Shown piece by piece: positions 1 to 60,018 of a stretch of DNA of 60,018 nucleotides. Numbering within the stretch: the first letter of the stretch is position 1; every line of letters begins with the position of its first letter. Made by a program: the position numbers and the translations under genes. The notes beneath the pieces are model-generated. The model saw only the letters and a list, made by a program, of their open reading frames with translations. It was not told the origin of the DNA and searched no databases. This DNA is from Sandaracinobacteroides sayramensis (GTDB lineage: Bacteria > Pseudomonadota > Alphaproteobacteria > Sphingomonadales > Sphingomonadaceae), in the NCBI RefSeq assembly GCF_022014495.1, contig NZ_JAKLSQ010000017.1, positions 1 through 60,018 on the forward strand. The letters are read 5' to 3'.

Positions 1-86
1 ACCGCGGACAGGCTCAACACCGCCGTCAGCACGGCGAGGCTGCAGCCGTGCCGCCACATGTGTTTCCTGAACTTCAAAACCTTCAC
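1..86 (-). CDS. Start of an exported protein, cut by the window edge
   Basis: Only about 28 codons are visible. Reading leftward from a GTG at 84-86, the product starts with a basic stretch (VKVLKFRKH) followed by a hydrophobic segment (SLAVLTAVLSLSA), which is a typical signal peptide. An internal ATG at 57-59 is an alternative start. Nothing of the mature protein is in the window. Because the next genes encode TonB-, STN-, FecI- and FecR-like proteins, a TonB-dependent outer-membrane receptor is the natural guess, but that is inference from context only. Confidence 0.45.
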   Translation of the reverse strand, partial: MKVLKFRKHMWRHGCSLAVLTAVLSLSA

Positions 87-488
87 CCCCCGCCGAAAAC
101 GCCGCCTCGGCCATGAACCGGACGGCGAACGGTCACACTCGTCGCTAGGTGGACGCATGAGCAGCCAAGGCTGCAACGCAGCGTCCCGATGACCCGACTT
201 GCAATCGGCGACGACGAAGATTCGATCAAGTTTAATTGGGGGTCGAAACGAGATCGGATGCGTTTTGGCCGGGTTTGACCAAAAAGAATTACGCTTCTGT
301 TACGATAATTTGGATTGAATGTCAGAACTCAACTGAGCATATGATGAAAATGACTGACACAGTTACAATCAAAGAAGTTGATTCGGAAAGGGTATTTATT
401 GCGCAAAGCCATATTATTCGCACCATCTACTGATAGTGAGACCATCTATATTTGTGCAAGGGGATGCAGCGTCATGCGCTGCCGGGTC
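87..488. other. AT-richer intergenic region left of the AraC-type gene
   Basis: About 400 bases without a convincing gene. Base composition is clearly lower in GC than the neighbours between roughly 220 and 460. A 65-codon open frame at 236-433 has no recognisable features and no good ribosome binding site, so I do not call it. The stretch probably holds the promoter of the leftward exported-protein gene and the 3' end of the AraC-type gene's transcript. No clear dyad or promoter could be fixed by eye. Confidence 0.4.
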
Positions 489-1511
489 CTACTCCGCCAG
501 TTGCACCGCCCTCGCTCTCGTCTGACTGGGGGATTCCCCATAACGCCGCAGATAGCCGCGCGAGAAACCGGCCGTGTCCGCGAACCCTGCCGCATGGGCG
601 AGATCGGCGACCGAGCGGCTCTCGCGTACGCTTGCGAGCCGCTCGCGCGCCCAGGTGAGGCGCACGTTGCGGATATATTCCTTGACCGTGATGCCCAGGC
701 AGGCCCGGAATCCCTTGCGCAGCGTTCCGCCCGTCACGCCGACCATCGCGGCGAGGCTCTCAACATCGAACGTCCGGCAATGATCGCTGCGGATCAGACG
801 CATCGCATCGCCCACCGCCCGCACCGGCTGGACAATGGCCTCCCGTTCCGGGCTGGCCGCAATGCGCTGCGCCAGCGCCTGGTAGAACGCCGCCTCGGCC
901 GCGAAGCTTGCGGCGCCATGCAACGGAAAGCCGTGGCCGCACAGCACCCCGATCCGGTCGATCGCGCGCTCGAGCTGACGGCAATCGTCCACCGGCGGCA
1001 GCAGATTGGCAGCCGCGCCGAGGCGGCGCCCATCGTCGAGCAGCGTGCTGGCAGCGGCATTCAGATCGTCGCGCTTCAGATAGACGATAAGCGCGACCGT
1101 GCCGGCCCGCCATGCAACGCTCAGCCGTTCCTGGCCGGCGCACAGAAAGGGCGTCTCGGCCCGGCAGGTCAGTGTTTCCTCGCCCATGGCAAGTCCCGCC
1201 GGTCCGTTGAACGACACCAGAAGAAGCGCCCGTGCGCGGGGGATGAGCAGGTCGGTGGTCGTTTCTTTCGCGAAATAGCGCAGGTCGGCGATCAGTTCGC
1301 CGACATGGATGCGATAGCGCAACAGGCCGCGGCCGCTGGCGGCGCTGACAACGGAGGCGCGCAAGTTGGCGCCGGACGCGGCGCCGAGGGGCTCGCGCAC
1401 GAGGACAAGATCGCGCGAGGCCTCCCGTTCCGGCCGCAACGCGAGCGGCGCGGACAGCCTCTGCCTGACCGCGGAACCGTCTTCCCTATAAGCGCCCGAC
1501 CCGAAATCCAT
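489..1511 (-). CDS. AraC/XylS-family transcriptional regulator
   Basis: A DNA-binding activator or repressor of about 340 residues. The last ~95 residues form the AraC double helix-turn-helix, including a first-helix region (VESLAAMVGVTGGTLRKGF) and the second-motif signature region (VADLAHAAGFADTAGFSRGYL). The N-terminal ~220 residues resemble the AraC-binding-like ligand or dimerisation domain. I chose the ATG at 1509-1511 because an AAGGGG lies about 6 bases upstream; the frame stays open to 1571, with an ATG at 1526 also possible. The gene is divergent from the TonB-like gene, so it probably controls that unit. The ligand is unknown. Confidence 0.85.
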   Translation of the reverse strand: MDFGSGAYREDGSAVRQRLSAPLALRPEREASRDLVLVREPLGAASGANLRASVVSAASGRGLLRYRIHVGELIADLRYFAKETTTDLLIPRARALLLVSFNGPAGLAMGEETLTCRAETPFLCAGQERLSVAWRAGTVALIVYLKRDDLNAAASTLLDDGRRLGAAANLLPPVDDCRQLERAIDRIGVLCGHGFPLHGAASFAAEAAFYQALAQRIAASPEREAIVQPVRAVGDAMRLIRSDHCRTFDVESLAAMVGVTGGTLRKGFRACLGITVKEYIRNVRLTWARERLASVRESRSVADLAHAAGFADTAGFSRGYLRRYGESPSQTRARAVQLAE

Positions 1512-1571
1512 CTCATGCCCCTTCATCTTGAGAGACACCGGCCGCGCAAATCGACGCGACGATTTTCGCAT

Positions 1572-1654
1572 TTTTTCCCGGGCGCGATCACAAACTGCGG
1601 AAATTCCGGCGTTTTTGGCGATGACCCGAATAGGTCACGGGAATGACGCAATAG
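1572..1654. promoter_or_regulatory. Divergent promoter region with two inverted repeats
   Basis: This short gap separates the AraC-type gene (leftward) from the TonB-like gene (rightward), so it should contain both promoters. Two dyads are visible: TGACC-N6-GGTCA at 1622-1637, and AATGAC-N9-GTCATT at 1642-1662, the latter running over the TonB-like start codon. AraC-family operators are often direct repeats, so these dyads are only candidate sites. Confidence 0.35.
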
Positions 1655-2350
1655 ATGTCATTGATCATGACCTTCTCCAGACCGTCCTTTTTCCCGGACC
1701 GCGCCTTCGGCCTGTGCTGTTCGCTGGCAATTCATGCCGCGCTCGGCCTGGCCCTGATCTGGCCGTTCACCGGGCCGACGGCCCAGCGCCGGAACGCCGC
1801 GCGCGGGGAGAATGTCGTGGTGGTCGAACTGCTTCCCCTGCCGTCCGGCGAGACGGCCAATGCGGGCGGTGACCGGAAAACCATGATGCCGCAGGACAAG
1901 CCAAGCAGCACCGCGCTGCCGTCGGACGGGCGCCACGGCCGGGATCGGCAAACCCCGCCCGTCGGCGGGGCATCGCCGGAGAGCGGCCAAACCCCCGGCC
2001 AGGGATCCGCTCGCGAGACCGCCGCCCGCGAAGCGACCGAAGGCGTAGCGGCCATGTCGGGCACCTCGCTCCAGTCCTTCCGCTCGCGGCTCCTGCGTCA
2101 TATCGAGCGCCACCGCCGCTATCCGCCGCAAGCCCAGCTCGCCGAGATCGAGGGCGTCGTTCAGGTTCATTTCGTGATGAACCACAAAGGCGAGGTGCTC
2201 GACATCTGGATCGAGATGAGTTCCGGATCGAAGCTGCTCGACGACGAGGCGATCGCCGCGGTCATGCGCGCGCGGCTCCTGCCGCCACCGCCCGCCGATT
2301 GGCCCGGCAGCTTCGGCGTGACCCTCCCGATCGGGTTCTCCCTGAAATGA
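1655..2350 (+). CDS. TonB-like energy transducer
   Basis: A 231-residue protein with the TonB layout. There is a short cytoplasmic tail, one membrane segment at about residues 19-38 (FGLCCSLAIHAALGLALIW), a Pro/Gly/Ser-rich periplasmic linker, and a C-terminal TonB_C domain from about residue 140 (RHRRYPPQAQLAEIEGVVQVHF, a classic YP motif). TonB passes proton-motive force from ExbB/ExbD to outer-membrane receptors. No exbB or exbD is nearby. An in-frame ATG at 1667 is an alternative start. Its stop overlaps the next start (ATGA), so the STN gene is translationally coupled. Confidence 0.88.
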   Translation: MSLIMTFSRPSFFPDRAFGLCCSLAIHAALGLALIWPFTGPTAQRRNAARGENVVVVELLPLPSGETANAGGDRKTMMPQDKPSSTALPSDGRHGRDRQTPPVGGASPESGQTPGQGSARETAAREATEGVAAMSGTSLQSFRSRLLRHIERHRRYPPQAQLAEIEGVVQVHFVMNHKGEVLDIWIEMSSGSKLLDDEAIAAVMRARLLPPPPADWPGSFGVTLPIGFSLK

Positions 2351-3123
2351 GCGCCCGCGGCGCCAGCATCGACCATGGTCGCCCGGTTGCCGCACCGAGG
2401 CCGGTATCGGCGCCGCGCCGGCGCCTGCCGGCAATTGTCGCGCCGTTCCTCGCCCTGCTCTTCATCGCACCCGCGGCCGCCAATGACGACGGATCGCCGG
2501 CGGACGTGCAGCGCTACGACATTCCCGCCCAGCAACTCGGCTCCGCGCTCAGCCGCTACACGGCGACCAGCGGCGTCGATTTCGTGCTGGACGAGAGACA
2601 GTCCGAAGGCCGCCAGTCATCAGAGGTGATCGGAACCTACACGCCGCCCCAGGCGCTCCATATTCTCCTTCAGGGAACCGGCCTCGTGGCCCGGTTCACC
2701 AGCCGCAAATCGGCGGTCATCATGCCGGTCGCCCGCGCCCACGATCCGCTGCCGCCCGCTCCGAACACCGGCGGCATTGGCGCCGGCAACGTGGTCATGC
2801 TCGATATGATGCGCGTCACGGCGCCGCGGCTGATCGGCTCGGAAGACCCGTCAGCCAATCTCCGGTTCGTTCAGAGGGTCGCCGCGACAATCCATGCGGC
2901 CATCCTCGATGCCGGCCTCGCCGAGCGCGGGGCTGGCGCCAGCCTTCGGATACAGACGCGGATTTCCGAGGACGGCACCCTTCACGATGTCCGGATCGCC
3001 AGAGCGAGCGCCGACCCGAAGCGCGACGCCAGCATCGTGGCGCTCCTCGAGGGAAAGCGGCTCGATCTTGTTCCGCCCGCGCGGATGCGCCAACCCCTGC
3101 TGTTCGACGTGGCGGGCCGATGA
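2347..3123 (+). CDS. STN-domain protein with TonB_C-like C-terminus
   Basis: A 258-residue exported protein. A basic N-terminus and hydrophobic segment (LPAIVAPFLALLFIAPAAA) precede an STN (secretin/TonB short N-terminal) domain at roughly residues 53-110 (YDIPAQQLGSALSRYTATSGVDFVL and the following LLQGTGL region). The C-terminal ~90 residues resemble a degenerate TonB_C fold. STN domains normally sit at the N-terminus of transducing receptors and touch FecR; here the domain is a free-standing protein beside fecI- and fecR-like genes. The ATG start overlaps the tonB-like stop by 4 bases. Confidence 0.75.
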   Translation: MSARGASIDHGRPVAAPRPVSAPRRRLPAIVAPFLALLFIAPAAANDDGSPADVQRYDIPAQQLGSALSRYTATSGVDFVLDERQSEGRQSSEVIGTYTPPQALHILLQGTGLVARFTSRKSAVIMPVARAHDPLPPAPNTGGIGAGNVVMLDMMRVTAPRLIGSEDPSANLRFVQRVAATIHAAILDAGLAERGAGASLRIQTRISEDGTLHDVRIARASADPKRDASIVALLEGKRLDLVPPARMRQPLLFDVAGR

Positions 3124-3169
3124 GCGTCGTGACGGCCGCGGCCAACCCCTTTACGCGCGGAGCCGGGCG

Positions 3170-3715
3170 ATGACCGGTTCGACGCGCTCCCATTTGCGCC
3201 AGGTGCTCGCCGAGCAGTATCGCCTGTTGCTTCAACGCCTCTCGCAGCGGCTCGGCTCTGACAGCCTTGCCGAAGAAGCGCTGCACGAGACCTGGATCCG
3301 TCTCGGGCAGGGCAAGGACATCGATTCCGTTTCCAACGAGCGGGGCTATGTGTTCCGCGCCGCGATGAACGCAGCATTGAACTTGCGGCGTTCCCGCGAG
3401 CGGCGCCATCGGGACGAAACGCTCGACATCGCCGAAGAGCAGGCCGACGAAGCCCCGGACGCCGAACGGCACGCGATCGGGAAAGAGGAAATCGCTGCGA
3501 TCCTGCGCGCGCTCGATGAGCTGTCCGCCCGCCAGCGCGACATCTTCCTGTCCTGCCTTATGGACGGTGAGGAGACCGAACTGGTCGCCAGACGGCACAA
3601 GATCAGCGTGCGAACGGTGCAGAGCGACCTGCGAGGCGCCCTCGCGCACTGCGCCATCCGGCTCGGGCGAGGCGATATTCTCGCGGATCGCGGGTTCAAA
3701 GTGTCTAGGAAGTAG
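3170..3715 (+). CDS. FecI-like ECF sigma factor
   Basis: A 181-residue sigma-70-family protein of the extracytoplasmic-function type. Region 2 is at about residues 15-80 (LAEQYRLLLQRLSQRL, then LAEEALHETWIRL), and region 4 at about 110-165 (LDELSARQRDIFLSCLMDGEETELVARRH, then ISVRTVQSDL, the helix-turn-helix). Together with the downstream fecR-like gene it forms a surface-signalling pair in which the sigma factor is freed when the receptor is occupied. It would be expected to activate the neighbouring receptor gene. The start is the first ATG giving a full region 2. Confidence 0.85.
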   Translation: MTGSTRSHLRQVLAEQYRLLLQRLSQRLGSDSLAEEALHETWIRLGQGKDIDSVSNERGYVFRAAMNAALNLRRSRERRHRDETLDIAEEQADEAPDAERHAIGKEEIAAILRALDELSARQRDIFLSCLMDGEETELVARRHKISVRTVQSDLRGALAHCAIRLGRGDILADRGFKVSRK

Positions 3716-3766
3716 GAGCAGAGATTTCGTGGCAGGATTGCAGAAGACCATAGCGAATGGGGCAGG

Positions 3767-4750
3767 ATGATCGTGGTTTCGCGTGACGGCATGAATCCTG
3801 ATTTCGAGCCGGTCCGGTTCGAGGCGCTCGATTGGGCGTCGCGCTTCGCGATCGGCCCGGTCAGCGATGCGGACCGCCTTGAATTCGACGACTGGCGCGC
3901 CGCCAGTCCCGCCCATGCCGAAGCGTTCGAAGCGGCCGCGCAGTTCATCGAAGACCTGCGGGCGGCCGATCTGCCGCGCGATCGTGCCCGTTTCGCCAAC
4001 GACAATGTATCGACAGCCGATGGTGGGGAGGCACGCCTCAACCGCCGGGCATTTCTTGGCGGCAGCGCGGTCGCCGCGAGCATCGCCGCCGGCGTGATCG
4101 CAGCGCAATCGCCTCTTGGTCTATGGCCGACGCTGGCAGAACTCCTGGCCGAAGAGCGGACCGGCATGGGCGAGCGCCGCCGTCTCACGCCGATGGCCGG
4201 CGTCGAGATCGAGATGAACGCCCGCTCCAGCCTCTCGCACCTCGACAATGGCGTGCGGCTGATCGCCGGCGAGATCTTCGTGGCAGTCGCGGAGCAAGGC
4301 GGCCCGTTCCGGGTCGAGGCGAACGGGATGACCTCAATCGCCCGCTCGGCGCAGTTCAACGTCAATGTGCTGGACCATGAGCTTTGCGTGACGTGTCTGG
4401 ATGGCAGGCTGTCGGCGGAACGGGCCGGGACGAACGTCCGGCTTCAGGCGGGCGAAGCCGTCACCTTCCTGGCCGACGGCACCTTGCAGCAGGCCAAAGC
4501 GGATCGCGAGGCTGTCACCGGATGGCGGAGCGGCCTCCTCATGTTCAAGGGCACGCCGCTTGCGTCCGCAATTGGGGAGATCAATCGCTACTATCCCGGA
4601 CGTCTCGTCCTGCGGGGCAGCACGCTTAACAATTTCCCCATCACAGGCGTGTTCCGGGTGAACCAGATCGAACTGGCGGTGGTCCAGGTTCAGCAATTGA
4701 CCGGCGTCAGCGCGACCCGGCTTCCCGGCGGGGTCGTGCTCCTGGGCTGA
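3767..4750 (+). CDS. FecR-family anti-sigma/signal transducer
   Basis: A 327-residue protein. An N-terminal DUF4880-like cytoplasmic domain (ALDWASRFAIGPVSDADRLE, then FDDWRAASPAHAEAF) binds the sigma factor. A segment at about residues 92-112 (LNRRAFLGGSAVAASIAAGV) crosses the membrane and resembles a Tat-type twin-arginine anchor. The FecR periplasmic domain follows (RLTPMAGVEIEMNARSSL, ... GEIFVAVAEQGGPFRVEANG). The C-terminal part (TPLASAIGEINRYYPGRLVL) resembles the STN-like domain typical of FecR proteins. ATG at 3791 is an alternative start. It lies 51 bases after the sigma gene, in the same direction. Confidence 0.88.
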   Translation: MIVVSRDGMNPDFEPVRFEALDWASRFAIGPVSDADRLEFDDWRAASPAHAEAFEAAAQFIEDLRAADLPRDRARFANDNVSTADGGEARLNRRAFLGGSAVAASIAAGVIAAQSPLGLWPTLAELLAEERTGMGERRRLTPMAGVEIEMNARSSLSHLDNGVRLIAGEIFVAVAEQGGPFRVEANGMTSIARSAQFNVNVLDHELCVTCLDGRLSAERAGTNVRLQAGEAVTFLADGTLQQAKADREAVTGWRSGLLMFKGTPLASAIGEINRYYPGRLVLRGSTLNNFPITGVFRVNQIELAVVQVQQLTGVSATRLPGGVVLLG

Positions 4751-5275
4751 AGCGGCCCGATACAGAAAGCGCGTCAACCGCGAACGTCAGACTAGGCCGC
4801 GCGCGCGCTCGGCCCGATGGCGGACGGGACCGTCCTCAATGTCCGCCTTTGCGCGCATGGCTGCCTTTCGCTTGCCGACGTTCGAGCGCGCAGGGGCGAG
4901 TGCCGTCCAGCCACGTTACAAGAATATTTCACTTTTTCGCGCCGCGCTGCGGGTCAGCATGTCTCTTGAACGACAGGTAAATGCATGAGGGGCAATTGTG
5001 TGCGTTCCGAGCAACGCCGCGCAGCGCCCCTTCGAACGAAGACCAGGGCTGGGGAGCCGGCGCACCGAACGATCACCGACCATTTTCGTGTCGATGTCTC
5101 TCAGCGCCATATGGGGGCACCAAAATCTGAATGAGCGGTGCAATTTGGGGCATATGCCGCCAGAATAGCCCGATTATTGGCGATCTTGCGCGTATGCCCC
5201 CGAAAGGTTCGGAGCCATTTTTCCCAGATTTCCTTGGTTTCTTCAACCGTTAGCGAACATCTGCGAACGGGAAAA
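4751..5275. other. Gene-free region between FecR gene and tRNA-Leu, with repeated GGGGCA-type motifs
   Basis: About 525 bases with no supportable gene. GC content falls in the right half (about 4910-5275). Between about 5110 and 5200 a short motif recurs in both orientations: TGGGGGCA near 5112, TGGGGCAT near 5146, and ATGCCCCC near 5193. Such repeats resemble integrase or excisionase arm sites that often flank tRNA genes used for integration, and this region abuts the 3' end of tRNA-Leu. No integrase gene is visible and no duplicate of the tRNA 3' end was found in the window. Confidence 0.35.
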
Positions 5276-5362
5276 TGGTGCCCAGAAGAGGACTCGAACC
5301 TCCACGACCTTGCGATCGCCAGCACCTGAAGCTGGTGCGTCTACCAATTCCGCCATCTGGGC
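5276..5362 (-). tRNA. tRNA-Leu (anticodon CAG)
   Basis: The leftward sequence folds as a class II tRNA. The acceptor stem GCCCAGA pairs with TCTGGGC, the D arm contains GGTAGACGC, and the anticodon stem CCAGC/GCTGG encloses loop TTCAGGT with anticodon CAG. A variable arm follows, then the T loop GGTTCGAGTCC. The discriminator base is A and CCA is encoded at 5276-5278. Long variable arm and anticodon identify leucine. Its 3' end faces the FecI/FecR region, the side where integrative elements insert. Confidence 0.96.
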
Positions 5363-5497
5363 ACGGGGTAGGCGCGCGTCGTTATGGGGCATCGGCCCGC
5401 TTGTCAATGTGAAGTTTGCGCGCAACCCCGAAAATCCGCCCGCCGGCCGCCCTCACGCGCATTGTCAATCGACACCCCCTGCGGCTAGGAGAGCGGC

Positions 5498-6457
5498 ATG
5501 CCCATCGCCCCCTCCTCCCAGCCGCGCCTGGTGGCGCTCATCGGCGGCTCCGGCTTCATCGGCACCGCCCTTACCGAAGCCTTCGCCGCCCTCGGCTGGC
5601 GAGTCCTCGCCGTCTGCCGCAACCCGGAGAATGCGCGCCACCTGAAGCCGCTGGGCGACCTCGGCCAGATCGGCGCCCGCGCCGGAGACGTGCGCGACGA
5701 AGCCGGCCTGCGCACGGCCCTGTCGGGCGCGGACGCGGTCGTGAACCTCGTCGGCATCCTGGAAGAGAAAGGCGGCCAGCGCTTTGCCGACATCCATGTG
5801 CGGGGCGCGGCCAATGCCGCCAACGCCGCACTTGCGGCCGGCGCCCGCGCCTTCGTGCAGCTTTCCGCCATCGGCGCCAGCCCGCAAAGCCCGTCGGCCT
5901 ATTACCGCACCAAGGCCGAGGGAGAGGCAGCCGTCCGCGCCGTCCTGCCCGATGCCGCCATCGTCCGCCCCAGCCTCGTCTTCGGCGCAGGCGACAGCTT
6001 CACCAACCGCTTCGCCAGCCTGATCGCCGCGGCGCCGGCAGTCCCGGTCATCGCGCCCGAGACCCGCTTCCAGCCCGTCTATGTGAACGACGTCGCCGCC
6101 GCGATCGTCGCCATCGTCGAGCGCCAGTTCATCGGCAACGCCGGCAAGCTGTGGGAACTGGGCGGCCCCGAAATCCTGCGCATGCGCGACCTCGTCGCCT
6201 TCATCGCCGAGGCGACGGGCCAGGAAAAGCCGCTGGTCGACACGCCGGACTTCGGCGCCCGCCTGCTTTCCAGCTTCGGCTTCCTGCCCGGCGCGCCGCT
6301 GACGCAGGACCAGTATCTGATGCTGAAGGCCGACAACATCCTCTCCGGCCAATATCCCGGCCTCGGCGATCTCGGCATCCCCGGCACGCCGCTGGCGGCG
6401 GTGGCCGGGCAGTGGCTCGGCCGCTACCGCACCGGCGGGCGCTTCGCCGTCGCCTGA
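5498..6457 (+). CDS. NDUFA9-like atypical short-chain dehydrogenase (NAD(P)-binding)
   Basis: A 319-residue atypical SDR of the complex-I NDUFA9-like group. The Rossmann motif is at residues ~10-20 (VALIGGSGFIGTALTEAFA). The substrate side shows FVQLSAIGAS and YYRTKAEGEAAV (YxxxK), and the later segment FQPVYVNDVAAAI is typical of this group. Members bind NAD(P)H, and many are quinone- or respiratory-chain-associated rather than proven enzymes. It is followed 53 bases later by uppP on the same strand. The substrate is unknown. Confidence 0.8.
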   Translation: MPIAPSSQPRLVALIGGSGFIGTALTEAFAALGWRVLAVCRNPENARHLKPLGDLGQIGARAGDVRDEAGLRTALSGADAVVNLVGILEEKGGQRFADIHVRGAANAANAALAAGARAFVQLSAIGASPQSPSAYYRTKAEGEAAVRAVLPDAAIVRPSLVFGAGDSFTNRFASLIAAAPAVPVIAPETRFQPVYVNDVAAAIVAIVERQFIGNAGKLWELGGPEILRMRDLVAFIAEATGQEKPLVDTPDFGARLLSSFGFLPGAPLTQDQYLMLKADNILSGQYPGLGDLGIPGTPLAAVAGQWLGRYRTGGRFAVA

Positions 6458-6510
6458 GCGGGCGCCCTCAGCCAACCGCCGCGCCGCGGCCTCATATCCA
6501 GGGATCAAAG

Positions 6511-7317
6511 ATGGACCCGATCGCCATCCTACAGGCCTTCCTGCTCGGCCTGCTCGAAGGGCTCACCGAGTTCCTGCCCGTCTCCTCCACGGGCCACCTC
6601 ATCCTCGCATCCGAGCTGATGGGCTTCACCGGCGACGGTTCCGTCGCCTTCAAGATCGCCATCCAGCTCGGCGCGATCCTCGCCGTGCTGGTCGCCTATC
6701 GGCAGCGTTTCGCCCATATCGCCGCCGGCCTCGTCCGCCGCGATTCCGGCGCCATCGCCTTCACCCGCAACATATTGCTCGGCTTCCTGCCGGCGATGGT
6801 GGTGGGCTTCTTCGCCTATTCCAGCATCCGCCAGCTGATCGAAAGCCCGATGACGGTGGCGATCGCCCTCATCGTCGGCGGCATCGCCATCCTGCTGATC
6901 GAGAAGCTGGTGCCGCCGCGCATCGAAGGGCAGGTGGAAACCATGCCCTGGCGTACGGCGCTCGGTGTCGGGGTGGTGCAGTGCATCGCCATGGTCCCCG
7001 GCGTCTCGCGCTCGGGCGCCACCATCATGGGCGGGCTGCTGATGGGGCTGGATCGCAAGACCGCGGCCGAGTTCAGCTTCTTCCTCGCCGTTCCCACCAT
7101 GGCCGCCGCCACCGTCTACTCGCTCTACAAGGAACGGCACCTGCTCGACGCCGACGACCTCGGCCTCATCGCCATCGGTTTCGTCACCGCCTTCGTCTCG
7201 GCGTTGATGGTGGTGCGCTGGCTGGTGGGCTTCGTCGGCCGGCACGGCTTCGCCCCCTTCGCCTGGTATCGGATCGCGCTCGGGTCTATCGCCCTTGTCT
7301 GGCTTCTGCTCAGATAG
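6511..7317 (+). CDS. uppP: Undecaprenyl-diphosphatase UppP (BacA)
   Basis: A 268-residue polytopic membrane enzyme that dephosphorylates undecaprenyl diphosphate to recycle the lipid carrier of peptidoglycan and other polymers. Both signature regions are present: LLEGLTEFLPVSSTGHLIL near residues 13-31, and PGVSRSGATIMGGLL near residues 165-180. Several hydrophobic segments and the terminal helix (LGSIALVWLLLR) fit the family, as does the length. The ATG at 6511 matches the usual N-terminus. Confidence 0.95.
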   Translation: MDPIAILQAFLLGLLEGLTEFLPVSSTGHLILASELMGFTGDGSVAFKIAIQLGAILAVLVAYRQRFAHIAAGLVRRDSGAIAFTRNILLGFLPAMVVGFFAYSSIRQLIESPMTVAIALIVGGIAILLIEKLVPPRIEGQVETMPWRTALGVGVVQCIAMVPGVSRSGATIMGGLLMGLDRKTAAEFSFFLAVPTMAAATVYSLYKERHLLDADDLGLIAIGFVTAFVSALMVVRWLVGFVGRHGFAPFAWYRIALGSIALVWLLLR

Positions 7318-7389
7318 TCGCAAATCGGAACCATATTTTCACTATTGAGACGCATCTGCAAAAACTGTCGGCCAAAAAAGCAAAATAAA

Positions 7390-7406
7390 GGTCAGTATTA
7401 CTGACC
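7390..7406. promoter_or_regulatory. Perfect 17-bp palindrome upstream of gltD
   Basis: GGTCAGTATTACTGACC is an exact inverted repeat (8-bp arms, one central base). It lies 71 bases before the gltD start in the only AT-rich gap of this stretch, a typical place for an operator of the glutamate synthase operon. The binding protein is not identifiable from sequence. Confidence 0.5.
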
Positions 7407-7476
7407 AATGCCCTCGCCAGAGGCTTTTCGGCCTGATAATTCCGCCGCGAAATGACTCGCGAACGGGGATAATCCA

Positions 7477-8955
7477 GTGGCCGGCTCACGCATGCTCAGC
7501 TTCATCCATCTCGACCAGGCCTTCCCCGCGAAGCGCCCGGCCCAGGATCGCGCGCAGGATTTCGACGAGATCAGCACCAGCTTCCTCACCGCCAAGGCCG
7601 AGGAGCAGGCGTCCCGCTGCTCGCAGTGCGGCGTGCCCTTCTGCCAGGTGCACTGCCCGCTGGAAAACCACATCCCCGACTGGCTGAAGCTCGCCGCCGA
7701 AGGCCGCCTGCGCGACGCCTATGAGCTCTCCGCCTCCACCTCCACCATGCCCGAGATCTGCGGCCGCATCTGCCCGCAGGACCGTCTGTGCGAGGGAAGC
7801 TGCGTCATCGAGCAGTCCGGCCATGGCTCGGTCACCATCGGCTCGGTGGAAAAGTTTCTCACCGACACCGCCTGGAAGGAAGGCTGGGTCGAGCCGCTGC
7901 AACCGCTGGCGGACCGCTCCGGGCAATCGGTCGGGATCATCGGCGCCGGCCCCGCCGGTCTCACCGCCGCCGAGCTTCTGCGCCGTCGTGGCTACAGCGT
8001 GCATGTCTACGACCGCCACGACCGCGCCGGCGGCCTCCTCATCTACGGCATCCCCGGCTTCAAGCTGGAGAAGCCGGTCGTCGAGCGCCGGGTGAAGCGG
8101 CTGGCGGACGGCGGGGTGAACTTCCACCTCTCCACCGAGATCGGCCGCGACATCTCCTTTGCCGAGCTCCGCCGCCGCCACGACGCGATCCTCGTCGCCA
8201 CCGGAGTCTATAAGCCCCGCCCGCTCGGCCTTGCGGGCGCGGAGCTGCCCGGCGTGGTGAAGGCGCTCGACTATCTGATCGCCTCCAACCGCGTCGGTCT
8301 CGGCGACCAGGTGCCGGCCTATGAGTCGGGCGAGCTGAACGCGCTCGGCCGGCATGTGGTGGTGATCGGCGGCGGCGACACGGCGATGGACTGCGTCCGC
8401 ACCGCCGTCCGCCAGGGCGCGGCCTCCGTCACCTGCCTCTACCGGCGGGACAAGGCGAACATGCCCGGCTCGGCGCGCGAAGTGCAGAACGCCGAGGAAG
8501 AGGGCGTCGAATTCCAGTGGCTGGCCGCCCCCGCCGCCTTCGAGCCCGGCGCCAACGGCCATGTCGCCTCGGTCCGCGCGCTCCGGATGCGCCTCGGCGC
8601 GCCGGACGCTTCCGGCCGCCGCGCCCCGGAACCCGAGCCCGGCTCGGACTTCCATCTGCAAGCCGACCTCGTCGTCGAAGCGCTGGGCTTCGACCCCGAG
8701 GACCTTCCCGCCGCCTTCCAGCAGCCGGACCTCGCCGTCACCCGCTGGGGCACCTTGAAGGCGCAGGCGGAACGGCTGTCCACCAGCCTTCCGGGTGTGT
8801 TCGCCGCAGGAGACATCGTGCGCGGCGCCAGCCTCGTGGTATGGGCGATGCGCGAGGGCCGCGACGTGGCCCGCGCGATGCACGCCTGGCTGCAAGCCCA
8901 GGCCCCCGAAACGGCGGCGCAGCCGCACGCGAAGGCCCTGAAGGAACCCGCATGA
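7477..8955 (+). CDS. gltD: Glutamate synthase small (beta) subunit
   Basis: A 492-residue flavoprotein that passes electrons from NADPH to the GltB subunit. Two N-terminal cysteine groups (C48, C51, C56, C60 and C95, C99, C105, C109) bind [4Fe-4S] clusters. An FAD dinucleotide motif (IIGAGPAGLTAAELLRRRG) begins near residue 157 and an NADPH motif (VVIGGGDTAMDCV) near residue 292. The GTG at 7477 has GGGGAT a few bases upstream; ATG at 7492 is an equally family-like start (MLSFIHLDQAF). It overlaps the next gene by 4 bases. Unusually, gltB follows two small genes later. Confidence 0.95.
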   Translation: MAGSRMLSFIHLDQAFPAKRPAQDRAQDFDEISTSFLTAKAEEQASRCSQCGVPFCQVHCPLENHIPDWLKLAAEGRLRDAYELSASTSTMPEICGRICPQDRLCEGSCVIEQSGHGSVTIGSVEKFLTDTAWKEGWVEPLQPLADRSGQSVGIIGAGPAGLTAAELLRRRGYSVHVYDRHDRAGGLLIYGIPGFKLEKPVVERRVKRLADGGVNFHLSTEIGRDISFAELRRRHDAILVATGVYKPRPLGLAGAELPGVVKALDYLIASNRVGLGDQVPAYESGELNALGRHVVVIGGGDTAMDCVRTAVRQGAASVTCLYRRDKANMPGSAREVQNAEEEGVEFQWLAAPAAFEPGANGHVASVRALRMRLGAPDASGRRAPEPEPGSDFHLQADLVVEALGFDPEDLPAAFQQPDLAVTRWGTLKAQAERLSTSLPGVFAAGDIVRGASLVVWAMREGRDVARAMHAWLQAQAPETAAQPHAKALKEPA

Positions 8956-9545
8956 CACGCTTCCAATCCACCCTGAAGGCAGGCACTCTCCCCCTCGCCG
9001 CCCTCCTCCTCTCCGCCAGCCTGGCGCTGCCGGCGCAGGCGCAAAGCGCCGAGGCGACGAAGGCGGCGACCGCGCTTGTCGAGGTGCTGATGCCCGCCGC
9101 CGCCGCCAAGGCCCAGCTCGACCGGCAGATCCAGCAGATGCGCAGCGGCGCCGGGCTTCGCGCCATGCTGTCGAACGACCCCCGGCTGAAGGCGGAGCTG
9201 GCGAAGAACAGCCCGGCCACCACCGCCGGCCTCGCCCGCATCGGCGCCATGCAGGCGGACACCGTCGCCCCCATCATGCGCGAGATGCAGGCGTCGGCCC
9301 GGCAGGAGCAGATCGCCTCCTTCGCCCGCAACTTCACCGCCGAGGAGCTGACGCAGATCGCCGCCTTCTACCGCACGCCGGCCGGCGCCAAATTCCTCTC
9401 CACCCAGGGCACGGTGGCGCAGGAAGTCGCCAAGGCCAATGCGCAGAAGTTCGGCCCGCGCCTGCAGGCGGCCGAAAAGTCCGTCGCCCCCAAGCTCGAC
9501 GCGGAGCTTCGCAAGCTGTTCCCGGCGCAGGCGGGCGGCAAATAG
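8952..9545 (+). CDS. DUF2059 exported protein (first of two)
   Basis: A 197-residue protein with a signal peptide (LPLAALLLSASLALPAQAQ) and an all-helical DUF2059 region in its second half (FARNFTAEELTQIAAFYRTP and AGAKFLSTQ). Its ATG overlaps the gltD stop (ATGA), so it is translationally coupled to gltD. The family's role is unknown; a periplasmic location is likely. It resembles the next gene in length and C-terminal motif, so the two probably arose by duplication. Confidence 0.8.
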   Translation: MTRFQSTLKAGTLPLAALLLSASLALPAQAQSAEATKAATALVEVLMPAAAAKAQLDRQIQQMRSGAGLRAMLSNDPRLKAELAKNSPATTAGLARIGAMQADTVAPIMREMQASARQEQIASFARNFTAEELTQIAAFYRTPAGAKFLSTQGTVAQEVAKANAQKFGPRLQAAEKSVAPKLDAELRKLFPAQAGGK

Positions 9546-9546
9546 C

Positions 9547-10107
9547 ATGCTGCGCACCGCGCTCCTTCTCGGCCTCCTCGCCGCCGCCACTCCGGCGGCG
9601 GCGCAGGCCCCGGCTCCCCCGGCCCCCCAGACCGCAGACCCGGAGGCCGCCTTCAACGCCCTGCCCGAGGCCGAGCGGACGGCGAGGCTGGAAGCGGCCG
9701 GGCGGATGATGGCATCCGCCGACATGCAGGCGCAGATCCGCAAGTCGCTCGACAGCACCGTCGGCTATCTGATGCCGGTCTTCATGCGCGGCAACGAAGG
9801 CAAGCAGGGCGAGGTGGCGGCGATCGTCACCGAGGAGTTCCTCGCCGAGGCGAACAGGATGGTGCCGATGCTGGCCGAACAGGTCCGCCGCCGCCACGCC
9901 GAGATCTTCACCGCGGCCGAGCTGGACCAGCTCACCGCTTTCTACAGCTCCCCCATCGGCCGCAAGTTCACCGCCGTCTCGCCCGAGCTTCAGGCCCGGC
10001 TGATGCGCGACGGCGGCCCGGTGGGCGAAGCGGCGGCGCGGGCCGCGCTGCCGCGAATCATCGCCCGGCTGAAGGCCGCGCACCTCAACACCCCCACCCG
10101 CTCCTGA
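9547..10107 (+). CDS. DUF2059 exported protein (second of two)
   Basis: A 186-residue protein starting one base after the preceding stop. It has a short signal peptide (MLRTALLLGLLAAATPAAAQA), a Pro/Ala-rich stretch, and a DUF2059 motif (IFTAAELDQLTAFYSSPIGRKF) parallel to that of the upstream gene. It sits between gltD and gltB in a co-directional run with gaps of 1 and 33 bases, implying one transcript. Function unknown. Confidence 0.8.
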   Translation: MLRTALLLGLLAAATPAAAQAPAPPAPQTADPEAAFNALPEAERTARLEAAGRMMASADMQAQIRKSLDSTVGYLMPVFMRGNEGKQGEVAAIVTEEFLAEANRMVPMLAEQVRRRHAEIFTAAELDQLTAFYSSPIGRKFTAVSPELQARLMRDGGPVGEAAARAALPRIIARLKAAHLNTPTRS

Positions 10108-10140
10108 GCCCCCCGCTCCCAAGCCGCAACGGATACGCTG

Positions 10141-13100
10141 ATGCTGAACCACCCCGCCAACATCCCCTCGCCCGGCGACCGTGAACGCGCCCGCATGGCG
10201 GCCGAAGGCCTTTACCGGCCGGAAAGCGAATCGGATGCCTGCGGCGTCGGCCTCGTCGCCGCCATCGACGGCCGGCCCAGCCGGCGGGTGGTGGAAGCGG
10301 GCGTGGCGGCGCTGAAGGCGGTCTGGCACCGGGGCGCGGTGGACGCCGACGGCAAGACCGGCGACGGCGCCGGAATCCACCTCGACCTTCCCGTCAGCTT
10401 CTTCCACGACTGCATCGACCGGGCCGGCCACACCCCGCGCCCCAACCTGCTGGCGGTCGGCATGGTCTTCCTGCCCCGCACCGATCTCGCGGCGCAGGAA
10501 AGCTGCCGCACCATCGTCGAATCCGAAATCATCGCCTTTGGCCACTTCATCTACGGCTGGCGGCAGGTGCCGGTCGACGTCTCGGTGATCGGCGAGAAGG
10601 CCGCCAGCCTCCGCCCGGAAATCGAGCAGATCATGATCGCCGGCCCGGAAGACACCTCCGAGGAAAGCCGCGCCGCCTTCGAGAAGGACCTCTACATCCT
10701 GCGCCGCCGCATCGAGAAGAAGGTGATCGAAGCCCAGATCCAGGGCTTCTACATCTGCTCGCTCTCCTGCCGCTCGATCATCTACAAGGGCCTGTTCCTG
10801 GCCGAGAGCCTGTCCGTCTTCTACCCGGATCTGAGGGACCCGCGCTTCGAAAGCCGCTTCGCCATCTACCACCAGCGCTATTCCACCAACACCTTCCCGC
10901 AATGGTGGCTGGCGCAGCCCTTCCGCTGCCTCGCCCACAATGGCGAGATCAACACCATCCGCGGCAACCAGAACTGGATGAAGAGCCACGAGATCAAGAT
11001 GGCCGCCACCGCCTTCGGCGAGCATTCGGAGGACATCAAGCCGCTGATCCCGGCCGGCAGTTCCGACACGGCAGCGCTCGATGCGGTGTTCGAAGCCATC
11101 GTCCGCTCGGGCCGCGACGCGCCGACCGCCAAGACCATGCTCGTGCCCGAAGCCTGGTCGAAAGACGCGGACATGCCGCCCGCCCACAAGGCGATGTATG
11201 CCTATTTCGCCAGCGTCATGGAGCCGTGGGACGGCCCGGCCGCCCTCGCCATGACGGACGGCCGCTGGGTCGTCGCCGGCATGGACCGGAACGCGCTGCG
11301 CCCGATGCGCTACACGCAGACGGCGGACGGCCTCCTCATCGTCGGCTCGGAATCCGGCATGGTGCAGGTGAACGAGGAAACGGTCACCGCCAAGGGCCGG
11401 CTCGGGCCGGGCGAGATGATCGCCGTAGACCTTTCGGAAGGCCGCCTCTACCGCGACCGGGCGCTGAAGGACCTGCTCTCGTCCGCCCAGCCCTATGAGG
11501 GCCGCGCCGGCCAGTTCACCACCCTTGCCGACATCGCCGTGCCGGCGAACCTGCCGCCAGCCCCCATCGGCGCCGGCCTCCGCCGCCTGCAGATCGCCGC
11601 CGGCCTCACCATGGAGGATATGGAGCTGATCCTCTCCCCCATGGTCGACGACGCGAAAGAGGCGATCGGCTCCATGGGCGACGACACGCCGCTCGCCGTC
11701 ATCTCCCGCAACGCGCGGTGCATGAGCCATTTCTTCCGGCAGAACTTCAGCCAGGTGACGAACCCGCCCATCGACAGCCTGCGCGAAAGCCGGGTGATGA
11801 GCCTGAAGACCCGCTTCGGCAACCATGGCAACATCCTCGATTCCGACGAGACGCAGCAGGGCGTGATGGTGCTGGAAAGCCCGCTCCTCTCCAACACCGA
11901 ATGGCGCAGCCTGCAGGCGCATTTCCAGCATTCGGCCGCCGAGATCGACTGCACCTTCGACCTCGCCGAAGGCGCGGAAGGGCTGAAAACCGCCATCGCC
12001 CGCATCCGCGCCGAGTCCGAGGCCGCCGTCCGCCAGGGCAAGTCGCAGCTTTTCCTGACCGACGAGCACCAGTCGCCGGCGCGCTGCGGCGTCACCATGA
12101 TCCTCGCCGCCGCCGGCGTGCACACGCATCTGGTGAGGAAGGGCCTGCGCACCTTCGCCTCCATCAACGTCCGCTCGGCCGAATGCCTCGACACCCATTA
12201 TGTCGCGGTTCTGGTCGGCGCCGGCGCCACCACCGTCAACGCCTGGCTGGCAGAGGCCTCCATCGCCGACCGCCACGCCCGCGGCCTGTTCGGCGACCGG
12301 CCGCTCGCCGACTGCATCGCCCGCTACCGGAAGTCGATCGACGACGGGCTGCTGAAGATCATGGCGAAGATGGGCATCTCCGTCCTCTCCAGCTATCGCG
12401 GCGGCTATAATTTCGAAGCCGTCGGCCTCTCCCGCGCGCTGGTGGCCGATTTCTTCCCCGGCATGCCGTCGCGCATCTCGGGCGAGGGCTACACCTCGCT
12501 TTTCGAGGCCGCGCGCCAGCGCCACGACCGCGCCTTCGATCCCGAAGGCCGGCTCTCGGGCGCCGCCGCGCTCCCCATCGGCGGCTTCTACCGCTACCGC
12601 GCCGGCGGCGAGCCGCACGCCTGGGAAGGCCAGCTCATCCACACGCTGCAGGAAGCGGTGGCGACCGACAGCTACGGCCTCTACAAGCGCTTTTCCGAAG
12701 GCGTCCGCCGCCTTGCCCCCATCTACCTGCGCGACCTCCTGGAACTGAACTACGCCGCCGAGCCGCTGCCGGTGGAGGAAGTCGAGAGCATCGCCGAAAT
12801 CCGCAAGCGCTTCGTGACGCCGGGCATGTCCTTGGGCGCCCTCAGCCCGGAAGCGCATGAGACGCTGGCCATCGCCATGAACCGCATCGGCGCCAAGGCC
12901 GTCTCCGGCGAAGGCGGCGAGGATTCGATCCGCTTCAAGCCCTATCCCAATGGCGACAACGCCAATTCCAGCATCAAGCAGATCGCGTCGGGCCGCTTCG
13001 GGGTAACGGCGGAATATCTCAATGCCTGCAACGAGATAGAGATCAAGGTGGCGCAGGGCGCCAAGCCCGGCGAAGGCGGCCAGCTTCCCGGCTTCAAGGT

Positions 13101-14697
13101 CACGGAAATGATCGCCCGCCTGCGCCACGCGACGCCGGGCGTCACCCTCATCTCGCCGCCGCCGCACCACGACATCTACTCGATCGAGGATCTGGCCCAG
13201 CTCATCTACGACCTGAAGCAGATCAACCCGGAAGCCAAGGTCTGCGTGAAGCTGGTCTCCTCGTCCGGCATCGGCACGGTGGCGGCCGGGGTCGCGAAGG
13301 CGCATGCCGACGTGATCCTCGTCTCCGGCAATGTCGGCGGCACCGGCGCCTCGCCGCAGACCAGCATCAAGTTCGCCGGCGCTCCGTGGGAAATGGGCCT
13401 CAGCGAAGTCAACCAGGTGCTGACTCTGAACGGCCTCCGGCAGAAGGTGAAGCTGCGCACCGACGGCGGGCTGAAGACCGGCCGCGACATCGTCATCGCC
13501 GCCATCCTCGGCGCCGAGGAATATGGCATCGGCACCTTGAGCCTCGTCGCCATGGGCTGCATCATGGTCCGCCAGTGCCATTCCAACACCTGCCCGATCG
13601 GCGTCTGCACGCAGGACGAGGCGCTCAGGCAGAAGTTCAGCGGCAGCCCGGAAAAGGTCATCAACCTGATGACCTTCATCGCCGAGGAAACCCGCGACAT
13701 CCTCGCCCGCCTCGGCGTCCGTTCGCTCGACGAAGTGATCGGCCGCACCGAGCTTCTGCGCCAGGTCAGCCGCGGCGCCGAGCATCTGGACGACCTCGAC
13801 CTGAACCCGCTGCTGGCCAAGGTCGACGCGCCCGATCACATGCGCCGGTCGGCGAAGGACGCGCCCCGCAACCCGGTCCCCGACAGCCTCGACGCCGAAA
13901 TCCTGCGCGACGCCGGCCCGGTCTTCGACCATGGCGAGAAGATGCAGCTCACCTATTCGGTGCGCAACACCCACCGCGCCGTCGGCACCCGGCTCTCCGC
14001 CAAGATCACCCGCCGCTTCGGCATGCGGGGGCTGGCGCCCGGCCATGTGCATGTCCGCCTGCGCGGCTCCGCCGGCCAGTCGCTCGGCGCCTTCGCGGTG
14101 CAGGGCGTCCGCCTCGAAGTCTTCGGCGACGCCAACGACTATGTCGGCAAGGGCCTTTCCGGCGCCATCATCAGCGTCCGGCCGATGGTCTCCTCGCCGC
14201 TCGCCAGCCAGCGGAACGCCATCATCGGCAACACCTGCCTCTACGGCGCCACCTCGGGCGAGCTCTACGCGGCGGGTCAGGCCGGCGAGCGCTTCGCCGT
14301 GCGCAACTCCGGCGCCACCACCGTCATCGAGGGCTGCGGCGCCAACGGCTGCGAATATATGACCGGCGGCACGGCGGTCATCCTCGGCCCCGTGGGCGAC
14401 AATTTCGCCGCCGGCATGACGGGCGGCATGGCCTTCGTCCACGATCCGGACGGCCATTTCGAGCGCAAGGCGAATCCGGAAACGGTCGTCTGGCAGCGCA
14501 TCGAGACCGACCATTGGAGCGACGTCTGCCGCACCCTCATCGAGCGCCACGTCGAGCTCACCGGCAGCGCCTGGGCGCAATCCCTCCTCGCCGACTGGGA
14601 CCGCACCCGCGCGCGCATCTGGCAGGTCTGCCCGAAGGAAATGCTGACCCGCCTGGCCAACCCGATCACCCAACCGGCCCTGGAGGCCGCCGAGTAA
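10141..14697 (+). CDS. gltB: Glutamate synthase large (alpha) subunit
   Basis: A 1518-residue enzyme that makes two glutamates from glutamine and 2-oxoglutarate. After a 33-residue propeptide, Cys34 (SDACGVGLVA) is the expected N-terminal nucleophile of the class II amidotransferase domain. The central and FMN-binding synthase domains follow (SGEGGEDSIRFKPYPNGD; GNVGGTGASPQTSIKFAG). Cysteines for the 3Fe-4S cluster are near residues 1140-1151 (GCIMVRQCHSNTCPIGVC). The C-terminal beta-helix repeats (GNTCLYGATSGELYAAG; GGTAVILGPVGDNFAAG) are intact. Full family length. Confidence 0.97.
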   Translation: MLNHPANIPSPGDRERARMAAEGLYRPESESDACGVGLVAAIDGRPSRRVVEAGVAALKAVWHRGAVDADGKTGDGAGIHLDLPVSFFHDCIDRAGHTPRPNLLAVGMVFLPRTDLAAQESCRTIVESEIIAFGHFIYGWRQVPVDVSVIGEKAASLRPEIEQIMIAGPEDTSEESRAAFEKDLYILRRRIEKKVIEAQIQGFYICSLSCRSIIYKGLFLAESLSVFYPDLRDPRFESRFAIYHQRYSTNTFPQWWLAQPFRCLAHNGEINTIRGNQNWMKSHEIKMAATAFGEHSEDIKPLIPAGSSDTAALDAVFEAIVRSGRDAPTAKTMLVPEAWSKDADMPPAHKAMYAYFASVMEPWDGPAALAMTDGRWVVAGMDRNALRPMRYTQTADGLLIVGSESGMVQVNEETVTAKGRLGPGEMIAVDLSEGRLYRDRALKDLLSSAQPYEGRAGQFTTLADIAVPANLPPAPIGAGLRRLQIAAGLTMEDMELILSPMVDDAKEAIGSMGDDTPLAVISRNARCMSHFFRQNFSQVTNPPIDSLRESRVMSLKTRFGNHGNILDSDETQQGVMVLESPLLSNTEWRSLQAHFQHSAAEIDCTFDLAEGAEGLKTAIARIRAESEAAVRQGKSQLFLTDEHQSPARCGVTMILAAAGVHTHLVRKGLRTFASINVRSAECLDTHYVAVLVGAGATTVNAWLAEASIADRHARGLFGDRPLADCIARYRKSIDDGLLKIMAKMGISVLSSYRGGYNFEAVGLSRALVADFFPGMPSRISGEGYTSLFEAARQRHDRAFDPEGRLSGAAALPIGGFYRYRAGGEPHAWEGQLIHTLQEAVATDSYGLYKRFSEGVRRLAPIYLRDLLELNYAAEPLPVEEVESIAEIRKRFVTPGMSLGALSPEAHETLAIAMNRIGAKAVSGEGGEDSIRFKPYPNGDNANSSIKQIASGRFGVTAEYLNACNEIEIKVAQGAKPGEGGQLPGFKVTEMIARLRHATPGVTLISPPPHHDIYSIEDLAQLIYDLKQINPEAKVCVKLVSSSGIGTVAAGVAKAHADVILVSGNVGGTGASPQTSIKFAGAPWEMGLSEVNQVLTLNGLRQKVKLRTDGGLKTGRDIVIAAILGAEEYGIGTLSLVAMGCIMVRQCHSNTCPIGVCTQDEALRQKFSGSPEKVINLMTFIAEETRDILARLGVRSLDEVIGRTELLRQVSRGAEHLDDLDLNPLLAKVDAPDHMRRSAKDAPRNPVPDSLDAEILRDAGPVFDHGEKMQLTYSVRNTHRAVGTRLSAKITRRFGMRGLAPGHVHVRLRGSAGQSLGAFAVQGVRLEVFGDANDYVGKGLSGAIISVRPMVSSPLASQRNAIIGNTCLYGATSGELYAAGQAGERFAVRNSGATTVIEGCGANGCEYMTGGTAVILGPVGDNFAAGMTGGMAFVHDPDGHFERKANPETVVWQRIETDHWSDVCRTLIERHVELTGSAWAQSLLADWDRTRARIWQVCPKEMLTRLANPITQPALEAAE

Positions 14698-14716
14698 CAA
14701 ACACCCCACCCCTCCT

Positions 14717-14806
14717 CGTCACCCCGGGCTTGACCCGGGGTCCAGCTTTCCCCTGCCACAGCACCGGAGAGAAACAGCCGGACCCCGGGTCAAGCCCGGG
14801 GTGACG
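14717..14806. repeat. Repeat A, copy 1 (double palindrome)
   Basis: Two arms of about 29 bases face each other. Each arm contains the small hairpin CCCCGGGCTTGACCCGGGG (or its complement), and the arms are also inverted repeats of one another, so the unit can fold as two hairpins or one long cruciform. It lies 19 bases after the gltB stop. The same unit recurs nine more times in this window. No T-run follows, so a simple intrinsic terminator is not evident. Confidence 0.85.
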
Positions 14807-14930
14807 AGATTGCGGAGTTGCGCAGGAATCCCCTTGCACGCAGCGGTCGAGGTGGGACCGAACCACCTCTCCGCACCCCCACACCCCACAACCGCTTGAC
14901 GGCCCTCCCCGCAACCGCCACCCATCGCCG

Positions 14931-15422
14931 ATGCTGCCGATCAACCCGCATCTGGAAGTCCCGCTGCTGGCGCAGCTCATCCAGCTTTCCATCGCGCCGG
15001 TCTTCCTGCTGACGGCGATCGGCGCCTTCCTCTCGGCCATTACCACCCGCCTCGGCCGGGTGATAGACCGCGCCCGCGCGCTCGAAACCATCATCGCCAG
15101 CGAGGGCGTGGAAAACAACGACACCGCGCTCGCCGAACTCGCCAGCCTCGACAGGCGGATGCTGCTCGCCAACCGCGCCGTCGCGCTTTCGGTTTCCTCG
15201 GCGCTCACCGTCTGCGCCCTCATCATCGTGCTCTTCGTCTCGGCGGTCAGCCCGATTCATCTGGAGCAGGTGGTGCCGATCCTCTTCATTCTGGCGCTGC
15301 TGCTGCTGACGGCCTCGCTCACCGCCTTCGCGCTGGAAATCCGCATCTCCATCCGCACCGTCCGGGTCCGCGCGGAACTGATCCGCCACATGCCGCAGCC
15401 GCGCTTCCCCTTCCCGCGCTGA
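14931..15422 (+). CDS. DUF2721 membrane protein
   Basis: A 163-residue protein with an N-terminal hydrophobic segment (QLSIAPVFLLTAIGAFLSA), a helical middle (TTRLGRVIDRARALE, typical of DUF2721), and two further membrane segments (VSSALTVCALIIVLFVSAV and VVPILFILALLLLTASLTAF). Function unknown. It ends three bases before the convergent E1-like gene's stop. Confidence 0.8.
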   Translation: MLPINPHLEVPLLAQLIQLSIAPVFLLTAIGAFLSAITTRLGRVIDRARALETIIASEGVENNDTALAELASLDRRMLLANRAVALSVSSALTVCALIIVLFVSAVSPIHLEQVVPILFILALLLLTASLTAFALEIRISIRTVRVRAELIRHMPQPRFPFPR

Positions 15423-15425
15423 CGC

Positions 15426-17753
15426 TCACCCCAGAAGCTGCGCCACCGCCTCGACGATCGCATCGGCGTCCAGCCGATATTCGCGGTAAAGGTCGTCCAA
15501 AGATCCGGTCTGCCCGAAGCGGTCGGTGCCCAGCGGGTTCACCCGCTGCCCGCGGACGCCGCCCAGCCAGGAAAGCGCCGCCGGCGCCCCGTCGAGCAGC
15601 GTCACCAGCCCTGTCCCCGGCGCCAATCCGCCCAGCAGCGTCTCGATGTGCGAAGCCCCTGCCTCGCCCTTCCACCGCCCGGCCCTTGCCCGCGACCAGT
15701 CCCGGTGCAGCCTCGCCGGCGATGTCACCTGCAACAGCCCCAGCCCCGGCATATCCTCGGAAAGCTGCGCGTGCGCCTCCAGCGCCTCGGGCATCAGCGC
15801 CCCCATCGCCACCAGCGCCACCGGCTCGGCGGCGGCCGGCGCGATCCGCCAATAAGCGCCCTTCAGGCACCCCTCTTTCCAGCCGTCGTCCGCCCGCACC
15901 GGCTGCGCAAGGCTCCGCGTCGACAGCCGCAGATACAGGCTGTCGCCGTCCACCGCCTGCATCGCCCGGAAGGCTTCCTCCATCAGCAGCGCCAGCTCGT
16001 CGGCATAGGCCGGCTCGTAATGCGTCAGCCCCGGCTGCCCCATGGCGATCAGCGGCGGGTTGATGGACTGGTGCGCCCCGCCTTCCGCCCCCAGCGTCAG
16101 GCCGGAAGGGGTGGCCACCAGCAGGAAGCGCGCGTCCTGGTAACAGGCGTAGTTCAGCGCATCGAGCCCGCGGGCGATGAAGGGGTCGTAGACGGTGCCG
16201 ACCGGGAACAGCCGCTCGCCGAACAGCGGCGCCGCCAGCCCGGCGGCCGCCAGCATCAGGAACAGATTATGCTCGGCGATCCCCAGCTCCACATGCTGGC
16301 CGGCGGGATTGCCCTTCCATTTCTGCGGGCTGGGGATTCGCGCGTCGCGGAACACGTCGGGCAGGTCCTGCCGGCGGAACAGCCCGCGCTGGTTCACGAA
16401 CGCCCCCAGATTGGTGCTGACGGTGACGTCGGGCGAAGTCGTCAGGATTCGCGCCGCCAGCGCGCTGTCGCCCTTGGCCAGCTCGAACAATATCTTCCCG
16501 AAGGCCGCCTGCGTCGACTGCTCCGCCCCTTCCGGCACCGGAATCGCCGGCACGGCGACGGCCGCCGCCGGCCGGTCCCCGCCCTTGCGGGCGATGGGGC
16601 TCGCCTCCACGAAGGCCTTCAGTTCGGCCGCCGCATTCGCCCCCAGCCCGCCATAAGGCGCCCACTCGGCCCCCTCGGCAATGCCAAGGCTCCGGCGCAA
16701 CCCGTCGATCTGCGCCGGAGTCATCAGCCCGGCGTGGTTGTCCTTGTGCCCGGCCAGCGGCAGGCCCTGCCCCTTGATGGTATAGGCGATGAACAGCGTG
16801 TTGCGCTCGTCCTTCGCGGAGTCGAACGCCTGCGTCAGCGTCTCCAGGCAATGGCCGCCAAGCGTGGTCATCAGCCGCTGCAAACCGTCGTCGTCGTGCG
16901 CGGCGACCAGCTTCAGCGCCCGGGCGTCGCCGGCCAGATCGGCGTTCAGCCGCTCGCGCCAGGCGGCCCCGCCCTTGTAGGTCAGCGCGGCATAGTCGGC
17001 GTTGGGGCAGGTCTCGATCCAGTCGGCGATCGCCTGCCCGCCGGGCCGGGCGAAGGTCTCGCGCTGCAACCGGCCATGCTTCAGCGTCACCACCCGCCAG
17101 CCGCAGGTCTCGAAGATGTCGTCGAAGCGGCGGAACATCCGGTCCGCCGTCGTCGCGTCGAGCGACTGGCGGTTGTAGTCGACGATCCACCAGCAATTGC
17201 GGATGTCGTGCTTATAGGCCTCGATCAGCGCTTCGTAGATATTGCCTTCGTCCAGCTCGGCGTCGCCCATCAGCGCGATCATCCGCCCGGCCTCGCCGGC
17301 ATCCAGCGCACCATGGGCGATCAGCCAGTCCTGCACCAGGCTGGCGAAGGCGGTCACCGCCACCCCCAGCCCCACCGAGCCGGTGGAGAAATCCACCGGA
17401 ATCCGGTCCTTGGTGCGGCTGGGATAGCTTTGCGCCCCGCCGAAGCCGCGAAAGGCCTGCAACGCCTCCAGGCTCTGCCCGCCCAGCAGATAATGGATGG
17501 CGTGCAGCACCGGCCCGGCATGCGGCTTCACCGCCACCCGGTCGTTGGGGCCGAGCGCGTGGAAGTAGAGCGCCGTCATGATGGCGGTGATCGAGGCGCA
17601 ACTGGCCTGATGCCCGCCCACCTTGATCCCGTCGGCATTCGGGCGGAGATGGTTGGCGTTGTGGATGGTCCAGGCGGACAGCCAGCGCAGCCGCGTGTCC
17701 AGCGCTTCGAGAAGGGCGATATCCTGCCCGGCGGAAAGGGTTCGGGTGGCCAT
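15426..17753 (-). CDS. Transketolase-like / homodimeric 2-oxoacid dehydrogenase E1 component
   Basis: A 775-residue thiamine diphosphate enzyme related to the homodimeric AceE-type E1. The thiamine motif GDAELDEGN (residues 163-171) and VDYN (191-194) match the GDG-N30-N pattern with Ala replacing the second Gly. The pyrimidine domain and C-terminal region (NPLGTDRFGQTGSLDDLYREY) are typical of AceE. AceE is about 880-890 residues, so this is shorter. No E2 or E3 gene is adjacent. Annotation pipelines often label such proteins simply transketolase; the substrate cannot be fixed here. Confidence 0.85.
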   Translation of the reverse strand: MATRTLSAGQDIALLEALDTRLRWLSAWTIHNANHLRPNADGIKVGGHQASCASITAIMTALYFHALGPNDRVAVKPHAGPVLHAIHYLLGGQSLEALQAFRGFGGAQSYPSRTKDRIPVDFSTGSVGLGVAVTAFASLVQDWLIAHGALDAGEAGRMIALMGDAELDEGNIYEALIEAYKHDIRNCWWIVDYNRQSLDATTADRMFRRFDDIFETCGWRVVTLKHGRLQRETFARPGGQAIADWIETCPNADYAALTYKGGAAWRERLNADLAGDARALKLVAAHDDDGLQRLMTTLGGHCLETLTQAFDSAKDERNTLFIAYTIKGQGLPLAGHKDNHAGLMTPAQIDGLRRSLGIAEGAEWAPYGGLGANAAAELKAFVEASPIARKGGDRPAAAVAVPAIPVPEGAEQSTQAAFGKILFELAKGDSALAARILTTSPDVTVSTNLGAFVNQRGLFRRQDLPDVFRDARIPSPQKWKGNPAGQHVELGIAEHNLFLMLAAAGLAAPLFGERLFPVGTVYDPFIARGLDALNYACYQDARFLLVATPSGLTLGAEGGAHQSINPPLIAMGQPGLTHYEPAYADELALLMEEAFRAMQAVDGDSLYLRLSTRSLAQPVRADDGWKEGCLKGAYWRIAPAAAEPVALVAMGALMPEALEAHAQLSEDMPGLGLLQVTSPARLHRDWSRARAGRWKGEAGASHIETLLGGLAPGTGLVTLLDGAPAALSWLGGVRGQRVNPLGTDRFGQTGSLDDLYREYRLDADAIVEAVAQLLG

Positions 17754-17852
17754 GGCCGGATATTAGGCCATGTCCGGCCCGGAGGAAATCGCCCCGATCG
17801 CGCCAGCCGCCCGCTTGCCGGCGGGGCGGGGCAGGGCCATAAGCTCGCGCCC

Positions 17853-18305
17853 ATGGAGCATCTCATCGGCTGGCTCGGGCCATGGTATATGCCGCTGAAG
17901 GCGGCGCATGTCGTCGTCACCTTCTTCTGGGTGGCGGGCCTCTTCATGCTGCCGCGCTACCTCGTGCACCAGGCCGGAGTCCCCGTCGGCAGCCCGGAGG
18001 ATCTGAACTGGCGCGAGCGCACGGCGAAGATCCGCCGGATCATCCTCACCCCCGGCCTCGTCGCCACCTGGATTCTCGGCCTCTCGGTCGCCACCAGCTA
18101 CGGCCTGGCCGGCAGCGGCTGGATCCACGCCAAGATCGCGCTGGTCTTCCTGCTCAGCGGCTATCACGGCTGGATGGTCGCCACGGCGAAGAAGATGGCG
18201 CGCGGCGAACGCCCGATTCCCGAACGCCGCCTGCGCTTCCTCAACGAAGTGCCGGCGCTGTTCACCATCCTTATCGTCACGCTGGCGGTGCTGAAGCCCT
18301 TCTAG
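17853..18305 (+). CDS. hemJ: Protoporphyrinogen IX oxidase HemJ
   Basis: A 150-residue membrane protein with about four hydrophobic segments, matching the HemJ (UPF0093) family that oxidises protoporphyrinogen to protoporphyrin in haem synthesis. Visible hallmarks are the N-terminal KAAHVVVTFFWVAGLFMLPR segment with its His and Arg, and the central RIILTPGLVATWILG. It precedes rho, as often seen in alphaproteobacteria, but hemE is absent here. Its stop overlaps the stop of the convergent small membrane-protein gene. Confidence 0.9.
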   Translation: MEHLIGWLGPWYMPLKAAHVVVTFFWVAGLFMLPRYLVHQAGVPVGSPEDLNWRERTAKIRRIILTPGLVATWILGLSVATSYGLAGSGWIHAKIALVFLLSGYHGWMVATAKKMARGERPIPERRLRFLNEVPALFTILIVTLAVLKPF

Positions 18306-18556
18306 CGCTCCAGGATATTGGCGATCACGAACAGGATCTGCGCGTTCACGAACACGCCGACGCCCATCACCGCCATCGCCAGGCCGGGCCCGACGCCCAG
18401 CATCGGCACAAGCTGGCTCCACGGCAGGGAAAGCGCCGGCGCCAGCTCGCCCGGCAAGGGCATCGCCGAACCGTAGCGGCCGATCAGCAAGGAGCCCAGC
18501 GCCATCAGTCCGCCCAGAAGCCAGGCCCAGCCCAGAAAACGCACGATAGTCGACAT
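18302..18556 (-). CDS. Small membrane protein, function unknown
   Basis: An 84-residue protein with two likely membrane segments (FLGWAWLLGGLMALGSLLIG and VGPGLAMAVMGVGVFVNAQILFV). It is convergent with hemJ, overlapping by four bases at the stops, and divergent from rho. I do not recognise a family. The hydrophobic pattern and placement support a real gene rather than a shadow. Confidence 0.6.
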   Translation of the reverse strand: MSTIVRFLGWAWLLGGLMALGSLLIGRYGSAMPLPGELAPALSLPWSQLVPMLGVGPGLAMAVMGVGVFVNAQILFVIANILER

Positions 18557-18792
18557 TCAGCCCCTCCCGCTTGCCTGCCGTGGCCGAACTCTAGGCGCGG
18601 CACATGCCAAAAGGCAATGCCCACCCGCATCTTGAACACAGGCGCCCCTCGCCCCACATCACGGGCTTGACCGGGCCGCGCGCAAGGCTTACCGCGCGCA
18701 CTGAAGGCGGCCCGTCCTGGCAACCGCCCCTTGCTTTCCGCCCCCGCTGCCATTTCACCCGGCCGCCCGGCGTCTTCATGCAGAAAGCCGTC

Positions 18793-20049
<1,257 letters not shown>

Positions 20050-20085
20050 CTTCGCCACCGGTTCGGAAAAGCGGGCGGCTGGCCG

Positions 20086-20109
20086 AGCGGGCGATCCCTT
20101 TCGCCCGCT
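20086..20109 (+). terminator. Hairpin downstream of rho
   Basis: AGCGGGCGA and TCGCCCGCT form a perfect 9-bp stem with a 6-base loop, 36 bases after the rho stop. No T-tract follows, so it may be a 3'-end-stabilising hairpin or part of a Rho-dependent end rather than an intrinsic terminator. Confidence 0.45.
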
Positions 20110-20200
20110 AGTCCCCGGCGGATCGGGCGGCGTCCGGGTTCGAACTCGCCTTAGAGTTGGCGATTATGCAGTTTACCAACCAGCGGCAATTGTGCGGGTC

Positions 20201-20392
20201 GCCGGCCTGACACCGGACATTTCCAACAGCCGTCACCCCGGGCTTGACCCGGGGCCCAGCTTTTCTGCCGTCGCAGCGCTTGAGGAAGACAGCGGGACCC
20301 CGGGTCAAGCCCGGGGTGACGGAGGAGTTTCACAGCCGCCGCTTCCCAGCGGAACCGACGTTCGCCGCCCGGGTTTGCAAACTGCACGATCA
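20201..20392. repeat. Composite repeat D-A-D (repeat A copy 2 with D flanks)
   Basis: Repeat A (20231-20321) is flanked by two conserved stretches. The left flank resembles GACACCGGACATTTCCAACA. The right flank is a ~65-base segment ending GTTTGCAAACTGCACGATCA. The same three-part block is found at 45369-45563, and its right flank alone at 27840-27911. The whole gap 20050-20605 contains no gene apart from this block and the rho hairpin. Confidence 0.75.
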
Positions 20393-20605
20393 CCCATAAT
20401 ATCCGATCGAACGAACAAGGCCGATTTCCATTCGACTGTCGGAACAACCCTGGAAGCCGTGGCGGGTTCGACCCTTTTCAGCAATGGCAGCGGAATGCAA
20501 ACCGGGCTTCGAGCCGGGACAGCGCCGCCTATTGTCCGCGCTGGACGAGGGCTTCGCCTTCTGCGACTGTTTCCCCTCCGAACTCCCAGACAGACAGGGC
20601 CTGAC

Positions 20606-21499
20606 ATGCGCAGCACCACATTCGCAATCCTCCCGGGCGCCGTCCTCACGGGCCTTTTGCTGGCGGCTCCCGCCGGCGCCCAGGTCGCGCAGACCCTGCC
20701 GGGCCGCCCGACCGTTCCCACCCGGCCAACCCCGCCGCCGCAGACGCTGCCCGCCCAGCCCTCCGGGCCGGGCCATAGCTGGGACCAGTCGCACAACCTG
20801 CCGCAATATTTCGCCGGCACCACCCGCTGCGAATCGCAGAACCACCGCACCCGCACCTGCCGCGCCCGCACCCAGAACCGGGTGGAAATCGTGCAGGTGC
20901 ACGGCGGCTCCTGCCAGCGCGGCCGCAGCTTCAGCTACGACGCGAACGGCATCACCGTGTCGGACGGCTGCCGCGCCACCTTCGCTTATGGCTATGGCAA
21001 TGTCCGCCCCCGGGCCGACAGCGGCCCGAACGCCCTGCCCTGGCTGCTGGCCGGCGCCGGCGCCACGGCGGGCATCGTCGCCATCGCCAACAGCGGCGGC
21101 AACGACCAGCCGCAGCAGGAGGCCCGCCCGGCCCCCGTCGCCCCGCCACCGCCGCCCCCGGTCGAGGCCCAGCCCGAGCCCAGGCCCGAACCGAAGCCGG
21201 AACTGCCGCAACCGCCGTTCCCGGCCCTGCCGCCCGCCAAGCTGGAGGCGAACATCCAGATGCTGACGCCGGATCAGCAGCGCAGCATGCAGATCTGCCT
21301 GTTCGAAGCCGCGCGGCAGACGGGCGTGACCGGCGGCACGCATGTCCGCCTCGATTCCGTGGACGAGATCGTGCAAGGCAATGGCGGCTGGCGCTTCCGC
21401 TTCCGCGCCACCGGCACCTGGCCGAACGGCCAGCGCCAGTATAATGCCTTCTGCCGCGCCACCCCCACCCAGATCATAGAATTCACGGCAAGCCGCTGA
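20606..21499 (+). CDS. Exported DUF3011 protein
   Basis: A 297-residue protein with a signal peptide (ILPGAVLTGLLLAAPAGAQ). A DUF3011 domain follows at about residues 72-130, rich in Cys (TRCESQNHRTRTCRART; GGSCQRGRSFSYDANGI; VSDGCRATF). A hydrophobic Gly/Ala segment (LPWLLAGAGATAGIVAIA) and a long Pro/Glu linker come next, then a C-terminal region with two Cys. The role of DUF3011 is unknown. The ATG start lies in a poorly conserved leader after the D-A-D repeat. Confidence 0.75.
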   Translation: MRSTTFAILPGAVLTGLLLAAPAGAQVAQTLPGRPTVPTRPTPPPQTLPAQPSGPGHSWDQSHNLPQYFAGTTRCESQNHRTRTCRARTQNRVEIVQVHGGSCQRGRSFSYDANGITVSDGCRATFAYGYGNVRPRADSGPNALPWLLAGAGATAGIVAIANSGGNDQPQQEARPAPVAPPPPPPVEAQPEPRPEPKPELPQPPFPALPPAKLEANIQMLTPDQQRSMQICLFEAARQTGVTGGTHVRLDSVDEIVQGNGGWRFRFRATGTWPNGQRQYNAFCRATPTQIIEFTASR

Positions 21500-21505
21500 A
21501 CAAAG

Positions 21506-21531
21506 CCTCCTCCCATCGGGGAGGGAGGAGG
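21506..21531 (+). terminator. Strong GC hairpin after the DUF3011 gene
   Basis: CCTCCTCCC and GGGAGGAGG form a 9-bp stem, seven bases after the stop codon. It is followed by a conserved GGCGGCTCGCCAAAGCCC-type sequence also seen, with changes, after several other genes (22857-22950, 23780-23847, 27583-27650), so it belongs to the E module of the repeats rather than being a lone terminator. Confidence 0.5.
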
Positions 21532-21611
21532 GCGGCTCGCCAAAGCCCAGGCGGCAGGGGGGGAACAAGCACCCCCTTGCCGCCCCTTCGTTCAAACCCT
21601 ACCAATCCCCC

Positions 21612-22856
21612 ATGCGCATTCTCCTCACCGCCGCCCTTCTCGTCACCGCCGCCTGCGCCCAGGCCCAGCCGGCGAAGACCGCCGAAACCCCGGAGGCCCG
21701 CGCCCAGAGGGTGCTGACGGAAGCCCCGCTCGCCGACGGCCATAACGACTGGCCCTATGCGCTGCGCCTCGGCAACGGCTTCGAGGGCGCGAAGACCGCC
21801 GATCTCGACAACCCCGTCACCATCCAGTCCATGAGCAGCTTCGCCACCGGCGGGGCGGTTCGCGGCCACACCTCCATCCCCTGGCTGCGCGAGGGGCGGA
21901 TGGGAATCCAGCTCTGGTCGGTCTATGTCCCCTCCAGCCTCTCGCCCGAGGAGGCGGTGCAGCAGAGCTTCGAGCAGATCGAGATCGTCAAGACCTTCCC
22001 CGCCCGCCGCCCGGAAACCTTCGCGCTCGCCACCACGGCGGCCGAAGCGGAAGCGGCGTGGAAATCCGGCCGCATCGCCAGCCTGATCGGCCTCGAAGGC
22101 GCGCACCAGGTGGCGGACGATATCCCGACGCTCCGCCGCGCCTACGCCGCCGGCGCCCGCGCCATGACGCTCACCCACAGCCGCGCCACCGCCCTGTTCG
22201 ACAGCGCCACCGACGCGCCAAGGCACAATGGCATGGCCCCGGCCGGCGCGGCGATGATCGCCGAGATGAACCGCCTCGGCATGCTCATAGACCTCTCGCA
22301 CGTCTCGCCGGCCACCATGCACGCCGTGCTCGACGCGTCCACCTCGCCGGTCATCTTCTCCCACTCCAGCGCGAAGGCGATCACCGACCACCCGCGCAAC
22401 GTGCCGGACGATGTGCTGAAGCGCATGCCGAAGAATGGCGGGATCGTCATGGTCACCTTCGTCCCCGCCTTCATCGACCAGGCCCGCGCCGACTGGCAGA
22501 GCCGCCGGGACGAAGCCCGCAAGACGGCCGGGCAGGGCGCAGCGGGTCAGGGCGACGCCGCCAATGCCCGCCTGAAGGAATGGGACGCCGCCAACCCCCG
22601 CCCTGTCTCCACGCTCGCCATGGTGGCCGACCATATCGAGCATGTGGCGAAAGTCGCCGGCCACGACCATGTCGGCATCGGCGGCGATTTCGACGGCGTG
22701 CCGGACCTGCCCGAAGGCCTCGGGAACGTCTCCACCTATCCGGCCCTCTTCACGGAACTGGCGCGGCGCGGCTGGACGGACGCCAATCTGCGCAAGCTCG
22801 CCGGCGAAAACTTCCTACGCGTCCTGAAGGCGAACGAAGCCCGCGCAAAGCCCTGA
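21612..22856 (+). CDS. Membrane dipeptidase (peptidase M19) lipoprotein
   Basis: A 414-residue zinc dipeptidase of the renal-dipeptidase family. A lipobox (LLVTAAC, Cys15) implies lipid anchoring outside the cytoplasm. Metal-binding elements are visible: ADGHNDWPYA (His44, Asp46), IGLEGAHQV (bridging Glu), LTHSRATALF, IDLSHVS, FSHSSAKAI, and GIGGDFDGV near the C-terminus. It probably cleaves dipeptides in the periplasm. Confidence 0.92.
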   Translation: MRILLTAALLVTAACAQAQPAKTAETPEARAQRVLTEAPLADGHNDWPYALRLGNGFEGAKTADLDNPVTIQSMSSFATGGAVRGHTSIPWLREGRMGIQLWSVYVPSSLSPEEAVQQSFEQIEIVKTFPARRPETFALATTAAEAEAAWKSGRIASLIGLEGAHQVADDIPTLRRAYAAGARAMTLTHSRATALFDSATDAPRHNGMAPAGAAMIAEMNRLGMLIDLSHVSPATMHAVLDASTSPVIFSHSSAKAITDHPRNVPDDVLKRMPKNGGIVMVTFVPAFIDQARADWQSRRDEARKTAGQGAAGQGDAANARLKEWDAANPRPVSTLAMVADHIEHVAKVAGHDHVGIGGDFDGVPDLPEGLGNVSTYPALFTELARRGWTDANLRKLAGENFLRVLKANEARAKP

Positions 22857-23008
22857 AAAACCCTCCCCCTGTCAGGGCGAGGGCGACTCGCCAAAGGCGA
22901 GCGGGGAGGGGGCGAGCGGGGAGGGGGGAACGAGCCGGCAGGCACAGCCGCCATTCGTCGAAACCCCCCTTGACCCCGGCGGCGCGCTGTCAGACCCATA
23001 GGCCCGCG
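22857..23008. repeat. E-type GC hairpin module
   Basis: The gap after the dipeptidase gene begins with CCCTCCCCC ... GAGGGCGACTCGCCAAAGGC and a duplicated GCGAGCGGGGAGGGG (about 22897-22927). This is a diverged form of the E module that accompanies the B repeats elsewhere. A terminator function is plausible, since it directly follows a stop codon. Confidence 0.45.
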
Positions 23009-23779
23009 ATGCGCTTCATCCTGCCCCTGCTCCTTCTGCTCGCCGCCTGCGGCGGCGCGCCCGCCCCGGCCGAACCGCCGGCGGCGGAAAAGGCCGCGCC
23101 GCAACAACTGGCGCAGATCCCGATCTTCCCGCCACCAGACCGCCCCGTCGCGGCAATCAGCGGCAGCGGCGCCTGGTCGGACGAGGACAGCCGCGACGAC
23201 AGCCGCGAGGCCGAGCGGGTCTTCAAGTTGCTCGGCATCCGCCCCGGCCTCACCGTCGCCGACATCGGCGCCGGCAGCGGCTATTACACCGTCCGCCTCG
23301 CCCCGGCGCTGGCGCCCGGCGGCCGGGTGATCGCCAACGACGTCATCCCCGATTATGTGAAGCGCCTGCAACAGCGCACACAAGCCAAGGGCCTCACCAA
23401 CATAGAATTCGTTCTGGGCGACTCCGGCAACGCCAACCTGCCGCGCGAAAGCGTGGACATCGCGCTGATGGTCCACATGTACCACGAGATCGCCGACCCC
23501 TTCAGCCTGCTGTGGCACCTGCACGAAAGCCTGAAACCCGGCGAAACCGCCCAATCCCAGGCCCAATCTCCGGGCGGCCTCGTCGCCATCATAGACGCCG
23601 ACCGCCCCACCAGCCGCCACGGCACCCCGCCGGACCTCCTGAAATGCGAGCTGAAAGCCACGGGCTACCGCCAGATCGCCTTCCACCGTCTGGAGAACAA
23701 CAGCTACCTGGCGATCTTCGAACCGGAATCCCGCCCGGACCCGGCGAAGATCCAACCCTGCAAAACCCCCCGAACCTAA
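23009..23779 (+). CDS. Class I SAM-dependent methyltransferase-like lipoprotein
   Basis: A 256-residue protein. The N-terminus is a lipoprotein signal (MRFILPLLLLLAACGG, Cys14), then a linker, then a Rossmann methyltransferase fold with the SAM-binding motif VADIGAGSGYYTVRLA at about residues 83-98, an acidic residue after strand 2 (VIANDVIPDY) and FVLGDSGNANLP. Such proteins occur in proteobacteria, but an exported SAM enzyme is odd because SAM is cytosolic. The start fits because the lipobox is intact. Substrate unknown. Confidence 0.8.
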   Translation: MRFILPLLLLLAACGGAPAPAEPPAAEKAAPQQLAQIPIFPPPDRPVAAISGSGAWSDEDSRDDSREAERVFKLLGIRPGLTVADIGAGSGYYTVRLAPALAPGGRVIANDVIPDYVKRLQQRTQAKGLTNIEFVLGDSGNANLPRESVDIALMVHMYHEIADPFSLLWHLHESLKPGETAQSQAQSPGGLVAIIDADRPTSRHGTPPDLLKCELKATGYRQIAFHRLENNSYLAIFEPESRPDPAKIQPCKTPRT

Positions 23780-24250
23780 AGCCCCTCCCCTGACAGGGGG
23801 GTGGGGTGGGGCCGAGCCGCCAGCGCCCACAGTCCCGCTTCGTTCAGCCTCCGGCGGCCAGGGCTTCGCCCTGGACCCAGCAGGGGCGTGACGCCCCTGC
23901 ACACCCGATCCTCCACGCAGCGCCAAACCGGCCGAGCCATTCAGACAACCAACCTCCCACCCCGTCCCCCCGGGCTTGACCCGGGGTCCAGCTTTCCGCC
24001 TCCACCGCCGTGCCCGCCCAGAAGCTGGACCCCGGGTCAAGCCCGGGGGGACGAATGGTTCCGGCGGATGCAACCACCCGAACACAGTCGCGCGCGCAAC
24101 CGATCCGATTGCCTGCGGCGCTCGAACCACCCAGCGCCGCAGGCCATAAACCCTTCCACCAGCCCAACCCCGCCGCAAACCCCGAGAACCGGGGGTGCAG
24201 GGGCGTCACGCCCCTGCTGGGTCCAGGGCAAAGCCCTGGCCGCCGGAGGC
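23780..24250. repeat. Composite repeat element X1 (E-B-S-A-C-B')
   Basis: The gap between two convergent genes is filled by repeat modules: an E hairpin (23780-23847), arm B (23848-23907), a spacer S, repeat A (23963-24053), module C with the hairpin GCCTGCGGCGCT ... AGCGCCGCAGGC (about 24110-24153), and an inverted arm B' (24190-24249). It is the reverse orientation of the elements at 34218-34619 and 43321-43704. No gene is present. Confidence 0.85.
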
Positions 24251-24259
24251 AGAAACCCC

Positions 24260-25000
24260 CTACCGCGCCAAAGCCTCGAACGCCGCCCGTATCCGCCCCA
24301 CCGTATCCGGATCGTGCGTCGTCTCGCGCATGGCCGCCAGCGACCGCCGCGCGGCGTCCTTGTCGCCGGCTTTCTGCTCCAGCCGCGCGCGCTCCCACCA
24401 CAGCGCCGGCATCCCGGGCGCCACCAGCGTCAGCCGGCGGTAGAGCGTCAGCGCGCGCGGCTCGTCGCCGGCTTTCAGGGCTCGGCTGGCCTGGTTCATC
24501 ACCAGCCGCACCAGCGTCTCGCGGTTGTCCATCGGCCTTGTTCCGGGCACGGCGTTTTCCAGCATGCGCCCGTCGTGGAAGGGGTCCAGCATCACCTGCT
24601 CGGCCTCCGGGCCGATGGCCACGAACACATGCCCCGGCACGCCGCGCAGGTTCGCCGCCCAGCCGTGCCGGCGGGCGATGGCGACATAGAGGATGGCGAG
24701 CGCCACCGGCAGCCCGCGCCGCCGTTCCAGCACGGAGATGAAGTCGGCGTTGCGCGGATGGTCGTAGTCGTCGCAATCGCCGGTGAAGCCCTCCTCCCGC
24801 GCCAGCAGCCGGCCCAGGGCTCCGGCTTGCGCGGCGGAGCCGCGAACGGCCCCCGGCAACCGCGCCGCCAGCGAATCGAGCAGCAGCAGCGGCCCGGACA
24901 AATCCGGGCGAACGCGATCGGCGGCGGCGATGTCCAGCGCCGCCAAATCCAGCCTTATCTCCGCGTCGTCGTAACAGCCCAGCGTCGCCAGCGGGTCCAT
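24260..25000 (-). CDS. SirB1-family protein (transglutaminase-like plus TPR)
   Basis: A 246-residue protein. The middle contains the SirB1/transglutaminase-like fold (DDYDHPRNADFISVLERRRG; LPVALAILYVAIARR; GVPGHVFVAIG). The C-terminal third holds TPR-like helices (ALKAGDEPRALTLYRRLTLV; MPALWWERARLEQKAGD). The family has no settled biochemical role. It is the last gene of the rsmI-yraN-sirB1 run, 24 bases after yraN. Confidence 0.82.
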   Translation of the reverse strand: MDPLATLGCYDDAEIRLDLAALDIAAADRVRPDLSGPLLLLDSLAARLPGAVRGSAAQAGALGRLLAREEGFTGDCDDYDHPRNADFISVLERRRGLPVALAILYVAIARRHGWAANLRGVPGHVFVAIGPEAEQVMLDPFHDGRMLENAVPGTRPMDNRETLVRLVMNQASRALKAGDEPRALTLYRRLTLVAPGMPALWWERARLEQKAGDKDAARRSLAAMRETTHDPDTVGRIRAAFEALAR

Positions 25001-25024
25001 GGGGGTGCCTCCTCCGAGTCTTAT

Positions 25025-25390
25025 CTATTGCACCCCTGCAATATGGCGCGGCCAATGCCCGGGCGCCAGCGCAATCAGATCGACCCGCGCGCTCGGCGCC
25101 GGCCGCCCGGGCCGAACCGCCTCGGCGGCAAGCTGAACGGCGGCACGCTGCAGGCGCAAGGCCGCCTCCGGCTTCAGCGCGCAAAGCGCCGCCTCCAGGG
25201 TCGGCCGCTGCTTCACTTCCACCACCGCCAGCACGTCCCCGCGCCGGGCGACGATGTCGATCTCGATCATCGGCATCCGCCGCCGCCGCGCCACGATCCG
25301 CCAGCCCTGCGCCTGCAGCCACAGCGCCGCCCACATCTCGGCCCGCCGCCCCCGCCGCTCGGCGGCCCATCTCGCAGAGGCGCGGCTCAC
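25025..25390 (-). CDS. YraN/UPF0102 endonuclease-like protein
   Basis: A 121-residue protein of the YraN family with a PD-(D/E)XK-like core: GRRAEMWAALWLQAQGWRIV, EIDIVARRGDVLAVVEVKQR (the D and EVK of the motif). Family members resemble Holliday-junction resolvases, but the cellular role is unclear. It overlaps rsmI by four bases (ATGA), a very common pairing in proteobacteria. Confidence 0.9.
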   Translation of the reverse strand: MSRASARWAAERRGRRAEMWAALWLQAQGWRIVARRRRMPMIEIDIVARRGDVLAVVEVKQRPTLEAALCALKPEAALRLQRAAVQLAAEAVRPGRPAPSARVDLIALAPGHWPRHIAGVQ

Positions 25391-26265
25391 TGCCCGCCCT
25401 TCAGCTCCAGCGCCCGCGCATAGACCTCGCCGCGCGGCACCCCCAGCGCCGCCGCTACGCTCGCCGCCGCCTTCCCCGCCGGCAGCGTCTGCAAGGCGGC
25501 CTTCAGTGCCTGATCCAGCGCCTCGGCCGAGGAAACCTCCGCCGCCGGCGGCCCCACCAGCAGCACGATCTCCCCCTTGGGTTCTTCGCCAGCAAACCGC
25601 GCCGCCAGTTCGTCCAGCGCCCCGCCCACATATTCCTCATGCCGCTTGGTCAACTCCCGCGCGACCGCCGCCTGCCGTGGCCCGAACGCCCGCGCCAAAG
25701 CCACCAGCGTCGCCGCCAGACGCGGCCCGCTCTCGTAGAAGATCAGCGTCGCTGGCACGCCCGCCAGCCCGGCGATGGCCTTGTCCCGCGCCGCCGCCTT
25801 CGCCGGCAGGAACCCGGCGAACAGGAAGCGGTCGGACGGCAGGCCGGAAATCGAAAGCGCCGCGATCGCCGCGGAAGGCCCCGGCGCCGTCGTCACCGCG
25901 ATCCCGCGATCCCGCGCCGCCCGCACCAGCTCCATGCCGGGGTCGGACACCAGCGGAGTCCCCGCGTCCGACACCAGCGCCACCGCCGCATGCGCCATCC
26001 GCGCCAGCAGCTTCTCCTCCACTTCGGCCGGGCTATGGTCGTGATAGGCCAGCATCGGCCGATCGCTTCCGGCCGCCCGCAGCAGCTTCGCCGTCACCCG
26101 CGTATCCTCGCACGCCACCAGATCGGCCTGCCGCAGGAACCGCGCGGCGCGCGGCGACAGGTCCTCGAGGTTGCCGATAGGCCCCGCGACGATATACAGC
26201 CCGGGTTCAAGGCGGCCTTCCGGCAGGGGGTCGGATGGCGAAACAGCGGGCGGAGTGGAACGCAT
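25387..26265 (-). CDS. rsmI: 16S rRNA (cytidine-2'-O)-methyltransferase RsmI
   Basis: A 292-residue tetrapyrrole-methylase-fold enzyme that 2'-O-methylates C1402 of 16S rRNA. Family motifs are clear: GLYIVAGPIGNLEDLSPRA near the N-terminus, CEDTRVTAKLL, YHDHSPAE, VSDAGTPLVSDPG, and PGPSAAIAALSISGLP. The ATG at 26263-26265 overlaps the start codon of the divergent LpoA-like gene, leaving no intergenic space for promoters. Confidence 0.95.
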   Translation of the reverse strand: MRSTPPAVSPSDPLPEGRLEPGLYIVAGPIGNLEDLSPRAARFLRQADLVACEDTRVTAKLLRAAGSDRPMLAYHDHSPAEVEEKLLARMAHAAVALVSDAGTPLVSDPGMELVRAARDRGIAVTTAPGPSAAIAALSISGLPSDRFLFAGFLPAKAAARDKAIAGLAGVPATLIFYESGPRLAATLVALARAFGPRQAAVARELTKRHEEYVGGALDELAARFAGEEPKGEIVLLVGPPAAEVSSAEALDQALKAALQTLPAGKAAASVAAALGVPRGEVYARALELKGGQ

Positions 26266-27574
26266 GCAGGCACATTGCGAGGCGGACGGCACAAGAGCAA
26301 GCGCCCCCACCGGATTCGAGGCCGGATTCGGGCCCGGATTCGGGCGGCGCACATTCGCAACGGGCCTCGCGCTCTCGGTGCTGGCGCTGGCGGCCTGCGC
26401 CCCGCGCGCCAAGCCGCCGGTGGCGCCGGTCGCGCCGCCGCCGCCGGTCGAGAAACCCGTCGAGGTGAAGCCCGGCGAAACCCACCGCATCGCCATCCTC
26501 GTGCCGCTGACGGGCGCCAACGCCCCGGTCGGGATCAGCCTCGCCAACGCCGCCTCACTGGCGCTGGTCGACACCAACAAGCAGGGCGTCCGCCTCTCCA
26601 GCTACGACACCGCCGCGCTCGGCGCCGCCGGCGCCGCCAACCGCGCCATAGCAGACGGCGCGCAGCTCATCCTCGGCCCGCTCCTCTCGGCGGACGCCGC
26701 CGCCATCAAGGCGGCAGCGGCCAGCAAGGGCATCACCGTCCTCAGCTTCTCCAACGACGCGGCGATCGCCGGCGGCAATCTCTTCGTGCTCGGCTTCCAG
26801 CCGGCGCAATCGGTCGGCCGGGTGGTCGATTATGCCGCTTCGCGCGGCGCGAAGAAGTTCGCCGGCCTCGTGCCGGACGGGGTCTACGGCCAGCGCGCCT
26901 CGGTCGCCTTCACGCGCGCCGTCGCGCAGAACAGCGGCCAGGTCGTCGCCCTCACCAACTTCGCCCGCACCCCGGCCGCGCTGCCCGCCGCCGCCCGCAA
27001 GGTCACCGATTTCGACGCGCGCCAGAAAGCCGCCACCGCCACCACCCCCACCACAAGGCCGGACGGAACGGTGGCCCCCGCCAGCCGCGCCACGCCCCCC
27101 ATCGCCTTCGAAGCGCTGCTGGTGGCGGATTCCGGCGCCATCGCCGCCGCCTTCTCGCCGCATCTCGCGAAATTCGGCGCCGCGCCCGGCAGTTACCTGC
27201 TGATGGGCACCGAGCTCTGGAACACCGAGCCCGGCCTCGGCAAATCCCCGGCGCTGAAAGGCGCCGTCTTCGCCGCCGTGCCGGACCAGCGCTTCCAGTC
27301 CATGTCGCGCCGCTACCAGGCCCGCTTCGGCGGCACCCCGTCCCGCCTCGCCAGCCTCTCCTACGATTCGATGCTGCTCGCCATCAGCGCCGCCGGCGCC
27401 CAATGGCAATTGGGCCAGATCTTCCCGCAAGCGGTCCTGGCAGACCAGCAGGGCTTCGCCGGCGTGGACGGCATCTTCCGCTTCAAGGGCAACATCGCCG
27501 AACGCGGCCTGGAAGTGCAGCAGGTCACCCCCCAGGGCTTCAGCACGGTCAGCCCGGCCCCCACGGCCTTCTGA
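26264..27574 (+). CDS. LpoA-like penicillin-binding protein activator lipoprotein
   Basis: A 436-residue protein. A long N-terminal extension with FEAGFGPGFG repeats leads to a twin-arginine-containing lipoprotein signal (GRRTFATGLALSVLALAAC, Cys45). The mature part is a periplasmic-binding-protein fold (IAILVPLTGANAPVGISLAN; LILGPLLSADAAAIKAAA; AGLVPDGVYGQRASVAF; FEALLVADSGAIAAAF), the pattern annotated as penicillin-binding protein activator beside rsmI. It presumably acts in peptidoglycan synthesis at the outer membrane. The true start could be downstream in the extension. Confidence 0.82.
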   Translation: MQAHCEADGTRASAPTGFEAGFGPGFGRRTFATGLALSVLALAACAPRAKPPVAPVAPPPPVEKPVEVKPGETHRIAILVPLTGANAPVGISLANAASLALVDTNKQGVRLSSYDTAALGAAGAANRAIADGAQLILGPLLSADAAAIKAAAASKGITVLSFSNDAAIAGGNLFVLGFQPAQSVGRVVDYAASRGAKKFAGLVPDGVYGQRASVAFTRAVAQNSGQVVALTNFARTPAALPAAARKVTDFDARQKAATATTPTTRPDGTVAPASRATPPIAFEALLVADSGAIAAAFSPHLAKFGAAPGSYLLMGTELWNTEPGLGKSPALKGAVFAAVPDQRFQSMSRRYQARFGGTPSRLASLSYDSMLLAISAAGAQWQLGQIFPQAVLADQQGFAGVDGIFRFKGNIAERGLEVQQVTPQGFSTVSPAPTAF

Positions 27575-27582
27575 ACCCAAAA

Positions 27583-27911
27583 ACCCCTTCCTACCAGGGA
27601 GGGGTTGGGGTGGGGGCGAGCCGCCAGCGCCCACAGTCCAGCTTGTGCAGCCTCCGGCGGCCAGGGCTTCGCCCTGGACCCAGCAGGGGCGTGACGCCCC
27701 TGCACCCCCGATCCTCAACCAAGCGCAAAACCAACCAACTCCACTACCCGTCACCCCGGGCTTGACCCGGGGTCCAACTTTTCCGCCAGCACCGCGTTCA
27801 AGGAAGACAGCCGGACCCAGGGTCAAGCCCGCGGTGACGCGAGCGTTTCACAGCCCCCGCTTCCCACCGAAACCGCCGTTCGCAGCGCGGGTTCGCAAAC
27901 CGCACGATCAC
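27583..27911. repeat. Composite repeat element X2 (E-B-S-A-D)
   Basis: The gap to the DedA gene holds an E hairpin (AACCCCTTCCTACCAGGGAG, from 27583), arm B (27651-27710, loop variant GCTTCGC), spacer S, repeat A (27749-27839) and a D right flank (27840-27911). The right arm of this A copy carries two changes (ACCCAGGG; CCCGCGG) that break its inner hairpin. No closing B' arm is present, so this is a hybrid of the X and D forms. Confidence 0.8.
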
Positions 27912-27920
27912 CGAAAGAAC

Positions 27921-28523
27921 CTACCCCTTCCACCGCTTCCACATCACCACGCGGTAGAGATAGATCGCAAAGCAAACGAAGATCACCGCGGTCGAAAGCG
28001 GCCCGATCACCTTGTCGATCTCCTCGAAGCGGTTGCCCAGATAATAGCCCGCCACCGTCAGCCCCATCGTCCAGATGAAGGTGCCGATGGTGGAATAGAT
28101 CATGAAGCTGCGCACGTTCATCCGCACCAGCCCGGCCGGCACCGAGATCAGCGAGCGGATGGTCGGCAGCACCCGCCCCACGCCCACGAAGGCGCCGCCA
28201 TACCGGTGGAACAGCCGCCGCCCCCGGTCGATCTCCTCATGGTCCATGGTCAGCACCCGGCCATAGCGCACCAGGAACTGCTCGAAACGGTCCAGCCCCA
28301 GCTTCCAGGCGATCCAGAACCACAGCACATTGCCCGCCATCGCCCCGACCGTGCCGGCAACGATCACCCCGAACAGCGAACCGCCCTGCTGCGCGACGTT
28401 GATGCCCGCGATCGGCATGATCACTTCAGAGGGAATCGGCGGGAAAACCGTCTCCATGAACATCAGCAGCGCGACGGCGACATAGCCCCAGTTCTCGATG
28501 AACTGCCCGATCCACTCGCTCAT
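27921..28523 (-). CDS. DedA-family membrane protein
   Basis: A 200-residue inner-membrane protein of the DedA/SNARE-associated family. It has the family's N-terminal region (GYVAVALLMFMETVFPPIPSEVI), the G-x3-G-x3 segment with WFWIAWKLG, and FVGVGRVLPTIRSLISVPAG with the conserved Arg and Pro. DedA proteins are thought to support lipid-carrier or phospholipid flipping. It starts three bases after the gshB stop, so it is co-transcribed with gshB. Confidence 0.92.
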   Translation of the reverse strand: MSEWIGQFIENWGYVAVALLMFMETVFPPIPSEVIMPIAGINVAQQGGSLFGVIVAGTVGAMAGNVLWFWIAWKLGLDRFEQFLVRYGRVLTMDHEEIDRGRRLFHRYGGAFVGVGRVLPTIRSLISVPAGLVRMNVRSFMIYSTIGTFIWTMGLTVAGYYLGNRFEEIDKVIGPLSTAVIFVCFAIYLYRVVMWKRWKG

Positions 28524-28526
28524 GGC

Positions 28527-29498
28527 TCAGGCGCCCGCCCGCAAGGCTTCCACCTTGCTCCAGAACAGGGCGGGAATGTCGGTGCCGTTGAAACGGTCGA
28601 TGGCAACGATGCCGGTCGGCGAGGTCACATTGATCTCCGTCAGCTTGCCGGCGATCACGTCGATCCCCACGAACATCAGCCCCAGCCGCTTCAGGTCCGG
28701 GCCGATCGCCGCGCAGATCGCCTGCTCCTCCGGGCTCAGGTCGGTCGCATGGGCCGAACCGCCGGCCGCCAGATTGGACCGTATCTCGCCGGCCCTGGGC
28801 AGGCGGTTGATAGCCCCCACCGGCTCGCCGTCCAGCAGCACGATCCGCTTGTCGCCCTTGGACACGTCGGGAAGGAAGGCCTGCACCATGAAGGGCTCGC
28901 GCCACACCTTGCCGAACAGCTCCACCAGCGCCGGCAGGTTGGAATCGCCCGCCGGCACATGGAACACCGCCGCCCCGCCATTGCCGTAAAGCGGCTTCAC
29001 CACCACTTCGCCATGCTTCGCGCGAAATTCCTGCGCCGCCTCCAGCGACCGGGTCACCAGGGTCGGCGGCATAAACTCCGCAAAGTTCAAAACGAACAGC
29101 TTCTCCGGCGCGTTCCGAACCGAGGCCGGGTCGTTCAGCACCAGCACGCCGGCCGCCTGCGCCCGCTCCAGCACATGCGTCGCGGTGATATAGGCCATGT
29201 CGAAGGGCGGGTCCTGCCGCATCAGCACCACGTCGATGCTGTCCGCCATGTCCAGCCGTTCAGGCTCGCCCAGCCAGCGAAAATGCGGCTCCCCCGGCGC
29301 CTGCGGGCGCATCGCCGTGACCGGTCGCGCCGTCACCACCACCCGGCCCTCGACCCAGTCGAGCTGGTCGGGCAGATAATGCCAAAGCCGATGCCCCCGC
29401 GCCACCGCGCCCAGCATCAGGGCGAAAGTCGAATCCCCCGCCACATTGATTCCCTCAAGCGGGTCCATCTGGACAGCGATTCGAAGCGAAGAGGCCAT
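28527..29498 (-). CDS. gshB: Glutathione synthetase
   Basis: A 323-residue ATP-grasp ligase that joins gamma-glutamylcysteine and glycine. Family segments: IAVQMDPLEGINVAGDSTFALM at the start, VLMRQDPPFDMAYI, LNDPASVRNAPEKLFVLNF, VVKPLYGNGGAAVFHV (ATP-binding loop), and LTEINVTSPTGIVAIDRF near the end. The length fits the bacterial enzyme. It leads a two-gene run with the DedA gene and has repeat element X3 immediately upstream. Confidence 0.96.
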   Translation of the reverse strand: MASSLRIAVQMDPLEGINVAGDSTFALMLGAVARGHRLWHYLPDQLDWVEGRVVVTARPVTAMRPQAPGEPHFRWLGEPERLDMADSIDVVLMRQDPPFDMAYITATHVLERAQAAGVLVLNDPASVRNAPEKLFVLNFAEFMPPTLVTRSLEAAQEFRAKHGEVVVKPLYGNGGAAVFHVPAGDSNLPALVELFGKVWREPFMVQAFLPDVSKGDKRIVLLDGEPVGAINRLPRAGEIRSNLAAGGSAHATDLSPEEQAICAAIGPDLKRLGLMFVGIDVIAGKLTEINVTSPTGIVAIDRFNGTDIPALFWSKVEALRAGA

Positions 29499-29557
29499 GG
29501 CCGGGCTGATAGGCCCCCAATAGCGACAAACTCAAGAAAGTTCGTAGCTTTGGGCAG

Positions 29558-29887
29558 CCTCCGGCGGCCAGGGCTTTGCCCTGGACCCAGCAGGGGAATG
29601 TTTCCCCTGCACCCCCGATCCTCAACAAAGCGCAAAACCCCCAAAGCCGCTCAGCCACTCAACTCGTCACCCCGGGCTTGACCCGGGGTCCAGCTTCTCC
29701 GCCACCATAACGCCGGAGAAACAATCCAGCATTCGCGCGCCAACAATTCCGATTGCCTGCGGCGCCGGGCAAAGCCAGCGCCGCAGGCAATCAAATAGCC
29801 AACAAGCGCAACCCCGCCGCAAATCCCGAGAACCGGGGGTGCAGGGGCGTCACGCCCCTGCTGGGGTGAAGGGGCAAAGCCCCTTCA
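29558..29887. repeat. Composite repeat element X3 (B-S-A half-C-B')
   Basis: Between the gshB start and the parB stop lies a shortened element. It contains arm B (29558-29617, stem variant AGGGGAATGTTTCCCCT), spacer S, the left arm of A (from 29665, right arm lost), module C (hairpin at about 29755-29795) and B' (29834-29887), whose second hairpin is AAGGGGCAAAGCCCCTT instead of CCAGGGC-type. The gap 29499-29937 has no other content. Confidence 0.8.
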
Positions 29888-29937
29888 AACTCAGGAATGC
29901 AGCCTCCCGTGCCACATCCGCCGAAGCCAAAACGCCC

Positions 29938-30801
29938 TTACCCCTGCAACCGCTCGATAACCCGGTCCAACTGATCCAGATCGGAGAATTTGATCGTCAC
30001 CGTCCCACGCTTGCCGCGCGCTTCGATGGCCACCTGCAACCCCAGCGTCTCGCTGATCTGCGATTCCAGCATTTCCAGATCGGCGTCGCGCTGGGCGGGG
30101 GCGGATTTGGCGAGCTTGGGGGCGGGGGCGTTGTGGCTCTTGCGGGCAGCTTCCTCGGCCTGCCGCACGGTCAGCCCGCGTGCGGCGATTTCCTTGGCGA
30201 GGGAAGCGGGTTCCTTCGCCTGCAACACCGCCTTGGCATGGCCGACCGAGAGCAGCCCCATTTTTACGAGCGCCTGAGCATCGTCCGGCAAGTCCAGCAA
30301 ACGCAAGAGATTTCCGACATGGCTCCGCGCCTTGCCGGTCACGGCCGCCACCATCTCCTGAGTATGTGAATATTCTTTTACAAGCCTATGATATCCCTCG
30401 GCTTCTTCCATGGGATTAAGGTCGGCGCGCTGCACATTCTCGATGATCGCCGCTTCATAGCCATCGGCTTCCGAGAAGGGCCGGATCACCACGGGGATCT
30501 CGTGCAACCCGGCAATCTGGCTGGCCCGCCAGCGCCGCTCGCCGGCGACGATTTCGTAGCGCCCCTCGGTCGCCGGACGCACCAGAATCGGCTGCAGAAC
30601 CCCCTTGATTCGAATGCTGTCGGCCAGTTCGTTCAGCGCCACTTCGTCGAAATGCCGGCGGGGCTGGCGCGGGTTGGCGTCGATCATGCCGACGGGCAGG
30701 CTGGAGGCGCCCGCTTTCGGATCGGCGCCGGGCGCCGCCGATCCCATTTCCTCCAGCAGCGCCGAAAGTCCGCGCCCCAATCCCCCCTTTTTCACAGCCA
30801 T
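29938..30801 (-). CDS. parB: Chromosome-partitioning protein ParB
   Basis: A 287-residue CTP-dependent DNA clamp that loads at parS and spreads. The N-terminus (KKGGLGRGLSALLEE) is the ParA-interacting motif. The ParB/Srx domain has PRRHFDEVALNELADSI and GERRWRASQIAG. The helix-turn-helix region (MVAAVTGKARSHVGNLLRLL) binds parS, and the C-terminal dimer domain ends VTIKFSDLDQLDRVIERL. ATG at 30801 is preferred over an upstream TTG. It follows parA by 28 bases, with parS sites within 4 kb. Confidence 0.95.
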   Translation of the reverse strand: MAVKKGGLGRGLSALLEEMGSAAPGADPKAGASSLPVGMIDANPRQPRRHFDEVALNELADSIRIKGVLQPILVRPATEGRYEIVAGERRWRASQIAGLHEIPVVIRPFSEADGYEAAIIENVQRADLNPMEEAEGYHRLVKEYSHTQEMVAAVTGKARSHVGNLLRLLDLPDDAQALVKMGLLSVGHAKAVLQAKEPASLAKEIAARGLTVRQAEEAARKSHNAPAPKLAKSAPAQRDADLEMLESQISETLGLQVAIEARGKRGTVTIKFSDLDQLDRVIERLQG

Positions 30802-30829
30802 GGTTCCAACCCTTACCCTTTTCAATCCT

Positions 30830-31597
30830 TCAGGCGGCCCGTGCCGGCTGGGCGATCATTTCCCGCGCCAGCGCCATATAGGCTTCCGATCCCGGGCAGC
30901 GCATATCGTAGAGCAGCGCAGGCAAGCCATGGCTGGGCGCTTCGGAAAGCCGCACATTCCTCGGGATCATGGTTTCGAACACCCGCGCGCCCAGGGCGGC
31001 CCGCACATCGGCGGCCACCATGTCCGACAGGCGGTTGCGCCTGTCGTGCATCGTCAGCACCACGCCCTCGATGTCCAGCTTCGGATTCTGCCGGGCGCGA
31101 ACCTGTTCCACCGTCTTCAACAATTGCGAAAGCCCTTCCATCGCATAGAATTCGGTCTGCAACGGAATCAGCACCCCATCGGCCGCCACCAGCGCATTCA
31201 GGGTGAGCAGGCTGAGGGAGGGAGGGCAGTCGATGAAGATATAATCGCAGGCCGGCAGCCGCTGGAAAGCCGCCTTCAGGCGACCGGCGGCATTGGGTTC
31301 GCCCACCAGTTCCACTTCCGCGCCGGCCAACCCTTCGATGGCCGGCACGATCATCAGGCCGGGCACCAGCGTTTCCTGCGCGGCGCTGCCGGCGAGCAGC
31401 GGATCGAACAGGATTTCATAGCTGGAAGGAGAGCGCTTGTCGCGCGGGATGCCGAATCCGGTGGAGGCGTTTCCCTGCGGATCGAAATCGATGATGATCA
31501 CCCGCTTGCCGCTGGCGGCAAGCGCGGTGGCCAGATTGACGGCGGTGGTCGTCTTGCCGACCCCGCCTTTCTGGTTTGCGATGGCTATGGCTCGCAT
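30830..31597 (-). CDS. parA: Chromosome-partitioning ATPase ParA
   Basis: A 255-residue Walker-type ATPase that positions replicated origins with ParB. The deviant Walker A is NQKGGVGKTTT (residues 8-18), with IIIDFDPQGNAS and YIFIDCPPSLSLLTLNAL as the other nucleotide-binding segments. The ATG shares its first base with the rsmG stop (TGATG), so expression is translationally coupled in the rsmG-parA-parB operon. Confidence 0.96.
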   Translation of the reverse strand: MRAIAIANQKGGVGKTTTAVNLATALAASGKRVIIIDFDPQGNASTGFGIPRDKRSPSSYEILFDPLLAGSAAQETLVPGLMIVPAIEGLAGAEVELVGEPNAAGRLKAAFQRLPACDYIFIDCPPSLSLLTLNALVAADGVLIPLQTEFYAMEGLSQLLKTVEQVRARQNPKLDIEGVVLTMHDRRNRLSDMVAADVRAALGARVFETMIPRNVRLSEAPSHGLPALLYDMRCPGSEAYMALAREMIAQPARAA

Positions 31598-32205
31598 CAC
31601 AACCTCTTCAGGTTTCGGACCAGGAGGATTCGCGCCTCCGGATCGGTCAGGCTGTCGCGGGTTTCCAGATCGAAGAGGAAGCGGCGTTCGGCTTCCTCCA
31701 CTTCCTCGGCCCAGCGGCGGCCCTTGGGAAAGACGAAAAGTCCGCCGGGGCGGACATGGCGGATGGCCCAGTCGAAAAGCTGGTCGAGCGAAGCGGCAGC
31801 GCGGGCGGTTGCCACCTGCACTCCCAGCGTCGGCAGCTTCTCGACCCGGCCGCAGACGATGGAAATATTCTCCCGAAGATTGAGCTCGTCGCGGACGGCT
31901 TCCAGAAAGCGGGTTTTCTTGGCGATGGAGTCGACCAGCGTGAACCGCCCCCAGCCCATGGCGGCCAGCACCATTCCGGGAAAGCCTCCACCCGCCCCGA
32001 TGTCGAGCCAGCTCTGCCCTTGCGGCACATGGCGGACGAGTTGCGCCGAATCGGCGAAATGCCGGCCCCAGATATCGGTGAGGGTGGCTGGCCCGACGAG
32101 ATTCATCTTCTCCTGCCACTCCACAAGCAGTTCCGCATAGCGCGCGAGCTTGTCCATTGTTCCACGTGGAACATCGAACTCGGCCTGAAATTCCTCGGGG
32201 CGCAT
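31597..32205 (-). CDS. rsmG: 16S rRNA (guanine527-N7)-methyltransferase RsmG (GidB)
   Basis: A 202-residue SAM enzyme. It contains DVPRGTMDKLARYAELLVEWQ-type N-terminal helices (split here: residues ~12-32), the SAM motif WLDIGAGGGFPGMVLA, LVDSIAKKTRFLEAV and VATARAAASL. The ATG at 32205 is chosen because it keeps the conserved V-x-R-x-T segment near the N-terminus; an open frame runs to 32262. A parS site at 32158-32173 lies inside the coding region and encodes VPRGT. Confidence 0.94.
   Translation of the reverse strand: MRPEEFQAEFDVPRGTMDKLARYAELLVEWQEKMNLVGPATLTDIWGRHFADSAQLVRHVPQGQSWLDIGAGGGFPGMVLAAMGWGRFTLVDSIAKKTRFLEAVRDELNLRENISIVCGRVEKLPTLGVQVATARAAASLDQLFDWAIRHVRPGGLFVFPKGRRWAEEVEEAERRFLFDLETRDSLTDPEARILLVRNLKRL
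32158..32173. promoter_or_regulatory. parS site 1 (inside rsmG)
   Basis: TGTTCCACGTGGAACA, a perfect 16-bp palindrome matching the alphaproteobacterial form of the ParB loading site parS. It lies in the 5' part of rsmG, where it codes for the conserved VPRGT residues. Confidence 0.93.
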
Positions 32206-32206
32206 T

Positions 32207-32222
32207 TGTTCCACGTGGAACA
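32207..32222. promoter_or_regulatory. parS site 2 (rsmG leader, extended palindrome)
   Basis: The same 16-bp palindrome, here extended by five further complementary bases on each side (GCATT ... AATGC) to 26 bp at 32202-32227. It lies immediately before, and its extension overlaps, the chosen rsmG start codon, so ParB binding could affect rsmG-parA-parB expression. Confidence 0.93.
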
Positions 32223-32326
32223 AATGCGGAGGGGAGGGAAGGGGCAAGGCGGATTCATCCACAGCTTCATGAACCGAAACCGTGTCAGGCGTGCGGTTCC
32301 GGCGTTCGGCGGCGTTCGAAAATGCT

Positions 32327-34150
32327 TCAGGCGGCGCGAAGGTCCGTCTTGCGCAGCCAGGCGAGAAGGGCGGTGACCGCAGCCGGCGTCACCCCGCGCA
32401 CGCGCGAAGCCTGCCCCAGCGTTTCCGGCTGCGCGCTTTGCAGCCGCTCCGCCATTTCGTTCGACAGGCCGGGGATGTCGCGGAAAATTGTTCCACGTGG
32501 AACAATCAAAGCCTCATCCTGCCGCATGCGGGCGACATCGGCTTCCTGCCGTTCGAGATAGACGGCATAAGCGGCATCGGTCAGCACAGTCTCGACGACA
32601 TCCGCCGAAGCGGAAAGATCAGGCGCCAGCCGCTGTAGGATAGACCAGTCGACTCCGGGGAAACGCGCCCAATCCCAAAGCGTGCGGGCGATGCCATCGC
32701 CTTTCACTTCGGGAATCGCCGCGGCTGGAATCTTTCGCGCCTTCAATTCCGCCGTCAGCGAATCGACGGCAGCCCGGCGGGCCTGGAAACAGGCCGCGCG
32801 CTCGGTGCCGATGCAGCCCAGCGCCAGCCCCTTGCCCGTCAGGCGCAAGTCGCTGTTGTCCGCCCGAAGCCGCAGCCGATATTCGGCGCGCGAGGTGAAC
32901 ATGCGATACGGCTCGGACACGCCATGGGTGACGAGATCGTCCAGCATCACCCCGATATAGCTTTCCGCCCGGTCCGGCACCCAGCGCGCGCCGGCCGCGT
33001 TCAGCCCGGCGACCAGCCCCTGCGCGGCCGCTTCCTCATACCCGGTGGTGCCGTTCACCTGACCGGCCAGCCACAGGCCGGGCAGCGCCTTCAATTGCAG
33101 CGTCTGGTCGAGCGCGCGGGGGTCGATATGGTCATACTCCACCGCATAGCCCGGCTGCACGATCCGGGCGCGCTCGAGCCCGGGAATGGAGCGGACGATC
33201 GCTGCCTGCACATCTTCCGGCAGGCTGGTGGAAATGCCGTTCGGGTAGATGAGGGGATCGTCCAGCCCTTCCGGCTCCAGAAAAATCTGATGCCCGTCCC
33301 GGTCGCCGAAGCGCATCACCTTGTCTTCGATAGACGGGCAGTAACGCGGGCCGACCCCCTCGATCCGGCCGGCATACATCGGCGAACGGCCAATGTTACG
33401 GCGGATCGTCTCATGCGTTTCCGGCGTGGTGCGGGTGATGTAGCAATCCACCTGCGGGGTGGTGGTCACCTTAGTCAGCGTGGAAAAGAAGGCTGGCTCG
33501 GAATCCCCGGCCTGCGCTTCCAGGTTGGACCAGTCGATGCTGCGCGCGTCGAGACGCGGCGGCGTGCCGGTCTTCAACCGCCCCATCGGCAGGCCGAGCG
33601 CCCGAAGCCGGACCGCCAGCGCCGAAGCGCCGGATTCGCCGACCCGCCCCCCCGCCAGCTGCCGCTCGCCGATGTGCATCACCCCGCCCAGAAAAGTGCC
33701 GGTCGTCAGCACGACGGCGCCAGCCCGCAATTCGCCGCGCGAAGTGACGACGCCGGCGCAGCGGCCATGCTCCACCAGCAGGTCGGTGACTTCCGCCTCC
33801 ACCACTTCCACGCCGCTCTGCCCGACCAGTGCACGGATGGCGGCAGCGTAAAGTCGCCGATCCGCCTGCGCGCGCGGCCCCTGGACCGCCGGCCCACGGC
33901 TGCGATTCAACAGACGAAACTGGATGCCGGCCCGGTCCGCCGCGCGGCCCATGATGCCGTCCATCGCGTCGATCTCCCGGACCAGATGCCCCTTGCCCAG
34001 GCCGCCGATCGCCGGGTTGCAGCTCATCTGCCCGATGTTGTCCCGCCGGTAGGTGACCAGCGCGACACGCGCGCCAAGACGCGCAGCGGCGCAGGCCGCC
34101 TCGGCGCCGGCATGGCCGCCGCCAACGACAAGGACATCATGGTGGGTCAC
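32327..34150 (-). CDS. mnmG: tRNA uridine-5-carboxymethylaminomethyl modification enzyme MnmG (GidA)
   Basis: A 607-residue FAD protein that, with MnmE, adds carboxymethylaminomethyl groups to wobble uridine 34 of several tRNAs. The FAD motif [20 protein letters not shown] starts near residue 8, followed by [20 protein letters not shown] and [11 protein letters not shown]. The insertion and C-terminal helical domain are complete ([19 protein letters not shown]). A parS site (32490-32505) lies in its 3' part. Confidence 0.97.
32490..32505. promoter_or_regulatory. parS site 3 (inside mnmG)
   Basis: A third perfect TGTTCCACGTGGAACA, within the C-terminal coding part of mnmG, where it encodes IVPRGTI. 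Identical to the other four sites. Confidence 0.93.
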
Positions 34151-34168
34151 GTGAGGGCCATAGCAGAT

Positions 34169-34184
34169 TGTTCCACGTGGAACA
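34169..34184. promoter_or_regulatory. parS site 4 (upstream of mnmG)
   Basis: Perfect TGTTCCACGTGGAACA, 18 bases before the mnmG start codon. It forms the left border of repeat element X4. Confidence 0.93.
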
Positions 34185-34217
34185 AAGGGGTGGGTGTGGG
34201 GGCGCGGCGGGGTTTTG

Positions 34218-34680
34218 CCTCCGGCGGCCAGGGCTTTGCCCTGGACCCAGCAGGGGCGTGACGCCCCTGCACCCCCGGTTCTCGGGGTGTGCGGCGGGGT
34301 TGGGCTGGTGGGGTGGTTTATGGCCTGCGGCGCTGGGTGGTTTTAGCGCCGCAGGCAATCGAATCGGTTGCGGACGCGGCTGTGTTCGGGGGTTTGAGCG
34401 ACCATAGCCATTCGTCACCCCGGGCTTGACCCGGGGTCCAGCTTCTGGGCGGGCACGGCGGTGGAGGCGGAAAGCTGGACCCCGGGTCAAGCCCGGGGGG
34501 ACAGGTGGTGGAGTTGGTTGCCTGAACGGCTCGGCCGGTCTGGCGCTGCGTCGAGAATAGGGGGTGCAGGGGAAACATTCCCCTGCTGGGTCCAGGGCAA
34601 GGCCCTGGCCGCCGGAGGCTCCCCAGGTTGGACGGTGGGCGCTGGCGGTTTGCTCCACTCCAACCCCTCCGTGCAAGGGC
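34218..34680. repeat. Composite repeat element X4 (B-C-A-S-B'-E)
   Basis: This fills the mnmE-mnmG gap. Arm B is at 34218-34277. Module C follows, with the hairpin GCCTGCGGCGCT ... AGCGCCGCAGGC at about 34322-34358. Repeat A is at 34413-34502, then spacer S, inverted arm B' (34560-34619) and an E module. The left arm has stem AGGGGCGTGACGCCCCT and the right arm AGGGGAAACATTCCCCT, so each arm is self-complementary but the two no longer fully match. parS sites sit on both sides. No gene is present. Confidence 0.87.
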
Positions 34681-34689
34681 GGCTTTGAT

Positions 34690-34705
34690 TGTTCCACGTG
34701 GAACA
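34690..34705. promoter_or_regulatory. parS site 5 (3' of mnmE)
   Basis: Perfect TGTTCCACGTGGAACA, 26 bases beyond the mnmE stop codon and just outside element X4. With the other four it makes five identical sites in about 2.5 kb. Confidence 0.93.
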
Positions 34706-34730
34706 ATTTGGGTTATTTCAGGCGAAACAG

Positions 34731-35999
34731 CTACTTGCCTATGCAGAAGCGGCTGAAGATGGCGCCGAGGACGGCTTCCGGGTCTATCCGGCCGGTCAGG
34801 CGGCCGAGGGCGTGGGCGGCGCTTCGGAGGGATTCGGCGGCGAGGACCGGGTCCTTCTGCGTCTGGGCTTCGCGGGCGTAGAGGAGGGTTTCGGCGATGA
34901 GCTGGCGCTGGCGTTCGGTGCTGACGAGCGGGGGTTCGCCGGTGGGGATTTGGGTGGCGGCCCATTGGGTGAGCCAGGATTCGAGTTCGGCGAGGCCGGC
35001 GCCTGTGCGGGCGGAGAGGTGGAAGCGGCCGTCGTGGCGGCCGGGGGGGAGGCCGGTTTCGTCGATCTTGTTGCGGATGTTGCCGCCCTCTCCGAGGTCG
35101 AGGAGGAGGTCGGCGGAACTGGCGCGGGCGCGGGCGCGGGCTATGCCTTCCGCCTCTATGGGGTCGGCGGTTTCGCGCAGGCCGGCGGTGTCGAGGAGGG
35201 TGGCGGGGCGGCCGGCGAGATCGACGTGGATTTCGAGGACGTCGCGGGTGGTGCCGGCGTGGGGGGTGACGATGGCCACGTCGCGGCGGGCGAGGGCGTT
35301 CATCAGGCTGGACTTGCCGGCGTTGGGCGGGCCGACGATGGCGATGGTGAGGCCGTGGCGAATCCGCTCGGCGAGTGGGGCGGCGTTCAGGGCGGTTTCG
35401 AGGCTGGCGACGAGCTGGGCCAATTGGCGGTTGGCGGGGCGCTCGGGGGTTTCGGCCACGTCGGATTCGTCGGCGAAATCGAAATCGGCTTCCATGTCGG
35501 CGAGGATGTCTATGAGTTGGCTGCGCCAATGCTCGGCCTCGGCGCGCAGGCGGCCGCCGCTGTTGGCCAGCGCCAGTTCGCGCTGGGCGTCGGTTTCGGC
35601 GGCCAGCAGGTCGGAAAGGGCTTCGGCCTGGGTAAGGTCCATGCGGCCGTGGAGGAAGGCGCGGCGGGTGAATTCGCCGGCTTCGGCCGGGCGGGAGCCG
35701 AGGTCCGTCAGCGCGCGGAGCAGGGCGGAGACGACGGCGGGGCTGCCGTGACAGTGCAATTCGGCGACATCCTCCCCGGTGAAGCTGTTCGGGCCGGGGA
35801 AGGTGATAATTAATGCCTTATCAAGGAGTTGCTGCGTTTTTGGGTGGAGAATGCTGCGCAGCATCGCGGTTCGGGGAGGGGGCAGACGACGGGTGCCGGT
35901 GAGGTTGCGCACCATATCGAACACGCCTTCGCCGCTGAGGCGGATGACGGCCACGCCTGACGGGAGGGGGCCGGTGGAGAGGGCGTGTATGGCCTGCAT
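34731..35999 (-). CDS. mnmE: tRNA modification GTPase MnmE (TrmE)
   Basis: A 422-residue GTPase, partner of MnmG in U34 modification. The N-terminal tetrahydrofolate-binding domain starts HALSTGPLPSGVAVIRLSG. The G domain has the P-loop IVGPPNAGKSSLMNALARRD and switch II LLDTAGLRET. The expected G4 NKxD motif is not clearly visible; the corresponding stretch reads RNKIDETGLP. The C-terminus ends with the hallmark FCIGK (catalytic Cys). The family is usually ~430-455 residues, so it is slightly short. Confidence 0.95.
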   Translation of the reverse strand: MQAIHALSTGPLPSGVAVIRLSGEGVFDMVRNLTGTRRLPPPRTAMLRSILHPKTQQLLDKALIITFPGPNSFTGEDVAELHCHGSPAVVSALLRALTDLGSRPAEAGEFTRRAFLHGRMDLTQAEALSDLLAAETDAQRELALANSGGRLRAEAEHWRSQLIDILADMEADFDFADESDVAETPERPANRQLAQLVASLETALNAAPLAERIRHGLTIAIVGPPNAGKSSLMNALARRDVAIVTPHAGTTRDVLEIHVDLAGRPATLLDTAGLRETADPIEAEGIARARARASSADLLLDLGEGGNIRNKIDETGLPPGRHDGRFHLSARTGAGLAELESWLTQWAATQIPTGEPPLVSTERQRQLIAETLLYAREAQTQKDPVLAAESLRSAAHALGRLTGRIDPEAVLGAIFSRFCIGK

Positions 36000-36166
36000 G
36001 GTGTGGTTTTACGGTTTCCGGTGGCTGGCGGGAATCGAAATCCGGTTTTCGGCGACTTTTCGGCGTCTGGGGCTGGCCGGGGTTTGGGGAATGCTATTGG
36101 ATAGGTTCATAATCCCGGCTTAAGCGCCATCTTCTCTTCCTGTGTAATTGCCAATGGAGGCCTGCC

Positions 36167-36961
36167 TTGGATCCCTTCCTTCTTGTCGAGCGCGACGGCC
36201 CGGTGGTCACGGCGACGCTCAATCGCCCGCAGCAGCGCAACGCGCTTTCGGAAGCGGAGCATTTCGCCGAGATTGAGGATTTCTGCCGCAAGGTGGACAG
36301 CGACCGCGGGATTCGCGCCGTGGTGCTGACCGGGGCGGGGTCGGCCTTCTGCGCCGGCGGCGACGTGAAGAAGATGCGCGATCGCACCGGCATGTTCTCC
36401 GGCTCCCCCTATGGGCTTCGGAACGGCTATCGCATGGGTATCCAGTTGATACCCAAGGCTTTTTATGAGCTGGAGACTCCGGTGGTGGCGGCGATCAACG
36501 GGCCGGCGATCGGGGCGGGGCTGGATCTCGCCTGCATGTGCGACGTGCGGATCGCCGCCGACACGGCGCTGTTCGCGGAAAGCTTCGTGAAGCTGGGAAT
36601 CGTGCCCGGCGACGGCGGCGCCTGGCTGCTGCCGCGAATCATCGGCCTATCGCGCGCCAGCCTGATGACGCTGACCGGCGACAGCATCGACGCGCGGCAG
36701 GCGCTGGAATATGGGCTGGTGAGTTCGGTGGTGCCGGCCGGCGAGCTGCTGGGCGCCGCGCGGGAAATCGCCGGGCGGATCGCCGCCAACCCCGGGCCGG
36801 CGGTGCGGCTGGCGAAGCGGCTGCTGCGCGAGGGGCAGGACATGAAGCTGGGGCCGTTGCTGGAGCTTTCGGCCGCCTATCAGGCGCTGGCGCACAATGA
36901 AGAAGAGCATCATGAGGCCGTGGCCGCCTTCCTGGAGAGGCGTCCGCCCCGGTTCGATTAG
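36167..36961 (+). CDS. Enoyl-CoA hydratase/isomerase family protein
   Basis: A 264-residue crotonase-fold protein. Oxyanion-hole regions are seen (TLNRPQQRNALS; LTGAGSAFCAGGDVKKM; AINGPAIGAGLDLACMCDVR). LGIVPGDGGAWLLPRIIG carries one acidic residue of the catalytic area, and the end is RRPPRFD. A TTG start is proposed because GGAGG lies seven bases upstream and no ATG is near. The acyl-CoA substrate is unknown. Confidence 0.88.
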   Translation: MDPFLLVERDGPVVTATLNRPQQRNALSEAEHFAEIEDFCRKVDSDRGIRAVVLTGAGSAFCAGGDVKKMRDRTGMFSGSPYGLRNGYRMGIQLIPKAFYELETPVVAAINGPAIGAGLDLACMCDVRIAADTALFAESFVKLGIVPGDGGAWLLPRIIGLSRASLMTLTGDSIDARQALEYGLVSSVVPAGELLGAAREIAGRIAANPGPAVRLAKRLLREGQDMKLGPLLELSAAYQALAHNEEEHHEAVAAFLERRPPRFD

Positions 36962-36983
36962 GGTGGGGATTCCTGTTGGCCTT

Positions 36984-37074
36984 CGTCATTCCGGGCTTGA
37001 CCCGGGGTTCGGCTTTCTTTGTCGAGCGCGGGGCGGGCGGAAAAGCTGGACCTCGGGTCAAGCCCGGGGTGACG
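36984..37074. repeat. Repeat A, copy 7
   Basis: A solitary copy of the double palindrome between two convergent genes, slightly diverged (ATTCCGGG and ACCTCGGG replace the usual bases). A 15-base direct repeat (GACGGGGAAATGCGG) follows at 37071-37085 and 37107-37121. The rest of the 214-base gap holds nothing else. Confidence 0.8.
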
Positions 37075-37175
37075 GGGAAATGCGGGGCGGCGGGAAAATG
37101 GGGGGCGACGGGGAAATGCGGCGAGGGCTGGTATGGGTTTCCGGCCTGGCGTTGGGCTGCTGAAGGGGGTGCGGC

Positions 37176-39539
37176 TCAGAGGTTGCGGGCGGGGAGTTCG
37201 CGTGGCGGCTTTCCGCTGTCGCAGATGTCGTGGAGGAAGGCGCGGGTTTCGGGCAGGCTGTTCTGGCGGTCGAATTCGCTGAGCTTGCCTTCCGATTCCA
37301 GGGCGAGGAAGCTGGCGAGCAGTTCGCGCCAGAGGCGGCAGGCGCCCTCAGTGTCCCCCAGATTGTAGAGGTTGGTGGCGCTGGTGCGCAGCGCGGCGTT
37401 GCGCGAGCGGCGGGCGCCGGGGGCGTCGCCGGCCAGCGCCACCAGCCTGTCATGGGCTTGCAGCACCTGCGCCGTGGCGGCCTTGCTGGCGGCGGCGTCG
37501 CGCCGGTCGGCGTGGATCTGCGCCAGCACTTCGCCGGCGATCGCCTGCATCTGGATTCCGCTGGCGTCGTTCGGATCCTGCGCCGCCATGCGGTCGGCGA
37601 TGGCGACCGATTCCTCGATGGACGCGCGGGCCTCGGCGTCGCGCTTGTTGGTGCGGTGAACGACGGCCGCATACCAGAGCGAGATGGCGAGCTTGCGCAT
37701 GATGGCCGGATCGCCCGGCTTTTCGGCCAGCAGCGAGCGGTTGATGGCGATCGCCCGGTCGAGCGTGGCGCGGGCTTCCGCCGGCATGTCTAGCTTGTGC
37801 TGCGGTTCGGCGAGGAGGCGGAGGTTGGCGCTGCGGGCGGAGCGCACGCCGGCGTCCTGCTGGAGGTCGGCGGGGAGGCCGGCGAGGAAGTCCTCGGCCT
37901 TCTGGTGCAGGGACAGCGCGCCCTTATAGTCGTTGTTCCAACCGTAGCTGTCGCCCTGGGCCTGCAGCGCCGTCGCCATCAGCCGGGCGGCTTCCGGCGT
38001 GCGAGTGGCGAAGGGGGCGATGGCCTTCTCCGCCTGCTCCGCTTCGGCTCGGGCGGCGATTTCGTTGTTGTTGTTGTAGAGGTTGGCGCCAGCCTGCGCG
38101 AGGCGGAGCGTGGCATAGGCGGTGGCGAGCGCCTGGTCGTCCGGCGTCGCCTCATAGGCCGGGGTGAGGAGGGCGTCGGCGCGGGCGAGCAGGGCATTGG
38201 CGTCGGCGTAGCGGCCGAGCGATTGCGACTGGCCGCCGCCCGTCACTTCCGCGAGGCGGACGAAGCCGCGACCGGCCTCGGCCCGGACGTCGGCCGGGGC
38301 GTTTTCCATGGCCGCGAGCGCGTCGAGATAGGCGATGGCGGTTTTCGCCAGCGTTTCCCGCGCGTTAGTGGCGCCGGGCACCTTGCTGACGGAATCGTAG
38401 ACATCGAACAGCAGGGCGTTGGCGATGGCGCGGGTCTGTTCGAAGCGGGCCTCGGCCTCGGCTTCGGCGCGGCGGGCCTGGGCGTTGGCGAAGCTGACTC
38501 CGACGAGGCCGCCGGCGAGCGCGAGGAAGGCGAGCGCGGCCGCGGCGACGGCGGCCTTGTTGCGGGCGGCGAATTTGCGGATGCGATAGGTTTCTCCGCC
38601 GTTCATCGCAGCGACCGGCTGGCCGGAGCGGAGCGCGGCGAGATCCGCCGCCAGCGCGTCGGCGCTGGGGTAGGCGGGGGTTTCGGCGGTGGCGGCGGCA
38701 ACGATGGCGGCGAGTTCGGGGCTGGGCCTGGGGCCGGCTTTCGGGCCGGATTCTGGACCGGAATCTGGGATCAGGCGCTTGATGAGGCGGCCGAGGGCGG
38801 CGATGTCGACCGCCGTGCTGGCGCCCTCCATATCCGCCGGCCGGGCGATTCCGAAGTCTATGAGCTTCGGCGTGCCGTCCGCCTGCACCAGCACGTTCAG
38901 GGGGGTGATGTCGCGGTGGATGATGAGGCGCTGGTGGGCGTAGGCGACGGCGCGCGCCGTCGTCTCGAGGAGGGCGAGACGGGCGCCGGTGTCGAGGTTG
39001 CGGGCGGTGGCCCAGCGGTCGATCGGCTCGCCCTCGATCAGCTCCATGACGATGTAGGGCGAGCCGCCGGGCGTCTCGCCGCCGTCCAGCAGGCGGGCGA
39101 TGTTCGGGTGCTGCAGGGCGGCGAGCGTCTGCCGTTCGGCGCGGAAGCGCTGGGCCAGCACGTCCGACAGCAGGCCGGGCTTGATGAGCTTGATGGCGGT
39201 TTCGTGCCGGAAGTCGCCGGTGTCGCGGGTGCCGCGATAGACGGCGCCCATGCCGCCGCGGCCGATGAGGGCGGTGATCCGATACTGGCCGATGCGCTCG
39301 GGCAGGGGAGAGGGGCCAGAAAGGCCGAGTGCGGCGCCGCCGGTGCGCAGCGAGGCGATCCGGTCCGCCTCCAGCAGTTCGGCGAGCCGGGCCTTGACCG
39401 CGGCGTCGGCCGTGCGGCCGGCGATCCAGCTTTCGCGCGCGGTCTCGGGGACGTCCAGCAGATCGTCGAAGAGGATGAGGGCGACCCGTTCGATGGCGTT
39501 GCGGTCGGTCGGGGGATCGCCGACGGGCGTCTCAGCCAT
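37176..39539 (-). CDS. Atypical Ser/Thr protein kinase with TPR sensor domain
   Basis: A 787-residue membrane kinase. The kinase domain (about residues 84-305) has a Gly-rich loop LIGRGGMGAVYRG, Lys117 (ETAIKLIKP), HRDITPLN (208-215; Thr in place of the usual catalytic-loop Lys) and DFG (228-230). The normal activation-segment motif G-T-P-x-Y-M-x-P-E is missing: DFGIARP runs almost directly into a VDIAALG helix. A membrane helix at about 330-350 leads to a large TPR-like region. It overlaps the sigma-factor gene by eight bases, so they are co-expressed. Confidence 0.88.
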   Translation of the reverse strand: MAETPVGDPPTDRNAIERVALILFDDLLDVPETARESWIAGRTADAAVKARLAELLEADRIASLRTGGAALGLSGPSPLPERIGQYRITALIGRGGMGAVYRGTRDTGDFRHETAIKLIKPGLLSDVLAQRFRAERQTLAALQHPNIARLLDGGETPGGSPYIVMELIEGEPIDRWATARNLDTGARLALLETTARAVAYAHQRLIIHRDITPLNVLVQADGTPKLIDFGIARPADMEGASTAVDIAALGRLIKRLIPDSGPESGPKAGPRPSPELAAIVAAATAETPAYPSADALAADLAALRSGQPVAAMNGGETYRIRKFAARNKAAVAAAALAFLALAGGLVGVSFANAQARRAEAEAEARFEQTRAIANALLFDVYDSVSKVPGATNARETLAKTAIAYLDALAAMENAPADVRAEAGRGFVRLAEVTGGGQSQSLGRYADANALLARADALLTPAYEATPDDQALATAYATLRLAQAGANLYNNNNEIAARAEAEQAEKAIAPFATRTPEAARLMATALQAQGDSYGWNNDYKGALSLHQKAEDFLAGLPADLQQDAGVRSARSANLRLLAEPQHKLDMPAEARATLDRAIAINRSLLAEKPGDPAIMRKLAISLWYAAVVHRTNKRDAEARASIEESVAIADRMAAQDPNDASGIQMQAIAGEVLAQIHADRRDAAASKAATAQVLQAHDRLVALAGDAPGARRSRNAALRTSATNLYNLGDTEGACRLWRELLASFLALESEGKLSEFDRQNSLPETRAFLHDICDSGKPPRELPARNL

Positions 39540-40095
39540 CGATGGGGTTTTCCAGCGCGTCGGCGAGCCAGGCGCGGGCGGTGCGCCAGCGGCGCTTGAG
39601 CGTGGCTTCCGACAGGCCGGTGACTTCGGCGATGTCCCCCAATGGCATTCCGCCGAAGTAGCGCATTTCGATAATGTCCGCGAGCTGCATGTCGATCACC
39701 CCCAGACGCCTGAGCGCGGTTTCGAGGGCAATCAGGTCAACCCGTTGCTCGCCGTCTATGTCGGCGTTCAGTTCCATCTTCAGATGCGCGCGCTTGTCCG
39801 TGCGCTTCTGCCGGGCGTGGTCGACGAGGATGTTGCGCATCAGCCGGGCGGCGAGCGCGATGACATGGGCGCGGTCCGCCAGGTCTATGCGGCCGAGGCG
39901 GACGAGGCGGAGGATGGCGTCGTTCACCAGATCGCCGGACGAGAAGGAGACGTTGCGCTCGCGCCGGAGCTGGGCGGAGGCGATCATCTTCAGCTCCGGG
40001 AGGAGAAGCTCCACCAGCTCGTCGCGCGCGGCCATGTCCCCTCCGCGCCAGTCGCGGATAAGATCGTTCACCCGGTTTTCCGCCATATGGTGCAT
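39532..40095 (-). CDS. ECF-like sigma factor linked to the kinase
   Basis: A 187-residue sigma-70-family protein of the group often annotated TIGR02999. Region 2 spans about residues 10-90 (LIRDWRGGDMAARDELVELL; FSSGDLVNDAILRLVRL), with DHARQKRTDKR closing it, and region 4 follows (MQLADIIEMRYFGGMPLGDIAE; VTGLSEATLKRRWRTARAWL). No anti-sigma gene is nearby; the overlapping downstream kinase gene suggests control by phosphorylation, as known for ECF43-type systems. ATG at 40086 is an alternative start. Confidence 0.88.
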   Translation of the reverse strand: MHHMAENRVNDLIRDWRGGDMAARDELVELLLPELKMIASAQLRRERNVSFSSGDLVNDAILRLVRLGRIDLADRAHVIALAARLMRNILVDHARQKRTDKRAHLKMELNADIDGEQRVDLIALETALRRLGVIDMQLADIIEMRYFGGMPLGDIAEVTGLSEATLKRRWRTARAWLADALENPIDG

Positions 40096-40274
40096 GGAAT
40101 GACCGACCCCGTTGCCCCAGTCTTCGGACTGCCCTTCATATGGGACTAGGGAGCGGTTCGCGGCTTGGCAAGAAAATGCATGGTGAATCGACCGGGTGAG
40201 CCGTTTTCCCGGTTTTTTGCCGCTATGTCTGTTGCGGGGCGATGGTGGGCATGCCCCTGAACAGGGAGAGACAG

Positions 40275-41051
40275 ATGTTTCGGACAGGGTTGGCGGTTTC
40301 GGCCGCGCTTCTGATGGCCGCGCCGGCGTTCGCCGCGCCGGTGGATCTTTCGGACTGGACCCAGGAAGGCGGCGGCAACTGGGTGCTGAGCGCCGACAGG
40401 AACAGCGTCGAGCAGACCTGGAATGTCGTGCCCGGCGTGTTCTACGGGCCGGGCAATGCGCAGGGGAAGAAGCTTTCCGGCACGATCAAGGTGAACACCT
40501 CCAGCGACGACGACATGATCGGCTTCGTGCTGGGCTATGACGCCGGCGAGATCAACGCCGGGCCGGGCGGCGCGGACTTCCTGCTGATCGACTGGAAGCA
40601 ATATGACCAGGGCGGCTTCTACGGCGGCACGGCGAAGGCCGGCCTCGCCATTTCGCATGTGACGCGCGGCCTCACCGACGACGCCGGCGCCTGGCTGCAC
40701 AACCCAGATTTCGGCGTGACCGAACTGGCGCGCGGGGCGACGCTGGGCTCCACCGGCTGGGTGGATTATCAGGAGTATAGTTTCGACCTGGAGTTCACCG
40801 CCAGCAATGTGAAGGTGTATGTGAACGGCATCCTGGAACTGGACGTGGACGGCAGCTTCACCGACGGGGCGTTCGGTTTCTACAACTATTCCCAGCAGAA
40901 TGTGATCTACGCTGGCATCCGCGAGGATGTGCTGCCGCCCGATCCGACCCCGGGCGTGCCCGAGCCGGCGACCTGGGCGATGCTGATCCTGGGCTTCGGC
41001 GCCGTGGGCCTTTCCGCCCGCCGCCGGCGCGCGGTGCGCGCCAGCAATTGA
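40275..41051 (+). CDS. PEP-CTERM surface protein with thrombospondin-C-like domain
   Basis: A 258-residue exported protein. A signal peptide (LAVSAALLMAAPAFAA) precedes a concanavalin-like domain resembling the thrombospondin C-terminal domain, with an acidic calcium-type motif and a WKQ strand (DDDMIGFVLGYDAGE; ADFLLIDWKQYDQ). The C-terminus is a PEPxxWA sorting signal (VPEPATWAMLILGFGAVG then RRRR), removed by an exosortase. It is divergent from the sigma factor/kinase pair across 179 bases. No exosortase gene is in the window. A good AGGGAGA ribosome site precedes the ATG. Confidence 0.88.
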   Translation: MFRTGLAVSAALLMAAPAFAAPVDLSDWTQEGGGNWVLSADRNSVEQTWNVVPGVFYGPGNAQGKKLSGTIKVNTSSDDDMIGFVLGYDAGEINAGPGGADFLLIDWKQYDQGGFYGGTAKAGLAISHVTRGLTDDAGAWLHNPDFGVTELARGATLGSTGWVDYQEYSFDLEFTASNVKVYVNGILELDVDGSFTDGAFGFYNYSQQNVIYAGIREDVLPPDPTPGVPEPATWAMLILGFGAVGLSARRRRAVRASN

Positions 41052-41090
41052 GTTGGGGCAACCGATTTTCGGATTTCTCGGGGGCTGACT

Positions 41091-41125
41091 GGGGCGTCGC
41101 GCGCAGGAACGCGGCGCCCCTTTCT
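41091..41125 (+). terminator. Intrinsic terminator of the PEP-CTERM gene
   Basis: GGGGCGTCGCG (41091-41101) pairs with CGCGGCGCCCC (41110-41120) with one G-T wobble and an 8-base loop, followed by TTTCT. It starts 39 bases after the stop codon. Confidence 0.7.
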
Positions 41126-41311
41126 ATGGAGCCGGGCCCTGTTGGGCCACTTCAGCCGGCGGCTGGCTGACAGGCGTAGGGGAGTTTCCGCCTGAGGCGG
41201 GCGAGAGCCTCTGCGGACGGTTCCACTTCCATCACCGCGCGCACCGGGCCTCCCGGCAGCGCGGCGCGCATGAAGGAAACCGCTGAAGGGCGGGGCGAAT
41301 CCCCGCCGCTT

Positions 41312-41578
41312 TCAGTCGCGCTTTTCGGCGGGCCTGGCGGCGCCGGGGTTCATGGCCGTCAGCATCAGCTTCTGCCAGGCTTCCAGCCCCTCGGTCACGC
41401 CGGGGACGCCGCTCGTCCACTGCTTCATCAGCTTCTGCCAGTCGTCCGAAGAGGGGCCTTCGAAGGCGAAGCTCTTCATGCGCTCCACCCAGGCCTCGTG
41501 CAGCGGCGTCAGGTCCGGAAGGCCGAGGAAGGCGCGGGCTTCGGCGGGCGTGGCCTCGATTTCGACTTCGAACTTCAT
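41312..41578 (-). CDS. DUF6489 family protein
   Basis: An 88-residue protein (MKFEVEIEATPAEARAFLGL, PDLTPLHEAWVERM, WQKLMKQWTSGVPG, WQKLMLTAMNPG). The pattern matches the small uncharacterised DUF6489 family of Sphingomonadales. A GGAGG precedes the ATG by 9 bases. A GGCGGGG-N5-CCCCGCC hairpin at 41289-41307 follows the stop and may end the transcript. Function unknown; no obvious partner. Confidence 0.75.
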   Translation of the reverse strand: MKFEVEIEATPAEARAFLGLPDLTPLHEAWVERMKSFAFEGPSSDDWQKLMKQWTSGVPGVTEGLEAWQKLMLTAMNPGAARPAEKRD

Positions 41579-41712
41579 GGGCGGGGTCCTCCTTCGCTGC
41601 GCAGACTGACGTTGCAATGTTGCAGCTTTGCGAGGGCGCCGCAATCGCCCACTCCGCGGCGCTTGCGGGGGTGGGGGATGTGCGGCATTCCCCTGAAGTA
41701 AAGGAGAAACAG

Positions 41713-43293
41713 ATGCGATTTGCCGCTTTGCTGGCCTCTGCCCTGACCCTGTCCGTGCCGGCCGCCGCCGGGCCGGCCGAAGATCGCTGGATGGCGCATG
41801 TGAAGGTGCTGGCGGACGACGATATGGAAGGGCGGCTGGCGGGAAGTGCCGGCTATGACCGGGCCGCCGCCTATGTCGCCGCCGAATATCGGAAGCTGGG
41901 GCTGCTGCCGGGGGGAAGCAACGGCTTCTACCAGCCGGTGCCGCTGAAGGAGCAGAGCCTCGATCTGCCGGCTTCGCGGCTGGCGCTGGTGGGGGCGGCC
42001 GGCGAGCTGCCCCTGGCGCTGGGCGAGCAGGTGCTGCCGGGCACTCGCGTGCCGCAGTTGCCGGAGGCGTTCGAGGCGCCGCTGGTGTTTCTGGGCAATG
42101 GGCTGCACCTGCCGGAAGCCGGGCATGACGATTTCGCCGGGCTGGATCTGAAGGGCCGGATCGTGGTGACGCTGGGTGGCGGACCGAGGGCCCTGTCCGG
42201 CGCGCTGAAGAGCCATGCGCGCTCGGCCGAATTCTGGCCGGCGCTGGAGCGGGCCGGGGCGATCGGCGTGGTGACGCTGGCCGACCCCCGGCAGATGGAC
42301 ATTCCCTGGGAGCGGCAGAAGCTGTTCGCCGCCACGCCGGGCATGCGGCTGGCGGACCCGGCGCTGAACGACGCGAAGCGGCCCTTCTTCACCGCCAGCT
42401 TCTCGCCCGCTGAGGCCGAGCTGCTGTTCCGCGAATCCGGGCACAGTTTCGCCGATTTGCTGGCGATCGCCGACAAGGGCGGCGCCTTGCCGCGCCTCGA
42501 GCTGAAGCAGAAGCTGAAAGGGCGGATCGTGGCGCATGACCGGGCGTTCAGTTCTCCCAACGTGGTGGGGCTGTTGCCGGGGCGCGATCCGAAGCTGAAA
42601 GGCGAATATGTGGTGCTGACCGCGCACCTCGACCATATCGGCGTCGACAGGCCGGTGAAGGGCGACGCCATCTACAATGGCGCGATGGACAATGCGTCCG
42701 GCATCGCCTCCATGATCGAAAGCGGGCGGGCGCTGAAGGCGGCGCGGCCCGGACGATCGGTGCTGCTGGTGGCGGTGACGGCGGAGGAGAAAGGGTTGCT
42801 GGGCAGCCGCTATTTCGCCGAGCGGCCGACGGTGCCGGCGGGCGCGATCGTCGCCAACCTCAACATGGACATGTATCTGCCGCTGTGGCCCTTCACCCAT
42901 GTGACGGCGCTGGGGGCGGAAGAATCGACGCTGGGGCCGCTGTCGGCCGAGGTGGCGGCGAAGCTGGGGGTGATGCAGGTGCCCGACGACGCCCCGGAGC
43001 GGAACCTGTTCGTGCGATCCGACCAATACAGCTTCGTGCGGACAGGCGTGCCGGCGCTGGCGCTGAAGTTCGCCGCCTCCACGCCCGAACAGCAGGCGAT
43101 CCAGAAGGCCTGGCTGACGGAGCGCTACCACGCGCCCTCCGACGACCTGAAGCAGCCGATCGAGCCGGGCTATGCGACGGCCTTCAACCGCTATCTGGTG
43201 AAGCTGATCGAAGCGGTGGCGAACGCGCCGGAACGGCCGGGCTGGCGGGAGGGGAGCTTTTTCCAGCGATTCGAGCGGAAGGTGGGGGAGTAG
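41713..43293 (+). CDS. Exported M28-family aminopeptidase
   Basis: A 526-residue metallopeptidase. A signal peptide (MRFAALLASALTLSVPAAAG) is followed by a protease-associated-like insert and the M28 catalytic domain. Zinc ligands are seen in VLTAHLDHIG (His, Asp), YNGAMDNASGIA (Asp), VAVTAEEKGLLGS (Glu-Glu), LNMDMYLP (Asp) and the late TERYHAPSDD (His). It probably trims peptides in the periplasm. AAGGAGA precedes the ATG by six bases. Confidence 0.93.
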   Translation: MRFAALLASALTLSVPAAAGPAEDRWMAHVKVLADDDMEGRLAGSAGYDRAAAYVAAEYRKLGLLPGGSNGFYQPVPLKEQSLDLPASRLALVGAAGELPLALGEQVLPGTRVPQLPEAFEAPLVFLGNGLHLPEAGHDDFAGLDLKGRIVVTLGGGPRALSGALKSHARSAEFWPALERAGAIGVVTLADPRQMDIPWERQKLFAATPGMRLADPALNDAKRPFFTASFSPAEAELLFRESGHSFADLLAIADKGGALPRLELKQKLKGRIVAHDRAFSSPNVVGLLPGRDPKLKGEYVVLTAHLDHIGVDRPVKGDAIYNGAMDNASGIASMIESGRALKAARPGRSVLLVAVTAEEKGLLGSRYFAERPTVPAGAIVANLNMDMYLPLWPFTHVTALGAEESTLGPLSAEVAAKLGVMQVPDDAPERNLFVRSDQYSFVRTGVPALALKFAASTPEQQAIQKAWLTERYHAPSDDLKQPIEPGYATAFNRYLVKLIEAVANAPERPGWREGSFFQRFERKVGE

Positions 43294-43320
43294 GCTGGGG
43301 GATGGTTCGAAGGGGCTTTG

Positions 43321-43772
43321 CCTCCGGCGGCCAGGGCTTTGCCCTGGACCCAGCAGGGGCGTGACGCCCCTGCACCCCCGGTTCTCGGGGTGTGCGGCGG
43401 GGTTGGGCTGGTGGAAGGGTTTATGGCCTGCGGCGCTGACTGGTTCGAGCGCCGCAGGCAATTGAAACCGGTTGCGGGCGCGGCTGTGTTCGGGGGTTTG
43501 ATCGGCTGGGCCATTCGTCGCCCCGGGCTTGACCCGGGGTCTGGCTTTGTTTCTCCGGCGTTGGGCGGGCGAAAAAGCTGGACCCCGGGTCAAGCCCGGG
43601 GTGACGGGTGAGGGAGTTGGTTGGTTTTGCGCTTGGTTGAGAATCGGGGGTGCAGGGGAAACATTCCCCTGCTGGGTCCAGGGCAAAGCCCTGGCCGCCG
43701 GAGGCTGCACAAGCTGGACGGTGGGCGCTAGCGGCTCGCTACCACCCCAACCCCTCCCCCTGAAGGGAGAGG
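43321..43772. repeat. Composite repeat element X5 (B-C-A-S-B'-E)
   Basis: This element fills the convergent gap between the M28 and ubiB genes. It contains arm B (43321-43380), module C with the hairpin GCCTGCGGCGCT ... AGCGCCGCAGGC (about 43427-43462), repeat A (43516-43606), spacer S, inverted arm B' (43645-43704) and an E module. It has the same module order and orientation as X4, and the same pair of differing arm stems, so X4 and X5 are the closest relatives in the window. Confidence 0.87.
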
Positions 43773-43777
43773 GAGTT

Positions 43778-45295
43778 TCAGGTGAAGAGGGCTGTCAGTG
43801 CTGCGCCTGCGGCCGCGCCTGCTATCAGCCATGGCCAGCGGCTGGGGGGGGTTTCCGCCAACGGCGGCAGGGGTGGCAGCGGCGGGGCGGCGCTTTCGGC
43901 TGGGAGCTGGCGCACGGCGCGGCGGGCGAGGCCGGGTAGCCTGCCGAGCAGGCGGAGATTGGCGACGAGGCTGTCGGCCGCCTTCGCCTCCGGGCCGAGT
44001 TCGTCGCGAATCCAGCTTTTCACATAGGGGGCGGCGACGTCCCACATGTTCACCCGGGGGTCGAGCCCGAGCGCCACGCCTTCCACCATCACCATCGTCT
44101 TCTGCAGCAGCAGCAGGTGCGGTTGCACCGCCATGTCGAACTGGCGGGTGATGGCGAAGAGCCCGTCCAGCAGGTTGGCGACCGAGATGTCGCCGGCGCT
44201 GCGGCCGCGAATCGGCTCGCCCACGGCACGCAGCGCGGTGGCGAAGGCGCCGATGTCGTGGTGGGGCGGCACATAGCCGGCCTCGAAATGGATTTCGGCC
44301 ACCCGCCGGTAGTTGCCGGTGATGAGGCCGTAGAGGATTTCCGCGAGATAGACCCGGGCGCGGCGGTCCAGCCGGCCCATGATGCCGAAGTCGATCAGCA
44401 CCAGATCGCCCTCCGGCGTGAGCAGTATGTTCCCCTGGTGCAGGTCGGCGTGGAAGAAGCCCTCTCCGATCGCCTGCGCGAGGAAGCCCCGCACCAGCGC
44501 CGCCGCCAGCGCGTGCCGGTCGGCGCCGGTCGCCTCGACGGCGGCGCGGTCCGTCAGCTTGACGCCCTCCACCCACTCCAGCGCCAGGGTGCGGCGGGTG
44601 GTCTGTTCCCAGACGACGGCGGGCACGCGGATTCGCGGAGCGCCGCGCACCGCCTCCGCCAGTTCCGAGGCGTTGCCGGCCTCGCGCCGGAGGTCGAGCT
44701 CGGCGTTGGTCCACTGGCGGAAGGTCTCGATGACGACGCGCGGCTTCAGCCGCTCGAACTCGCCGCCCAGTCGCTCCAGATGCGCCGCCGCCCAGGCGTA
44801 GCTGGAAAGCGCGCGCTGGAACTGCTGCTCCACGCCGGGGCGGAGGATCTTCAGCGCCACCGTCCGCCCGTCCAGCGTCTCGGCCTTGTGCACCTGCGCG
44901 ATGGAGGCGGCGCCGATCGGCGCCTGCTCGATGTGGCGGAAGTGGGCGCGCCAGCCGCCGGAGAGCGCGGCGTTCAGCTCCGCTTCTATTTGCGGCCATG
45001 GGGCTGGGGAGAGATCGTCCTGAAGCTTGCGCAGGTCGGCCGCCGCCGCCTCGCCGACGAGATCCGGCCGCGTCGCGAGCGCCTGCCCGAGCTTCACCGC
45101 CGCCGGGCCGCAATGCTTGAGGCCGCCGGCGTAGTCGGGGGTTTCCGGGGCGTTGGAGCCCAGGCGCAGGAGGCGGGCGGCGAGGCGGGCCGGCGGGGGG
45201 ACGTCCGGGTTGCTCTCGAACGGGCGCAGCGCGCCGTGGCGGGCGAGGCGGCGGATGTCTCCGGCGAGACGCCAGGCGTGGGTGGCGCCGGTCAT
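43778..45295 (-). CDS. ubiB: Ubiquinone biosynthesis kinase-like protein UbiB
   Basis: A 505-residue atypical kinase/ATPase needed for ubiquinone synthesis. The family's KxGQ motif is at residues 68-71 (VKLGQALATRPDL), the Ala-rich loop in APIGAASIAQVHKA, and the catalytic segments HADLHQGNILLT and LIDFGIMGRL. A C-terminal membrane helix (WPWLIAGAAAGAALTAL) anchors it. The start codon directly abuts repeat hairpins, and no ordinary ribosome binding site is seen. ubiE lies upstream in the same direction. Confidence 0.95.
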   Translation of the reverse strand: MTGATHAWRLAGDIRRLARHGALRPFESNPDVPPPARLAARLLRLGSNAPETPDYAGGLKHCGPAAVKLGQALATRPDLVGEAAAADLRKLQDDLSPAPWPQIEAELNAALSGGWRAHFRHIEQAPIGAASIAQVHKAETLDGRTVALKILRPGVEQQFQRALSSYAWAAAHLERLGGEFERLKPRVVIETFRQWTNAELDLRREAGNASELAEAVRGAPRIRVPAVVWEQTTRRTLALEWVEGVKLTDRAAVEATGADRHALAAALVRGFLAQAIGEGFFHADLHQGNILLTPEGDLVLIDFGIMGRLDRRARVYLAEILYGLITGNYRRVAEIHFEAGYVPPHHDIGAFATALRAVGEPIRGRSAGDISVANLLDGLFAITRQFDMAVQPHLLLLQKTMVMVEGVALGLDPRVNMWDVAAPYVKSWIRDELGPEAKAADSLVANLRLLGRLPGLARRAVRQLPAESAAPPLPPLPPLAETPPSRWPWLIAGAAAGAALTALFT

Positions 45296-45748
45296 TGCAG
45301 GGCTCTGCCCTGCACCCGGAAGGGGTCTTTAGACCCCTTCACCCCATTTTGTTTACGGCAATCGGGCGGCCGCCGAGCTGACACTGGATATTTCCAACAC
45401 CCGTCACCCCGGGCTTGACCCGGGGTCTCGCTGTCTTCCTCGAACGCGGCGCCGGCGGAAAAGCTGGACCCCGGGTCAAGCCCGGGGTGACGATTGGGTG
45501 TTACAGTCGCCGCTTCCCACCGGAACCACCGTTCGCAGCGTGGGTTTGCAAACCGCACAATCGCCTTTTGTTTGGGGGGGTGAGGTATGGGAAGCCCGCG
45601 CTTCTGGCTGGCGCCGCAGGCCATAGGACTTCCGGCGTGGGTGATCTGGCGCTGCATCCGAATCAGCCCCACCGAACGCTTTCCGGGGTGCAGGGGCCTA
45701 CAGGCCCCTGCCGGGGTGAAGGGGCAGAGCCCCTTCCCTTCCCCGCCA
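45296..45748. repeat. Composite repeat element X6 (B-D-A-D-B')
   Basis: Between ubiE and ubiB. A diverged B arm (45296-45345; stems GCAGGGCTCTGCCCTGC and AAGGGGTCTTTAGACCCCTT) is followed by the D-A-D block (45369-45563, A at 45402-45492), a C-like remnant (GGCGCCGCAGGCCATA near 45613), and an inverted B' arm (45685-45736; stem AGGGGCCTACAGGCCCCT). The bracket of inverted B arms is kept although the core differs from X1, X4 and X5. No gene is present. Confidence 0.82.
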
Positions 45749-46489
45749 TCAATATTTCCACCCGCTGTGAATCGCCACCGCTCCGCCGAGGATTGGGCGC
45801 GCCTTCACCTGCCGGAAGCCGGCCTCCTCGATCATGCGGGCGAAATTTCCCATGTCCGGGAAGCGTTTGATGGATTCGGCGAGGTAGCGATAGGCTTCCT
45901 CGTCGTCGGCGACGACCGCGCCCACCTTGGGGACGAGGTTCAGGGTGTAGAGGTCGTAGAGCTTCGCGAATCCGGGCCACTCGCTGGCGGAGAATTCCAG
46001 GCAGTAGAAGCGGCCGCCCCATTTCAGCGTGCGGCGGATGTCGCGTAGCGCCTTCGGGATGTCGGTGACGTTGCGGATGCCGAAGGCGATGGTTACGGCG
46101 TCGAAGCTCCGGTCGGCGAAGGGCATTTCCTCGGCGTTGGCTTCCACGAAATCGAGGTGGCCGAGGCCGCGCTTCTCCGCCCGCTCGCGGCCGACGCCGA
46201 GCATGCCGGGGTTGATGTCGGCCACCGTGACATGGGCGCCGCGCGCGGCGATGCGGAAGGCGATGTCTCCGGTGCCGCCGGCAAGGTCGAGGATGTTCTC
46301 GTGCGGCTGCGGCTTCAGCAGGCGGACGAACTCGTCTTTCCACAGGCGGTGGAGGCCGCCCGACATCAGGTCGTTCATGATGTCGTAGCGCGAGGCGACT
46401 CGGTGGAAGATATCGCCCACCGCGCGGGTCTTTTCCTCGGGCGCCACATCGCGGAAACCCAGTGAAACCAGTTGTTCGCTGTCAGCCAT
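45749..46489 (-). CDS. ubiE: Ubiquinone/menaquinone C-methyltransferase UbiE
   Basis: A 246-residue SAM methyltransferase of quinone synthesis. The SAM motif is [19 protein letters not shown], then VADINPGML, and the UbiE-specific [20 protein letters not shown]. The N-terminal [20 protein letters not shown] is also diagnostic. It is divergent from mutM (79-base gap) and upstream of ubiB, a common alphaproteobacterial arrangement here interrupted by repeat X6. Confidence 0.96.
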
Positions 46490-46568
46490 GCGCCACCCCT
46501 AGCGCGAAGCGATATGCAGTGCCACTTCCACGGCCGCATAAGGAATTTCCGGCCACAAGAGAGACAGC

Positions 46569-47381
46569 ATGCCTGAACTGCCCGAAGTCGAAACCGTGGT
46601 GCGCGGCCTTTCGCTGCTGCTGGTGAATCGCCGGCTGGCGCGGGTGATCGCCCGCCGCCCGGACCTGCGCTGGCCGCTGCCCGACGATCTCGGCCAGCGC
46701 CTGTCCGGCGCCACCGTCACTGCCCTCCGCCGACGCGCCAAATATGGCCTGATGGAAACCGACCGCAGCGATACGCTGATCTTCCACCTCGGCATGTCCG
46801 GCAAGTTCCACCAGCTGCAGGGCGAGCCCGGCGTTCACGACCATGTGCTGTTCGAGCTGGACGGCCTGACGCTTGCCTACAACGACCACCGCCGATTCGG
46901 CTCCATGCACCTCGCGCCCACGGCCGAAGCCGGCCGGCACCGGCTGCTCGCCGGGCTGGGGCCGGAGCCGATGTCGGGCGATTTCTCGGGCGAATATCTC
47001 GCGGCCCGCGCACAAGGGCGGGCCACATCGATCAAGGCGCTGCTGCTGGACCAGCAAGTGGTGGCGGGCATCGGCAATATCTACGCCTCCGAAGCGCTGT
47101 TCGAGGCGCGAATCGATCCCGCCCGACAGGCGGGGCAAATCTCCGCCACCCGGCTGACCCGGTTGGCGGACGCCGTGAAACGGGTGCTGGCAGCCGCCAT
47201 CGAGGCCGGCGGATCAACCCTGCGCGATCATGCGCAGGTTTCGGGCGAGCTCGGCTATTTCCAGCACAGCTTCCGCGTCTATGGCCGGGAGGCCGGCGAT
47301 TGCCCGGCCTGTGGCGGACCGATCCGGCGGCGCGTGCAGGCGGGGCGGTCGACCTTTGATTGCCCCTGCTGCCAGTGCTGA
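46569..47381 (+). CDS. mutM: Formamidopyrimidine-DNA glycosylase
   Basis: A 270-residue DNA repair enzyme that removes oxidised purines such as 8-oxoguanine. The start MPELPEVETVVRGL gives the catalytic Pro2 and Glu3 after Met removal. The conserved Lys is within FHLGMSGKFH, the helix-two-turn-helix within LLLDQQVVAGIGNIYASEAL, and the C-terminal zinc finger is CPACG ... CPCCQ. Full length. Confidence 0.97.
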   Translation: MPELPEVETVVRGLSLLLVNRRLARVIARRPDLRWPLPDDLGQRLSGATVTALRRRAKYGLMETDRSDTLIFHLGMSGKFHQLQGEPGVHDHVLFELDGLTLAYNDHRRFGSMHLAPTAEAGRHRLLAGLGPEPMSGDFSGEYLAARAQGRATSIKALLLDQQVVAGIGNIYASEALFEARIDPARQAGQISATRLTRLADAVKRVLAAAIEAGGSTLRDHAQVSGELGYFQHSFRVYGREAGDCPACGGPIRRRVQAGRSTFDCPCCQC

Positions 47382-47433
47382 ATGTAAAGCTTGCTTGACG
47401 AGAAGTCACCTTTGCATGTAAAGCTTCCTTCAC
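47382..47433 (+). promoter_or_regulatory. Promoter with two direct repeats before the membrane protein/HTH pair
   Basis: ATGTAAAGCTTGCTTGAC (47382-47399) and ATGTAAAGCTTCCTTCAC (47416-47433) are near-identical direct repeats 34 bases apart. A plausible promoter, TTGACG (47395-47400), 16 bases, TGTAAA (47417-47422), has its -35 in the first repeat and its -10 in the second. This suggests repression by a bound protein, most simply the downstream HTH regulator. Confidence 0.5.
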
Positions 47434-47451
47434 ATTGCAAGGAGAAGCGCC

Positions 47452-47856
47452 GTGCACAGTTCATCCGCCCAACAGCGATACAATCGCCGCGTCCTGTGGC
47501 TCGCCATCGCTTATGCCACGCTGTTGCTGCCCACCGCCTATCTGCTGAAGCTGCAGCTGGTTTCCGGGCCGCTTGCCGTGCTGCTGGCGGCGCTGCCGGC
47601 GATTCCCTTCTGCGGCTTCTTCTGGATGATGGGGCGCTATCTTTCGGAAGAGACAGACGAATATGTGCGCATGGTGCAGGTACGGTTGTTGCTGGCCGTC
47701 ACCGGCCTGCTGCTGGCGGCTATGACGCTGTGGGGGTTTCTGGAGCTGTTCGGCTTCGTGCCGCATATTGCGGCCAGCTGGTGGCCCGTGCTCTGGGTGG
47801 TGGGATGCAGCACGGCCGCCTGTATCCAGCGGCTGCGCGCCCGGACGGATCAGTGA
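47452..47856 (+). CDS. Four-helix membrane protein paired with HTH regulator
   Basis: A 134-residue protein with four likely membrane segments (VLWLAIAYATLLLPTAYLL; PLAVLLAALPAIPFCGFFW; LLLAVTGLLLAAMTLWGFL; ASWWPVLWVVGCSTAAC). The GTG start has AAGGAG seven bases upstream. Its TGA overlaps the GTG of the HTH gene, so the two are translationally coupled. Small membrane protein plus Xre-like regulator pairs are widespread; the function is unknown. Confidence 0.75.
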   Translation: MHSSSAQQRYNRRVLWLAIAYATLLLPTAYLLKLQLVSGPLAVLLAALPAIPFCGFFWMMGRYLSEETDEYVRMVQVRLLLAVTGLLLAAMTLWGFLELFGFVPHIAASWWPVLWVVGCSTAACIQRLRARTDQ

Positions 47857-48068
47857 TCAACCGGCTGAAGGCGCTGCGCGCCGAACGCGGCTGGAGCCAG
47901 CAGGAACTGGCCGAACGGCTGGATATCTCGCGACAGAGCGTGATCGCCATCGAGACCGGCCGTTACGACCCGTCGCTGCCCCTGGCCTTCCGCATCGCCG
48001 AGTTGTTCCAGCTTTCGATCGAGGACATCTTCACCAGTCCGTCGGCAGCCGGGAGGGTGCAATCTTGA
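47853..48068 (+). CDS. Small Xre-family HTH transcriptional regulator
   Basis: A 71-residue helix-turn-helix protein (NRLKALRAERGWSQQELAER; LDISRQSVIAIETGRYDPSL; FRIAELFQLSIEDIF), the classic short Xre/YozG-like form. The GTG start overlaps the upstream stop (GTGA). It likely represses its own operon through the direct repeats at 47382-47433; that is inference. Confidence 0.85.
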   Translation: MINRLKALRAERGWSQQELAERLDISRQSVIAIETGRYDPSLPLAFRIAELFQLSIEDIFTSPSAAGRVQS

Positions 48069-48161
48069 CTGGCCATCCCCTCGAGGCTATGAGCGCCGCC
48101 TTTCCGGATGGCTTTGCCTGGCCGGTGGCTTTTTTTGATTCTTCGAAGGTGACTGGACGAG

Positions 48162-48425
48162 ATGGCGAACACTCCGCAGGCCGAAAAGCGCATTCGTCGC
48201 AACGAGCGGCGCGCGGCTGTCAACAAGGCGCGTCTTTCGCGGATTCGCACGCATGTGAAGAAGGTCGAGTCGGCCATCGCCGCGGGCGACAAGGTTGCGG
48301 CGGAAGCGGCGCTGAAGGCGGCGCAGCCCGAGATGGCGCGGGGCGTGGCCAAGGGCGTGATTCACAAGAACACCGCTTCGCGCAAATATTCGCGGCTGTC
48401 GAAGCGGGTGTCCGCGCTCGGCTGA
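48162..48425 (+). CDS. rpsT: 30S ribosomal protein S20
   Basis: An 87-residue basic ribosomal protein that binds 16S rRNA early in 30S assembly. The sequence starts [20 protein letters not shown] and keeps the family's [20 protein letters not shown] end. It stands alone with its own terminator, just upstream of dnaA, as is usual in alphaproteobacteria. Confidence 0.97.
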
Positions 48426-48434
48426 GCGATTCGG

Positions 48435-48463
48435 GCCGCCCTGGCTCTGCCGGGCGGCTTTTC
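48435..48463 (+). terminator. Intrinsic terminator of rpsT
   Basis: GCCGCCC (48435-48441) pairs with GGGCGGC (48452-48458), followed by TTTT. It begins ten bases after the rpsT stop. Confidence 0.8.
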
Positions 48464-48599
48464 CATCGAGGCCGGGTTTCGGGCGGCGGTTGCGCCGCCT
48501 TTCTTGTGCGCTCGATGCGCGCCGGCAGGCCGAGCGGGTGTTTCAGAGGCTTTAGGCGGCTTGCCGCGACTGTGGGGCGACCGGTCGTGCGGGACTGCG

Positions 48600-49287
48600 C
48601 CCCATTGTCACATTTCTCCCCCCGGAATCGGCCTGGAGATTCGGCTGTGTCAGCCGATTCGCGAATTTGCAATGAGAACGTCACAATTTTTCCCTTAATT
48701 TTCTGTATCTTATAGAAAATAGCTGGGAAATCCGCCGCTTGGGCTGTCAATCGAATTATTTTCAGTTCCGTGAATTTTGCGGCCTTGTGCCCGCCCGCCT
48801 AGGCTGTTTTAGTCCCCGCACACAGCCGGTCCGACCGGCCTGAGAGAGGGAAAGGGGCGAGTCGCCCCGGACGCTTTCGAGGGTGAGAGACCGGCAGTTC
48901 AAGAGAGTCGCGCACGGGCCGTGGGTAACCGGGTTCAGGCGCCTTGGCCGGCTTGCGGGAAGTCTTCCCGCGAGAGGGCCTTGTTTGTGGGCGAAAGCCC
49001 GTTCCTATGTGGGGAGGTCGTGAGACTGATGGGGCCAGAATCGGATCGCAGCCAGTTTCGGACGCTCCCGAAGGGGATCGTGCGCCGGTCGTCCGGCGCG
49101 CGCCTGCGGGCCGCCCGGCTGCGATCATCGGGCTTTCCCCGGCCCTTTTCCTGGCCCTCCCGCCTCTTCCTCGCAAAGCCCGATCTGCCCGCAGGGGTGA
49201 CCAAGGGCTGACCGGCCCGCCATCGCCCTTGCGCTCCGGCGCCTTCCCGCGCCACCAGTTCCTCCAGTTCCCGGCAGATCCCAACCC
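48600..49287. promoter_or_regulatory. dnaA upstream region: AT-rich block then three hairpins
   Basis: About 690 gene-free bases after the rpsT terminator region. 48640-48790 is strongly AT-rich, with a perfect inverted repeat ATTTTCT-N9-AGAAAAT at 48698-48720 and a near-perfect one around 48641-48663. Then come three compact perfect hairpins: GCCGGT/ACCGGC at 48825-48839, GGGGCGA/TCGCCCC at 48854-48868, and GCGGGAAG/CTTCCCGC at 48955-48971. This is the expected place for the dnaA promoter and a long leader, or a small RNA. No consensus DnaA box (TTATCCACA) was found. Confidence 0.5.
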
Positions 49288-50736
49288 ATGCAGCCTTTCC
49301 CGCCCGCCCAGACTTCCATGCCCGCGGAGCCCCTGCGCCAGCAGGGCGCCAGCCGCGCCGATTCGGCCGGAGGATTGAACGCCGATGCGCTGCGGACCTG
49401 GGGGCTGGTGCGCGCGCATCTGCTGTCGGACGTGGGCGAGAAGACCTTCAACAGCTGGCTGAAGCCGTTGCAGCTGCTGTCGGTGAGCGGCGGCGAGGTG
49501 CGGCTGGCGGTGCCGTCGCGCTTCATGGCCGACTGGGTGAAGAATCACTTCGCCGACCGGCTGCGCCATGCCTTCGCCGCGCACATCCCCGGAATCCGCA
49601 ACGTGGCGATCGAAGTGGGGGCGATCGAAGTGGGGGCGGGCGCCGCCATCGTCTCCGAAGAGGCCCCCGAAGCCGCCCCGGCGGAAGCGGATGCCGGCGA
49701 GCCGGTGAACTTCGAGCCGCGCTACAGCTTCGACAGCTTCGTGGTCGGCAAATCGAACGAGCTGGCCTTCAACGCCGGTCAGGCAATGGCGTCCGCCGTC
49801 ACCTCCGGCAAGGCCGCCGGCTTCAACCCGCTGTTCCTGCATGGCCCGACCGGGCTCGGCAAGACCCACCTGATGCACGCCATCGGCTCGCAGGTGCTGG
49901 CCGCGAACCCGAAGGCCAAGGTCGTCTATCTGTCGGCCGAGCGCTTCATGGTGGAGTTCCTGGCGGCGCTGCGCGCCCGCGACACCATCAGCTTCAAGCG
50001 GCGCCTGCGCTCCGCCGACCTGCTGATGGTGGACGATGTGCAGTTCATCGCCGGCAAGGATTCGACGCAGGAGGAATTCTTCCACACGATGAACGAGATC
50101 ATCTCCGCCGGCCGCTGGCTGGTGATCTCGGCCGACCGCTCGCCGCAGAATCTGGAAGGCATCGAGTCGCGAATCCTCTCCCGCCTCGCCTGGGGGCTGG
50201 TGGCGGACATCAACCCCGCCGACTTCGAGCTGCGCTACAACATCCTGAAGACCAAGCTCTCCGCCATGCCCGGCACCGATGTGCCGGACGATGTGGTGCA
50301 GTTCCTGGCGCGCAAGATCGTCGCCAACGTCCGCGAGCTGGAAGGGGCGCTGAACCGCGTCATCGCCTATGGCAACCTCGTCGGCCGCAAGCTGGACCTG
50401 GACTTCACCCGCGAAGTGCTGGCCGACGTGCTGCGCGCCCACTCGCGCAAGCTGACCATCGACGAGATCCAGCGCCGCGTCGCCGACCATTATGCGCTGA
50501 AGATCAACGACCTGATCTCCCCCCGGCGCGCGCGCGAGGTGGCAAGGCCGCGGCAGGTGGCGATGTATCTGGCGAAGATGCTGACGCCGCGATCGCTGCC
50601 CGAAATCGGCCGGCGGTTCGGCGGGCGCGACCATACCACCGTGATGCACGCGGTGAAGCGGATCGAAGAACTGCGCGCGACCGACCATGAACTGGATCGG
50701 GATATCAACCAGTTGCGGCGGGCTTTGGATTCCTGA
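49288..50736 (+). CDS. dnaA: Chromosomal replication initiator DnaA
   Basis: A 482-residue AAA+ initiator. Domain I helices include [20 protein letters not shown]; domain II is a short linker with a duplicated AIEVG. The AAA+ domain has Walker [10 protein letters not shown] near residue 187, Walker [10 protein letters not shown] near 247 and sensor motifs. Domain IV has the DnaA signature [20 protein letters not shown]. Full length. The ATG fits, although the N-terminal ~25 residues are low in family resemblance. Confidence 0.97.
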
Positions 50737-50763
50737 GCCGGGTTGGCGGGGGCGGGGTTTTTG

Positions 50764-51167
50764 CCTCCGGCGGCCAGGGCTTTGCCCTGGACCCAGCAGG
50801 GAAATGATTTCCCTGCACCCTCTTTTGGTTTGCCTGGGTGGATCGATTGCGGCGCTGTGCCGGTGAAGGGATTGATTGCCTGCGGCGCTTTGGAACTACG
50901 CAATTCGTCACCCCGGGCTTGACCCGGGGTCCAGCTGTTTTTGCCCGCCATTCGGGCATGATCGGCGAACCTTAGCGCGCGCGGAAGCTGGACCCCGGGT
51001 CAAGCCCGGGGTGACGGTGGAGATGGCGGTTGAAAATCCACAAGCTCGGCGCCGCAGGCAATAAACACTCGACCTTCAGCCCAAACTTGCCGCGTTTAAC
51101 CGAGAATCGGGGGTGCAGGGGCGTCACGCCCCTGCTGGGTCCAGGGCAAAGCCCTGGCCGCCGGAGG
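50764..51167. repeat. Composite repeat element X7 (B-C half-A-C half-B')
   Basis: This fills most of the dnaA-thrS gap. It contains arm B (50764-50820, stem AGGGAAATGATTTCCCT), a half of module C (ATTGCCTGCGGCGCTTT near 50876), repeat A with a longer centre (50906-51016), the other C half (GGCGCCGCAGGCAATAA near 51049), and inverted arm B' (51108-51167, stem AGGGGCGTCACGCCCCT). Here A appears inserted inside C. No gene is present. Confidence 0.83.
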
Positions 51168-51200
51168 CGTGCCCCGCTGACGCGCGGGCCCTGCCCTTGC

Positions 51201-51235
51201 CCTCCCCCCTGCCGACCCGGTAGGGAGGCCCGTTT
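51201..51235 (+). promoter_or_regulatory. Hairpin with T-run just before thrS
   Basis: CCTCCC (51201-51206) pairs with GGGAGG (51223-51228), with possible extra inner pairs (TGCC/GGTA), followed by CCCGTTTT. It ends about 20 bases before the thrS start. It could be the terminator of the upstream transcript or a leader attenuator of thrS. Confidence 0.4.
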
Positions 51236-51253
51236 TCAAGCAAGGAGTTTCCC

Positions 51254-53260
51254 GTGTCCGCCCTTATCCGCCTTACCCTTCCCGATGGCTCGGTGCGCGA
51301 AGTCGCCGCCGGGACTACCGCGGGGGATGTGGCGCGGGCGATCGGGCCGGGGCTGGCGAAGGCGGCGCTGGCGGCGCGTGTCGATGGGGAGGTGCTCGAT
51401 CTGGAGCGCCCTATAAACGCCGACGCCAAGCTGGCGATCGTGACGGCGAAAGACGAGGCCGACGCGCTGGAGCTGGTGCGGCACGATTTCGCGCATGTGC
51501 TGGCGGAGGCGGTGCAGGCGCTGTATCCGGGGACGCAGATCACCTTCGGGCCGGCGACGGACGACGGCTTTTATTACGATCTGGCGCCGCCGGCCGGGCG
51601 GGGGCCGTTCACCGACGAGGAGCTTCCGGGGATCGAGGCGGAGATGCGGCGGATCATCGCCGCCGACAAGCCGCTGCGCCGGGAAGAGTGGAGCCGGGAC
51701 GCGCTGATCGAGAAGTGGCAGGCGCAAGGGGAAAGCTTCAAGGCCGAGTGGGCGGTGGAGCTGCCCGAGGGCGAGGCGCTTTCCGTCTACTGGTCCGGCG
51801 ACGACTGGATGGACATGTGCCGGGGGCCGCATCTGCCCTCCACCGGCAAGCTGGACCCGGCGGCGTTCAAGCTGACGCGGGTGTCGGGGGCTTACTGGCG
51901 CGGGGATCAGCGCAATCCGCAATTGTCGCGCATTTACGGCACCGGCTGGCTGAACCGGAAGCAGCTGGACGCGCATCTGACGATGCTGGAGGAGGCCGCG
52001 AAGCGCGACCACCGCAAGCTCGGCGCGGAAATGGACCTGTTCCATTTGCAGTCCGAAGCGCATGGCAGCGTGTTCTGGCACCCCAAGGGCTATATGATCT
52101 GGCGGCAGCTGGAAGCCTATATGCGCCGCCGGCTGGACGCGGCCGGCTATGTGGAGGTGAAGACTCCGCAGGTGATGGACGCGAAGCAGTGGGAGCAAAG
52201 CGGCCACTGGGGCAAGTATCGCGAGAATATGTTCGTGATCCCGGACGAGGTGCCGAACACCGGGGACGAGGGGCCGATCGTTTCCGACGCCGCCGACTGG
52301 ATGGCGCTGAAACCGATGAACTGCCCGGCGCATGTGCTGATCTTCCGGCAGGGGATCAAAAGCTACCGCGACCTGCCCTTGCGGATGGCGGAGTTCGGCT
52401 GCTGCCACCGCAACGAGCCGCATGGCGCGCTGCACGGAATCATGCGGGTGCGGCAGTTCACGCAGGACGACGCGCATATCTTCTGCCGCGAGGACCAGCT
52501 TGTGGGCGAGGTGGCGGGGTTCATCGACCTGCTGAATTCCGTCTACCATGACCTCGGCTTCGACGATTATGCGGTGAAGCTGGCCTTGCGGCCGGAGAAG
52601 CGCTTCGGCTCCGAGGAGATGTGGGACAAGTCGGAGGAGGAGCTGCGCCGGGCGGTGATGGCCTCCAACCTGCCGCAGGCGATCAAGGACGGCTTCGAGG
52701 AGCTGCCGGGCGAGGGCGCCTTTTATGCGCCGAAGCTGGAGTTCCACCTGACGGACGCCATCGGCCGCACCTGGCAGGTAGGAACCATCCAGTCCGACCG
52801 GGTGCTGCCCGAGCGGCTGGACGCGAGCTATGTCGGCGAGGATGGCGAGCGGCACCGGCCGATCATGCTGCACCGGGCGATCCTGGGGACGTTCGAACGC
52901 TTCCTGGGGATATTGATCGAGCACCATGCCGGGCGCTTCCCGCTGTGGCTGGCGCCGGTGCAGGTGGTGGTGGCGACGATCGTTTCCGACGCGGACGCCT
53001 ATGCCGAAGGGCTGGTGGCGAAGCTGCAGGCGGCGGGAATCCGCGCCGAGGCCGATCTTCGCAACGAGAAGATCAACTATAAGGTGCGGGAGCATTCGCT
53101 GGCCAAGGTGCCGGTGCTGCTGGTGGTCGGCCGCCGCGAGGCGGACGAGGGCACGGTGGCGGTGCGGCGGCTGGGCGAGGAGCGGCAGCAGGTGGCTGCC
53201 TTCGACGCGATATTGGCGGAACTGCGCGAGGATGTGCGGCCGCCCGACCTGAGGAGCTGA
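51254..53260 (+). CDS. thrS: Threonyl-tRNA synthetase
   Basis: A 668-residue class II synthetase. It has a TGS domain ([20 protein letters not shown]), an editing domain ([31 protein letters not shown]), a catalytic core with zinc ligands ([13 protein letters not shown]-type segment here [24 protein letters not shown]) and motif 2 [15 protein letters not shown], then an anticodon-binding domain. The GTG start has AAGGAG seven bases upstream. Leads a four-gene run. Confidence 0.97.
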
Positions 53261-53262
53261 AC

Positions 53263-53694
53263 ATGCTGGAGCCGCGCCGCCTGACCGAGAGCTTTTCCGC
53301 CGCGCCGCAGATCGCGGTGGAGGATGTGGCGGCGATCAAGGCGGCGGGCTTCGGCTTCATCGTGAACAACCGGCCCGACGGCGAGGCGGCGGACCAGCCT
53401 TCGGGCGCCGAGATCGAGGAAGCGGCGCTGGCGGCGGGGCTGGGCTATTGCGCCATTCCCGTCGACCACAGCGGTTTCTCGGTGGAGCAGGTGGCGGCGC
53501 TTTCGGCGCTGATGGTGTCGCCGCGGCCGGTGCTGGCCTATTGCCGATCCGGCACGCGCTCCACCATGCTGTGGGCGCTGGCGTCCGCGAGCCGGGGCGA
53601 GGACCCGGATACGCTGATCGACCAGGCGCTGGCGGCGGGCTATGATGTGCGGGCATTGCGACCGGCGATGGAGCAGCTGCGCGGAGAAGGGTGA
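53263..53694 (+). CDS. TIGR01244-family phosphatase/sulfurtransferase-like protein
   Basis: A 143-residue protein of the DUF442/TIGR01244 family. It has a dual-specificity-phosphatase-like fold with a Cys94-containing loop (VLAYCRSGTRSTMLWAL) and the family segment GFGFIVNNRPDGEA. Homologues are fused to persulfide dioxygenases in some bacteria, hinting at sulfide metabolism, though no such partner is nearby. It starts two bases after the thrS stop. Confidence 0.85.
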   Translation: MLEPRRLTESFSAAPQIAVEDVAAIKAAGFGFIVNNRPDGEAADQPSGAEIEEAALAAGLGYCAIPVDHSGFSVEQVAALSALMVSPRPVLAYCRSGTRSTMLWALASASRGEDPDTLIDQALAAGYDVRALRPAMEQLRGEG

Positions 53695-53697
53695 CCT

Positions 53698-54900
53698 ATG
53701 TCAGGACGGTTGCGAGACGAACCCGTGGTCAGATATTGCGACACGCCGCCCGATGCGCGGCAGCCGCATATGAATGTGCTGGTGCTGCAGGGTGGCGGGG
53801 CGCTGGGCGCCTATCATCTGGGCGTCTGCGAGGAACTGGCGGCGATGGATGTCGCCCCGGACTGGGTCTGCGGCATTTCGATCGGCGCCATCAACGCCGC
53901 GCTGATCGCCGGCAACCGGCCGGGCGAGCGGCTGCCGGCGCTGGTGGCCTTCTGGGAAAGGGTTTCCGCCGGGCTGGCGCCGGCTTTCGCCATTCCCGAC
54001 GGACCGATGCGCGAGCTGTGGTCGGAAGGGGCGGCGGCCTGGATCGCGACGACCGGGGTGCGTGGCTTCTTCCAGCCGCGCTTCCCGCCCTCGAAACTGC
54101 AGCCCAAGGGCACGCTCGGCGCCATCAGCTATTACGACACCGAGCCGCTCCGCCAGACGCTCGACGAGCTGATCGACTGGGATTATCTGAACGACGGGCC
54201 GATGCGGATGGCGGTGGGCGCCGTCAGCGTGACCACCGGGCGGATGCATTTCTTCGATTCGAAGGGCGGGCGGGACCATGTGCGGATCGACGCGCGGCAT
54301 GTGATGGCCTCTGGCGCGCTGCCGCCCGGCTTCCCGCCGGTGGAGATCGGCGACGACTGGTATTGGGATGGCGGAATCGCCTCCAACGCGCCGCTGCAGC
54401 ATGTGCTGGACGAAGGCACCGAGTTCGACAAGAATATCTTCCAGGTGGACCTGTTCCCGGCCGAGGGGCCTTTCCCGGAATCGCTGCTGGACGCCGAGAC
54501 GCGGGCGCAGGACATCCGCTATGCCAGCCGCACGCGGCTGAACACCAATCTGGAAACCGGACTGTCGCCGGCGCGGCAGGTGGTGCGGCGGGTGCTGGAC
54601 AGTTGCAGCCCCGACCTGGCCCTGCTGAGCGCGCAGGAACTGCGGACCCTGCGGGAATTCGCCTGCGAGCAGCATATCGAGATCGCGCAGATCATCTATC
54701 GGCAGAAGGCTTATGGCGGCAAGGCGCGCGGCTATGAGTTCAGCCGGCCGACGATGGAAGCGCATCGGGCCGCCGGGCGGCGGGATGCCTCGCGGGCGCT
54801 TTCGGTGCGCGACTGGCGGCTGCGGCCGGCGGTGAACGGCGTGCATTGCATCGATGTGGGCGCGGACGACCCCATATCGCAGCCGAAGCCGAACCGGTAG
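53698..54900 (+). CDS. Patatin-like phospholipase
   Basis: A 400-residue lipid hydrolase of the patatin family with a DUF3734-type C-terminus. The oxyanion loop is QGGGALGAYHLG (residues 31-42), the nucleophile elbow GISIG (Ser61), and the catalytic Asp in WDGGIASN near residue 223. It follows the TIGR01244 gene by three bases and precedes the crotonase gene by ten, so all four genes from thrS are likely co-transcribed. Confidence 0.92.
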   Translation: MSGRLRDEPVVRYCDTPPDARQPHMNVLVLQGGGALGAYHLGVCEELAAMDVAPDWVCGISIGAINAALIAGNRPGERLPALVAFWERVSAGLAPAFAIPDGPMRELWSEGAAAWIATTGVRGFFQPRFPPSKLQPKGTLGAISYYDTEPLRQTLDELIDWDYLNDGPMRMAVGAVSVTTGRMHFFDSKGGRDHVRIDARHVMASGALPPGFPPVEIGDDWYWDGGIASNAPLQHVLDEGTEFDKNIFQVDLFPAEGPFPESLLDAETRAQDIRYASRTRLNTNLETGLSPARQVVRRVLDSCSPDLALLSAQELRTLREFACEQHIEIAQIIYRQKAYGGKARGYEFSRPTMEAHRAAGRRDASRALSVRDWRLRPAVNGVHCIDVGADDPISQPKPNR

Positions 54901-54910
54901 CGGCCTTCGC

Positions 54911-55675
54911 ATGGGGTTGAGGACGGAGCGCCGGGGCGCGGTCGGCCGGCTGCTGATCGACCGGGCTTCGAAGCGCAACGCCTTCACCCAGGCGATGTGG
55001 GAAGAGCTGCCCGTGGCGCTGGACCGGCTGCTGGCGGATTCGGCGGTGCGGGTGATCCTGATGGCCTCGGCCGGGGGCGGCGCCTTTTCGGCGGGCGCCG
55101 ATATCGCCGAGTTCGCGGCTGGCGCGCGCGATCCGGCCTGGCGGGCGCGCAACCAGACAGCCATCGCCGAAGCGCAGCGGCGGCTGGCGCGGGCCGGAAA
55201 ACCGGTGATCGCCGCGATCGAAGGCGATTGCGTCGGCGGCGGCTGCGGGCTGGCGATCGCCTGCGACCTGCGGGTGGCGGGGCCGGAGGCGCGGTTCGGG
55301 ATCACGCCGGCGAAGCTCGGCCTGGTCTATTCGCTGCACGACACCAAGCTGCTGGTCGATCTGGTGGGGCCTTCGCAGGCGAAGCGCATCCTGTTCACCG
55401 CGCAGCTTCTGCCGGCGGCGGAAGCGCTGCGGATCGGGCTGGCGGATGTTCTGGCGGACGATCCGCTGGCGGAAGCGGAAGCGCTGGCGGAGGCGATCGC
55501 CGGGGTTTCCTCGCACAGCGTCCGCGAATCGAAGCTTATGGTCCGGCGGATTCTGGACGGGCAGGTGGAGGATGACGCTGAGACCGAGGCGCTGTTCGGC
55601 GACGCCTTCGCCGGGGCGGATTTCGCCGAAGGGGTGGATGCCTTTCTGAACCGGCGGGCAGCGCGCTTTTCCTGA
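54911..55675 (+). CDS. Enoyl-CoA hydratase/isomerase family protein
   Basis: A 254-residue crotonase-fold protein (RLLIDRASKRNAFTQAMWEE; ASAGGGAFSAGADIAEFAAG; AIEGDCVGGGCGLAIACDLR). The position usually holding the second catalytic Glu reads GLVYSLHDTKLLVD, without a clear acid, so its reaction is uncertain. The ATG at 54911 is the first start giving the usual N-terminus. Confidence 0.88.
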   Translation: MGLRTERRGAVGRLLIDRASKRNAFTQAMWEELPVALDRLLADSAVRVILMASAGGGAFSAGADIAEFAAGARDPAWRARNQTAIAEAQRRLARAGKPVIAAIEGDCVGGGCGLAIACDLRVAGPEARFGITPAKLGLVYSLHDTKLLVDLVGPSQAKRILFTAQLLPAAEALRIGLADVLADDPLAEAEALAEAIAGVSSHSVRESKLMVRRILDGQVEDDAETEALFGDAFAGADFAEGVDAFLNRRAARFS

Positions 55676-55694
55676 TGGGACGCGATTCTGCGCC

Positions 55695-55799
55695 GGCGGG
55701 AAGCTGGACGCGGGGTGACGGCTATGCCCGGCGCTGCGTCGAGAACAGGGGGTGCAGGGGAATCATTCCCCTGCCGGGGTGAAGGGGCAGAGCCCCTTC
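55695..55799. repeat. Truncated composite repeat X8 (A half-S-B')
   Basis: After the crotonase gene lies the right half of a decayed A repeat (GGAAGCTGGACGCGGGGTGA), an S fragment (GCGCTGCGTCGAGAACAGGG) and a B' arm (55748-55799). The arm has stems AGGGGAATCATTCCCCT and AAGGGGCAGAGCCCCTT. The left part of the element is absent. Confidence 0.7.
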
Positions 55800-55868
55800 G
55801 GACTTTCGGAGAAAAGACGCTTCAGGGGCGGCGGCCGATGGCTGCCGCCCCTGTTCCCCTCCCCGGGA

Positions 55869-56486
55869 TCAGCGATAGAAGATGTGCTGGCCGACGGTGG
55901 CCACCCGGCGGAGCTTCCAGCCGGGATTCACGCGCGTGGCGTGGAAGTGCGTGGCATCCGGCACGATTTCCTGCCAGCTGCCCGAAATGGCGATGAGGGC
56001 GACCGCCCGGGCGATCTCCCAGGCGCGGGCGTTGGTGGGCGTGGGAAGCGGCGCGCCGGCCTTCACGAAGCCGAACTGCCTGGGCGCCTTCACCACGGCG
56101 CAGATGTCGCGGCCGAAGCGGCCGTCTTCCACGCGGTTCAGGATCACCTGCGCCACGGCGAGCTGGCCGTCGAGCGGTTCGCCCTTGGCTTCGAAATAGA
56201 CGGCGGTGGCGAGGCAGTTGGACTGGCTGTCCATCTTGCCGGCTTCCATTTCGCGGACTCCGGCCACCAGATTCGTCAGGCTGCCGGCTTCCGGCAGGAT
56301 CATGCCTAGCTCGGGCTCGGGAAAGTCGTGAGCCAGTTCCACGAAAGGCGCGGGCTCCGGAAGGGCCTCGGCGCCGGGGGATTCGATTTCGTTCAGAAAT
56401 TGAAGGTCGCCATTGGGGGCTTCGCCGGCGGCCAGCAGCAGCACAGCGGCGGCCAGGAGGGCGGCAGCCCGAACGGGATTGCGCAT
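55869..56486 (-). CDS. SleB/CwlJ-type cell wall hydrolase
   Basis: A 205-residue exported peptidoglycan hydrolase. A signal segment (VRAAALLAAAVLLLAAGEA) precedes a hydrolase-2 domain with the family's CLATAVYFEAKGEPLDGQLA (catalytic Glu), VAQVILNRVEDGRFG and the FHATRVNPGW end. ATG at 56484-56486 is chosen because it places the signal peptide at the N-terminus; the frame is open further upstream. The 247 bases upstream hold no gene. Confidence 0.9.
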   Translation of the reverse strand: MRNPVRAAALLAAAVLLLAAGEAPNGDLQFLNEIESPGAEALPEPAPFVELAHDFPEPELGMILPEAGSLTNLVAGVREMEAGKMDSQSNCLATAVYFEAKGEPLDGQLAVAQVILNRVEDGRFGRDICAVVKAPRQFGFVKAGAPLPTPTNARAWEIARAVALIAISGSWQEIVPDATHFHATRVNPGWKLRRVATVGQHIFYR

Positions 56487-56733
56487 CAGATACTCGTCGC
56501 TCGCGGTTCCTGGGGCTGCGGATGCGGGGCTGGCGCCCCCATCGAGGAGCCGCCAGGGCCGAATCACGCGCGAACCGCGCTTTCCATGCCAGCCATCCTG
56601 CCCGGAATGGCCGGTACGCTGCCGGAACCCGCCTGGGTTCCCGACCGGCCAACCCATCCCGAATTCGCGGGGGGTGTCATGGACCCGTCACAGTGCACGG
56701 CGCGCGCATGGTTCATGACCCGGAAAGGGTCAA

Positions 56734-57066
56734 CTAAGCGGAGGGCAATCCCGGGACGAACCGTGCAGGCCGAGCGATATCCAGTTCCAGCACCCAGAGG
56801 TCCGTATCGAAACGGCGCTGCCGCTCGACGAACTGGGCGACGGCCGAGTCCCCCTCGGCGGCGAGGCGCCAGCGGGGGGCGTCGTCGAGGCTGGGAAGCT
56901 TTTCAAAAGCCTCGACTTTTTGGCCTTCGCGGGTAACGATCAGCAGGGCCGAGCCGAAGGGGCTGCCCTTGGCGAGGACGGTCGCGAAGCCGCCGTCCGC
57001 CTGCACCTGCCGGACGATGGCGGGAACGAGAAGGCTGGCCGGCGGCTGCGGCTCAGCCATCGCCAT
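56734..57066 (-). CDS. DUF1491 family protein
   Basis: A 110-residue protein (ASLLVPAIVRQVQADGGFAT; GSPFGSALLIVTREG; FVERQRRFDTDLWVLELDIA) matching the uncharacterised alphaproteobacterial DUF1491 family. Its start overlaps the thioesterase gene by 14 bases; a second ATG six bases downstream is possible. Last gene of the dnaQ-to-DUF1491 run. Confidence 0.85.
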   Translation of the reverse strand: MAMAEPQPPASLLVPAIVRQVQADGGFATVLAKGSPFGSALLIVTREGQKVEAFEKLPSLDDAPRWRLAAEGDSAVAQFVERQRRFDTDLWVLELDIARPARFVPGLPSA

Positions 57067-57532
57067 CGTCGGGGAGATAGCCGGGCAGGTCTCGCAGAAG
57101 GATGCGCGAGCGCATGAAGGTGCCCTGCCCGCGCGCCACTTCCTCCCCTTGCGCGTCCAGCAGGCGGCTTTCGGCGATCACCACCCGGCGCTGGCCCGAA
57201 ACCCATTGGCCGACGGCGAGCAACGGCTCCGCCTTCACCGGCCGGGTGAGGAAGAGGTTGAACTGGGTGGTGAGGACGAACTGGTCCTCCACCATGGAAT
57301 TGGCGGCGTAGAAGGCGGCGTCGTCCAGCATCTTGAAATAGATGGTGCCATGGGCGGCGCCGGCGGCGTGGAACATCTCCCGCGTCACCGCGAAGCGAAT
57401 TTCCGCCCGGCCGGCCTCGGGGATGCCGAGCCTGGAACGGAAGACGCTGTTGACGGGCGCCCGGGCGTAGAGCCGTTCCAGCCCGTCGAGATGCGTGCGG
57501 GGGCTCGCCCGGGAACTTGCACTGGGGCTCAT
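57053..57532 (-). CDS. PaaI-like hotdog-fold thioesterase
   Basis: A 159-residue hotdog-fold protein (FRSRLGIPEAGRAEIRFAVT; FHAAGAAHGTIYFKMLDDAA; FNLFLTRPVKAEPLLAVG). The H-G-x3-F/K-M-L-D-D-A-A segment is the usual active-site helix. It likely hydrolyses acyl-CoA or a similar thioester. It overlaps ptsN by four bases (ATGA). Confidence 0.85.
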   Translation of the reverse strand: MSPSASSRASPRTHLDGLERLYARAPVNSVFRSRLGIPEAGRAEIRFAVTREMFHAAGAAHGTIYFKMLDDAAFYAANSMVEDQFVLTTQFNLFLTRPVKAEPLLAVGQWVSGQRRVVIAESRLLDAQGEEVARGQGTFMRSRILLRDLPGYLPDDGDG

Positions 57533-57993
57533 GCGGCCCGCTTCTCCACGCTGGAAAGGATCGCCCAGAGCGCGCCCGCGTCGGCCGCGCCGCGCAGCTT
57601 GGCGACGAAGGCCCGGTCCCTGAGCGTGCGGCTGACGAGCGCGAGCGCCTTCAGATGCCCGGCCCCGGCTTCCTCCGGCCCGACGAGGGCGACGAGCAGG
57701 TCGACGGGGACGCCGTCCACCGCCTGCCACTCCAGCGGCTGCGCCAGGCGGACGACCGCCGCGCGCATTTCGCCCGCGCCCGCCACCCGCCCGTGCGGAA
57801 TGGCGATGCCGCCGCCGAAACCGGTGGTGCCAAGCCTCTCCCGCTCCGCAAGGGCCGCCGCGATGGCCGGCGCCGGCGCATCCGTTTCCGCCGCCAGCAG
57901 ATCGCCTATCCGTTCGAACGCGGCCTTCTGACTTCCGATCGAGGGATCGAACGCGACGGCGCCGTCCCCCAGTAAATCCCTCAGCTTCATCAT
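57529..57993 (-). CDS. ptsN: Nitrogen-regulatory PTS enzyme IIA(Ntr)
   Basis: A 154-residue EIIA-fructose-type domain protein. The phosphorylated His67 lies in GGIAIPHGRV, preceded by ALAERERLGTTGFG. PtsN is the last step of a regulatory phosphorelay linking nitrogen and carbon status with potassium and other targets; ptsP and ptsO are not in the window. ATG at 57993 is preferred to a GTG two codons upstream. Located next to hpf, as in many proteobacteria. Confidence 0.93.
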   Translation of the reverse strand: MMKLRDLLGDGAVAFDPSIGSQKAAFERIGDLLAAETDAPAPAIAAALAERERLGTTGFGGGIAIPHGRVAGAGEMRAAVVRLAQPLEWQAVDGVPVDLLVALVGPEEAGAGHLKALALVSRTLRDRAFVAKLRGAADAGALWAILSSVEKRAA

Positions 57994-58097
57994 CTTCACT
58001 ACTTGTTCGGCGGCCGGCCACGCCGGCGATGCGCCCCCTCTAGCGGATGGAAGGCGGCCGCGTCAGGCCGCCTTCCAAGCCTCCCTGAACTCTGGCC

Positions 58098-58676
58098 TCA
58101 GGCCCGGGGTTCCACCCAGCCTATGTTTCCGTCCTCCCGGCGATAGACCATGTTGAGCGATCCCGTGCGGGAATTCTTGAACAACAGGGCCGTGGTGTTG
58201 CGCAGGTCCAGCATCATCACCGCGTCGGACACGCTGCTTTCCGGGATGTCCACCCGGGTTTCGGCGATGGTGAGCGGCGCGTCCGGCGCTTCCTCCTGCT
58301 CGGCGGCGGCTTCGAAGATGCGGTATTCGGCATTGTCCGGCAGGTCCGCCAGCGGCAGCTCGGCGAGCGAAATGCTGCCCGACTTGTCCTTCAGCCGGCG
58401 CATGTAGCGGCGGAGCTGCTTTTCGATCTTGTCCGCCGCGCCGTCGAAGGCGACCTGCGCCACCGCCGCGCGGTTCGAGCCCTTCAGCACCAGGCCCTGC
58501 ATCACATGCATGACGATGTCGCACTGGAAGCTGTCGTAGGGGCCCGGCCCCAGCGTGACCGTCGCGCCGATCGCCCGCTTGAAATAGGTGTCGGCGATGG
58601 CCCGCAGCCGGTCGTTCACATGAACCCGGAACGCCTGACCCGTTTCCACCTGATGGCCAGCTACCCGGATGTCCAT
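58098..58676 (-). CDS. hpf: Long-form ribosome hibernation promoting factor
   Basis: A 192-residue protein. The N-terminal S30AE domain (MDIRVAGHQVETGQAFRVHV; VAFDGAADKIEKQLRRYMRR) and a C-terminal dimerisation domain (AVMMLDLRNTTALLFKNSRT; LNMVYRREDGNIGWVEP) define the long HPF form that pairs 70S ribosomes into inactive 100S dimers. AAGGAGAAGTGAA precedes the ATG. It lies 26 bases after dnaQ. Confidence 0.95.
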   Translation of the reverse strand: MDIRVAGHQVETGQAFRVHVNDRLRAIADTYFKRAIGATVTLGPGPYDSFQCDIVMHVMQGLVLKGSNRAAVAQVAFDGAADKIEKQLRRYMRRLKDKSGSISLAELPLADLPDNAEYRIFEAAAEQEEAPDAPLTIAETRVDIPESSVSDAVMMLDLRNTTALLFKNSRTGSLNMVYRREDGNIGWVEPRA

Positions 58677-58702
58677 TTCACTTCTCCTTCGCATGTTCCC
58701 GC

Positions 58703-59371
58703 TCAGACGGACTTTCGCCAGAGCGGCTCCTTCATCTTGTCCAGAAAGGCGCGGTGCGCGGCCTCGTCCTCCGCCGGCAGGGGGAAATCCCGGACCGGCC
58801 AGCTGACCGTATCCACCACTTCGCGGATGGAAGCCGAGACGCTGAGGTCGAAGCCGATCTGCCGGCCGCCCGTCAGTTCGATATAGACGTCGGCCAGCAG
58901 TTCCGCGTCGATCAGCGCGCCGTGGAGGATGCGGGCGGAACGGTCGATCCCGAAGCGGGTGCAAAGCGCGTCCAGCGTGTGCTTGGCGCCGGGGAAGCGC
59001 TTGCGCGAGAGATCCAGCGTGTCCACCACGCGGCCGCTGTCCAGCGGCTTCAACCCGGCGTGCTCCAGCTCGAAATTGAGGAAGCGCATGTCGAACTGGG
59101 CGTTGTGGGCGACGAGGATGGCGTCGCCCAGGAAGGCGACCAGTTCGCCCGCCTTTTCGCGGAACTTCGGCTTGTCGCGCAGAAATTCCTCACTGAGGCC
59201 GTGCACCTGCTCCGCCTCCAGCGGCATGGAGCGGCCGGGGTTGGTGTAGAAATGCAGGTGGCGGCCGGTCGGCATCCGCTCCACCAGCTCGACCCCGGCG
59301 AATTCCACCAGCCGGTGCCCATCCCGAGGGTCGAGGCCGGTGGTTTCCGTGTCGAACACAATCTCGCGCAT
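58703..59371 (-). CDS. dnaQ: DNA polymerase III epsilon subunit
   Basis: A 222-residue proofreading 3'-5' exonuclease. Exo I is FDTETTGLDP (Asp7, Glu9), exo II HNAQFDMRFLNFEL, and exo III HGALIDAELLADVYIELTGG with the H-x4-D pattern. ATG at 59371 gives the standard MREIVFDTETTG start. The C-terminal part (EAAHRAFLDKM) fits the polymerase-binding tail. Confidence 0.95.
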   Translation of the reverse strand: MREIVFDTETTGLDPRDGHRLVEFAGVELVERMPTGRHLHFYTNPGRSMPLEAEQVHGLSEEFLRDKPKFREKAGELVAFLGDAILVAHNAQFDMRFLNFELEHAGLKPLDSGRVVDTLDLSRKRFPGAKHTLDALCTRFGIDRSARILHGALIDAELLADVYIELTGGRQIGFDLSVSASIREVVDTVSWPVRDFPLPAEDEAAHRAFLDKMKEPLWRKSV

Positions 59372-59414
59372 TTCGATCCTTATCCGCCCCTTTTCCCGCC
59401 CCGGCAAGTGTGCC

Positions 59415-59792
59415 TCAGGCGCGGGCGACCCACTTCAGCCCTGCCTCCGCCTCGTCCGGCGTGAAGGACTTCAGCGACATGTGCGGGGTGATCGCATCGA
59501 AAAGGGAAATGGTGCCGCGCAGCACGGCATTGTCGGTGACGAGGCCGACCCGATCGAAACGGCTGAGCCAGCCCAGATGCAGGAAACGCTGCTTCAGCCC
59601 CTCCAGCATCGCTTCCAGCCCGACATGGGACCATGAGCTGGCATCGACATAATAGCTGAGCCTGTCGTGCGCGGTCAGCTTCTCCAGCGCCTCGCCGACC
59701 TCGCGGTAAAGCCGCTCGATCTCCTCGGCGGTGAGGGTTTCGCCCAGCTTCACCGCCACCACATGCGACGGGGCCTCGATGCGCTCGTACAT
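59415..59792 (-). CDS. STAS/SpoIIAA-like domain protein
   Basis: A 125-residue protein resembling the SpoIIAA-like (STAS/SEC14-like) family: VVAVKLGETLTAEEIERLYR, LSYYVDASSWSHVGLEAMLE, FDRVGLVTDNAVLRGTISLF. Members are thought to bind lipids or regulate partners, without known reaction. It lies 43 bases upstream of dnaQ, in the same direction. A weak AAGAGGAG precedes the ATG. Confidence 0.8.
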   Translation of the reverse strand: MYERIEAPSHVVAVKLGETLTAEEIERLYREVGEALEKLTAHDRLSYYVDASSWSHVGLEAMLEGLKQRFLHLGWLSRFDRVGLVTDNAVLRGTISLFDAITPHMSLKSFTPDEAEAGLKWVARA

Positions 59793-59959
59793 GGGTATGC
59801 TCCTCCTCTTAAGGTTGAAGTAGGTATCGGGCTTTGGGGTTCAATGGCGGGTTCCGGCTTTCTTTTTGCGGCCTTCGGGGAGAATCGAAATATCCACCCC
59901 TGCGGGAGGCTATGCTTTGGCGGGGGGTTGTTCAACTCGGGATGGTGGGGGTTTTTGCG

Positions 59960-60018
59960 CCTCCGGCGGCCAGGGCTTTGCCCTGGACCCAGCAGGGGCG
60001 TGACGCCCCTGCACCCCC
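59960..60018. repeat. Repeat arm B at the right window edge
   Basis: A B arm in + orientation (CCAGGGCTTTGCCCTGG, then AGGGGCGTGACGCCCCT) running to the last base. Its position suggests that another composite element continues beyond the window. The preceding 59793-59959 holds no gene. Confidence 0.85.

Follow-up and report, generated by a model that had tools for sequence, protein, structure and literature searches.

Nested palindromic elements around the likely replication origin of Sandaracinobacteroides sayramensis contain REP-like dimers with arms that differ according to GC skew

Introduction

Contig NZ_JAKLSQ010000017.1 of Sandaracinobacteroides sayramensis (Sphingomonadaceae) carries a palindromic sequence that recurs in one intergenic gap after another, which raises the question of what this sequence is, how its copies came about, and what has shaped them since. 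The contig is one of 41 in the 3.82-Mb genome assembly; its entire length of 60,018 nucleotides, referred to below as the window (C9 in our contig numbering), was compared with genomes of the same genus and family. Its genes include parB, rsmG, mnmG, mnmE, ubiB, gshB, ubiE, dnaA, and thrS. The original prediction, made from the letters of the window, was that of a modular unit with inverted ends and a defined core, either a non-autonomous mobile element or a dedicated structural system.

Copies and modules of the element

The repeat is a nest of palindromes, roughly 230 to 450 bases in size, found between genes around the likely replication origin. All five of the predicted fairly complete copies, X1 (positions 23848 to 24249, minus strand), X3 (29558 to 29887, minus), X4 (34218 to 34619, plus), X5 (43321 to 43704, plus), and X7 (50764 to 51167), were recovered with the same boundaries, and X1 and X3 are indeed opposite in orientation to X4 and X5; X7 is devoid of direction-giving modules and was assigned no strand. 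X1, a complete element with the order B-CC'-A-B', lies to the left of the GC-skew switch described below and is adjoined on its left side, from 23780, by the S repeat. X3 is also complete, with two different B types and only one A arm, and lies at a break in gene order. The complete elements X4 and X5 follow, X4 in the mnmG/mnmE gap. In X7, which is located directly downstream of dnaA (49288 to 50736, plus strand), A is nested in C/C' and these in B/B'. The partial forms suspected near 27583, 45296, and 55695 proved to be genuine truncated or variant elements, none with an assigned strand: X2 (27651 to 27838) consists of a B end and an A dimer with 2 mismatches in its right arm, X6 (45296 to 45741), in the ubiB/ubiE gap, combines other B types with A and one C half, and X8 (55730 to 55805) is a right end only. 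One more B end (59960 to 60018, plus strand) is cut by the contig end. Solo A palindromes are found at 14718 to 14807 (both arms intact) and 20231 to 20320 (1 mismatch in the left arm), both without an assigned strand, and at 36984 to 37075 (minus strand; 3 mismatches in the left arm and 1 in the right).

Every element falls between genes called by our own script, as had been predicted, and the elements total 2,691 of the 10,153 non-coding bases of the window. The inverted B ends and the core of the proposed modular make-up held up, but A also occurs solo at many sites and the interior order is variable: in X1, X4, and X5, A is found next to a closed C hairpin, and in X7 within the C palindrome. 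The S repeat (GTGGGCGCTGGCGG) adjoins one end of the element at 23780 to 23848, 27595 to 27651, 34620 to 34680, and 43704 to 43757; at X1 and X2 it comes with a CCCCTCC-type hairpin, and a similar hairpin is seen within C loops elsewhere.

Module B is 57 bp long and consists of two hairpins linked by ACCC, and the element ends are B in inverted orientation; C is TTGCCTGCGGCGC, paired with its own inverse (C/C'). The window contains 11 matches to a 29-base B pattern (at most 3 mismatches), compared with an expectation of 0.00 from 100 shuffles, and the 11-base C core also has 11, against 0.73 expected, so that chance can be excluded. At up to 2 mismatches, there are 43 B hairpins and 330 A half-sites in the entire genome, with 0 matches of the reversed control patterns of B and A. 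The 11 of the 43 B matches that fall within the window, 1.6% of the genome, come from a window chosen for this very finding. Direct reading covered ∼30% of this genome. Contigs C4, C6, C7, C8, C9, C15, C16, C21 (at both ends), and C34 end inside element copies, indicating that the assembly breaks at the elements.

The B ends begin at CCTCCGGCGG in the 69 listed copies from three genomes, the same string having anchored the search, and other B types occur besides these. In the 25 distinct gap-free sequences that represent 57 of the 69 anchored copies (the 12 that did not fit were left out), 99.5% of the cells in the B stems are paired and 7 of the 16 pairs are altered on both sides, a number matched by 8 of 500 shuffles; the covariation score of 0.326, against at most 0.150 for slid structures, was reached by none of the 500. 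The B stems thus vary through compensatory changes. Folding gave z scores of −14.1 for X7 (as DNA) and −18.8 for X4 (as RNA), and a comparison with Rfam matched one tRNA and nothing else.

In the fetched DNA of six genomes of the genus, C/C' pairs were examined for B-type hairpins on either side, under a strict rule that X1 fails by a single base at both of its ends; 35 of 48 pairs proved to be framed: 21 in this genome, 11 in the congener G003, and 3 in G001, with none in the smaller stretches read from G002, G004, and G005. The outer boundaries and a fixed core are therefore common to three genomes of the genus, contrary to an independent, random occurrence of the modules. A lies within C/C' in 12 of the framed elements, beside it in 13, and is absent from 10, 3 of which have a closed C loop of 7 to 12 bases (C1:530677-530905 in this genome, one in G001, and one in G003). 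When the empty frame C1:530677-530905 was aligned with ten filled ones, the part missing from it was the A-bearing stretch, and in G003 other hairpins also occupy the C loop. Given the A-less elements in three genomes, the composite can be read as a B-CC'-B' frame with REP dimers beside or inside the C loop, and the comparison of filled and empty frames, along with the other hairpins of G003, suggests that palindromes were set into, or next to, the loops of other palindromes. Yet another palindrome (TAAGTTTGCAGAAGAGCCCCCCGG and its inverse), bounded on each side by B-like double hairpins, is present in two near-identical copies, at L077 5340-5550 and L099 6205-6410.

Module A and the CGTC-tagged REPs

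Module A consists of two inverted half-sites, CGTCACCCCGGGCTTGACCCGGGGTCCA, with core starts usually 62 or 54 bp apart. Each half-site has an 8-bp stem and a 5-base loop, ACCCCGGG-CTTGA-CCCGGGGT, followed by a CCA tail, and at one end of most of the listed A arms there is an unpaired CGTC tag. Among the 163 A units in the fetched DNA, 87 are paired, 65 single, and 11 hairpin-only, so that inverted dimers predominate, if narrowly; some of the singles are decayed dimers. The stem is GGGCTTGACCC (GGG/CCC) in this genome, GGACTTGATCC (GGA/TCC) in 13 half-sites of G003, and GTGCTTGACAC (GTG/CAC) in the single dimer seen in G005, and it differs between this genome and G003 in every copy seen. A comparison with plasmids matched X4 in its A part alone; the 16 records concerned belong to Sphingobium, Sphingomonas, and Novosphingobium.

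S. wittichii and S. chlorophenolicum are sphingomonads. Both are among the hosts of CGTC-REPs, which prevail in alphaproteobacteria and for which a dedicated transposase appears to be absent, according to the available text of Di Nocera et al. (2013, PMC3733652). As defined in that text, these repeats have a CGTC tag, a stem of 8 to 9 bp, a loop of 4 to 5 bases, and a CCA-like tail, and form mostly inverted dimers; complementary A and T at stem positions 1 and 2 are almost invariable (PMC3733652). Here, AT-type arms have complementary AT at both positions and the more common GC-type arms at position 1 only, the two types being separated by one C-to-T and one G-to-A change. Judged by its sequence, the A half-site fits the CGTC-tagged REPs.

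The likely origin and gene order in relatives

In the gap between mnmG and mnmE, at ∼34 kb, the GC skew of the window turns from negative to strongly positive. This gap holds X4 between two identical sites, 34168 to 34185 (TTGTTCCACGTGGAACAA) on its left and 34689 to 34706 on its right, neither assigned to a strand, which we take to be parS-like from their motif. The genes on either side of the switch are codirectional, so that it does not stem from gene strand, and in G001 the skew switches at the equivalent gap; the switch likely marks the origin of replication. The parS-like pair was considered as a target-site duplication made by X4, as G002 and G004 have one site compared with two here; this reading was rejected because G005 has two such sites and G003 three without the element.

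The gap of X4 measures 580 bp here, 51 bp in G002 and G004, 99 bp in G005, 187 bp in G003, and 740 bp in G001, where another B-ended element lies between two parS-like sites. That of X6 measures 453 bp here, 50 bp in G001, and 14 bp in G002. Some element-bearing gaps are thus short in relatives (for X4, in G002 and G004; for X6, in G001 and G002). No target-site duplication was obvious by eye in the flanks, and the relatives are too diverged for a base-level empty site. The X7 site behind dnaA is occupied in G001, too, by an element that has B and C of the same kind but differs in its interior and lacks A. The shared dnaA site and the short gaps elsewhere imply that some sites are old and that others were filled later or emptied.

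Three elements, X1, X2, and X3, mark three gene-order breaks around a single 5-kb block (24260 to 29468) of six called genes between X1 and X3, split by X2. Parts of this block are found elsewhere and in another order in relatives, and in G003 a single B-C-A element lies between the orthologs of the genes that flank it. The displaced block and the single element of G003 fit recombination between copies; homologous recombination of this kind is the probable cause of gene-block movements near the origin. With 18 gaps being uninformative, composites were found in 4 of 8 broken gaps versus 3 of 27 conserved ones (P = 0.033), and composites or A-only units in 5 of 8 versus 4 of 27 (P = 0.015); among gaps longer than 100 bp, with A-only units counted, the numbers were 5 of 7 and 4 of 14 (P = 0.16). 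The link between composites and gene-order breaks is therefore modest, and weak among gaps longer than 100 bp.

Polarity of the A arms

Since the contigs could not be ordered, GC skew, which likely reports the direction of replication, was used as its stand-in, and of the two arms the one with its CGTC on the strand that is C-rich by skew was designated the lagging arm. Starting from the 163 A units, those at contig ends, those that were hairpin-only, and those with more than 3 mismatches in both arms were dropped, and missing partner arms were sought. In the resulting set of 126 units, the leading arm is the worse one in 76, the lagging arm in 10, and 40 are tied (sign test, P = 1e-13). The same imbalance holds for solo units (55 versus 8) and within composites (21 versus 2), and at an absolute skew of at least 0.03 it is 64 versus 6. 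A coarser tally of polar sites yielded 48 of 55 for solo sites and 16 of 18 for those within composites. When units were grouped by contig and skew sign, as those on one contig are not independent, 18 of 21 groups followed the rule (P = 0.0015). Within the window, 5 of the 7 unequal units follow it, the A of X4 and the unit at 20231 being against, and 5 of the 17 AT-type arms go against expectation. Of 25 clusters of composites judged by modules W, C-D, and E, several of which share a contig and from which an S-module-only cluster was left out, 20 agree with the local GC skew and 5 disagree (two-sided sign test, P ∼ 0.004).

The polarity follows skew rather than genes. Intergenic skew was followed in 67 of the 86 untied units and strand-balanced coding skew in 72 of 82, compared with 52 of 86 for gene-strand bias (P = 0.07); where skew and gene-strand bias are in conflict, 27 of 30 units side with the skew, and in tandem gene contexts the orientation of A is independent of gene strand (P = 1.0). 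What is new here is this polarity of the arms relative to GC skew, as opposed to gene strand: a search of the literature on REP polarity and on sphingomonad palindromes, with partial coverage of subscription papers, found no report of it. An action at the RNA level, with the elements serving as terminators or as mRNA stabilizers in 3' regions, could be expected from the very stable folds and compensatory changes and from the location of most solo A sites between converging (47 of 122) or tandem (63 of 122) genes. However, their orientation ignores the strand of the flanking genes, the only Rfam match is a tRNA, and a symmetric dimer should fold alike on either strand, which makes such a role unlikely.

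It is highly unlikely that the elements are inert debris homogenized by recombination, with a polarity that comes purely from strand-specific mutation. The copies at gene-order breaks and the mosaic ends of X3 do fit recombination, but the one C-to-T and one G-to-A change between the AT-type and GC-type arms are not strand-biased, and perfect arms beside arms with at least 7 mismatches would be hard to obtain by mutation bias.

KOPS, the replication-oriented sites for FtsK, provide a model for a different explanation: the preserved A half-site could be a functional replication-oriented site that is selected in one orientation, while the other arm decays freely. This selection is the main rival on the origin of the polarity, although a doubtful one. 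In its favor, lagging arms are perfect in 61 of the 89 units with an absolute skew of at least 0.03 while leading arms are widely decayed; a decayed partner (7 to 10 mismatches) was found on the tail side of the arm with 0 to 1 mismatch in 7 of 23 solo singles, compared with 1 of 23 on the control side; and the polarity is independent of gene strand. On the other hand, we know of no protein for the preserved half-site, and copy number varies widely in the family, from the 330 half-sites here to none, even with a broader pattern, in G012, G020, and G057, so that the A site cannot be a general need.

Half-sites in other genera

The complete chromosome of G059 has 13 unpaired half-site loci: the minus strand carries 5 (258 to 1,021 kb) and the plus strand 8 (1,241 to 2,887 kb), a paired cluster at 3.18 Mb having been set aside. 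Up to 1.37 Mb, 8 of 10 stretches of this chromosome have a positive skew; beyond 1.53 Mb, 6 of 10 have a negative one, the other 4 stretches of the supposed negative half being positive. Its parS-like sites are found at 1.06 kb and 2.29 Mb. If the switch is placed between these two sets of stretches, 12 of the 13 loci agree and a stem variant at 1,240,621 does not. The REP of this genome has no second arm, and several of its copies lie within a longer repeat, so that polarity there means the orientation of the whole unit. At loci L242, L246, L247, and L249 of this genome, tandem CGTC-REP copies are spaced 25 to 27 bp apart, partly in a longer repeat.

In G048, where the loop is different, the 10 unpaired REP sites show no two-block order (two further sites, 377 bp apart and in opposite directions, were set aside), which argues against the polarity in general as well as against a replication-oriented functional site. 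In G074 the skew is too weak and the site orders are mixed, and in the remaining genomes of other genera half-sites are too few or absent.

Search for a transposase

No gene with the Y1_Tnp domain (PF01797) was found in this genome by a search that was positive in 5 of 14 controls, and the five congeners yielded a single partial match, in G001. Across the family, Y1 transposases are encoded by 12 of 59 genomes, at 13 loci, none of which has A or B within the 2.2 to 3.4 kb examined for each; one has a C core. A RAYT or other Y1 protein that would track the element, as the original prediction proposed to look for, is therefore not supported. Mobilization of a miniature element by RAYT/TnpA-REP or another Y1 transposase, as is thought for REPINs, is nevertheless suggested by the inverted REP pairs, the intergenic copies, and the short gaps in relatives, and lagging-strand polarity is what the available part of PMC6006769 leads one to expect of Y1 transposition. 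Given the missing gene, the family Y1 loci that lack the modules, and the similar absence of a transposase for CGTC-REPs in the available text of PMC3733652, we regard it as quite unlikely. RAYT mobilization is thus not supported, whereas the originally predicted notion of a non-autonomous unit, as opposed to random GC repeats, stands on the recurring boundaries and core and on the short gaps in relatives. A dedicated structural system, the other option, may be compatible with the replication-polar arms and the location near the origin.

Discussion

The element is probably a mosaic, built of bacterial palindromic repeats and shaped by a process dependent on the replication strand. The frame and the REP dimers would have spread in the past without a self-encoded transposase, and A would have joined the frame by insertion. 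The insertion, copying, or preservation of hairpins would then act on one strand at the fork, the likeliest substrate being single-stranded lagging-strand DNA, either at insertion or during later conversion from other copies. Arms made unequal by decay would point to selection or conversion after insertion more than to oriented insertion, so that the polarity may arise at either step. More tentatively, CGTC-REPs in general may owe their copying or preservation to a process bound to a single strand at the fork, whereby the lagging arm remains intact, the other decays, and nested elements flip at the origin.

The strong, gene-independent replication polarity narrows the possible mechanisms to those that see one strand of the fork. 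If this explanation is true, it implies either a transposase-free spread through single-stranded DNA of the lagging strand or a chromosomal site of a new, replication-oriented type. Publicly available finished genomes would allow the polarity to be tested. The frame illustrates a way in which REP mosaics may grow, through the nesting of palindromes within palindromes. With parS-like sites and dnaA as neighbors, the elements are located near the origin, in a region in which their copies coincide with displaced gene blocks.

Among known systems, miniature inverted-repeat transposable elements (MITEs) have terminal inverted repeats with fixed ends, which correspond to the B ends here, although the common start of the latter is the string that anchored the search. 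The BIMEs of Escherichia coli and the RIMEs of Rhizobium are, like the present element, intergenic mosaics of short palindromic modules, but their sequences are different, and to our knowledge the nested B(C(A)C')B' order and the replication-polar arms have not been described for either. The BRE repeats of Bordetella are GC-rich, intergenic, and 75 to 91 bp long and, unlike the A arms, are reported not to be co-oriented with the replication fork, as far as the available part of PMC3110155 goes. REPINs share with the element the inverted REPs that form one unit (Bertels and Rainey 2011, PMC3116915, available text); they come with a RAYT, none of which was found here, where the unit is enclosed in a larger hairpin frame. 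Tandem REP arrays are noted in the same text to have opposite orientations on opposite sides of the chromosome.

The closest likeness is to the CGTC-REPs, whose spread, with a dedicated transposase apparently lacking, is a published puzzle (PMC3733652). In the available text of that paper, the words "leading" and "lagging" are absent and the section on distribution is silent on replication polarity; the B-C frame, not met there, is a feature of the element described here. Module A and the CGTC-REPs of that text are alike in tag, stem, loop, tail, inverted dimers, intergenic location, and the absence of an associated transposase, and some REP dimers are described there within longer palindromes (PMC3733652), just as A is found within its frame.
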